Of a stretch of 42,232 nucleotides of DNA, positions 1 to 42,232 are shown in pieces. Positions within the stretch are counted from its first letter, which is position 1; each line of letters starts with the position of its first letter. Position numbers and translations under genes: made by a program. Under the pieces are notes generated by a model. The model saw only the letters and a program-made list of their open reading frames with translations, was not told where the DNA came from and did no database searches. The stretch is from Peptococcaceae bacterium (GTDB taxonomy: Bacteria; Bacillota; Desulfitobacteriia; Desulfitobacteriales; Syntrophobotulaceae): the NCBI GenBank assembly GCA_012520405.1, contig JAAYOJ010000007.1:1-42232 (forward strand), given 5' to 3'.

Positions 1-107
1 ACTTAAAAGGTACCTTGAATAAAGATAAGGAAAAACTTTTGAGAACTTTAAAAGAAGCCAAAAATAACAGTGCTATGTTGGCAGCCGAGGAAAACAGACT
101 TCTTTAA
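1..107 (+). CDS. 3' end of an unidentified gene (partial)
   Basis: An open frame enters from the left edge in frame with position 3 and stops at TAA 105-107, giving 34 residues ending in AAEENRLL. The tail is hydrophilic, rich in Lys, Glu and Leu, and looks like an amphipathic helix. No domain can be assigned from so short a piece. It lies upstream of def on the same strand with 145 bases between them, and no hairpin with a T-run follows it. It could be a chance open frame, though 34 codons in a coding-dense region suggest a real gene end. Confidence 0.4.
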   Translation, partial: LKGTLNKDKEKLLRTLKEAKNNSAMLAAEENRLL

Positions 108-252
108 CGAAGCGGACGGCCATCTTTAGAACCCTGTTATCCTAGCAATGTATTATCCCGGCCGGCTGCAGGAATGCCACGCTGTTAAACCCCATATAAA
201 ATATAGGAATTTATTGAACCGGGGTTGATTGGGATAGATCGGGGGTTAAATC

Positions 253-708
253 ATGGCTGCAAGAACTATTCGTTTACTGGGGGATAACATCTTAAGAGAA
301 AAATGTCAGCCGGTTGAAATTTTTGATGACCAAATAACAAATCTTTTACAGGATATGCTCGATACTTTGCACCAAACGGAAAACGGAGCAGCTTTAGCTG
401 CTCCCCAAGTAGGAGTATTAAGTCGGGCCATTGTTATTGATCTAGGAAAAAATCCTATATTTCTTGTTAATCCTGAAATAATTGAACGGCAAGGACGCCA
501 AAAAGTTACGGAAGGCTGTTTAAGCATTCCGGGGGTATGGGGCAAATTGATCAGGCCGAAGAAGGTTAAAGTTAAAGCTTTTAACGAAAAGGGGACGGAG
601 ATTTTTATTACAGGAGAAGGAGAATTAGCTAAATGCCTTTGTCATGAGATCGATCATCTCGACGGCATTTTGTTTATTGATAAAGTGGATTCTAAAGTGG
701 GTTATTGA
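253..708 (+). CDS. def: Peptide deformylase
   Basis: Removes the N-terminal formyl group from nascent proteins, using a metal (usually Fe2+) in the cytoplasm. All three family motifs are visible: GAALAAPQVG at residues 45-54, EGCLS at 87-91 (Cys89 is a metal ligand) and HEIDH at 131-135 (two His ligands and the catalytic Glu). The length of 151 residues is normal for a short bacterial form. ATG at 253 has a GGGGG ribosome site. Motif 1 departs from the usual G-h-G-h-AAPQ because the second glycine is Ala47, as in some second-copy deformylases. The gene converges on rqcH with only six bases between the stop codons. The usual neighbours priA and fmt are not in this window, so a second def elsewhere is possible. 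Confidence 0.92.
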   Translation: MAARTIRLLGDNILREKCQPVEIFDDQITNLLQDMLDTLHQTENGAALAAPQVGVLSRAIVIDLGKNPIFLVNPEIIERQGRQKVTEGCLSIPGVWGKLIRPKKVKVKAFNEKGTEIFITGEGELAKCLCHEIDHLDGILFIDKVDSKVGY

Positions 709-714
709 AGTAGG

Positions 715-2550
715 TTATTGAAGTGGATTATTTAGTAGGCGTTCAATGGTTTCCTGCTGGGGAGTGATATACAATGACCAGTATTGTTCGTAAACGACCA
801 TCCCGGGTTTAGCACCTCGGGGTTTTTTTATTTGTCGCACATGAGTGTAATCCACCGCTACCTGGGAGGATGCTCTGGCTTGACTGAAATAGACGGCTAA
901 AGTTGCCGCTTCCAGAAGGGTTTGGTCGTCGGGGAATTCTTCATTTTCGTTAAGGGGTACAATAACGTGTGAACCGGGAATACTCTTCACATGGAGCCAC
1001 AGATCGCCCGGTTTGGCTTGCCGCCAGGTCAGGCGGTCGTTTTGTTTATTATTGCGGCCGACGATAATGGTTTTACCCGTGGAAGATAAAAAGCGGTAGG
1101 GTTGAGAATATATTTGCTCTTTTTCCTTTGCAGAATGTTTTGAAGCCTTCTTTTTTGTTGCTTGTTTCCCGTATTTTTGATATTTGGCCTGTTTGCCGGA
1201 TATATAAGCTTGTTCTGTCAGTTCTTGGTGGATTTCCTTGAGTTCATTATCATTAGCGGCTTGTTCAATGCTATATATGATAGACTGCAGATAATTTATT
1301 TCTTCCAGAGCCGCCTGTTTAAAAGGTTCGGTTTTCTTGATGGCGGCCTTGGCTTTGTTGTAAATCTTATAGTAATGTTGAGCATTGTCAATCCCTTTTA
1401 AGCTGGGGTCCAAGGGGATGGTTATTGGCTTGTAGTCCGGATCGGTATAGTCCTCGACCGTAATTTCTGTCAGGCCGGGAGTTAACTTGTAGAGGTTGGC
1501 CGTAAGAAGTTCCCCATACTTCTGATAGCTTAAGTCCTTTTGAGCTTTGGCCATAGTGTTTTCATACATTTCACATTTCCGATAGAGGCGCTTAATATGG
1601 TCTTGTACTATCTTTAGCAGAGATGCTCTCTGGGCTTCACTTCGGTTATAATCATCTTTTTGGCGGTAATATAAGTTTACTGCTTGGTTGAGGCTGGTTG
1701 TAGGATGCCAAATTAAGTCGGCGTACTGTTCATAGGGTATAAAAGTGAAAGCCGAGGGCAGTTTCTTTGGCCCGGGTGGATAATAAAGACCGGGATTTAT
1801 TAAATCAAGCTCTTTAGCCGGGATAAACAGGGTATATGCTTGATAAAGTCTGCTTAGATCGATCTCACCGCAGTCATCAAGGATTGCGTCAGTTTCTAAG
1901 CCGGCGCGGATAACAATTTCCTTAGCCAGTTCAGGACTGATTCCATTGAACAGATCAAGCAGCGCCTTGGTTACTTTTCTTTCCAGAGCATAGGTCAAAA
2001 TCAGGCTCATAAACCGGTTTTCATCTTTGAGGGCTTCAGCTTTATTCTGGGGCGGTGGTGTAATGTAAGTTCTTCCCGGTAGCACCTCCCGGTATCTGCT
2101 CACCAAGTGAGAGTACCTTCTTATGCCATCCAGAATAATGTTAGTCTCCGAGTCTACCAGAATTAAATTACTGTGTTTGCCCATTATTTCCAAATGCAAA
2201 AAATAATTCTGTAAGTCTCCTCTTTCGTTGTAATTTTGAATAATCAAAGTTACAACCCTTTCCAGGCCAGACTGAAAGATATCCATAATCTTGCCGCCTT
2301 CCAGATGTTTGCGCAGAATCATGCAAAACATGGGAGGAAAGGCAGGATTTTTTTTAGCTTGCTCTGTTAGATGAATTCTGGCTGCTGTACTGCCGGCATT
2401 TAAGAGTAAACGCTGAGTTTGTCCGGCACTGCGCACCAGAAGATGAATTTCATCTTTTTCCGGTTGCTGAATTTTATCAATACGTGTTCCTACCAATATG
2501 GGATGGAGTTCTTTGATTAAGTAACTGAGAGTAATGCTGTCTAAAGCCAT
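715..2550 (-). CDS. rqcH: Rqc2/NFACT family ribosome quality control factor RqcH
   Basis: A 611-residue NFACT protein, older name fibronectin-binding protein FbpA. In Bacillus subtilis RqcH binds stalled 50S subunits carrying peptidyl-tRNA and recruits tRNA-Ala to add C-terminal alanine tails that mark the chain for degradation. The N-terminal NFACT-N domain covers about residues 1-250 (start MALDSITLSYLIKEL). A charged helical, coiled-coil-like middle follows (about 280-450), then a C-terminal NFACT-R domain (about 490-590) with the WLHVKSIPGSHVI signature. ATG at 2550 is preceded on the minus strand by GGAG. The conserved Asp-Arg pair of the NFACT-N domain reads Glu97-Arg98 here. The gene is transcribed divergently from the Ca2+ ATPase. 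Family assignment is firm; tailing activity is inferred. Confidence 0.92.
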   Translation of the reverse strand: MALDSITLSYLIKELHPILVGTRIDKIQQPEKDEIHLLVRSAGQTQRLLLNAGSTAARIHLTEQAKKNPAFPPMFCMILRKHLEGGKIMDIFQSGLERVVTLIIQNYNERGDLQNYFLHLEIMGKHSNLILVDSETNIILDGIRRYSHLVSRYREVLPGRTYITPPPQNKAEALKDENRFMSLILTYALERKVTKALLDLFNGISPELAKEIVIRAGLETDAILDDCGEIDLSRLYQAYTLFIPAKELDLINPGLYYPPGPKKLPSAFTFIPYEQYADLIWHPTTSLNQAVNLYYRQKDDYNRSEAQRASLLKIVQDHIKRLYRKCEMYENTMAKAQKDLSYQKYGELLTANLYKLTPGLTEITVEDYTDPDYKPITIPLDPSLKGIDNAQHYYKIYNKAKAAIKKTEPFKQAALEEINYLQSIIYSIEQAANDNELKEIHQELTEQAYISGKQAKYQKYGKQATKKKASKHSAKEKEQIYSQPYRFLSSTGKTIIVGRNNKQNDRLTWRQAKPGDLWLHVKSIPGSHVIVPLNENEEFPDDQTLLEAATLAVYFSQARASSQVAVDYTHVRQIKKPRGAKPGMVVYEQYWSLYITPQQETIERLLNNPLQ

Positions 2551-2744
2551 AGCTTGCTAGCTCCTTTCCCCAAAACTAATAAAATTATATCAATCCCGAT
2601 ACATGAAGACCAGCGTTTAAGCATGGCTTTTACAATTTGTTGATTTTTCCTGAGCAAAAAGTACGCAACGAGTAATTTTTTATGGACAGGCCGAATAGCA
2701 TTTACAAGAAGAATTACTATCAGAGGAAAGAAGGAGGAACAGAA

Positions 2745-5477
2745 ATGCAGCGGCAAGCGTGGCATATTTTAAGCGGCGGGGAAATATGCAAAAAACTTAA
2801 AGTAGACCCGGAGAGAGGTTTAAATGATAGAGAGGTGACCCGTCGGCTGGTAGAATTCGGGCCTAATTCTCTGATTGTAAAAAAAGGGGTTAACCCGGTC
2901 TTCTTATTTTTGGGTCAATTTAAAGATTTTATGGTGTTGGTTTTAATGGTAGCCACGCTAATTTCCGGCCTTTTGGGTGAAGTAGCAGATGCTCTTACCA
3001 TTTTAGCCATTATTTTGCTTAATGCTATTTTGGGATTTATTCAGGAGTACAAGGCTGAAAAATCTATGGAATCTTTGCGGTCCCTCACCGCTCCTGAGGC
3101 TACGGTCTTAAGGAATGGTACAGTAATGAAGATACCGGCTGAAGAACTTGTACCCGGGGACATTGTCATGATAGAAACCGGAGATCGTGTTCCGGCCGAT
3201 ATCCGGTGGCTGAAATCAACCAGTTTGCGTGTAGAAGAATCCGCTCTTACCGGAGAATCACAGCCGGTGGCTAAAAATAACCAACCGTTGCTGGATGAAT
3301 ATGTTCCCATAGCTGATCGCAAAAATATGGGTTATATGGGTACAGTCGTCGTTAACGGGCGGGGAATAGGAGTTGTTATTGCTACCGGGATGCATACCGA
3401 GATGGGTATTATTGCCGATATGATTCAGGATATCAAGGAGGAAGAAACACCCTTACAACGCAGATTAGCCCAGTTGGGAAAATGGCTGGTTACTATTAGC
3501 GTGGCTGTTTGTGTTGTAGTAGTTATAACGGGTATTCTCCAAGGTGAGAGTTTATCCAAAATGTTTTTTGCCGGTGTTACGCTGGCAGTAGCGGCTATTC
3601 CGGAAGGATTGCCGGCCATTGTTACAGTGGCCTTGGCTGTCGGTGTTCAGCGTATGGTTAAACGTCGGGCCATTATTCGCAAGTTGCCGGCGGTTGAAAC
3701 TTTAGGGTGTGCCACAGTTATTTGTTCTGATAAAACCGGGACTTTGACGCAAAATGAAATGACTGTTAGGAGAATTTATTGTGAAGACCAGATTATTACC
3801 GTCAGTGGGCAGGGATATGATCCTAAAGGGGATTTCCATGGCATTGACCCCTATAAGGATAAAGGGACATTTAAAGAGTTGCTTAAATGCGCTGCTCTGT
3901 GCAACAATGCGGTATTAACCAAAAAAGGTATAAGAGTAAGCGGTTTATTTCGAGGAAAACGGGAAAGTGCTTGGGGAGTTGACGGCGATCCCACCGAAGG
4001 GGCTCTGCTGGTAGCGGCTGCCAAAGCCGGAGTATGGCGGGAAGGGTTAGAACGCAAGGAGCAAAGAGTTGCTGAGATTCCCTTTGATTCGGAAAGAAAA
4101 AGAATGACCGTGCTTTATAAAGAGAAAGGCGGGTTTAAAGCCTATGTCAAAGGGGCACCCGATATAATTTTAGAACTGTGTACTAAGGAAATGACCAAAC
4201 AAGGAATAAAAGAGCTTACCCCGGAGAGAAAAAAGGAGATTTTATTTATTAATGACGAGATGGCTTCTCATGCTTTGCGAGTCTTGGCTTTGGCTGTCAA
4301 AAACGTGGAAGAAGAAGATCAAAACGGGGAAGTGGAAAAAAATCTGGTGTTTACCGGGTTAATGGGCATGATTGATCCGCCTCGTTTGAGCGCGATTAAA
4401 GCCATTAAAGTTTGCCGGGCTGCCGGGATAAAACCGGTGATGATTACCGGAGACCATAAACTTACTGCTCAGGCGGTAGCCAAGGAACTAGGAATTATCA
4501 GAGGAATGGAAACTAAAGTTATTACCGGGGTAGAGCTTGATAAAATGACGGAAGATGATTTACGCCAACAGGTTATGGATATTTCCGTTTTTGCCAGAGT
4601 TGCTCCCCGGGATAAGCTAAGAATCGTCAGGGCCTTAAAAGAAAACGGGGAAATTGTAGCCATGACCGGTGATGGAGTTAATGATGCGCCGGCTGTGAAA
4701 GAGGCCGATATAGGAGTAGCCATGGGGCAAACCGGAACCGATGTTACCAAAGAAGCATCGTCCATGATAATTGCCGATGACAATTTCGCAACTATAGTAG
4801 CCGCAGTAGAAGAAGGAAGGGGCATCTATGACAATATTAGAAAGTTTATCCGTTATCTCCTTTCTTGTAATTTAGGGGAAGTGCTTACTATGTTTCTTGG
4901 TACTTTGGTCGGACTGCCTTTGCCCCTTTTGCCGATTCAAATTCTATGGGTCAACCTGGTTACGGATGGCTTGCCAGCCATGGCCTTGGGGGTAGACGGG
5001 ACTGATCCTGACATTATGAGAAGAAAGCCGCGCAAGCCTAATGAAAGTATCTTTGCCCGGGGGCTTGGCAGAAAGATTCTAATCCGGGGCACCATGATCG
5101 GTATCGGAACTCTCTTGGTTTTCGTTATCGGACTTTGGTCCGGTGTAGGATTACTGGAAGCAAGGACTATGGCTTTTACCACCTTGGTTTTCTCCCAACT
5201 TTTCCATGTATTTGACTGCAAATCCGAAACCAGGAGCATTTTTGAAGTCGGAATCTTTTCCAATCCTTTGCTGTTGTTGGCAGTCGCCACCTCAATAAGC
5301 ATGCAGTTAGCGGTTATCTATCTGCCGGTCATGCAGGGCATATTTAAGACTGCGGCTCTTGGCGCTTGGCAGTGGGTATTAATTCTCATTGTCGCCGGGG
5401 GACCCAGTGTACTCATTGGTATAGCAAGGACGGTTAGAAATGCTATACGTCGCAGTAGTCTTATGGTTAGTCGTTAA
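2745..5477 (+). CDS. Cation-transporting P-type ATPase, SERCA/PMR1-like (probable Ca2+ export)
   Basis: A type II P-type ATPase of 910 residues that probably pumps Ca2+ out of the cell. Visible in order: N-terminal cation ATPase domain, TGES actuator loop (from Thr169), the M4 PEGLP motif with Glu287, the phosphorylation motif DKTGTLT with Asp329, the hinge TGDGVNDAP with Asp643, the M5 motif SCNLGE and the M6 motif NLVTDG. M4 Glu, M5 Asn and Glu, and M6 Asn and Asp match SERCA site I and II ligands, so Ca2+ is favoured over Mn2+ alone or Na+/K+. An in-frame ATG exists at 2682, but ATG 2745 is preferred because GGAGGA lies just upstream and the protein then begins like its family. A terminator follows. 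Confidence 0.92.
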
Positions 5478-5495
5478 TTATTAAGCAATACAGAA

Positions 5496-5532
5496 AGAGA
5501 TGTCTTCATTGCTTGTGAAGGCGTCTCTTTTT
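5496..5532 (+). terminator. Rho-independent terminator after the Ca2+ ATPase
   Basis: A 13-pair stem (5496-5508 with 5516-5528, two of the pairs G-U) with a seven-base loop is followed by a T-rich run. It lies 18 bases after the ATPase stop codon. Its upper stem and loop resemble the terminator at 16413-16447. Confidence 0.85.
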
Positions 5533-5557
5533 ATTTCCGAGCAATAATAAGGCTTTC

Positions 5558-5587
5558 CTTACAGAAACTATTTTTTTGTGGTATAAT
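5558..5587 (+). promoter_or_regulatory. Candidate sigma-A promoter for the CarD-like gene
   Basis: A perfect TATAAT at 5582-5587 is preceded by TG one base upstream (extended -10). A weak CTTACA box sits 18 bases further up. A start site near 5594 would give a leader of about 75 bases before the ATG at 5668. Judged by eye only. Confidence 0.5.
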
Positions 5588-5667
5588 AGAATTGTAGCTG
5601 TGATTAGGTTAACTTATTAGTATATTATTATTTGTATATATAATGCAAGGGCTTGAGAGGTATTTTT

Positions 5668-6165
5668 ATGTTTAAACTAAATGATTATGTAGTATACAAC
5701 TCCACGGGGGTCTATAAAATTGTCGACATCAGGAAAGAAAAGGATATTAATGATGAATATGTAGACTATTATATTCTGGAGCCGGTCTACGGGCATAATC
5801 TGACAGTTAAAATCCCAATTACAAACCGTAAGGTTTCAATGCGGAAAATTATGAGCAAGGATGAGGTTTTAGCCTTAATATCCGCAATGCCGGATATAGA
5901 ACCTGTTTGGATAAATGACGATAGGAAAAGATATGAAAGCTTTAAGTCAGCTCTTAAAACTGCAGAATGCCTGGAATGGGTGAAAATAGTCAAAACTATG
6001 TATCTCAAAAAGCAAGAAAGAATGAGTGACGGCAAAAAACTAGCGAAGGCCGATGAGGATATTATGAAAGCTGCCGAAAAAAATATGAACGAAGAGTTTG
6101 CAGCAGCTTTGAATATTTCCCCCGATGAAGTGATTCCCTATATTCGAAAAAGAATCCCCTCCTAA
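5668..6165 (+). CDS. CarD/CdnL-family transcription regulator
   Basis: A 165-residue protein. The N-terminal 60 or so residues form the CarD/TRCF RNA-polymerase-interacting domain (MFKLNDYVVYNSTGVYKIVDI, the typical start with a glycine-turn beta structure). The rest is helical and charged, as in CarD/CdnL proteins, whose C-terminal domain contacts the upstream edge of the transcription bubble and stabilises open complexes at rRNA and other promoters. ATG 5668 is preferred over an upstream in-frame TTG at 5653 because GAGAGG lies seven bases before it. It is monocistronic, between a terminator and a terminator. The family call is firm; the regulated promoters are unknown. The helical half is diverged enough that I cannot assign it to a named subfamily. 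Confidence 0.8.
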   Translation: MFKLNDYVVYNSTGVYKIVDIRKEKDINDEYVDYYILEPVYGHNLTVKIPITNRKVSMRKIMSKDEVLALISAMPDIEPVWINDDRKRYESFKSALKTAECLEWVKIVKTMYLKKQERMSDGKKLAKADEDIMKAAEKNMNEEFAAALNISPDEVIPYIRKRIPS

Positions 6166-6183
6166 AATTCAGGGGCAATATGG

Positions 6184-6254
6184 AGGAACACGAGGATAGC
6201 TTTCATGTCTCCAATTAGAAAGAGGCAGGAGGGCTGTCCTCGTGTTCCTTTTCT
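6184..6254 (+). terminator. Long-stem terminator after the CarD-like gene
   Basis: Arms 6184-6200 and 6233-6249 form a 17-pair stem with a single G-U pair around a 32-base loop, followed by TTTTCTTAGTTT. The long loop is unusual for a simple terminator but the stem is near perfect. It isolates the CarD-like gene from dapF. Confidence 0.75.
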
Positions 6255-6273
6255 TAGTTTCTGTTATCTTATC

Positions 6274-6302
6274 TTGACCCTGGCCAATCTGCATAGTATT
6301 CT
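6274..6302 (+). promoter_or_regulatory. Candidate promoter for dapF
   Basis: TTGACC (5 of 6 to consensus) and TATTCT (4 of 6) are separated by 17 bases and lie directly after the preceding terminator, about 36 bases ahead of the dapF start. A plausible sigma-A promoter by position and spacing. Confidence 0.5.
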
Positions 6303-6338
6303 GTAAGAAAAGGTAAGCTTCACCAAGGAGGAAGACCT

Positions 6339-7196
6339 ATGGATTTTATTAAGATGCATGGTCTGGGAAATGATTTTGTCTGCCTGGATCATTTTCTTTC
6401 CTCGCCGGAGATAAATTACTCTGAGGCTGCCCGTCGTCTTTGCCATAGGCAGTTGGGCATCGGTGGGGATGGGTTAATTGTTGTTCTTCCTTCCGATAAG
6501 GCTGACGCCAGGATGAGAATTTTCAATCCGGACGGTTCGGAACCAGAAATGTGCGGTAACGGCATTCGTTGTTTTGCTCGTTATGTCTATGATCGTGGTT
6601 ATGTGCCAAAAGAAACTATGACCGTAGAAACCTTGGCCGGAATTTTGACTATAAAATTGGAAGTAAAAAACCGCAAATTTGAAGCCGCAACAGTATGTAT
6701 GGGAAAGCCTGTTCTGGAACCTAAGCTCATTCCGGTGATAACTGACCGGGAGGGGCCGATAATTGAGCAAGAAATAGAAGTATGCGGGCATAAATTATTA
6801 TTCACGCCTGTTTCTATGGGCAATCCCCACTGTGTTATATTTGTGGACGATTTCGATCGCCTTGAATTTGAGCTGCTAGGGCCGGCTCTGGAGAAACACC
6901 CGTTTTTTCCGCAAAAGACAAATGTTGAGTTTGTTAAAATAGAAAATCCAAGTGAACTAACTATGAAAGTATGGGAGAGAGGAGCAGGACCTACCTTGGC
7001 TTGCGGGACAGGAGCCTGTGCTTCCCAGGTGGCTGCCGTTCTAACTGGCCGGGCAGAAAGAAAAACAACCATACACTTACCCGGAGGCGATTTGCAAATA
7101 GAATGGGGAAGTGATAATTTAATTTATATGACAGGGCCCGCAAACTATGTTTTTCAAGGCCAAATACTTGAAGATACACTTCCGGATAATTTATAA
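6339..7196 (+). CDS. dapF: Diaminopimelate epimerase
   Basis: Converts LL- to meso-diaminopimelate for lysine and peptidoglycan. It is a 285-residue cytoplasmic enzyme with the two-fold DapF fold. The two catalytic cysteines are visible: Cys72 in MCGNGIRC and Cys222 in ACGTGAC, the thiol pair that acts as acid and base in this PLP-independent reaction. The start MDFIKMHGLGNDF is typical, and ATG 6339 has a strong AAGGAGG. dapL follows 74 bases downstream, so the two consecutive steps that make LL- and then meso-DAP are encoded together. Confidence 0.97.
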   Translation: MDFIKMHGLGNDFVCLDHFLSSPEINYSEAARRLCHRQLGIGGDGLIVVLPSDKADARMRIFNPDGSEPEMCGNGIRCFARYVYDRGYVPKETMTVETLAGILTIKLEVKNRKFEAATVCMGKPVLEPKLIPVITDREGPIIEQEIEVCGHKLLFTPVSMGNPHCVIFVDDFDRLEFELLGPALEKHPFFPQKTNVEFVKIENPSELTMKVWERGAGPTLACGTGACASQVAAVLTGRAERKTTIHLPGGDLQIEWGSDNLIYMTGPANYVFQGQILEDTLPDNL

Positions 7197-7270
7197 TAAT
7201 TATCTATGTAGCTGTTCTGCCAAGAAAAAACATTTTATAGATTAAGCGCTAATTAAGGGGGAATACTTAT

Positions 7271-8503
7271 ATGGCATTAGTAAATGAAAACTATTTAAAA
7301 CTGCCGGGGAATTATCTTTTTTCGGAGATAGCCCGCAGGGTAAATGAGTTTAAACAGCAAAATCCAGCGTCCGATATTATTAGAATGGGAATTGGTGACG
7401 TAACCAGGCCGCTCCCTCCCGCTGTTATTGACGCTATGCATAAAGCAGTCGATGAAATGGGCAGCCTGGATACTTTTAGAGGCTACGGACCTGAACAGGG
7501 ATATGAGTTCCTGGCAGAAAAAATAATAGAAAATGATTTTAAACCTCGTGGTGTCAACCTAAAGGTAGACGAAGTCTTTATTAGTGATGGTGCCAAAACC
7601 GATACTGCTAACTTCCAGGAACTATTGGGAGTAGATAATATTGTGGCCGTTACTGATCCTGTCTATCCTGTTTATGTAGATAGCAATGTAATGGCCGGTA
7701 GAACTGGAAAAGTTAATGCCCAAGGGCAGTTTGACAAATTAATTTATTTGCCTTGTATTGAAGAGAATGACATGAAACCCGAGTTTCCCACTTCAAGGGT
7801 AGATATGGTCTATCTCTGCTACCCTAATAATCCGACAGGGACAACCTTAACCAAAGAAGACTTGAAAAAGTGGGTAGATTTTGCCCGAGAAAACAAAGTA
7901 CTTATTTTATTTGACGCGGCTTATGAAGCCTTTATCCGCGAGGAGAATGTACCGCACAGTATTTTTGAAATTGAAGGAGCCCGGGAAGTTGCGGTAGAAT
8001 TCAGAAGTTTCTCCAAGACAGCAGGTTTTACCGGTACAAGATGCGCCTATACTATCGTTCCCCATGAGCTTATGGCCTATGATTCTCAAGGGCAAGCCCA
8101 CAGTTTGAATAAATTATGGCTAAGGAGACAGACAACTAAATTTAATGGGGTATCCTACCCGGTTCAAGCAGCTGCCGCTGCAGTTTATACTCCTGAAGGC
8201 CAGCAACAAATCAAAGAAACTATCGATTATTATATGGAAAACGCCAGGCTGATCAGAGAAGGATTGCAAAAAGCAGGCTTCAAAGTTTTCGGTGGCGTAA
8301 ATGCTCCTTACATCTGGATGCAAACACCCAACAAAATGTCTTCCTGGGACTTTTTTGACAAGTTAATGAAAGAAGCGGAAGTGGTAGGCACTCCGGGCGC
8401 CGGTTTTGGGGCCAACGGCGAAGGCTACTTCCGGCTTACTGCTTTTAATACGCGTGAAAATACGGAGAGAGCAATTCAAAGGATTATTAACAAGCTAGGC
8501 TAG
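7271..8503 (+). CDS. dapL: LL-diaminopimelate aminotransferase
   Basis: PLP-dependent class I/II aminotransferase that makes LL-diaminopimelate directly from tetrahydrodipicolinate and glutamate, by-passing the succinylated and acetylated intermediates. It has 410 residues, the usual DapL length. Visible: the DapL start ([20 protein letters not shown]), GDVTRPLPP near 42-50, PNNPTG at 185-190, DAAYEAF at 215-221, and the Schiff-base Lys249 in [18 protein letters not shown] ribosome site precedes ATG 7271. With dapF upstream it forms a two-gene lysine/cell-wall unit, closed by a terminator. DapL is common in Peptococcaceae-type clostridia. Confidence 0.95.
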
Positions 8504-8537
8504 CAGAATTAAATTGCATCAAGGGTGTGGTATTAAC

Positions 8538-8566
8538 AAGGACAGGGGCATTTCCCCTGTCCTTTT
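8538..8566 (+). terminator. Terminator after dapL
   Basis: A perfect 11-pair stem (8538-8548 with 8554-8564) with a five-base loop and a short T-run. It lies between the convergent dapL and MFS genes. On the minus strand the stem is followed by a poorer T-run, so use in both directions is possible but weaker. Confidence 0.85.
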
Positions 8567-8600
8567 AGCAAGTCTATATCTATATATCTATTCTCAATAT

Positions 8601-9854
8601 CTATTTGGTCTTTAATTGTTCGACGTCAAAATCCTTTATAAACAGCACACAAATAACTGCTCCTGCTAAAGCTATGACGGACGTCATTATAAATACCGGG
8701 ACAAAAGAACCGAGGGCATCGGCCATAAACCCTCCCACGACCGGTCCTAATACCTGTCCGATACCAAAGAATAAAGTCACAAAACCTAAGCCCGCCGATG
8801 CTAGTTTCGGACCCAAAAGATCGCCGCAAGCAACTGCCATAATCGCCGGGACACACACCGAAAAGCCGTAAAGAATAGTGGAAGGTATATAATATAAAGG
8901 GATGTCACCTAGGGAAAAGAGGATGGAGGCTGCCGCTTGTAAAGCGAACAAAGATACAAGAGTTTTTTTGCGTCCGATAATATCCGATAACCATCCCCAT
9001 ACTATCCCCGATATTAAACTAATCCATCCTAAGACCATAAAAAGTCTGGCCGCCAGCACAGTTTCAACCCCTATACCGGCCACCAAATGCTTTACAAAAA
9101 AAGTCATATAGATAATATAAGAGAATCCGAACATAAAATATACTATTCCCAGAATCCAAACAGCGGGCATAGAATAAACATATTTCCAATCCGTACTTTT
9201 GTGATAATTTGGGGAGTGGTCTATTTCTTCGACTTGACCTACCGGTTTCAAGTTTTTTTCAGCCGGGAAATTGCGTATTAGGGAAAAAGTTAATATGGCT
9301 GCCAGAAGTGTAATACTGCCAAACAGAATCCAACTTGCTCTCCAAGCTGTTTGCCCGTAAAATATAATAAAAACCGGGACAATGAAACCAGCCAGAACCA
9401 TTCCAATCGGACCGCCGGATATGGCGATGCCTGATGCTAAGCCGCGTTTTGATTTTGAAAACCAGGCCGGCCATAAGCCGAAAATCGATAAGTGTACAGC
9501 TCCGCTTCCCAGTCCTGCCATCAGGCAAAAAACAGCGACCCAATGATAACCAGGAGATAATCCCTTCAAAACCATTCCTAAACCGGCCATAACAAGCCCG
9601 ATAGTTGCGATCAACCTACTTCCGTACTTGGAAGCCAAGGCTCCACCAATAATGGCTAAGGTTAAATATCCTAAAAAACTCATTGTTGCCAGGAATCCCG
9701 CCTGGCCATTATCAATTCCCAGATCGGCCTGCATGCTGGGAAGTACGGCTGAAAAACTAAAGCGGGTAAAGCCTATGCCTCCAATAATGGCAAAAGTGCC
9801 GATGGCCAGGACTGCCCAACCATAGTGAATGGAAAAACTTTTTTTGTCTTTCAT
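8601..9854 (-). CDS. MFS transporter (YbfB/YjiJ- or OFA-like)
   Basis: A 417-residue membrane protein with about 12 hydrophobic segments in two halves and a central cytoplasmic loop near residues 195-225. The start MKDKKSFSIHYGWAVLAIGT and the helix-1 end with GFTRFSFSAVLPSMQADLG resemble the YbfB/YjiJ group; the C-terminal half also resembles oxalate/formate-type carriers. The loop GGALASKYGSR after helix 2 is the MFS signature loop. Substrate is unknown. ATG 9854 has GAGGT upstream. It stands alone, convergent to dapL and divergent from yicC, so its neighbours say nothing about its substrate. Confidence 0.85.
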   Translation of the reverse strand: MKDKKSFSIHYGWAVLAIGTFAIIGGIGFTRFSFSAVLPSMQADLGIDNGQAGFLATMSFLGYLTLAIIGGALASKYGSRLIATIGLVMAGLGMVLKGLSPGYHWVAVFCLMAGLGSGAVHLSIFGLWPAWFSKSKRGLASGIAISGGPIGMVLAGFIVPVFIIFYGQTAWRASWILFGSITLLAAILTFSLIRNFPAEKNLKPVGQVEEIDHSPNYHKSTDWKYVYSMPAVWILGIVYFMFGFSYIIYMTFFVKHLVAGIGVETVLAARLFMVLGWISLISGIVWGWLSDIIGRKKTLVSLFALQAAASILFSLGDIPLYYIPSTILYGFSVCVPAIMAVACGDLLGPKLASAGLGFVTLFFGIGQVLGPVVGGFMADALGSFVPVFIMTSVIALAGAVICVLFIKDFDVEQLKTK

Positions 9855-9990
9855 GATTTACCTCATTGTTTCTTTTAAGTTATTTATTATACAAAGAGGA
9901 GCTTAATCCTGCACGTCCATAAAAAGGATTTATCTATTCTGTAAGGAATATCTATAATAGACAATTACAAATTTAAGGGAGACGATCTTC

Positions 9991-10869
9991 TTGCTAAACA
10001 GTATGACCGGGTTCGGCCGAGGCGAGGCTAAGGATCTAGGATATCACTTTTCAGTGGAAATGAAATCTGTCAATTATCGCTTCCAAGAAACTATTGTCAA
10101 GATGCCACGCACTTTTCTTTCTTTTGAAGACACGATTCGTAAAATAATTCAAGAAAAAGTTAAGCGAGGAAGGGTGGAAATTTATGTAAACCTTAAGGAA
10201 ACAGAAGAAAGAAAGAGAATGGTCAAGGTTGACAAAGATTTGACGCTGAAGTATGATATTTCTTTGAAGGAACTGGCTCAATCGTTAAATACAACCTATC
10301 ATACCGATATTTACCGCTTAGTAAATTTGCCCGAGGTCTTGAGCATCGAAGAAGAAGAAATAGAAGCGGAGATTTTATGGCCGGTTTTAGAAAATGCAAT
10401 TCAGTTAGCCCTTGCTCAGCTCCTGGATATGCGTCTGCAGGAAGGCGAAAGACTGGAAAGTGATTTGCGGCAAAGGATTGTCTTAATGCAGCAGCTGGCC
10501 CAAGCAATTGCTGACCGGGCACCGAAGGTAGTGATCGAATATCAGGAGAAGTTAAGGGAAAAACTAAAGGACTTGCTTGATAATGTAGAAATAGACGAAA
10601 GCCGCGTAGCCATGGAAGTTGCACTTTTAGCGGATAAAGCTTCTATTGACGAAGAAGTAGTCCGACTAAAGAGCCATCTCGAGGAGTTTGCTCAAACCTT
10701 GTCATCCTCGGAACCGGTTGGCAGGAAATTGGATTTTTTGGTTCAGGAGATGAATAGGGAGATTAACACGGTTGGTTCCAAGGCCAATGATTTGGAAATA
10801 ACAAAATTAGTGGTCGAGGGAAAAAGCGAATTAGAAAAGATCAGGGAACAGATACAAAATATAGAGTAG
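9991..10869 (+). CDS. YicC/YloC family endoribonuclease
   Basis: A 292-residue member of the YicC family. The N-terminal YicC-like domain begins [12 protein letters not shown], and the C-terminal DUF1732 part ends with the conserved block [22 protein letters not shown]. Escherichia coli YicC and Bacillus YloC are reported to be endoribonucleases. TTG 9991 is chosen because GGGAG lies about ten bases upstream and the family starts M-x-x-SMTGFGR; an internal ATG would remove that motif. It is the first gene of yicC-remA-gmk-rpoZ-coaBC-metK, an order conserved across Firmicutes. A TATAAT at 9953-9958 could be its -10 box, but I see no good -35. Confidence 0.92.
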
Positions 10870-10888
10870 TAACTGGAGGGTATTTTTG

Positions 10889-11158
10889 ATGGACATTAAA
10901 CTAATAAACATCGGGTTCGGTAATATTGTATCCGCTAACAGAATTATTGCCATAGTCAGTCCTGAGTCTGCACCGATAAAAAGAATTATTCAAGAAGCAC
11001 GGGATGCCAGAATGTTGATCGATGCTACCTATGGTAGAAGAACCCGAGCGGTAGTAATATGTGACAGCCATCATGTTATCTTGTCTGCTGTTCAGCCCGA
11101 AACTGTTGCTAACCGCCTTTCGGCAAAAGAAGTCAACCATGAAGATTTTGCTGATTAG
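10889..11158 (+). CDS. remA: RemA-like DNA-binding regulator (DUF370)
   Basis: An 89-residue protein of the RemA/DUF370 family. In Bacillus subtilis RemA binds DNA to activate biofilm-matrix and osmoprotection genes and forms ring-like oligomers. The family core is visible: [26 protein letters not shown], and [15 protein letters not shown], the last a basic stretch probably used in DNA contact. ATG 10889 is preferred over the adjoining TTG at 10886; GGAGG is positioned upstream. The place between yicC and gmk matches the conserved order. The family is also found in species without a matrix, so the targets here are open. Confidence 0.9.
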
Positions 11159-11197
11159 AAATGTTGTTGATTTAATACTATTGCCGGGAGGGTTAAA

Positions 11198-11800
11198 GTG
11201 AAAAACAATAAGGGGATGTTGGTGGTATTATCGGGGCCGGCCGGAGTTGGGAAAGGAACTATTTGCCGGGCCCTTCTTGCTCAAGCGGCTGACCTGGAGT
11301 ACTCCGTATCAGTTACTACCAGAGGCTGTCGGCCGGGAGAAAATGAAGGGAAAGAGTACTACTTTCGTACCAAAGAAGAATTTCAAAAAATGATTGAAAA
11401 TCAAGAGTTATTGGAATGGGCAGAGTTTTGCGGCAATTATTATGGTACGCCAAAATTTCATGTCGAAAAAGCCTTAAATAATAATAAAACAGTATTATTA
11501 GAAATTGACATTCAAGGTGCTAAACAAGTTAAAAAAATGTACCCCGACGGAGTGTTTATTTTTATTGTGCCTCCTTCCCTGAAGATACTTTCAGAAAGAC
11601 TATATGGCCGAGGTACGGAAACAGAAGATATTATTCAACTTCGCTTGGCTAAGGCCCTTGAGGAATTAGAAGAGATCAAAGACTATAACTACATTGTAGA
11701 AAATGATTATATCCATGCAGCGGTAGAGAAAATAAAGTGTATAATAACAGCAGAAAGGTGCAGTACCAGTCGCTATCCCTTGAAGATAAAGGAGGAATAA
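11198..11800 (+). CDS. gmk: Guanylate kinase
   Basis: Phosphorylates GMP to GDP with ATP; essential for nucleotide and (p)ppGpp metabolism. It has 200 residues with the P-loop GPAGVGKGT at 13-21, the GMP-binding segment with SVTTRGCRPGENEGKEYYF, and the lid region with Arg residues in ERLYGRGTE. The start is GTG 11198 behind GGGAGG. The stop TAA is two bases from the rpoZ start, so translation is probably coupled. Confidence 0.96.
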   Translation: MKNNKGMLVVLSGPAGVGKGTICRALLAQAADLEYSVSVTTRGCRPGENEGKEYYFRTKEEFQKMIENQELLEWAEFCGNYYGTPKFHVEKALNNNKTVLLEIDIQGAKQVKKMYPDGVFIFIVPPSLKILSERLYGRGTETEDIIQLRLAKALEELEEIKDYNYIVENDYIHAAVEKIKCIITAERCSTSRYPLKIKEE

Positions 11801-11802
11801 TT

Positions 11803-12006
11803 ATGAGACAACCTTCTCTGGATATCCTAATGTCTAAAGTAGACAGCAAATATACCTTGGTAGTAGCTGCCTCCAAGAGAGCTCGTGCTTTAATGGAGAA
11901 TACAGATCCCGAAGAGAGTAAAGATATTAAACCTGTAACCAGAGCATTAGAAGAAATAGCGCTTGATAAAATAACAATTGATTATAACCGCGAGGTAAAA
12001 AAATAA
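11803..12006 (+). CDS. rpoZ: RNA polymerase omega subunit
   Basis: A 67-residue omega subunit that helps assemble and stabilise RNA polymerase by clamping the beta-prime C-terminus. The start MRQPSLDILMSKVDSKYTLV and the segment VVAASKRARAL are characteristic; the C-terminal part KPVTRALEEIALDKI is the second conserved helix. AAGGAGG lies ahead of ATG 11803. The gene shares one base with coaBC (TAATG), pointing to coupled translation, and follows gmk as in most Firmicutes. Confidence 0.93.
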   Translation: MRQPSLDILMSKVDSKYTLVVAASKRARALMENTDPEESKDIKPVTRALEEIALDKITIDYNREVKK

Positions 12007-13232
12007 TGTTACATGGGAAACATATTCTACTTGGCATTACCGGCGGTATTGCCGCTTATAAATCTGCGGAGATTGCCAGCAGGCTCCGAAAACTTGGGGC
12101 TAAGATCAGCGTGGTTATGACCGAATCAGCCACCAAGTTTATTACCCCTTTAACCATGCGCAGTATCTCTTCGGGGCCCGTTTATACGGATATGTTTGCC
12201 GAGCCCAAAACATGGAATGTGGAACACATTGCTTTAGCCGAAGCAGCGGACCTGGTGCTCGTTGCTCCGGCCAGTGCCAATACCTTGGCCAAAATGGCCT
12301 TTGGCCTGGCTGACAATTTTCTGTCCACAGTTCTTTTAGCAGTTCAGGTCCCAATTTTTGTGGCTCCGGCTATGAACAATGCCATGTACCACCACCCTGC
12401 TACTCAAGAAAATTTAAAAACCTTAAGCGAGCGAGGTATACATATTATAGGGCCGGACAGCGGATTCCAGGCCTGCGGTACCGAAGGAGTCGGCCGCATG
12501 AGCGAGCCACATGTTATTGTCGAGGAAATTGAAAATTACTTTAGAAGTTCCGCCAAAAGCTCTGTTGATCTGAAAGGTGAAAAGGTTCTTGTCACTGCCG
12601 GGGGAACTCGTGAAATGCTCGATCCGGTAAGATACCTGGGCAATTTAAGCTCCGGAAAAATGGGCTATGCTATAGCTCGGGCCTTCGCGGAAGCCGGGGC
12701 AGAAGTAACCCTTGTCACCGCCCCAACCAGCCTTACTCCGCCACCGGGAGTAAAAACTGTCCAAGTTGTTTCTGCCCAAGAAATGCAGCAGGAAGTATTA
12801 AAACTGTTCGATGAACAGGATATAGTGATAAAAGCGGCTGCGGTGGCAGACTATCGCCCGGCTGCTTTCCAGGAACAAAAAATCAAAAAAACAGGGCAGG
12901 GGCTTATTTTAGAACTAGTCCAAAATCCTGATATTTTGAAATCCTTAGGAGAGAAGAAAACTCACCAGTTTATTGTCGGGTTTGCGGCTGAAACTCAAAA
13001 TATTATTGAAAACGGCCTGGCCAAAATGCGCAAAAAGAAGACTGATATGCTGGTAGTAAATGATGTAACTGCTGAAGGAGCCGGTTTTGGTTCCGATACC
13101 AATATAGTGAGTATCCTTTTTCCCGATGGCCAAAGAATGGATCTTCCCCAAATGAGTAAGTTGGAAGTAGCCAAGAGATTGGTTCAGATAATTACTGCTA
13201 CCAGAAAGAAGCAGCAAGTAAGGAGTGATTAG
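12006..13232 (+). CDS. coaBC: Bifunctional phosphopantothenoylcysteine decarboxylase / phosphopantothenate-cysteine ligase
   Basis: Catalyses two consecutive steps of coenzyme A synthesis, CTP-dependent joining of cysteine to 4'-phosphopantothenate and FMN-dependent decarboxylation. The N-terminal CoaC flavoprotein domain (about 1-185) shows [14 protein letters not shown], the catalytic His74 in WNVEHIAL, the PAMNNAMY substrate motif and Cys157 in [10 protein letters not shown]. The C-terminal CoaB domain (about 190-408) shows [20 protein letters not shown], the KIKK lysine motif and VVNDV. At 408 residues it is full length. It overlaps rpoZ by one base and ends one base before metK. Confidence 0.96.
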
Positions 13233-13233
13233 C

Positions 13234-14415
13234 ATGGGGTATAAATTATTTACTTCCGAGTCTGTAACTGAAGGGCACCCGGATAAAGTATGTGATCAGA
13301 TTTCGGATGCAGTTCTTGATGCGGTCATTGAAAAAGACAAAAATTGCCGGGTGGCTTGCGAGACCTCCGTTACTACCGGACTTGTCCTGTTAAGCGGTGA
13401 GATCACCACAAACTGTTATGTTGATATCCCCAAGATTGTCAGGGAAACCATCAGAAAAATCGGCTATACCAGAGCCAAATTCGGTTTTGATGCCGAGACT
13501 TGTGCTGTTTTGACTTCTATTGAAGAACAATCCAGCGATATCGCTATGGGAGTTAACCAGGCTTTGGAGGTTAGAAATTCAGACAGTGAGGTTGAGGAAC
13601 TTGGCGCCGGTGACCAGGGCATGATGTTTGGTTATGCCACCGCTGAAACTGAAGAATATATGCCGATGCCGATCTCTTTAGCTCATAAGTTGGCCCGCAG
13701 ACTGGCTGAACTACGCAAGAATGAACAAATAAAATATCTAAGACCTGACGGCAAGACTCAAGTAACCGTTGAATATCGCGATGGGAAGCCTTTTAGAGTG
13801 GATACGGTTGTTGTTTCTACCCAGCACCACCCGGATGTCTCCCAGGAACAAATTCGCAAGGATGTCCTGGAACAAGTGGTTTATCCCATAATTCCTTCCA
13901 CCATGCTGGATAAAAACACTCATTATTTTGTTAACCCTACAGGCAGGTTTGTTATTGGTGGCCCCCATGGAGATGCTGGATTAACGGGCAGGAAAATTAT
14001 TGTCGACACCTACGGTGGTATGGCCAGACATGGCGGAGGTGCTTTCTCCGGCAAAGATCCTACTAAAGTTGACCGTTCCGGAGCCTATGCTGCTCGTTAT
14101 GTCGCTAAAAATGTAGTTGCCGCAGGCTTAGCGGAACGCTGCGAGCTTCAGATAGCTTATGCCATAGGAGTTGCCAGTCCGGTTTCTGTATCCGTAGAGA
14201 CTTTTGGCACATCTAAAATATCTAATGATAAAATTGCGGAGTGCATCAAGCAAGTCTTTGACCTTCGCCCGGCTGCAATTATTAGAACCTTAGATCTGCT
14301 TAGACCTATTTATCTGCAAACCGCCGCTTACGGTCATTTCGGACGCCCGGATTTGGATCTTCCTTGGGAAAGACTGGACAAGGCCGAAGAGTTAAGGAAA
14401 TTAGCCGGTATGTAA
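13234..14415 (+). CDS. metK: S-adenosylmethionine synthetase
   Basis: Makes SAM from methionine and ATP. The 393-residue protein has the three-domain MetK fold with the family signatures EGHPDK at 13-18 (His15 catalytic), [12 protein letters not shown] and GGGAFSGKD (P-loop-like). ATG 13234 is preferred over an in-frame GTG at 13225 because AAGGAG lies before it. It is the last gene of the yicC operon and no SAM riboswitch is seen ahead of it; the only upstream gap is one base. Confidence 0.97.
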
Positions 14416-14422
14416 ACTATGG

Positions 14423-14469
14423 AAACTGCCATTTTTCAAGAATATTAACTTTAAAATGGCAGTTTTTTT
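14423..14469 (+). terminator. Terminator closing the yicC-metK operon
   Basis: A perfect 13-pair stem (14423-14435 with 14453-14465), a 17-base loop and seven T bases beginning in the stem end. It begins seven bases after the metK stop. Confidence 0.9.
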
Positions 14470-14576
14470 GTCCCAAAATATTAGCTTTTCCTCCTACGCT
14501 GTTATATAATTTACGTATTATACTTTATAATATATATAATAGAAATCGTCAGCTTTAGATATTGGAAGTAAACATC

Positions 14577-14605
14577 TTGACAATTATAGTTGCCGATTTT
14601 ATTAT
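14577..14605 (+). promoter_or_regulatory. Sigma-A promoter of the paaK-ACT operon
   Basis: Perfect TTGACA (14577-14582), a 17-base spacer, and TATTAT (14600-14605, 5 of 6). The start site would fall near 14612, about 23 bases before the paaK start codon, leaving a very short leader. Confidence 0.75.
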
Positions 14606-14634
14606 GACAAAAACGGGTTCGGTAGGAGGATTGA

Positions 14635-15897
14635 ATGATGTCTCAAGAAGAATTGTTAAATGGTTTAAGAAGAACTGTAGAACAGGTTTTAAAAGCACCG
14701 TACTACCAAAAAAAGTTGGCGGAGGTAGGAATCCACTATGCGGGTGATATAAAGACTCTCGATGATTTTCGCAAGATTCCTCTAACAGAAAAAGAGGATC
14801 TGCGCCAAAATTACCCTTTTGGTTTATTTGCCGAACCAATGGACAATATTATTCGAATTCATGCTTCTTCCGGCACAACCGGCAAACCTACGGTGGTCGG
14901 ATATACCCGGGAAGATATCAAGTTATGGGCTAGAATTGTGGCCAATGGCTTTAGGCGCCTAGGAATTACTTCTAAAGACGTTATCCAGGTTGCTTATGGG
15001 TACGGTCTCTTTACCGGCGGTATGGGTATTCATTACGGAGCAGAAGAATTGGGTGCCGTGGTGATTCCCATGTCCGGAGGAAATACAGCTAAGCAACTTA
15101 TGATTATGCGCGATTTTGGCACTACCGTACTTTGCTGCACTCCTTCTTATGCTCTTTACTTAGGCGAAAGCCTGGCTGAAGCCGGGATATCCAAAGATGA
15201 GTTAAAACTGAGAATCGGGGTGTTCGGTGCGGAACCCTGGACCGATAAAATGAGAAAGGAAATTGAAGCTCGTTTAGGTCTAACAGCGGTAGATATTTAC
15301 GGTTTAAGTGAGACCATGGGTCCCGGTGTATCTCTGGAATGTCTGAAAGGCATAGGGCTGCATATTGATGAACACTTTTATCCTGAGGTCCTAGATCCTC
15401 AAGGTAACCCTTTGCCTGAAGGAGAAGTGGGAGAATTAGTTCTTACTACTTTTGATAAAATGGGTTTTCCTTCCCTGCGCTATAGAACAAAGGATTTGAC
15501 CAGTATTAGTTATGGAACTTGTGTCTGTGGCCATACCGGCTGGACCATGCAAAGAATTTCCGGCAGGGTTGACGATATGCTTATTATCAGGGGCGTGAAC
15601 GTATTCCCGAGCCAGATTGAGGAAGCCATTCTTTCCGTAGGCGGTATCGAACCTCATTACTTAATTATCGTGGATAGAGAAGGTCCCCTGGACATTATGG
15701 AAGTCCTTGTGGAACTGAGCGCCACCAGCTTCGAAGATGAAATCCGTGAGTTGGAAGAATTACAAAGCAGAATCAGGCAACGAATTGAAAATATTACTGG
15801 CTTATCAGCCAAAGTGCGTCTGGTCGAACCTAAAAGTATACCCCGCAGTGAAGGCAAGGCCAAGAGGGTTGAAGACAGGCGCAAGGGAAAAATATAA
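14635..15897 (+). CDS. paaK: Phenylacetate-CoA ligase-like AMP-forming enzyme
   Basis: A 420-residue adenylate-forming ligase of the PaaK group, which activates phenylacetate or another aryl acid with ATP and CoA. Visible: the nucleotide-binding loop HASSGTTGKPT (about 76-86), VDIYGLSETMGPG, the Asp of YRTKDL, and the C-terminal hinge/lid. Two ATG codons (14635 and 14638) follow GGAGG; either may be used. The protein begins shortly before the EDLRQNYPFGLF block, so its N-terminus is slightly shorter than Pseudomonas PaaK. Pairing with a downstream ACT-domain gene is common in anaerobes, where these ligases are thought to serve arylacetate from aromatic amino acid oxidation; substrate is inferred. 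Confidence 0.88.
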   Translation: MMSQEELLNGLRRTVEQVLKAPYYQKKLAEVGIHYAGDIKTLDDFRKIPLTEKEDLRQNYPFGLFAEPMDNIIRIHASSGTTGKPTVVGYTREDIKLWARIVANGFRRLGITSKDVIQVAYGYGLFTGGMGIHYGAEELGAVVIPMSGGNTAKQLMIMRDFGTTVLCCTPSYALYLGESLAEAGISKDELKLRIGVFGAEPWTDKMRKEIEARLGLTAVDIYGLSETMGPGVSLECLKGIGLHIDEHFYPEVLDPQGNPLPEGEVGELVLTTFDKMGFPSLRYRTKDLTSISYGTCVCGHTGWTMQRISGRVDDMLIIRGVNVFPSQIEEAILSVGGIEPHYLIIVDREGPLDIMEVLVELSATSFEDEIRELEELQSRIRQRIENITGLSAKVRLVEPKSIPRSEGKAKRVEDRRKGKI

Positions 15898-15916
15898 TTA
15901 TAAAGGGGGAAGTACT

Positions 15917-16312
15917 ATGCTTCAACTATCTGTTTTTCTGGAAAATACCAAGGGACGGTTAGCAGAGGTACTTAATCTTCTTGCCGAATTCAATGTTAAT
16001 ATTAGAGCCCTGTCACTTGCTGATACTAAGGACTATGGGGTTTTAAGAGTAATTGTTGAAAACCCGGAGGAAGTGGCCGCTAAGCTTAAAGACCGTAATT
16101 GCGTTGTTAAGCTTACCCCTGTTTGGGTTTTGAAGGTAGCGGATAAGCCCGGAGGGCTCGCCTCTATGCTTAATAAGCTTGTGGCTGAAGGAATTGTTGT
16201 GGAGTATATGTATGCTTTTGTAGAACGGGAGAATGAACAGGCTCAAGTAGTTATACGAGTACGGGATGTTGAATTAATGCAAAAGGCTATAAAGAAATAT
16301 AACCTAGAATAA
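15917..16312 (+). CDS. Tandem ACT-domain amino-acid-binding protein
   Basis: A 131-residue protein made of two ACT domains (about 1-65 and 70-131) with no catalytic part. ACT domains bind amino acids; tandem forms next to paaK are thought to sense aromatic or branched amino acids. The first begins QLSVFLENTKGRLAEVLNLL with the loop glycine usual at the ligand interface; the second contains KVADKPGGLASMLNKL, again with the conserved Pro-Gly pair. A GGGGG site precedes ATG 15917, 19 bases after paaK. Likely co-transcribed with paaK, possibly to tune it or report ligand level; no direct evidence from sequence. Confidence 0.88.
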   Translation: MLQLSVFLENTKGRLAEVLNLLAEFNVNIRALSLADTKDYGVLRVIVENPEEVAAKLKDRNCVVKLTPVWVLKVADKPGGLASMLNKLVAEGIVVEYMYAFVERENEQAQVVIRVRDVELMQKAIKKYNLE

Positions 16313-16412
16313 TATTAAATTAATTAGAAATATTAATGAAAGAATTATGGCTCTCTGTCAAATGTTGGGGTTAAGCCCGAAACCGGAGAGTAAATAAACC
16401 AGATACTTTAAG

Positions 16413-16447
16413 AAGGTGTCTTCATGCTGTTGAAGACATCTTTTTTT
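16413..16447 (+). terminator. Terminator of the paaK-ACT operon
   Basis: A 12-pair stem with one G-U pair (16413-16424 with 16431-16442), a six-base loop and a seven-base T-run. It ends the paaK-ACT unit about 100 bases after the ACT stop. The intervening 100 bases hold no gene. Confidence 0.88.
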
Positions 16448-16498
16448 AACCATTGAACTTGCCCAAATACTTCATTAGCCGGCCTCCCTAACCTTGTG

Positions 16499-16525
16499 AC
16501 CGAATAATTAAATACCCATATATTA
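16499..16525 (+). promoter_or_regulatory. Possible sigma-K (late sporulation) promoter
   Basis: AC at 16499-16500, a 16-base spacer and CATATATTA at 16517-16525 fit the sigma-K pattern AC-N16-CATAnnnTA, about 40 bases ahead of a spore-coat-type gene. The pattern is short and degenerate, so chance matches are common; the gene type is what makes it worth noting. Confidence 0.35.
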
Positions 16526-16562
16526 GTTAAGAGAAAGTTCATAAGGATTAGGGGGGATAGGG

Positions 16563-17165
16563 ATGTTCAGCTATCGCAGGCGTCTTTTGTTTCCAATACA
16601 TATTGAGCATCCTGACGAAAAAATGGCCGCTGAATTAGCCCGGGATTTAAATGGTCCGGACGGCGAGTTTGTTTCTTTTGCCAATTATTTATATCACAGT
16701 ATTCATATCACCAATATTTACTTACGGGATCTTTTGGGCATGATGGCTGCAGAAGAGCTGGGACATTGGGAAATAATCGGAGTTGTAATCAGGAAACTGG
16801 GCCTTGATTATTTACCCTCGACCGTTACTTCCGTTAAGGTCATCCTTGGTCAAAGCCAAAATCAAAATCAAAGTCAAAGTCAAAGTCAAAGTCAAAGTCA
16901 AAGTAAGGTCCAAGATCTCGATGTCCTTAATATGCTGAGGCACCATGAAGATGCTGAAATAAAGGCTAAACAAAGGTATCTAAAACTTGCAAAAACTACC
17001 GATGATCAATCCCTAAAAAAAATATTTCAGTTTTTGGCCTATCGGGAAACGGTTCATCAGAAGCTTATCCATAGAACAATCTCTCTGGTAAATGAAAAAG
17101 CAGACAATGAACAGTTCAGTGAGCTTATTCACGATTATAAGATGAGTTTAAGGGTTATTAAATGA
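16563..17165 (+). CDS. Ferritin-like manganese-catalase/CotJC-type protein
   Basis: A 200-residue four-helix protein similar to spore coat CotJC and manganese catalases (LLFPIHIEHPDEKMAAEL, then NGPDGE). A full set of dimetal ligands can be read: Glu35, Glu65-x-x-His68, Glu132 and Glu162-x-x-His165. Between the helix pairs there is a Gln-Ser/Gln-Asn stretch at residues 97-114 encoded by a hexanucleotide microsatellite. ATG 16563 follows GGGGGGATAGGG. It heads a probable operon with a SufS-like enzyme (28 bases downstream) and a DsrE-like gene. Peroxide detoxification or a coat role is inferred from the family; it is shorter than classical Mn catalases. Confidence 0.78.
   Translation: MFSYRRRLLFPIHIEHPDEKMAAELARDLNGPDGEFVSFANYLYHSIHITNIYLRDLLGMMAAEELGHWEIIGVVIRKLGLDYLPSTVTSVKVILGQSQNQNQSQSQSQSQSQSKVQDLDVLNMLRHHEDAEIKAKQRYLKLAKTTDDQSLKKIFQFLAYRETVHQKLIHRTISLVNEKADNEQFSELIHDYKMSLRVIK
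16851..16904 (+). repeat. In-frame hexanucleotide microsatellite (Gln-Ser/Asn codons)
   Basis: Nine tandem six-base units lie inside the ferritin-like gene: one CAAAGC, two CAAAAT, then six identical CAAAGT. They encode Gln-Ser, twice Gln-Asn, and six Gln-Ser. Unit gain or loss would keep the frame and only alter loop length between the helical halves. Confidence 0.95.
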
Positions 17166-17193
17166 TGGTATGTATTCGGGAGGAGAAAAAGAA

Positions 17194-18582
17194 ATGAATT
17201 TCACCTTTTCCAAGATGGATTTTAGAAACTTGGTTGTTGGCATAGACACTCCGGTAGTGTTGCGGAGCGGCAAAACCATAAAGGGGATCAACTTCGATAA
17301 TGCTGCTACAACTCCACCCTTAATCAAGGTTATCGAAGAAATCAATAGTTTTGCGCCTTATTATTCTTCCATTCACCGGGGAGGAGGTTATAAAGCTAAG
17401 ATCTCTTCTGACAAGTACGAAGAAGCTAGAAATACAGTGCTCAAGTTCGTTGGGGGCAATCCCAACAAGGACCTTGTGATCTTTGTACAAAATGCTACTG
17501 CAGCCATAAACAAAGTTGCTCATAGATTGGCCCAGCAAGCTGAAGAGTACATAAACAGCGGCTCGAAAAAGAATAATAAAAGTATGGAAAAAATGGTTGT
17601 TTTAGCGACTTCTATGGAGCACCATTCCAATGATTTACCTTGGAGAAACAATTATGAAGTTAAATACATTGAAGTAGATGAATGTGGCAGGCTCAGTCTT
17701 GACGATCTAAGGGCCAAGCTGGAGAAATATAAAGGACTGGTTAAACTTGTTACAGTTACCGGGGCTTCCAATGTTACGGGCTACGTTAATCCCATCCATC
17801 GCATTGCTGAATGGGCCCATAGATACGGGGCCAAAATCCTGGTTGACGGCTCCCAGCTTATTCCCCATGCCCCTTTTGATATGAAACCCTTTGCCTCCAA
17901 CAAACATATTGATTTTTTGGTTTTTTCCGCCCATAAAATGTATGCTCCTTTTGGAGTAGGTGTACTTATAGGTCCCAAAGACTTTTTTGAGCATGGAGAT
18001 CCGGACTATTCAGGCGGAGGTACGGTTAAAGCCGTAACCCATGAACAGGTTATTTGGAACGACCCTCCTTTTAAAGATGAGGCCGGGACTCCAAATTTGA
18101 TGGGGGTTATTGCCTTGACGGCCGCCATCAAGACCTTAAACCATATTGGGATGAGAAATGTAGATAAACATGAGAAGGCGCTTACCAGACAACTAATTCA
18201 AGGACTTAAAAAAATCAACTCTATCGAGTTGTACTGTACTGAGGATGAAGACCAGGAACGGGTAGGGATTGTTCCTTTTAACATGAAGGGGGTTTATTGC
18301 GACCTCTTGGCTGAAATTTTGGCCGGGGAGGCAGGAATCGCGGTCAGAAGCGGTTGTTTTTGTGCTCATCCCTATATTCAGAGGCTGTTAAAAATATCGC
18401 CGGATGAAGTAAATTCTGTAATGCAAAATCCCAATGGGATCAAACCAGGCATGGTCAGAGTAAGTTTTGGTTTATATAATGAGCACGAGGAAGTAGAAAA
18501 ATTTATTGAAATACTGCAAGAAATAGGGAAAGACAGGTGGCGCTATTTAAAACTTTATAGTAATAAACATAAGACTGCATAA
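17194..18582 (+). CDS. Class V aminotransferase, SufS/cysteine-desulfurase-like
   Basis: A 462-residue PLP enzyme of the SufS/CsdA type. Visible: FDNAATTPP (34-42), MEHHSNDLPW (141-150, His stacking on PLP), DGSQLIPH (218-225, Asp and Gln contacting PLP), SAHKMYAPFG (246-255, Schiff-base Lys248), GGGTVK, EAGTPN, and RSGCFCAHP (385-393) with Cys388 and Cys390 as candidate persulfide residues. The C-terminus is longer than in SufS. ATG 17194 is chosen over the ATG at 17170 because GGGAGGAG lies before it. A DsrE-like gene follows, so sulfur transfer is likely; no sufU or scaffold gene is present, so the acceptor is unknown and a dedicated amine substrate is possible. Confidence 0.85.
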   Translation: MNFTFSKMDFRNLVVGIDTPVVLRSGKTIKGINFDNAATTPPLIKVIEEINSFAPYYSSIHRGGGYKAKISSDKYEEARNTVLKFVGGNPNKDLVIFVQNATAAINKVAHRLAQQAEEYINSGSKKNNKSMEKMVVLATSMEHHSNDLPWRNNYEVKYIEVDECGRLSLDDLRAKLEKYKGLVKLVTVTGASNVTGYVNPIHRIAEWAHRYGAKILVDGSQLIPHAPFDMKPFASNKHIDFLVFSAHKMYAPFGVGVLIGPKDFFEHGDPDYSGGGTVKAVTHEQVIWNDPPFKDEAGTPNLMGVIALTAAIKTLNHIGMRNVDKHEKALTRQLIQGLKKINSIELYCTEDEDQERVGIVPFNMKGVYCDLLAEILAGEAGIAVRSGCFCAHPYIQRLLKISPDEVNSVMQNPNGIKPGMVRVSFGLYNEHEEVEKFIEILQEIGKDRWRYLKLYSNKHKTA

Positions 18583-18642
18583 ACCCTTCTAACATTACCG
18601 AAAATATAAATAAATATATTTCGGTTATGGCGGTGAAGTAGA

Positions 18643-19155
18643 GTGCAGTCCTCAAAAAATAATTCCAGCAATAAACATGCTGGAAAAAAACTTAGTTTAA
18701 TTCTCTTTAGTTGTGAATATGACAAAGCTTTAGCTGCTTTAATTCTGGCCAACTCAGCCAGGGAGATGAACATAACGGTTAATATTTTCTTTGCTTTTTG
18801 GGGTTTATGTTTGCTTCGAGACCCTGATAAAGTCTCGGCAGAGGATAAAACTACTTTGGAAAAAATGTTCGACTTAGCAGCGCCCCGGGGACCGAATGAA
18901 TTGCCTTTATCCCGTTTGAACATGGCCGGTCTGGGGAAAGCCATGCTCCAGGGGATGATGGACGATCATGATTCCCCGGATTTAAATGCTTTTTTGCAAG
19001 GCGCTCAAAAAAAGGGGGTAAATTTCCTGGCTTGCAAGTTATCCATGGAAGTCATGGGCTTTAAAGCTGAGGAGCTTTGGCCTGAAGTAAAGGTGTTAAC
19101 AGCCAAAGAGTACTTGGAAGATGCCCTGGAGGCAGACATTCAGCTTTTTATTTAA
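18643..19155 (+). CDS. DsrE/DsrF/DrsH-like protein
   Basis: A 170-residue protein of the DsrE-like family (COG2210 type) used in sulfur relays. The first strand LSLILFSCEYDKALAALILA and the FFAFWGLCLL segment (49-58) are typical. Cys131 in ACKLSMEVMGF sits where the family carries its sulfur-bearing Cys (C-x-x-S-M-x-V-M-G). The start is probably GTG 18643; the ribosome site is weak (GGCGGTGAAG), and no better start is seen. Following a SufS-like enzyme it could accept persulfide sulfur. An imperfect AT-rich hairpin lies in the 60-base gap before it, without a T-run. Confidence 0.8.
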   Translation: MQSSKNNSSNKHAGKKLSLILFSCEYDKALAALILANSAREMNITVNIFFAFWGLCLLRDPDKVSAEDKTTLEKMFDLAAPRGPNELPLSRLNMAGLGKAMLQGMMDDHDSPDLNAFLQGAQKKGVNFLACKLSMEVMGFKAEELWPEVKVLTAKEYLEDALEADIQLFI

Positions 19156-19169
19156 GAGTAGCTTTATTA

Positions 19170-19457
19170 CTAGATCTTAGGGATTTTATATTCCTTTTCC
19201 ATATTGTCGGCATCGATAACAGTGGTATATTCCTGCTTGTTGGCTTTAGAGCTATATCTTGGGTAAACTCTATTGCTAAAAAAGTTAAAGCTACTGCCGG
19301 TAGGTCGAGGTCCTTTATGAATATATTTTCGATATATTAGATTAGCCACCAAGACTAACAATAATATTGGCAGGAAGAATAAAAAGAAGACTTTAGCTAT
19401 CAGAAATAAACCCATAAAGAAGACTATCCAGAGTAACACTCTCATTACAGACGGCAA
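19170..19457 (-). CDS. Small membrane protein, unknown function
   Basis: A 95-residue protein. Residues 5-43 are strongly hydrophobic, probably one long or two short membrane segments, followed by a basic stretch (YRKYIHKGPRP) and a polar tail with tyrosines. I do not recognise a family. The start TTG 19457 is favoured because GAGGTG lies six bases upstream; ATG 19445 would lack a site. It converges on the DsrE-like gene (14 bases between stops) and is divergent from nfeD across 263 bases. Confidence 0.6.
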   Translation of the reverse strand: MPSVMRVLLWIVFFMGLFLIAKVFFLFFLPILLLVLVANLIYRKYIHKGPRPTGSSFNFFSNRVYPRYSSKANKQEYTTVIDADNMEKEYKIPKI

Positions 19458-19720
19458 ATTAAGTCACCTCTTTCCTAAAGGTAGGTTACTATTAATTATA
19501 CCTTATTCCCAAAGGAAAAATAAGTTGGCAAAGCTCTTTTTAGAAAAGACAAAGTTAGCAAAACCTATAATCTATACTCCAAGGAAAATTTAAGTAAAAA
19601 TAATTATTATATATAAAATAATATTTTTCTAATATTATTTATTGAGCCATGATTTCCAAGGTTTTAATTAGGTAATAGTGTTAAAATATGCTAAAATAAC
19701 TCCAGAGAGGAGGGATATTG

Positions 19721-20209
19721 ATGCTAACCGGAATCTCCCTAACTTTGGTAATATTAGGATTAGCTTTGATTATAGTCGAAATTTTTTTAATTCCCAGCGT
19801 CGGCGTAGTTGGGCTCATGGGCTTTTTTGTTATGCTTTTTGGCATATTCCGCATGGCCGACAATTTTGCTCAAGGGGTAATCTATTTTCTCATTACTCTT
19901 TTGGCTACCGGACTCATTATCTACATAGGTTATAAGACAGGGCATATAGCTAGGCTATGGAATAGGCTTTCTTTGAGGGATAAACAAAAAAACGAAGATG
20001 GATATGTGGCACCCAATTTGGAATATCAAAATTATCTGGGCAAAAGGGGTGTAGCCCTTACACTTCTTCGGCCTGCCGGTTCGGCCTTAATTGACGGGCA
20101 CCGGGTGGACGTAGTTTCTGACGGGAGTTTTATTCCCAAAGATTCCCCAATCGAAGTCATAGCGGTAGAAGGTACCCGGGTTATTGTGAATCGAATTGAT
20201 ACTCATTAA
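19721..20209 (+). CDS. NfeD-family membrane protein
   Basis: A 162-residue short NfeD. Residues 1-72 carry about three membrane segments; the C-terminus (about 105-162) is the OB-fold-like NfeD domain with YLGKRGVALTLLRPAG and DVVSDGSFIPKDSPIEV. In Firmicutes NfeD proteins are encoded next to flotillins and act with them in membrane microdomains. The serine protease half of long NfeD is absent. ATG 19721 is placed behind GGAGG; a TTG at 19718 adjoins it. floA follows 25 bases on. Confidence 0.88.
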   Translation: MLTGISLTLVILGLALIIVEIFLIPSVGVVGLMGFFVMLFGIFRMADNFAQGVIYFLITLLATGLIIYIGYKTGHIARLWNRLSLRDKQKNEDGYVAPNLEYQNYLGKRGVALTLLRPAGSALIDGHRVDVVSDGSFIPKDSPIEVIAVEGTRVIVNRIDTH

Positions 20210-20234
20210 TTAACTATATTTAGGAGGTTATTAA

Positions 20235-21233
20235 ATGGAACCTTTATTAGCGACAATCTTTCTTATTGTTATCATTTTAATCCTCGTCTTGGTGTTATTT
20301 ACGCTCATTCCTGTAGGTCTGTGGATTTCAGCCCTGGCAGCCGGGGTTAACGTCGGAATCTTTACCCTGATTGGTATGCGCCTGCGTCGCGTAATCCCCA
20401 GCAGGATTGTCAATCCGTTAATCAAAGCGCATAAGGCCGGCTTGGGCTTAACCACTGCACAATTGGAAGCTCATCATCTGGCGGGTGGAAATGTAGACAA
20501 AGTAGTAAATGCCCTCATAGCGGCAGAACGGGCAGCTATTATGCTCAAGTTTGAAAGAGCGGCGGCTATCGACCTGGCCGGCCGGGATGTACTGCAAGCC
20601 GTTCAGATGTCCGTTAATCCTAAAGTCATTGAGACCCCTATTGTCTCAGCAGTAGCCCAGAACGGGATCGAACTCAGAGTTAAAGCCAGAGTTACGGTGA
20701 GGGCCAATATTGATCGTCTGGTCGGGGGTGCCGGGGAAGAAACCATTATTGCTCGTGTCGGCGAAGGTATTGTAACCAGTATCGGTAGTTCCGTATCCCA
20801 TAAAGATGTGTTAGAAAACCCGGATGTTGTTTCCCAGACAGTATTAAATAAAGGCTTAGACTCCGGTACGGCTTTTGAAATTCTCTCCATTGATATTGCC
20901 GATGTGGATGTTGGCAAAAATATCGGTGCTCAGCTGCAGACCGATCAGGCTGAAGCCGATAAGCGGATTGCCCAGGCGAAGGCTGAGGAACGCAGAGCCA
21001 TGGCTGTAGCCAGAGAACAAGAAATGAAGGCTTCTGTTCAGGAAATGAGAGCCAAAGTGGTTGAAGCGGAAGCAGAAGTACCCAAAGCTTTGGCCGCAGC
21101 TCTGAAAGAAGGCAATCTGGGAGTTATGGATTATTATAACCTACAAAATATTATTGCTGATACCAAAATGAGAGATAATATCGCCGGTACAGCCAAGGCT
21201 GATACGCCTGACAACACGATACCTAAAAAGTAG
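20235..21233 (+). CDS. floA: Flotillin-like protein FloA
   Basis: A 332-residue FloA (UPF0365). An N-terminal membrane hairpin (about 5-45) precedes a SPFH/band-7-like domain and a C-terminal coiled coil rich in Ala and Glu (about 235-300, [20 protein letters not shown]). FloA organises functional membrane microdomains and affects membrane fluidity and protease localisation. The start [15 protein letters not shown] follows AGGAGGTTATTAA. It is the middle gene of nfeD-floA and a third protein. No sigma-W-type promoter (TGAAAC/CGTA) was seen upstream of nfeD, unlike in Bacillus. Confidence 0.95.
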
Positions 21234-21243
21234 GTGAGTGTTA

Positions 21244-21831
21244 ATGGGTGATATTTTTACGTTTATAGTTATCGGGATTATAGTTTACAGCCTTTTTTCC
21301 AGAAAGGACCGGCCTCCCCGGCGTAGTAGCCAACCTCCCCGGCGCAGCAGTCAGCCGCCTCGGCCTAGTCCTGTGCGTACTGAAAATTATCAGCAATCAG
21401 TTGAAAAAACAAACAGGCCACCTAAGATAAATACTCCGGAAACCAAGAAACAGGATTACAGAAGGGTAGAGCGTCAGAGTTTAGAACCGGCAGCCGGATT
21501 AGACTGGCCGCTTTACTGGGAAAGTGAAGAAGGATATTCGGATTACGGTAAATACCCCAGCTCGGAGGGTACTCAAGGAGTGGAAGGGACGAAAAGCCTT
21601 GAAGGATCTGCCGGTGATGAAGGTTTTGCCGGCGATGAAGGGTCCGCCGGCTATCAAACCAAGCTCAAACAGGCTGAACAAGCTCTAATCAAAGAAGATC
21701 AAGCCCCCTCTGATCAACCTAAACTAGAGCCCGTTTTAAGTTTTTCGGCGCATGATGTGGTTCGGGGTGTGATTTGGGCTGAAATACTTAAAAGACCTGG
21801 GGAAAGAGGTGTTTTATCCAGGAAGTATTAA
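21244..21831 (+). CDS. FloA-linked single-pass protein with repeats, unknown function
   Basis: A 195-residue protein with an N-terminal membrane segment (GDIFTFIVIGIIVYSLF, residues 2-18), a basic proline-rich region (about 20-45, RSSQPPR twice), an acidic Gly-Glu-Ala region with SAGDEG-type repeats (about 110-138), and a C-terminal patch that looks conserved (SAHDVVRGVIWAEILKRP). I recognise no family. The ATG 21244 is used because TAGGTGAG precedes it. It follows floA by ten bases, so it is likely co-transcribed and could work with the flotillin at the membrane; this is inference from position. Confidence 0.7.
   Translation: MGDIFTFIVIGIIVYSLFSRKDRPPRRSSQPPRRSSQPPRPSPVRTENYQQSVEKTNRPPKINTPETKKQDYRRVERQSLEPAAGLDWPLYWESEEGYSDYGKYPSSEGTQGVEGTKSLEGSAGDEGFAGDEGSAGYQTKLKQAEQALIKEDQAPSDQPKLEPVLSFSAHDVVRGVIWAEILKRPGERGVLSRKY
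21313..21354 (+). repeat. Two 21-base repeats in the FloA-linked gene
   Basis: Two tandem 21-base units, 21313-21333 and 21334-21354, each coding Pro-Pro-Arg-Arg-Ser-Ser-Gln, with a partial third unit following. They differ only at third codon positions. The region forms the basic proline-rich part of the protein. Confidence 0.8.
21604..21657 (+). repeat. Three 18-base repeats in the FloA-linked gene
   Basis: Three 18-base units starting at 21604, 21622 and 21640 code Gly-Ser/Phe-Ala-Gly-Asp/Tyr-Glu/Gln blocks. The third is more diverged. They create an acidic repeat between the proline-rich region and the conserved-looking C-terminus. Confidence 0.75.
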
Positions 21832-21945
21832 TTTCAAAGAATTGAGTAACTATGAAAATCTTAACTACAAAAGAATAATTAAATACGAAATAATAATTTA
21901 AAAAATGATTTAATAGTATATTTAAAAGAATTGGAGAAAGAGATA

Positions 21946-23190
21946 ATGTCAAGAAATAACTTTGTCCACCCACCTTCCCCCTACCGCTGGGTGATATTAT
22001 TACTTGTGGGATTCAGTAGTATGGTCGGGGGATTTTCCCAGTACCAAATGTCAGCGTTAGCTTTTAAAATTATTCCCCAATTTGAGCTTACTTCCGTACA
22101 ATTCTCCAGTTTAGTTACTGCCCCTATGCTGCTTGCGGTTTTCGCCAGCTTGCCTGCCGGGGCCTTAGGCGACCGCTTCGGGGTGAAAAAGGTAATCTCC
22201 GTCGGGGCTGTTATCTCTGTGATAGGCAACTTTTACAGAGTTATGGCCGATAGTTACTGGGAATTGTTTATAAGCATGATTTTATTAACCCTGTGTATGA
22301 CTTTAATTAATGCTAATTTTGCTAAGTATTTTGGTATTTGGTTTCCCAAAAAACAATTAGGCCTGGCAGTCGGTATTTATTATCTGCTCTGTATGTCCGG
22401 TGCTACTATTAGCCTGGCCGTAACAGCAGCTTTCTTTGAGTCCATTTATGGTGCTTTTCTCACAGCTGCCTTTATTATGTTAGGACTGACAATTTTATGG
22501 ATTGTGTTCGCTAAAAATAAACCGCCAGGGGCCGAGGATCTGCCGGTAATGCCCGTAATGAAATATGTTCGGGTGGCTGCTAAAAGCAGAAATGTCTGGC
22601 TGACCGGTCTAGCCACAGCTTTTGCTATGGGGGCTATGGTTACCATGATGACTTATCTGCCCACGGCTCTCACTATGGTTAAGGGTATTGCTCCTTCCAC
22701 AGCCGGCCTTATGACGTCGGTATTTACTTTTGGTACTTTAATCGGAAGTTTGGTATTGACTGTTCTTTGTGACAAATTAGGGCTTATGAAAGCTTTTGTA
22801 ATTTTTATCACTCTTGCCGGAACCGCTGCTCTATACCTTTCCTGGATTATTCCGGAGGGAGCGCTGGTATGGATTTTGCTGGCCATTGCCGGTTTTTTGG
22901 CCGGTAGTCCGTTGCCCATACTGTTTACAATACCTATTCGGCTTAAGGAAATCGGTCCGGTTTATGCAGGCAGCGCCGGTGGGATTGTTAGCACCATTCA
23001 AATGCTAGGAGGTTTTGTGTTACCAACCTTTGTCATAGGTAAAATAGCCGGAGAGAACTATGACTTATTGTTTATCCTTGGCTGTCTGGCTTTTGTGTTT
23101 ATAGTTATATTCACGCTTTTGTTGCCTGAATTAGGGTGGAGAAAACAGGCTAAGGTTCAGGGTGCAAGCCCTCCTACGCAAAGCTATTAG
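21946..23190 (+). CDS. MFS transporter (CynX/NarK-like)
   Basis: A 414-residue membrane protein with about 12 hydrophobic segments. The start MSRNNFVHPPSPYRWVILLL, the loop GALGDRFGVKK after helix 2 and the central loop (about residues 190-215) are MFS features. It resembles the CynX/NarK (cyanate/nitrite/nitrate) part of the superfamily. The substrate cannot be read. ATG 21946 is behind GGAGAAAGAGATA; an in-frame TTG 15 bases upstream is less likely. It stands 114 bases after the FloA-linked gene and is closed by a terminator before the histidine operon. Confidence 0.82.
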   Translation: MSRNNFVHPPSPYRWVILLLVGFSSMVGGFSQYQMSALAFKIIPQFELTSVQFSSLVTAPMLLAVFASLPAGALGDRFGVKKVISVGAVISVIGNFYRVMADSYWELFISMILLTLCMTLINANFAKYFGIWFPKKQLGLAVGIYYLLCMSGATISLAVTAAFFESIYGAFLTAAFIMLGLTILWIVFAKNKPPGAEDLPVMPVMKYVRVAAKSRNVWLTGLATAFAMGAMVTMMTYLPTALTMVKGIAPSTAGLMTSVFTFGTLIGSLVLTVLCDKLGLMKAFVIFITLAGTAALYLSWIIPEGALVWILLAIAGFLAGSPLPILFTIPIRLKEIGPVYAGSAGGIVSTIQMLGGFVLPTFVIGKIAGENYDLLFILGCLAFVFIVIFTLLLPELGWRKQAKVQGASPPTQSY

Positions 23191-23214
23191 CAAAACTGCC
23201 CCAGGAATTCACTT

Positions 23215-23239
23215 AAAAAGGCTGTAAAGCCTTTTTTTT
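23215..23239 (+). terminator. Terminator between the MFS gene and the his operon
   Basis: A 9-pair stem (23215-23223 with 23228-23236), a GTAA tetraloop of the stable GNRA class, and an eight-base T-run. It sits just 12 bases upstream of the his operon -35 box. Confidence 0.88.
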
Positions 23240-23250
23240 ATAAAAAACCC

Positions 23251-23279
23251 TTGACAATACTTTATTACTTTAATATAGT
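23251..23279 (+). promoter_or_regulatory. Sigma-A promoter of the histidine operon
   Basis: Perfect TTGACA at 23251-23256, a 17-base spacer and TATAGT at 23274-23279 (5 of 6). A start near 23286 gives a leader of about 31 bases to the yerC ATG, too short for a T-box or attenuator. Regulation must therefore act at this promoter. Confidence 0.8.
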
Positions 23280-23286
23280 AAAGTAA
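23265..23286 (+). promoter_or_regulatory. Candidate YerC operator overlapping the -10 box
   Basis: A perfect palindrome of arms TTACTTTA (23265-23272) and TAAAGTAA (23279-23286) separated by six bases. The -10 box lies within it. A further direct TACTTTA copy sits at 23258-23264, so half-sites occur three times. A repressor bound here would block RNA polymerase. The next gene encodes a TrpR-like regulator, making autoregulation of the his operon likely. Confidence 0.65.
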
Positions 23287-23316
23287 ATCTCGGAATAGGT
23301 AGTGGAGGTCAAAAAT

Positions 23317-23658
23317 ATGATTGATGAAAGGCTGAAAGATAAAGCCACGGATTTTCTGTTTGAGGCTATCCTTCTTTTGGAAACAAAAGAAGAGTGTTAC
23401 CGCTTTTTTCAAGACCTGGCTACAGTGGCTGAAATAAAAGCTTTGGCCCAAAGGCTGGAGGTGGCTCGTATGTTGGAGGAAGACGTTACTTATTCTCGGA
23501 TTGAAGAATTGACAGGAGCCAGTTCGGCGACGATCAGCAGAGTAAAAAGGTGCTTGTACTATGGTGCTGACGGGTACAAAACAGTTTTAGCCAGAATGGC
23601 AAAAAAGAGCGAAAATAATGGCCAAAAGGCAACAAATGAGGTGGAAAGTAGCCAATGA
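23317..23658 (+). CDS. YerC/TrpR-family DNA-binding regulator
   Basis: A 113-residue member of the YerC/YecD group of TrpR-superfamily proteins. The helix-turn-helix is in about residues 58-80 (TYSRIEELTGASSATISRVK). The N-terminal MIDERLKDKATDFLFEAILLL is typical, and the Lys-rich C-terminus is disordered-looking. ATG 23317 follows GGAGG. As first gene of the his operon, four bases overlapping hisZ (ATGA), behind a promoter with a palindrome, it is likely a histidine-responsive or other-ligand repressor of its own operon. The ligand is inferred, not shown. Confidence 0.85.
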   Translation: MIDERLKDKATDFLFEAILLLETKEECYRFFQDLATVAEIKALAQRLEVARMLEEDVTYSRIEELTGASSATISRVKRCLYYGADGYKTVLARMAKKSENNGQKATNEVESSQ

Positions 23659-24803
23659 AACGTTCACCATTAGGACTTAAGCTGCCCGAGGGGATGCGGG
23701 ATATGCTTCCGGAGGAACTGGCCAGGCTGGAGGAAATGGAAGCCAAGGCCCTAAAGACCTGCCGCTTATGGGCCTATCAGAAAGTAGCGACTCCGGGCTT
23801 GGAGTACAGGGCTTGTGTTGAACCGGATGCTTATAAGCATGACGACCTTTACAAGTTTTTTGATAAAAATGGGCAAATTCTTGCTCTTAGGCCGGAATTC
23901 ACCACCCCGATAGCCAGAATGGTTGTGAGCAGACTTAAAAAACCATTACTGCCCTTGCGTTATTGTTACAGCGGTGATGTTTATCGGAATAACGAGGCCC
24001 GTTACCGGGAATTCCGTCAGGTTGGGGTGGAACTTGTGGGGTCCGGGTCGGAGGTGGCCGATGCTGAGGTTATTGCCTTGGCGGTGGAAATAATGAAATC
24101 TCTCGACATCCCTAATTTTCAAATTAACCTTGGTCATAACGGTATTTTTTCCGGACTGGCGGAGGAATTAAATATTAAAGACCATTTGCGCCTGGAGTTG
24201 GAAGACGGCATCTCGCGCAAAGATATGGTCAGGTTGGAAGGGGTAATTTCTCAAAGCCCGCTACCGCCGACGGTTAAAGAATTACTGTTAGCTATGCCCC
24301 ATTTAACCGGAGGGGATGAAGTTTTAAACAAGCTTAAAGAGTGGACCCGTCTTCAAGCTATTCAAAAAGCAGTGGAATCTTTGCAAAATATTTTTCAGCA
24401 TCTTGAAGATTTCGGAGTTAAAGATTATGTGGCCTTGGACTTAGGGATCTTAAGAGGATTTTCCTACTATACCGGTGCTATTTTTGAAGGCTACTTGCCT
24501 GGTGTAGGCATTCCGGTGATTGAAGGCGGACGTTATGACAATCTGTACGCCGATTTTGGGGTTAATAGTCCGGCAACCGGTTTTGCCGTTAACCTGGGAG
24601 TTATCCAGGAACAGCAGGCTGAATTCCGGGTTGAAAAGGCCGAGATCTTAGTTTACGGGGATTCCCAGAGAGAAGTTATTAAATATTGCCGCAAATTGCG
24701 CCAAGAAGGGAAACTAGTAGAAATGGTGCTGGAACCATTGAGCGATCAGGAAGTGGCAAGTTTAGCTCAGAGCAAGGGTATAGATCAGCTTATTAAAGTA
24801 TAA
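23655..24803 (+). CDS. hisZ: ATP phosphoribosyltransferase regulatory subunit HisZ
   Basis: A 382-residue HisZ, a histidyl-tRNA-synthetase paralogue without aminoacylation activity that forms an octameric complex with short HisG and is needed for its catalysis and histidine feedback. Class II synthetase-like motifs are visible: YCYSGDVYRN and REFRQVGVELVG in the motif 2 region and IEGGRYDNLYADFG further on, but no C-terminal anticodon-binding domain of full length is evident. ATG 23655 overlaps yerC by four bases. Its presence fits the short HisG downstream. Confidence 0.93.
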   Translation: MKRSPLGLKLPEGMRDMLPEELARLEEMEAKALKTCRLWAYQKVATPGLEYRACVEPDAYKHDDLYKFFDKNGQILALRPEFTTPIARMVVSRLKKPLLPLRYCYSGDVYRNNEARYREFRQVGVELVGSGSEVADAEVIALAVEIMKSLDIPNFQINLGHNGIFSGLAEELNIKDHLRLELEDGISRKDMVRLEGVISQSPLPPTVKELLLAMPHLTGGDEVLNKLKEWTRLQAIQKAVESLQNIFQHLEDFGVKDYVALDLGILRGFSYYTGAIFEGYLPGVGIPVIEGGRYDNLYADFGVNSPATGFAVNLGVIQEQQAEFRVEKAEILVYGDSQREVIKYCRKLRQEGKLVEMVLEPLSDQEVASLAQSKGIDQLIKV

Positions 24804-24816
24804 GGGGTTTGGGAAA

Positions 24817-25899
24817 ATGACCAAAAGAATAGGAGTACTAACCGGAGGCGGGGACTGCCCGGGTCTTAATGCAGTAATCAGGGCTGTGGTTAAAAGTGCA
24901 ACTTTTAAAGGAATAGAAGTAATAGGTATCAGGGACGGTTTCAAAGGTGCTGTGGAACAGGATTTTGTTAAATTAGGCTTACAGCAAGTATCCGGTATCT
25001 TGCACCGGGGTGGAACTATTTTAGGGACTTCCAATCGGGATAATCCCTTTGCCTATTGGGTTGAGGAAAAGGGTCGCAAAATTCAAAAGGATTGTTCGGA
25101 CCGAGTGCTAGCCAATCTGGCCCAGCAGGGCATAGAAGACCTGATCGTGATAGGCGGCGACGGAAGTCTTAATATTGCTTTGGAACTTATGCAAAAAGGC
25201 TTAAGGGTGATAGGAGTACCTAAAACCATTGACAATGATCTAATGGCTACTGATTTTACTTTTGGCTTCCAATCTGCCGTGGATACGGCGCAAGATGCGC
25301 TGGACAAACTGCACACCACCGCCGAGTCTCACCACCGGGTAATGATCCTGGAAGTTATGGGACGCTATGCCGGTTGGATTGCTCTTTATGCCGGATTGGC
25401 CGGTGGGGCAGATGTTATTTTAATCCCTGAGATTCCTTATAGCATTGAAAAAGTGGCTGAGGCTGTCAACCTGCGCAAGGAAAAAGGGAAAAAGTTCAGT
25501 ATTATTGTTGCTGCCGAAGGAGCCAGGCCCATTGACGGGGAAATGGTGGTTAAGACCAGGCTGGAAGGAAGAACGGATCCTGTTGTACTTGGTGGTGTTG
25601 GGGCCAAGGTGGCTGAGGATCTGGAAGGATTAATAGGACTTGAAACTCGAGTAACCGTTTTAGGCCACATTCAGCGTGGGGGATCACCTAATGCCTATGA
25701 TCGAGTTCTGGCTACCAGGTACGGAACTGCAGCGATAGACGCTGTAATCGCCGGAGAAACAGGGAAAATGGTCGCTCTAAAAGGTACGGAAATTGTTACT
25801 GTTCCTTTGGCGGAAGCCGTAAGTCACCTGAAGAAAATTCCTTTGCACCATCCCGTCATGCTGACGGCCAGGGCGGTAGGTCTTCGCTTTGGAGATTAA
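24817..25899 (+). CDS. pfkA: 6-phosphofructokinase, embedded in the his operon
   Basis: A 360-residue PFK that phosphorylates fructose 6-phosphate. Visible: GVLTGGGDCPGLNAVIR at the start, IGGDGS (112-117), PKTIDND (135-141) and LEVMGRYAGW. Residue Gly116 (E. coli Gly104) is ATP-type, while Lys136 (E. coli Gly124) is the residue of the PPi/mixed (group III) lineage; this Gly/Lys pair leaves the phosphate donor (ATP or PPi) uncertain. It sits between hisZ and hisG, 13 and 34 bases from each. ATG 24817 follows AAGGGG. PFK has no place in histidine synthesis; a link through ribose 5-phosphate/PRPP supply is speculative. Confidence 0.9.
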   Translation: MTKRIGVLTGGGDCPGLNAVIRAVVKSATFKGIEVIGIRDGFKGAVEQDFVKLGLQQVSGILHRGGTILGTSNRDNPFAYWVEEKGRKIQKDCSDRVLANLAQQGIEDLIVIGGDGSLNIALELMQKGLRVIGVPKTIDNDLMATDFTFGFQSAVDTAQDALDKLHTTAESHHRVMILEVMGRYAGWIALYAGLAGGADVILIPEIPYSIEKVAEAVNLRKEKGKKFSIIVAAEGARPIDGEMVVKTRLEGRTDPVVLGGVGAKVAEDLEGLIGLETRVTVLGHIQRGGSPNAYDRVLATRYGTAAIDAVIAGETGKMVALKGTEIVTVPLAEAVSHLKKIPLHHPVMLTARAVGLRFGD

Positions 25900-25933
25900 T
25901 TAACTAATACCAAGTAGGGAAGGAGCTTGAGCG

Positions 25934-26602
25934 GTGCCCAAAAACTTTTTAACTATTGCTTTACCCAAAGGAAAACTGTTAACGGATTCTGTACAGTTAT
26001 TAACCCAGGCCGGGATAGATTGCCAGGGAGTAGAGGAAGACTCTCGCCGGCTGCTGTTTGACTTGCCGCCAAACCAGGCCAGGATTATTATTTGCCGGCC
26101 CACTGATATACCGACTTATGTCGAACACGGAGCAGCTGATATCGGCTTTGTGGGTAAAGATACCATTATTGAGCAAAATTGTGATGTAGCTGAGCTGCTG
26201 GATTTAAAATTCGGCTACTGTCGCTTTGTGGTGGCCATGCCGGAAGAAAATCTTCCCCCGATATTGCCTAATGGTGAATATGATCTTAACTATATTAATC
26301 ATAAACGAGTGGCCACTAAGTTCCCGCGGGTAGCCCAGATGTTTTTCAGCTCTAAAGGAATGCAAGTAACCCCGGTCAAATTGCATGGCAATATAGAGCT
26401 GGCACCCCGCGTAGGCTTGGCGGAGACAATCGTGGATATTGTTTCTACAGGCCGGACCTTAAGAGAGAATAATCTGAAAGAGGTAGCTCAAATCCTGGAA
26501 GCTACCACCAGAATGATTGCTAACAGAGTTTCTTACAGGATAAAATACGAACGGATCCAGGAACTGGCCGACAAATGCCGGGAATTACTCCAAGAAAATT
26601 AA
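25934..26602 (+). CDS. hisG: ATP phosphoribosyltransferase, short form HisG
   Basis: Catalyses the first step of histidine synthesis, joining ATP and PRPP. At 222 residues it is the short form lacking the C-terminal regulatory domain, which needs HisZ. The substrate motifs are visible: [12 protein letters not shown] near the start, GFVGKDTI, and the PRPP-loop block [15 protein letters not shown]. The start is GTG 25934 behind GGAAGGAG. A HisZ is encoded two genes upstream, so the complex is complete. Confidence 0.95.
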
Positions 26603-26647
26603 TTCAGCATTACCAATTAGAAAAAAACTGTTATTAAAGAGGTCATT

Positions 26648-27934
26648 ATGAAAACAGTTATAAAATATCAGGATTTCGATCCCAATAAGCTGCGTCAAAA
26701 AGTTTATAATCAGGATCAGAAAATAAAAAATACGGTGGCCGAAATTATTAAGGATGTCCAGGCCCAAGGGGATGAGGCTCTCTATAGGCTAACGGCTAAA
26801 TTGGACGGGGCTGACTTAAAAACAAGCGGGCTTCAGGTTTCTCCCCGGGAGATTGAAGAGGCTTATCTTAAAGTTGACCAAAGCTTTCTGCAAGCTTTGC
26901 GTCAGGCCAAGGAAAACATATACCGTTACCATGCCGGGCAAAAACGTGCCTCCTGGTTCGAGAGTAAAGAGGATGGCAGCCTGCTTGGCCAGTTATACCG
27001 TGCGTTGGAGCGAGTAGGTATTTATGTGCCGGGAGGAACCGCAGCCTATCCTTCCTCCGTGTTGATGAATGCTCTGCCTGCTGTTGTAGCCGGAGTAGAA
27101 CAAATTGTAATGGTTAGTCCTCCCCTCAAGGACGGTAGTATTCTACCTGAAGTTCTGGTTGCTGCCCAAGAATGCGGTGTGACGGAAATCTATAAAATCG
27201 GTGGAGCTCAGGCTATAGCCGCTTTGGCCTATGGTACAGCAAGCATAAGGCCGGTGGACAAAATTACCGGTCCGGGCAATATTTACGTTACTTTAGCTAA
27301 GAAAGAAGTTTATGGCACGGTCGATATAGATATGTTGGCCGGGCCAAGTGAAATTCTCATTTTGGCAGATCAAAGCGGCTGTCCCAAGGAGCTTGCTGCC
27401 GATCTTCTTTCTCAGGCCGAACATGACCGCTTGGCTTCTTCCATCTTGATTTCCCCGGACCTAAAACTATTAAAGGAAACGGCGGCCGAAGTGGAACAGC
27501 AGCTGAAGGAATTGCCCCGCGCGGACATAGCCAAGGCTTCTTGGGAAAACAACGGGGCTCTTGTTCTGGTGGAAGATTTAAAACAAGGAATGGATTTAGC
27601 CAATAGCATTGCCCCCGAACATTTAGAATTGGTGGTAGAAGATCCATTATTGTGGCTGGGCAAGGTTAAGAATGCCGGGGCAGTTTTCCTGGGACGCAAT
27701 ACACCGGAACCGGTGGGCGATTATTTTGCCGGTCCTAACCATATCCTGCCCACAGGGGGAACAGCCCGCTTTTATTCCGTATTAGATGTGGATGCTTTCT
27801 TGAAAAAAATAAGTATAGTCAGTTATTCGGCTCAAGCCTTGCAAAGGGACGCCGAACAAATTGCTTTATTGGCTCGCCGCGAAGGGCTGGAGGCCCATGC
27901 CAGAGCGGTAGAGGTCAGGCAAAAACAGCAGTAA
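26648..27934 (+). CDS. hisD: Histidinol dehydrogenase
   Basis: Oxidises L-histidinol to histidine in two NAD+ steps with a catalytic Zn2+. It is a 428-residue enzyme. Visible: VGIYVPGGTAAYPSSVLMN, the Gln/His metal region in LLSQAEHDRLAS, PEHLELVVEDP and AGPNHILPTGGTARFYS. ATG 26648 follows AGAGGT. It directly follows hisG, a common order in bacteria. Confidence 0.97.
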   Translation: MKTVIKYQDFDPNKLRQKVYNQDQKIKNTVAEIIKDVQAQGDEALYRLTAKLDGADLKTSGLQVSPREIEEAYLKVDQSFLQALRQAKENIYRYHAGQKRASWFESKEDGSLLGQLYRALERVGIYVPGGTAAYPSSVLMNALPAVVAGVEQIVMVSPPLKDGSILPEVLVAAQECGVTEIYKIGGAQAIAALAYGTASIRPVDKITGPGNIYVTLAKKEVYGTVDIDMLAGPSEILILADQSGCPKELAADLLSQAEHDRLASSILISPDLKLLKETAAEVEQQLKELPRADIAKASWENNGALVLVEDLKQGMDLANSIAPEHLELVVEDPLLWLGKVKNAGAVFLGRNTPEPVGDYFAGPNHILPTGGTARFYSVLDVDAFLKKISIVSYSAQALQRDAEQIALLARREGLEAHARAVEVRQKQQ

Positions 27935-27963
27935 GAAATGTTAGAGGAAACGGAGGGATTAGG

Positions 27964-28548
27964 ATGCGCCAAGGAGTTTTGGCCAGGAAAACTATGGAAA
28001 CGGATATCAAGGCCAAACTGGTGCTTGACGGCCGGGGAGAAGCCAATCTGGATACAGGTCTTGCTTTTTTTGACCATATGTTGAATTCGTTCTGTCGGTT
28101 TGCCTATTTTGATCTTAATTTAAAAGCTGTGGGCGACCTTGAAGTTGACCAACATCATACCATAGAAGACTGTGGGATTGTGTTAGGACAAGTTTTCAAA
28201 GAGGCCCTGGGAGACAAGTTGGGAATTCAGAGGGTTGCTGATTGCCTTTTTCCTATGGATGAGGCGCTGGCCCAGGTCGCCGTCGATATTTCCAACCGCG
28301 GCTATCTGGTTTGGCAAGTAGATTGTCCTCCGGGTATGGTTGGCGAGTTTCCGGTGGAAATGGTCGAGGAGTTTTTCCGGGCTTTTGCCTATAATGCCGG
28401 AATTACCTTACATATTCGTCTTCTAAGCGGCAAGAACAAACATCATATTCTGGAAGCGATATTTAAAGCTGTGGGCCGGGCACTAGGGCTGGCGGTAGGT
28501 TTAGATGGGCGTAACAGCGGTATTCCTTCCACCAAGGGAGTATTATAA
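27964..28548 (+). CDS. hisB: Imidazoleglycerol-phosphate dehydratase
   Basis: A monofunctional 194-residue HisB of the type found in Gram-positives; a manganese enzyme that dehydrates imidazoleglycerol phosphate. The two inverted metal motifs are DQHHTIEDCG and NKHHILEAIFKA. GGAGGGATTAGG lies ahead of ATG 27964. The histidinol-phosphate phosphatase domain is absent, as expected for this type, so the phosphatase must be encoded elsewhere. Normally hisH would follow; the next gene is hisA. Confidence 0.96.
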   Translation: MRQGVLARKTMETDIKAKLVLDGRGEANLDTGLAFFDHMLNSFCRFAYFDLNLKAVGDLEVDQHHTIEDCGIVLGQVFKEALGDKLGIQRVADCLFPMDEALAQVAVDISNRGYLVWQVDCPPGMVGEFPVEMVEEFFRAFAYNAGITLHIRLLSGKNKHHILEAIFKAVGRALGLAVGLDGRNSGIPSTKGVL

Positions 28549-28591
28549 AACTTATGATGATAGAAAAAATTAGGAAGTGGGTTGTAAGCAA

Positions 28592-29323
28592 GTGATTATA
28601 TATCCGGCTATAGATTTAAAAGACGGTCAAGTTGTTCGGCTCCTGCAGGGAAACATGGAAGAGGCGACAGTGTTTGGGCATGACCCTGTTAAGGTAGCAG
28701 CTGACTTTTTAAAGCAAGGCACGAAGTACCTGCACCTGGTAGACTTAAATGGGGCCGTGGAAGGGAAGCCGGTTAACGACCAAGCTATTAGAAATATCCT
28801 GACCCAAGTACCCTTAGAAATTCAAATCGGTGGGGGTATTCGTACTTTGGAGCGGATTGAGGAGCTGTTAGAATTAGGAGTATCAAGGGTAATCCTGGGG
28901 ACGGTGGCCGTAAGAAAACCCGAATTAGTGGCGGAAGCTGTACGCCGGTACGGTGAGAGAATTATTGTGGGTATAGACGCTCGCGAAGGGATGGTTGCGG
29001 TCCAAGGATGGTCGGAAAAAACGAACATCAAAGCCGAGGAACTGGGCTTAGCTATGAAAGAAGTAGGAGTTTCCCGGATTATATTTACGGATATTGCCAG
29101 GGATGGCATGATGGCCGGTCCTAATATCAAAAGTACAGTTCAAATGGCGCAAGCTACCGGTTTGAAAGTTATAGCCTCCGGTGGTATTTCCTGCTTGGAA
29201 GATTTAATCCGGCTTAAAGCTGAGGCTGACCGCGGCCTTGGGATTGAAGGAGTTATCGTGGGCAAAGCACTTTATTCCGGTGCTTTTACCCTTGGGCAGG
29301 CTTTGGAGGCAATGAATAACTAG
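28592..29323 (+). CDS. hisA: Phosphoribosylformimino-5-aminoimidazole carboxamide ribotide isomerase
   Basis: HisA performs the Amadori rearrangement before the HisF/HisH step. It is a 243-residue (beta/alpha)8 barrel. With GTG 28592 the protein begins (M)IIYPAIDLKDG, the family's usual start, giving catalytic Asp8; Asp129 in GIDARE is the second general acid/base. An in-frame GTG at 28577 would add five residues and is less likely. The GTG overlaps the TGA of a 13-codon frame that starts at 28554; I take that frame as chance. Confidence 0.93.
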   Translation: MIIYPAIDLKDGQVVRLLQGNMEEATVFGHDPVKVAADFLKQGTKYLHLVDLNGAVEGKPVNDQAIRNILTQVPLEIQIGGGIRTLERIEELLELGVSRVILGTVAVRKPELVAEAVRRYGERIIVGIDAREGMVAVQGWSEKTNIKAEELGLAMKEVGVSRIIFTDIARDGMMAGPNIKSTVQMAQATGLKVIASGGISCLEDLIRLKAEADRGLGIEGVIVGKALYSGAFTLGQALEAMNN

Positions 29324-29349
29324 GGAGTACGTAGGAGGGATTAACATTG

Positions 29350-30108
29350 ATGTTAGCCAAAAGAATTATTCCCTGTCTTGATGTTCATGCAGGGCGGGTT
29401 GTCAAGGGTACAAATTTTGTGCAGCTCCGTGATGCCGGAGACCCGGTGGAACTCGCTTCTTTTTATGACCGGGAGGGGGCGGATGAACTTGTTTTATTGG
29501 ATATTTCTGCTACGGTCGAAGGCCGGGCCACTATGGTGGAAGTGGTTCGAAAAACGGCTCAGCAGGTGTCCATCCCTTTTACCGTCGGCGGCGGACTGCG
29601 GACCATAGAAGATATTCGTCGCATCTTGAATGCCGGTGCGGATAAAGTCTCTTTGAACACAGCTGCCATCCAAAATCCCAAGCTTATTGGGGAAGGGGCG
29701 CAAACCTTCGGCAGGGAGCGCATAGTTGTAGCTATTGATGCCCGGCAAGTGGGAGAAATGCGCTGGGAGGTATATACCCACGGTGGCGGGACTTCGACAG
29801 GGCTAGACGTCCTGGAATGGGCTAAGCAAGTAGAAGATTTAGGAGCGGGAGAAATCCTTCTGACTTCCATGGATCGGGACGGTACTAAAGACGGCTATGA
29901 CAATGATTTGAACAGAACAATCAGTAGAGCAGTATCCATCCCTCTTATAGCAAGTGGCGGGGCCGGTAACCTTCAACATTTGGCGGACGGCTTGACTAAA
30001 GGAGAAGCAGATGCTGTGTTGGCAGCCTCAATTTTTCATTACCGGGAATATAGCATTCAAGAGGCTAAGAATTATTTAAAGGAACGGGGAATTCCGGTTC
30101 GCGAATAA
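29350..30108 (+). CDS. hisF: Imidazole glycerol phosphate synthase cyclase subunit HisF
   Basis: The cyclase half of the glutamine-dependent IGP synthase, a 252-residue (beta/alpha)8 barrel. Catalytic Asp11 and Asp130 are in place (CLDVHAG; VAIDAR). Residues that form the ammonia gate to HisH in Thermotoga maritima HisF, Arg5, Glu46, Lys99 and a Glu near 168, are all present. No hisH occurs in the operon, yet HisF looks built for a glutaminase partner. ATG 29350 follows AGGAGGGATTAAC. Confidence 0.96.
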
Positions 30109-30149
30109 GCAAGAACATAAATTTAAGAGAGATATTGAAGGTGACTAAA

Positions 30150-30890
30150 ATGAGTAATAAAATAGATGAGACGGTACTCGAGCAAGTCATGAAAGAAATC
30201 CGCTGGAACCAAGACGGCCTTGTTCCCGCCGTGGTCCAAGATATAGAAAGCGGACAAGTATTAATGCTTGCCTATATGAACGCCGAAGCTTTGGAAAGGA
30301 CTATTAGGGAGGGCAAAGCTTATTACTTTAGCCGCTCGCGCCAAAGTCTCTGGCTGAAAGGGGAGACATCGGGCCACTTTCAAGAAGTTGTCGACATGCG
30401 TTTCGACTGTGACCAGGATGCTGTCCTCCTTCAAGTAAAACAAACCGGCATGGCTTGCCATGAACACTATTTTTCTTGCTTTCATAATAAAATTAATGTT
30501 TATGAACAGGAAAATAATAGCAGGCAAAAAGACCAAGGCTTTTGGACCACGGTTGGTGAGCCCGGGCTTAAGCCCGATATCCCTTTGGGCAGGATTTTGG
30601 AGATGCTTGCCGAAACTATTAACCAGAGAAATCTGACAAGACCCGAAGGGGCTTATACTACCTACCTGTTTACTAAAGGTTTAGACAAGATACTGAAAAA
30701 AGTAGGCGAAGAGTGTGCTGAAGTTATTATTGCCGCCAAAAATGACAATCCGGACGAGATAACCTATGAAACTGCGGACCTGCTTTATCATCTCTTGGTT
30801 CTGCTCGAGGATCGAAAAGTAGGCTTGCAGGAAATTGCCGCTGAACTTAACTCCAGAAGAGGAAAGAAAAGCGTGATCAAAGATAAGTAA
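30150..30890 (+). CDS. hisIE: Bifunctional phosphoribosyl-AMP cyclohydrolase / phosphoribosyl-ATP pyrophosphatase
   Basis: A fusion of HisI (about 1-125) and HisE (about 145-246). HisI shows FDCDQDAVLLQVKQTGMACH and the second Cys in YFSCF (metal site). HisE is MazG-like with GEECAEVIIAAK and the EITYETADLLYHLLVLL helix. The two reactions open the ring and remove pyrophosphate in steps 2 and 3 of the pathway. ATG 30150 is chosen because GAAGGTG precedes it; an in-frame TTG at 30135 is less likely. This is the last his gene of the operon; no hisC or hisH follows. Confidence 0.95.
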   Translation: MSNKIDETVLEQVMKEIRWNQDGLVPAVVQDIESGQVLMLAYMNAEALERTIREGKAYYFSRSRQSLWLKGETSGHFQEVVDMRFDCDQDAVLLQVKQTGMACHEHYFSCFHNKINVYEQENNSRQKDQGFWTTVGEPGLKPDIPLGRILEMLAETINQRNLTRPEGAYTTYLFTKGLDKILKKVGEECAEVIIAAKNDNPDEITYETADLLYHLLVLLEDRKVGLQEIAAELNSRRGKKSVIKDK

Positions 30891-30916
30891 ATAATAACTA
30901 AAAGATAAAAAAGATA

Positions 30917-31000
30917 GATAAGTTATTAATTGAATTTATCTTACAATTATTTTGTAATTACTATTATAATTTGACATTATAATTTGCAATTAACTAAGAT
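30917..31000 (+). promoter_or_regulatory. AT-rich control region before mazG-like/pcrA/ligA
   Basis: The 146-base gap holds an 8-pair hairpin (30917-30924 with 30933-30940, weak as a terminator for lack of T-run), a palindrome TTACAA-N5-TTGTAA (30941-30957), an 11-base direct repeat ATTATAATTTG (30963-30973 and 30976-30986), and TTGACA (30971-30976) with TAAGAT 18 bases on (30995-31000) as a possible weak promoter. Only the TTGACA is convincing as a box. Confidence 0.35.
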
Positions 31001-31036
31001 GTATTTCTAAAAAGTTTGAAAAACGGAGAAAAGAGC

Positions 31037-31354
31037 ATGGAAAAGAATATTTCCAAGACTATTACCCTGCCGCGCCTTAATAAGTTGAGCCCATCTTTGG
31101 AAAGTACGGCTTTGAAAATCATGGAAGAATCCGGAGAGTTGGCTCAAGCCATAGGGAAGTTTAGGGGACTTAACGGGGAACAACTAGAAGTAAAAGAATC
31201 CGAAGCCATGCAGATGGTAGCCAGGGAGTTAATTGATGTGGCCCAGACCGCGGTTACCATGATGTTTGTGTTGGAGGAGCAATACGGCATTGATTTGGCT
31301 AAAATTCTCGAAGATCATGTTCGCAAACTTCGTGAAAAAGGTTATTGTGATTAG
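31037..31354 (+). CDS. MazG-like nucleotide pyrophosphohydrolase family protein
   Basis: A 105-residue helical protein of the MazG-like/all-alpha NTP pyrophosphohydrolase type. The paired motifs are EESGELAQAIGKF (E-x-x-G-E-x-x) and ARELIDVAQTAVTMM (E-x-x-D), which bind Mg2+ and phosphate. The start ATG 31037 has GGAGA upstream; a TTG 21 bases earlier is less likely. It precedes pcrA by 25 bases, so it may be co-transcribed. It is too diverged from HisE or true MazG to name a substrate. Confidence 0.72.
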   Translation: MEKNISKTITLPRLNKLSPSLESTALKIMEESGELAQAIGKFRGLNGEQLEVKESEAMQMVARELIDVAQTAVTMMFVLEEQYGIDLAKILEDHVRKLREKGYCD

Positions 31355-31379
31355 GGTTACTTAGGAAAGGGGATTTTAT

Positions 31380-33620
31380 ATGTATTACCTTCAGGACCTG
31401 AATCCAGTCCAACGGCAAGCGGTTGAAAGCGGAGAAGGTCCTCTTCTTATCTTAGCCGGAGCGGGGTCAGGCAAGACCAGAGTACTTACTTACCGGATTG
31501 CTCACCTGATTGCCAACGGTGTTGACCCTTGGCAGATTATTGCTATTACTTTTACCAACAAAGCGGCCCAAGAGATGAGGGACAGGATTATTAATTTAGT
31601 CGGCAGTGAAGCCCGGAATCTCTGGATATCCACTTTTCACTCGGCCTGTGTTCGCATTTTAAGGCGTGAAATCAGCCTTCTTCCGGGTTATTCCCGGAGC
31701 TTCGTGATTTATGATTCTGCCGATCAGCTGGCTTTAGTGAAAGAATGCCTGAAATTATTAGATTTTGATGAGAAAAAAATTGCGCCCAAGGCTGTGTTAG
31801 CGGTTATTAGCGAGGCCAAGAACAAGTTGTTGGATGCCCCTTCTTTTAAGGCTAGGGCTTTAGATTATTTCCAGGAAAAAGCTGCTCAAGTTTATGAACT
31901 TTACCAACGCAAACTTGCTTCCTATAACGCTCTTGATTTTGATGATCTCATAATGCTTACCGTGAAAATCTTTCAAGAAAACCCTGATGTTTTAGAATAC
32001 TACCAGGAAAGGTTTCGCTATATTCTGGTGGATGAGTACCAGGATACAAACCACGCCCAGTATGTTCTAATCAACACTTTAGCGCAGCGTTATCGTAATC
32101 TATGTGTAGTCGGCGACGATGATCAGTCGGTTTATGGCTGGCGGGGTGCCGATGTCCAAAATATTTTAGATTTTGAAAGGGATTATCCCGAAGCCAAGGT
32201 TTTAAAACTGGAGCAAAATTACCGTTCTACTCAAAAAATTCTCCAGGCGGCCAATGAAGTCGTCAAGCATAATTTTAACCGTAAAGAAAAATCTCTTTGG
32301 ACAGAAAATAACGAAGGTGAAAACCTTGTTCTTTATAAAGCATGGAATGAACACGAAGAATCTCGGTTTGTAATGCGGAAAATCCGGGAGTTAAGAGATA
32401 AAGAAGGAAGGCCAAATGCAGATTTCGCGGTGCTTTATCGTACTAATGCCCAATCCAGGGTTTTAGAAGAGCATTTAATGAAAGAGGGTATTCCCTACCG
32501 CATTTATTCCGGTACCAAGTTTTATGAACGTATGGAAATCAAGGATATTTTAGCCTATCTGCGTTTGGTGCATAATCCTGCCGACAGGGTGAGTTTTGCC
32601 CGCATTGTCAATGTTCCCAAAAGGGGTATCGGCAAAACCAGTCTGGAAAACACCTTAGAATATGCGGAAGAACAGGGCATGCCGATACTAAATGCTTTGG
32701 CGGAAGCTGCTTATATTCCGGGGTTGCAGACCAGGGCAGTAAAGGCTTTAACTTCTTTTTATGAGATGATATGCAAGTTCCGGCAAGAAGCCGGGAAAGG
32801 GGTTCCGGTAACTGCTCTTACCGAGCTTATCCTTAAGGAAACCGGTTATATAGCCGCCCTGCGTGCGGAAAATACCGTAGAGGCCGAGTCCAGGATTGAA
32901 AACCTTAATGAATTTTTATCCGTTACAGCTGAGTATGACAATAATATAGAAGACTATCTTCAAGACTCCGAGTTGCAGGAAGAACAGAATATGCTAATTC
33001 TGGGAGGATTCCTGGAACAAGTCTCCCTGGTGGCTGAGATTGATAATTATGAAGAGGGCGAGGACGCGGTAAAACTCATGACCATGCACAGTGCCAAGGG
33101 TTTGGAATTCCCCGTGGTCTTTGCAGTCGGTTGGGAAGAGGGGATTTTCCCCAGTAGCAGGAGTTTGCTGGAGGAATATGCCCTCGAAGAAGAACGCCGC
33201 CTTTGTTATGTGACTATTACCAGAGCTAAAGAAAAGCTTTTTTTGAGTTATGCGGAGCAAAGAATGGTTTATGGCCATATCCAGGCCTGTCTTCCTTCCC
33301 GCTTTTTGAATGAAATCCCGCCAGAACTCTTAGAGTTTGAAACCGGCGGGGAAGAAATCCTGGGGCGGGGATTTGGAAGTCAGAAGCCAGGAAGCTCTTT
33401 TTCCTATGGGCGGGATAAGAGTTGGCGGGAAAAATCATCGCCGGTAGTGAGGTCAGATCCCGGAACTTTCCGGGTGGGGGACAAAGTTCAGCACCCTAAA
33501 TTTGGCCAAGGAATAGTTATGGCAGTTAGTGGCCAAGGCTTGGCTGCAGAAATTACCGTCGTGTTCAGCGGCGAAGTCAAAAAATTGATTGCGGAATATG
33601 CCAGATTGGTTAAACTATAG
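31380..33620 (+). CDS. pcrA: ATP-dependent DNA helicase PcrA/UvrD
   Basis: A 746-residue superfamily 1A helicase (3'-5') used in repair and rolling-circle replication, and in removing RecA and R-loops. Motif I GAGSGKT is at 27-33, motif II contains DEYQD with Asp218-Glu219, motif III GDDDQSVYGWRGAD, and motif VI VTITRAKEKLFLSYA. The C-terminal Tudor-like domain (RVGDKVQHPKFGQGIV) is the RNA-polymerase-binding part typical of Gram-positive PcrA. A GGGG site precedes ATG 31380. It is followed by ligA 26 bases on, a conserved Gram-positive pair. Confidence 0.96.
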   Translation: MYYLQDLNPVQRQAVESGEGPLLILAGAGSGKTRVLTYRIAHLIANGVDPWQIIAITFTNKAAQEMRDRIINLVGSEARNLWISTFHSACVRILRREISLLPGYSRSFVIYDSADQLALVKECLKLLDFDEKKIAPKAVLAVISEAKNKLLDAPSFKARALDYFQEKAAQVYELYQRKLASYNALDFDDLIMLTVKIFQENPDVLEYYQERFRYILVDEYQDTNHAQYVLINTLAQRYRNLCVVGDDDQSVYGWRGADVQNILDFERDYPEAKVLKLEQNYRSTQKILQAANEVVKHNFNRKEKSLWTENNEGENLVLYKAWNEHEESRFVMRKIRELRDKEGRPNADFAVLYRTNAQSRVLEEHLMKEGIPYRIYSGTKFYERMEIKDILAYLRLVHNPADRVSFARIVNVPKRGIGKTSLENTLEYAEEQGMPILNALAEAAYIPGLQTRAVKALTSFYEMICKFRQEAGKGVPVTALTELILKETGYIAALRAENTVEAESRIENLNEFLSVTAEYDNNIEDYLQDSELQEEQNMLILGGFLEQVSLVAEIDNYEEGEDAVKLMTMHSAKGLEFPVVFAVGWEEGIFPSSRSLLEEYALEEERRLCYVTITRAKEKLFLSYAEQRMVYGHIQACLPSRFLNEIPPELLEFETGGEEILGRGFGSQKPGSSFSYGRDKSWREKSSPVVRSDPGTFRVGDKVQHPKFGQGIVMAVSGQGLAAEITVVFSGEVKKLIAEYARLVKL

Positions 33621-33631
33621 ATACTTTTTAA

Positions 33632-35647
<2,016 letters not shown>

Positions 35648-35657
35648 CCCCTTATTA

Positions 35658-36383
35658 TTAACTTATTTGCTTAATGGGATCAGGATTAAGGAATAACCTA
35701 TCTTCCTGGATGGGAAGATAATAATATCCTTCTGTTTGTTGTTTATTTATTTGAGCGATCAACTCTGCTTTTTCATCTTTCAAGCTCAGCAAGTCGCTGA
35801 TGTTTTCCGACCATTCTTGAGGGAAGGGATTAAGAAGTACCAGGTTGGATTTTCGGAAGAGTGGTCTGGCTTTAACTGGAAGTTTCTTTAAAGAACCAAA
35901 AACGGACCATATTTCAATGGAACCGTTAAGCTCATGTTGCCCGTCAACTATATAGTGCAGGCGGATAAGTTGTTCAACAAATTCAGGCAGATTCCAATAT
36001 TTGGATGAAAAATCAACGAATAGTCTTACAGTTTTATTTGCCACATTTTCATGATGCATAGCCCAAGTGGCAAGACACTCAAGGAAAGTTATAATCCGTG
36101 GAGAATACTCACATGCGCAGTAATAAATTCCGGGTCTATGAGGATTTGTTGCCCAGCTTATATCTGTATCATAAGGGTTTAAGGTAACTATGGGATTATT
36201 TTTAGGCTTGGACCATATTCTTTTTTCCGAGTCGGTCAGCACAATGTTGATGGAATTATCCTCAATGTACTCTTTCCCCTGTAGCAGAAACCAGATTAAA
36301 CGAGTCTTTCCCGAACCTGCTTCCCCTAAAATAAGGTGATTTCCGGGGAAGAATCTTTCAAAAGGTTTGACAATCTTCTCCAA
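35658..36383 (-). CDS. Unrecognised P-loop NTPase
   Basis: A 241-residue protein with a clear Walker A (GEAGSGKT, residues 20-27) and a likely Walker B (VRLFVDFSS, Asp124). Between them are DSEKRIW and a cysteine pair (CAC, 89-91). The rest has no motif I recognise, and the overall look is of an AAA-like or VirD4/HerA-like small NTPase; no membrane segment is evident. The start is a TTG at 36383 with AAAGGATG on the minus strand about 13 bases ahead, a weak and distant site. It is transcribed against ligA and divergently from gatC. A 15-base palindrome lies 59 bases upstream. No neighbour explains its job. Confidence 0.7.
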   Translation of the reverse strand: MEKIVKPFERFFPGNHLILGEAGSGKTRLIWFLLQGKEYIEDNSINIVLTDSEKRIWSKPKNNPIVTLNPYDTDISWATNPHRPGIYYCACEYSPRIITFLECLATWAMHHENVANKTVRLFVDFSSKYWNLPEFVEQLIRLHYIVDGQHELNGSIEIWSVFGSLKKLPVKARPLFRKSNLVLLNPFPQEWSENISDLLSLKDEKAELIAQINKQQTEGYYYLPIQEDRLFLNPDPIKQIS

Positions 36384-36441
36384 TGGTATTACATCCTTTC
36401 TGTTTGGATTTTCCCTAGCGGTGTCTTTTTATTGGGTGCAA

Positions 36442-36456
36442 TATTCAAGTTGAATA
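36442..36456. promoter_or_regulatory. Perfect 15-base palindrome upstream of the P-loop NTPase
   Basis: TATTCAA-G-TTGAATA, arms 36442-36448 and 36450-36456. It lies in the 217-base divergent gap between the P-loop NTPase (start at 36383) and gatC (start 36601). An operator is possible; the gap is AT-rich, so weigh it accordingly. Confidence 0.4.
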
Positions 36457-36530
36457 CAATATAAATAATTCTACGTTTGCTTAGATTACCCTTTGTTTTG
36501 TCAGCATTATTTTTTCACTTTTGTGTTTTC

Positions 36531-36559
36531 TTGCTCCATACCATAAATTTTGTTATATT
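36531..36559 (+). promoter_or_regulatory. Candidate promoter of gatCAB
   Basis: TATATT (36554-36559, 5 of 6) with TTGCTC (3 of 6) 17 bases upstream. The start site near 36566 leaves a 35-base leader to the gatC ATG. The -10 box is good, the -35 weak. Confidence 0.45.
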
Positions 36560-36600
36560 TATCAAGATATGGAATAAGCCTTGACAGGATGGTGTACGTT

Positions 36601-36885
36601 ATGACAATTTCCAAGCAAGATGTTGAACATATAGCTCTCTCAGCCAGACTGAAATTAACAGAAGAAGAAATAAAGCTGTATACCAAGCAACTGGATTCTA
36701 TTCTCGAATGCGTTGATTTACTGGAGCAAATTGATACAACAGATGTTAGACCCACAGCCCATGGGGTGGAACTTTTTAATGTCCTACGGGAAGATGAAGT
36801 GGAACCTTCTTTACCGCAGGAAAAGGCCTTAATTAATGCTCCCGAAACCGAGCATGGATTTTTTAAAGTGCCTAGAATTATCTGA
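36601..36885 (+). CDS. gatC: Aspartyl/glutamyl-tRNA amidotransferase subunit C
   Basis: A 94-residue GatC, which wraps the GatA-GatB interface and is needed for the complex. The start MTISKQDVEHIALSARLKLTEE is the family's N-terminal signature. ATG 36601 is chosen by this match; an in-frame TTG at 36550 and an ATG at 36589 are less likely. gatA and gatB follow in the usual order. Confidence 0.95.
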   Translation: MTISKQDVEHIALSARLKLTEEEIKLYTKQLDSILECVDLLEQIDTTDVRPTAHGVELFNVLREDEVEPSLPQEKALINAPETEHGFFKVPRII

Positions 36886-36923
36886 TTTGACTTTAAAAAT
36901 AGATTTCAGAAGGGAGCAAGCCC

Positions 36924-38390
36924 ATGAAAACTATAAGGAAATCACTTGCCGAGCTTCATACCCTGTTGGTAAATAAAGAAATCAGCAGTGTGGAGTTAAC
37001 AGGTGAGTATCTTGATCATATTAGCGAGTTTGAACCAAAGATTAGAGCTTTTATTACCGTTACGGCAGAGAAAGCTTTGGCTCAAGCCAAGAAAATAGAT
37101 CAAAAGATTGCCCAGGGAGAAAGTATTGGGCCTTTAGCCGGAATCCCCATGGCCTTGAAAGATAACCTGTGCACCGAGGAAATCGTTACCACTTGCGCTT
37201 CCCAAATGCTGCGAGAGTTCATTCCTCCATACAATGCTACTGTTACTTCACGTTTAGAGGCTGCCGGGGCAGTGCTTGCCGGCAAGCTTAATATGGATGA
37301 GTTTGCCATGGGTTCTACCACTGAAAGCTCGGCTTTTTTCCTGACTGCCAACCCTTGGGATTTAAGCAGGGTACCCGGAGGCTCCTCCGGTGGTTCAGCA
37401 GCTTCAGTTGCCGCGGGAGAGGTAGCTTACTCGTTAGGGTCGGATACCGGCGGTTCTATCCGCCAGCCTGCCGCTTTTTGCGGTGTAGTGGGCCTTAAGC
37501 CGACCTATGGAGTGGTTTCCCGTTACGGACTTGCAGCCTTTGCCTCTTCGCTGGACCAAGTCGGTCCGCTTACCAGGACTGTGAGAGATAATGCCTTAGT
37601 TCTTAATGCTATTGCCGGCTACGATGTTTTAGACTCGACCTCAGTTCCTTTCAATAAACCAGATTATACCCAATTTTTAGAAAATAATGTAAAAGGCTTA
37701 AAAATTGGTGTACCAAAAGAGTTTTTTGAGCACGGCCTCAAGTCGGAAATAGCGGAGCTTATTAAACAAGCCCTAAAAACATATGAACAGCTTGGGGCTG
37801 AAATTGAGGAATGCTCTCTACCCCATATGCAATATGCTCTGCCTGCTTATTTTGTTATATCAACGGCCGAATGCAGTTCTAACTTGGCCCGTTATGACGG
37901 GGTAAGTTATGGTTACAGAGCTGAGGCCGAGGAAGTGATTGATATGTGTGAAACCACCCGGGCTAAGGCTTTTGGACCGGAGGTTAAGCGCAGGATGTTG
38001 TTCGGTACTTATGCCTTAAGTTCAGGTAATTATGAGGCTTATTATGTAAAGGCTCAAAAGGTAAGGACTTTAATCAAACAGGATTTTGCCCAAGCTCTGG
38101 CCAAATATCATGTCCTTCTTTCACCTACAACTCCGACTGTCGCTTATAAAATTGGCGAGATTTCCGAGCCTGTTGCTTGCTATATGGGTGATGTCTATAC
38201 CATTCCGGTAAACCTTGCCGGCTTACCGGCGATATCCATACCTGCCGGCTTTGTAGATAACATGCCTGTAGGTCTGCAGTTGATAGGCAATTATTTTGCG
38301 GAAGGGCTTTTATATCGAGCAGCCTATGCTTTTGAACAAAACACAGGTTATTATCAGGAAATTCCGGCTTTATTGAGGGAGGCAGACTGA
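36924..38390 (+). CDS. gatA: Glutamyl-tRNA(Gln) amidotransferase subunit A
   Basis: A 488-residue amidase that releases ammonia from glutamine for amidation of Glu-tRNA(Gln) or Asp-tRNA(Asn). The catalytic Ser-cisSer-Lys triad is Lys79 (in LKDN), Ser154 (PGGSSGGS) and Ser178 (DTGGSIRQP), at the positions known from Staphylococcus aureus GatA. The start is ATG 36924 behind GGGAG. It ends one base before gatB. Confidence 0.97.
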
Positions 38391-38391
38391 A

Positions 38392-39849
38392 TTGTCCTAT
38401 CAAGATAAATACGAAATGGTTTGCGGCGTGGAAACCCACGTTGAGCTGGCCACTAAAACAAAGATTTTCTGTGCTTGCACTACTGAATTCGGTGGTGAGC
38501 AAAACACCCATGTTTGCCCGGTTTGTCTGGGATTACCGGGGGCTCTGCCCGTACTGAACCGGGAAGTTGTCAACCTGGCTATCAAGGCCGGCTTGGCTTT
38601 AAACTGTGAGATTGCCGAGTTTACCAAGTTTGACCGTAAGAATTACTTTTACCCGGATCTGTCCAAGAATTATCAAACTTCCCAATATGACCTGCCGATT
38701 TGTAAGAACGGTCGGCTGGAGATTGAAATTAATGGGGAAAGCAAAAGCATTGGCATTACCAGGGCCCATATGGAAGAGGATGCGGGAAAACTGGTTCATA
38801 GCGGTGAAAGCATTACTACTTCTGACAGTTCCTATGTTGATTACAATCGTGCAGGGGTGCCCTTGCTGGAAATTGTTTCGGAACCGGATATGAGGACGGT
38901 GGACGAAGTGATTGCCTATTTACAAGAATTGGTCCAAATTCTTGATTATGCAGGCGTTTCCGACTGTAAAATGGAGCAAGGTTCTGTCCGCTTTGATGTT
39001 AACGTCTCTCTGCGCCCTCTTGGCAGTAGGGAGTTGGGTACCAGAACGGAAATCAAAAACCTAAACTCTTTTGCCGCTGTCCGGCGCTGTTTGGAGTATG
39101 AAACAGAGCGGCAGGCCAAAGTGCTCAATAAAGGGGAAAAAGTTATTCAGGAGACCAGGACCTGGGATGACAGCCAAGGAGTAACTTTGTCCCTGCGCAC
39201 CAAGGAAGAAGCCCATGATTACCGCTATTTCCCGGAAGCGGATCTAGTGCCCCTAAAGATTGACCCTGAGTGGGTAGAAAGAATTAGAGCAACTCTTCCG
39301 GAACTGCCGGCTGCCAAAAGAGAAAGATTAAAAGAGCTTGGCCTTTCCGGCTATGAGGCGGGAGTTCTTACTTCCAGCAAAGCCATGGCCGATTATTTTG
39401 ATAGGGTTATGCAAAATTATGCGGATGCTAAAGTTGTTGCCAACTGGATAATGGGTGATTTGAGTGCTCTTCTAAAGGCCAACAACCGGTCCTTTGAGGA
39501 TTGTCCGATTAAACCTTATCAATTGGCAGATATGCTTAAACTAATCAAAAAAGGCGATATCAGCGGCAAAATAGCTAAGACTGTCTTAGAAGAGATCTAT
39601 ACTGGCGGTAAGGACCCCGCAGTGATTGTCAAAGAAAAGGGTCTGGTGCAAATAAGGGACCAAGATGCTTTAGAGAAGATTATCGCTGAGGTGCTGGCCC
39701 AGAATCCTAAATCCGTGGCTGATTATCAAGGGGGTAAGGAAAAGGCTTTTGGCTTTTTAGTGGGACAAGTAATGAAAGCTACCCAAGGCAAGGCCAATCC
39801 TGAACTGGTAAATAAAATATTGAAAGAAAAACTGCAAATTGCTTATTAA
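38392..39849 (+). CDS. gatB: Aspartyl/glutamyl-tRNA amidotransferase subunit B
   Basis: A 485-residue GatB, the kinase/transamidase part that phosphorylates Glu- or Asp-tRNA and joins ammonia. Visible: [19 protein letters not shown], the zinc Cys pair CPVCLGLPG, the block [15 protein letters not shown], and the C-terminal helical YqeY-like tail that contacts the tRNA. TTG 38392 has GGGAGG nine bases upstream and lies directly after gatA; the first ATG at 38416 would cut the conserved start and lacks a site. Confidence 0.95.
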
Positions 39850-39870
39850 ATACAAACTGGAGAATAGAGA

Positions 39871-40557
39871 ATGAATCCTTTGGAAAATCCAAAATGGAAT
39901 TTTTGGCAAGTCCTTTATCTAATTCTTATTATTTATTTGGTAGAGTTTTTTTTAGGATGGCTTAAACCTCCCGAAAACCTCAGCTATCAGCAAGGGTATA
40001 TAAATTATTTGGTCATTGGTTTTGGGCACGGCTTAATATTTTTCACAGCCCTGTTTATGTTTATAAAAATAAAAAGAATAACCTTTGCTAATATCGGCCT
40101 AATCAATTTTGGCTTAAAAAGCCTGCTGGCCGGCATTGGTGGAGGAATTGTTCTTTTTTTTCTGATAGGTTTTCTGGGTAACTTCCTCATTGATTATTTG
40201 GGCGTACCGGAACCGCAAAGCTTTGCTCTAGTTGTCCAGGGAACTGATTCTATTGTGAGGTTGTTGCCGTTGCTCTTTCTTGGGGGGATTGTTGTACCTC
40301 TGCAGGAAGAAATTTTGTTTCGAGGCCTGGTTTATCCTCCTTTGCGCCAAACTTACGGACGAGGCGGAGGGATCATACTAACCGCTCTTTTTTTCGGACT
40401 TATGCATTTCGATTTCATCCGCTTCTTACCTTTGGCTGTCGGAGGTCTGGTCTTAACCTGGCTGTATGAAAAGACCAAAAGTTTATGGTCGGTAATTATC
40501 GCTCATGGGGTTTGGAATATTCTTATGACAGTCCTGATGTGGCTGCAGAAAGGGTAA
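39871..40557 (+). CDS. CPBP-family intramembrane glutamic protease
   Basis: A 228-residue membrane protein of the CPBP (Abi/CAAX) family. The catalytic motifs are EEILFRG (Glu146, Glu147, Arg151), FFGLMHF (His179) and HGVWN (His212, Asn216), the set shared with Rce1-type proteases. About six to eight hydrophobic segments surround them. ATG 39871 follows GGAG. Substrate is unknown. It sits 21 bases after gatB, so it may be transcribed with the gat genes, and 50 bases before rlmD. Confidence 0.85.
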   Translation: MNPLENPKWNFWQVLYLILIIYLVEFFLGWLKPPENLSYQQGYINYLVIGFGHGLIFFTALFMFIKIKRITFANIGLINFGLKSLLAGIGGGIVLFFLIGFLGNFLIDYLGVPEPQSFALVVQGTDSIVRLLPLLFLGGIVVPLQEEILFRGLVYPPLRQTYGRGGGIILTALFFGLMHFDFIRFLPLAVGGLVLTWLYEKTKSLWSVIIAHGVWNILMTVLMWLQKG

Positions 40558-40607
40558 AGAGTTAAATACTAAAAACCTGAGAGGAATATAGTGAGAGGAA
40601 TATATCC

Positions 40608-41909
40608 GTGGCTAAATTTAAAAAACAAAACAATAAAAAAGAGCAAGGCAAGAAAGATTCGGAGATAGAAATCCTCCGTTTGGCTTCTGATGGCAGCGGG
40701 GTAGGATATATTGATGGCAAGGCTACCTTCGTGCCGGGCCTGTTGCCCGGAGAACAAGGAAAAGTTCGGATTAGGGAAGCTAAGAAAAATTTTCAGCGGG
40801 CTGAGATTATCTCTATAAGCAGATTTTCTGCGGATAGGCAGCCTGCTCCCTGTAGTGTTTACCCGCAATGCGGCGGCTGTAATCTTCAGCATATGACTTA
40901 TAAGGCTACTTTAGTGTGGAAAAAACAATGGGTGATCGACAGCCTGCAAAGAATCGGTGGCTTAAAAGATGCGAACAAGAAAGTTCAAAATGTTATCGGC
41001 ATGCAGAATCCGTGGCGTTACCGGAATAAAGCCGTGCTGCACAGGGATGCCGGCGGTAGATTGGGCTATTATAAAGAAAAGTCCAAGGATGTTGTAGTAT
41101 TTGATGATTGTTTGCTTTTGAGCGAAGCCACCAATCAAAGAATAAAAACCCTGCAGCGGGTTTTGGGAGACAGTTGCCCTGAAGTCAAAACTGTTACCTT
41201 CCGTGAAAATCAGGCCGGAAAAGGGATGGTTATAATGCATGCCGAGGCTGAGAGCGAACAGTTAGAAAAGAAGTTGCAGGAACTGAAAAAGGAAAAGGAA
41301 TTCTCGGCATCCGATTGTATTCTGATCATAACAGAACGAGACAACTATAAATTTTATGAACGTTGGGGAAACTTGAAGTTCGGCGTTTCCCCTTATGCTT
41401 TTCTGCAAGTTAACACCACACAGACAGCTAAGCTCTATGGCTTGGTCCTGGAATGGACAGATTTAAAAGGTAGGGAAGAGGTCTGGGATCTTTACTGCGG
41501 TATTGGTACCATGACTCTCATGCTGGCTCAAAAGACCGGCAAGGCTGTAGGTGTTGAGGAAAACCCGCAGGCCGTAGTAGACGCTAAAGAAAATGCTAAA
41601 GAAAACAAGGTGGACAATGTAAGTTTTGTCCAAGGCAGAGTAGAAGATAGAATCAGTGCCTTAGCGGGTAAACCTGAACTAGTGGTAACAGATCCGCCCA
41701 GAGCAGGTATGGACCGAGAGGCACTGACGCAGTTATTGGCCCTAGGCCCTGCCAGAATTATCTATGTATCCTGCAATCCGGCCACTTTAGCCAGGGATTT
41801 AAAAATCCTGACCGAGAGCGGAACTTATCAAGTAGAAAAAGTCCAGCCTGTTGACATGTTTGCTTGGAGTCATCATACAGAATCGGTTTGCCTGCTAGAG
41901 CGTACATAA
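40608..41909 (+). CDS. rlmD: 23S rRNA (uracil-5-)-methyltransferase RlmD family
   Basis: A 433-residue SAM-dependent enzyme that methylates uracil C5 of rRNA. A basic N-terminus and TRAM-like beta domain (about 20-75, GEQGKVRI) precede the [4Fe-4S] cysteines Cys82, Cys88, Cys91 (CSVYPQCGGC) and Cys168. The methyltransferase domain has WDLYCGIGTMTL (SAM-binding) and DPPRAGMD; the nucleophile is probably Cys389 in VSCNPATLARD. The GTG start at 40608 follows GAGAGG. Firmicute members of this family are split between RlmD/RlmCD-type activities, so the exact uracil is uncertain. Confidence 0.9.
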   Translation: MAKFKKQNNKKEQGKKDSEIEILRLASDGSGVGYIDGKATFVPGLLPGEQGKVRIREAKKNFQRAEIISISRFSADRQPAPCSVYPQCGGCNLQHMTYKATLVWKKQWVIDSLQRIGGLKDANKKVQNVIGMQNPWRYRNKAVLHRDAGGRLGYYKEKSKDVVVFDDCLLLSEATNQRIKTLQRVLGDSCPEVKTVTFRENQAGKGMVIMHAEAESEQLEKKLQELKKEKEFSASDCILIITERDNYKFYERWGNLKFGVSPYAFLQVNTTQTAKLYGLVLEWTDLKGREEVWDLYCGIGTMTLMLAQKTGKAVGVEENPQAVVDAKENAKENKVDNVSFVQGRVEDRISALAGKPELVVTDPPRAGMDREALTQLLALGPARIIYVSCNPATLARDLKILTESGTYQVEKVQPVDMFAWSHHTESVCLLERT

Positions 41910-42232
41910 AGCCTTGCAAATAAAGGGTTTAGGGCGTATCATTATAAATTGTGAGTGGAGAGACCCTTGAGGAGATAAAAAAGATGACATAAGGATAAAA
42001 CAGAAAATTCAATGCCTTATGATGAATTATCGGGAGGATAATTGTAGGGTTTAATAAAACCGTGGCGACTTGTCACGGTTTCGTTTTTTGCAATGGTCTA
42101 TTCTGGATTTAGTAAACCAAGCACGCCTCAAAGCGCGAGCACCTACTAGCTATTTGTAAGCGTCAAACAGCCCCGCACCTTATTTAATATTGGTATTAAT
42201 AAAGTCCTTCATCAGCAACATTTTTTACCTTG
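41910..42232. other. Non-coding right edge
   Basis: No gene was found in this 323-base stretch. It contains the rlmD terminator at 42057-42089. The remaining bases carry only short open frames; a minus-strand 11-codon tail ending at a TAA at 42196-42198 could be the end of a gene entering from the right, but it is too short to judge. A small palindrome TTAATA-N4-TATTAA lies near 42185. Confidence 0.5.
42057..42089 (+). terminator. Terminator after rlmD
   Basis: A 10-pair stem (42057-42066 with 42072-42081, one G-U) with a five-base loop and a T-run interrupted by CG. It lies about 150 bases after the rlmD stop, with no gene between. Confidence 0.8.

Follow-up and report, generated by a model that had tools for sequence, protein, structure and literature searches.

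A probable HisR (YerC) operator over the his promoter of a Peptococcaceae bacterium, and extra half-sites at 8-bp intervals

A perfect palindrome covers the -10 box of a his operon in a Peptococcaceae bacterium, and the first gene of this operon encodes a protein of the TrpR superfamily. Is the palindrome the operator of that protein, and what is the role of a further copy of its half-site lying immediately upstream? The locus belongs to contig JAAYOJ010000007.1, and the whole stretch of 42,232 nucleotides that was analysed is referred to as the window. The promoter region contains the following elements.

23215-23236, + strand: intrinsic terminator closing the MFS transporter gene that lies upstream, with a stem of 9 bp, a loop of 4 nt and a T run
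23251-23256, + strand: -35 box TTGACA, likewise placed in 38/44 related operators
23258-23264, + strand: third half-site TACTTTA, exactly 8 bp 5' of the left arm of the operator
23265-23286, no strand assigned: putative HisR operator TTACTTTA-ATATAG-TAAAGTAA, an exact inverted repeat that matches the published consensus
23266-23285: operator core 20-mer TACTTTAATATAGTAAAGTA, matching the published consensus cacTTTAnnnnnnTAAAgtg
23274-23279, + strand: -10 box TATAGT, at the operator centre, after a 17-base spacer from the -35 box
23304-23308, + strand: ribosome-binding site GGAGG of hisR, by inspection

The sequence of positions 23251-23286 can be written as TTGACA-ATACTTTATTACTTTAA-TATAGT-AAAGTAA. 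The -10 box is made of five bases of the operator spacer plus the base with which the right arm begins, and the palindrome's own TACTTTA, at 23266-23272, is preceded by the extra TACTTTA 8 bp ahead of it. This is the arrangement described in an earlier note on the locus, and each of its elements was confirmed: the inverted repeat TTACTTTA-N6-TAAAGTAA is exact, TATAGT falls within the spacer and right arm, a third half-site lies directly upstream (the interval 23258-23286 spans both elements), and the leader is about 31 nt long, given the ATG at 23317 behind GGAGG and a transcription start predicted near 23286. The terminator hairpin at 23215-23236 (-10.4 kcal/mol, z -2.8) cuts off the his promoter from transcription further upstream.

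The genes that follow the promoter are these.

23317-23658, + strand: hisR (yerC), TrpR-family histidine repressor, 113 aa (PF01371, 1.5e-31; TIGR02531, 1.9e-41)
23655-24803, + strand: hisZ (TIGR00443, 4.6e-98)
24817-25899, + strand: pfkA, 6-phosphofructokinase gene within the operon (TIGR02483, 1.1e-137)
25934-26602, + strand: hisG (TIGR00070, 2.4e-61)
26648-30890, + strand: hisD, hisB, hisA, hisF and hisIE, in this order, open reading frames named from sequence alone

The product of hisR, which is present in a single copy in the assembly, belongs to the YerC/YecD subfamily, with 108.7 bits for PF01371 (cut-off 27) and 140.4 bits for TIGR02531 (cut-off 42.2); the identification of the first gene as YerC of the TrpR superfamily thus stands on both TIGR02531 and the Pfam Trp_repressor family. 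The genes from hisD to hisIE share 81-95% identity with the matching genes of two congeners. The position of pfkA between hisZ and hisG is common to many loci of the order, and some family members have hisG directly after hisZ.

The palindrome might in principle have arisen by chance in promoter DNA rich in A+T. When the 126-bp intergenic region is shuffled with its dinucleotides preserved, perfect inverted repeats with 8-bp arms and a spacer of 3-12 bp arise in 6.6% of the shuffles, the real region contains two of them (the operator and the upstream terminator hairpin), and 24 perfect repeats with 8-bp arms occur across the window, so that the operator repeat is by itself weak evidence and its significance comes from conservation. 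Conservation over dozens of genomes, with none of the sites in the controls, refutes the chance explanation, which we consider next to impossible. We gathered 110 hisR loci, of which 92 remained after removal of duplicates, 68 with hisZ and 24 without hisZ nearby. A site scoring at least 12/14 was found within 200 bp upstream of hisR in 35 of the 68 loci with both genes; two control stretches of the same 68 loci, one within hisR and one from -600 to -400, contained no such site. Lowering the threshold to at least 11/14 gave 49 upstream sites against 3 inside hisR and 1 at -600 to -400. Conservation of the palindrome in closely related genomes that share the gene order, the check named in advance for this locus, was therefore found, and it extends across the order.

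Of the 24 hisR loci that have no hisZ nearby, most carry no site ahead of hisR (one reaches at least 12/14), from which it follows that autoregulation is not universal. HisR-type sites are present, too, at hisZ operons in genomes that carry hisR elsewhere. A clear site upstream of hisR was mostly absent in loci from 20 distant families. Phylum-wide, ACTTTA-N6-TAAAGT lies mostly away from his genes, and the bare pattern is therefore unspecific outside the order. Within the 2.5-Mb assembly, TACTTTA-N6-TAAAGTA has a single perfect match, which is the operator at 23265-23286.

The relation of operator to promoter is conserved together with the operator. In the Desulfitobacteriales-like set of 44 operators, the 38 with a likewise placed TTGACA carry it 17 bases ahead of the central hexamer of the operator, and this hexamer is a -10-like TAAATT, TATATT, TAGATT or TATAGT in 37 of the 44. 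Given this placement, bound HisR would cover the -10 box and most of the spacer.

The YerC-type protein has already been characterised under the name HisR, with the consensus cacTTTAnnnnnnTAAAgtg (Ashniev et al. 2022, PMC9413887), in a regulon whose first inference is credited in PMC9413887 to Leyn et al. 2013 and Ravcheev et al. 2011. The window operator fits the TTTA-N6-TAAA core of the published sites exactly. In that study, hisR heads the his operon in 20/20 of its Peptococcaceae, the HisR of R. gnavus binds the 20-bp site only with histidine present, and the published targets include hisXYZ* transporter genes (PMC9413887). The description of the target of YerC as poorly characterised is accordingly out of date. 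With respect to the protein family, the 20-bp palindrome with its TTTA-N6-TAAA core, the position of hisR at the operon head, and the his operon and a histidine-type ABC transporter as targets, the system in the window differs in nothing of kind from the regulon as presented in PMC9413887.

Taken with the family assignment, this consensus match and the conservation support the proposal that YerC represses the his operon with the palindrome as its operator; the idea of YerC as the histidine repressor is right, yet already published. A possible objection is that a different regulator recognises the palindrome, with HisR acting at some other place. Such a regulator would need to share the published HisR consensus, which the palindrome matches, and to have its sites not only at his operons headed by hisR but also at his and transporter genes away from hisR; we regard this reading as highly unlikely. 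The region 23265-23286 is very probably the operator at which HisR (YerC), the histidine repressor that the operon's leading gene encodes, acts.

A leader-based mechanism would be an alternative for a his operon in this phylum, T-box or attenuator control in Firmicutes being histidine-responsive as well. The window has a leader of the length given above and contains no match to the T-box family (RF00230) or any other Rfam family at the gathering threshold, in agreement with the view that T-box control is unlikely here. The accompanying premise, that the T-box is the usual his control of Firmicutes, is outdated: in the published survey HisR takes this place, in 395/626 genomes, and T-boxes are a minority his control outside Lactobacillales (PMC9413887).

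A second candidate site in the same genome, TACGTTATCATATTAAAGTG, has two mismatches and lies on contig 56 at 961-980, where it precedes a gene for an amino-acid ABC transporter component.

Contig 56, 94-980: gene for the substrate-binding protein of an amino-acid ABC transporter, bearing a conserved HisR-type operator

The family matches of this substrate-binding protein are all sub-threshold. Sites with two mismatches are no rarer in the genome than expected by chance (22, against 37 for the reversed pattern), and it is conservation that has to carry the case for the transporter site. The site is kept in all three members of the genus, and sites scoring 12-13/14 stand upstream of the best transporter-gene matches in seven further, more distant genomes; upstream of less similar transporter paralogues no such site was found. 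The amino-acid ABC transporter gene is thus likely, as judged by this comparison, to be a second HisR target, and it agrees with the published hisXYZ* targets (PMC9413887). Other near-matches in the genome, including those near a lactate-permease-like gene and a PHP-domain gene and one inside an elongation-factor-P-like gene, were inspected and have no histidine link.

The third half-site at 23258-23264 proved to be part of a wider pattern. All half-site counts given here are from related sequences, scored with a half-site model derived from the same family: profiled column by column, 54 operators have a strong block, GAAAG, at positions 22-26, exactly 8 bp past the AAAG of the right arm, and AAAG at operator positions 23-26 is exact in 32/54 and within one mismatch in 48/54. 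Other downstream positions in the 54 operators have at most 4 exact AAAG matches, the highest of them being position 31, another 8 bp along. In most of the other relatives the additional half-site is located 8 bp downstream. The genus of the window is without this downstream copy, and all three of its members have TACTTTA, 7/7, 8 bp upstream.

The register recurs in an independent set of 15 operators, taken from genomes with hisR not next to hisZ and picked by their central 20 bp only; one locus was left out because the site was too close to the locus end. Of these 15 operators, 13 have a half-site scoring 5/7 or better at either +8 or -8, where shuffled flanks would give 1.6. In nine transporter operators the upstream match peaks at 8 bp, with 4.7/7 where 2.5 would be expected, and is second-highest at 16 bp (4.4). 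The operators of Negativicutes show a downstream match at offset 16 as high as that at offset 8. In six Sporomusa-type loci of this group, the operators upstream of hisR have AAAG-like half-sites at +8 and +16 downstream, some of them also at +24.

These extra half-sites might instead represent promoter or early-transcript sequence that happens to resemble them, for example -35 boxes or initially transcribed bases, with no tandem dimers involved. The upstream half-site of the transporter set overlaps a possible -35 box (CTTTAC), and the downstream half-site of the Desulfitobacteriales set coincides roughly with transcript bases +1 to +5. The 8-bp register, however, is present on both sides of the operator and at differing promoter positions, with offset 16 raised as well, and the operators of Negativicutes have no TTGACA at the usual place, yet 8/10 of them carry AAAG at 23-26. 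We consider this explanation of the pattern as a whole somewhat improbable, and part of the half-site signal may nevertheless be of such origin.

Binding by tandem dimers would account for the same register. The 8-bp period of the half-sites fits TrpR-like tandem dimers, which are offset from each other by 8 bp. Tandem dimers of TrpR are reportedly seen in the structure of Lawson and Carey from 1993 (PDB 1trr). HisR and E. coli TrpR have the family fold in common, including the helix-turn-helix (GASSATISR in HisR, GAGIATITR in TrpR), at 26% identity, and both have half-sites at an 8-bp interval, tandem dimers being known for TrpR and inferred for HisR. They differ in the half-site itself, TACTTTA for HisR against GNACT for TrpR, and in the corepressor, which for HisR is histidine, as demonstrated for an orthologue. 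We see about even chances that HisR operators generally are ladders of half-sites with an 8-bp period that load at least two dimers cooperatively, that the side of the extra half-site varies by lineage, and that the genus of the window shifted it from downstream to upstream, into the space separating the -35 box from the -10 box. In its main text, PMC9413887 presents one 20-bp palindrome and makes no mention of half-sites spaced by 8 bp. The probe bound by the HisR of R. gnavus was 30 bp long and carried one 20-bp site between poly-G flanks (PMC9413887), which indicates that extra half-sites are dispensable for binding in vitro. The extra half-sites every 8 bp are the one fresh detail of this analysis, and a modest one.

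The likely course of regulation can be outlined from these elements. With ample histidine, HisR dimers would bind the palindrome over the -10 box and spacer and exclude RNA polymerase; when histidine drops, HisR would be released and hisR-hisZ-pfkA-hisGDBAF(IE) transcribed. As hisR lies within the repressed operon, HisR would also control its own expression. The half-site 8 bp upstream most likely allows a second HisR dimer to bind beside the first, in the tandem manner of TrpR. The sequences themselves show the overlap with the promoter, the protein family, the conserved operator and the 8-bp register of the extra half-sites. HisR binding at this site and its dependence on histidine are inferred from published work on the orthologue; tandem binding and the direction of control in this organism are presumed.

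The comparison places one more uncultured Peptococcaceae-type lineage under the published histidine repressor, and the operator, its promoter and the transporter target are all conserved across the order. If the 8-bp ladder reflects real binding, it would provide a sharper model for searches of the HisR regulon than the 20-bp palindrome, and the tandem loading known from TrpR would be common to the wider family.

The operon itself shows one peculiarity. The product of hisH is the glutaminase partner of HisF, and a match to hisH (TIGR01855) was found neither anywhere in the 95.8%-complete assembly nor in one congener. The hisB-hisA junction at 28548-28577 measures about 28 bp, with no hisH between the genes, and the other congener retains hisH at this place. 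The species without hisH are either histidine auxotrophs, or their HisF uses free ammonia.
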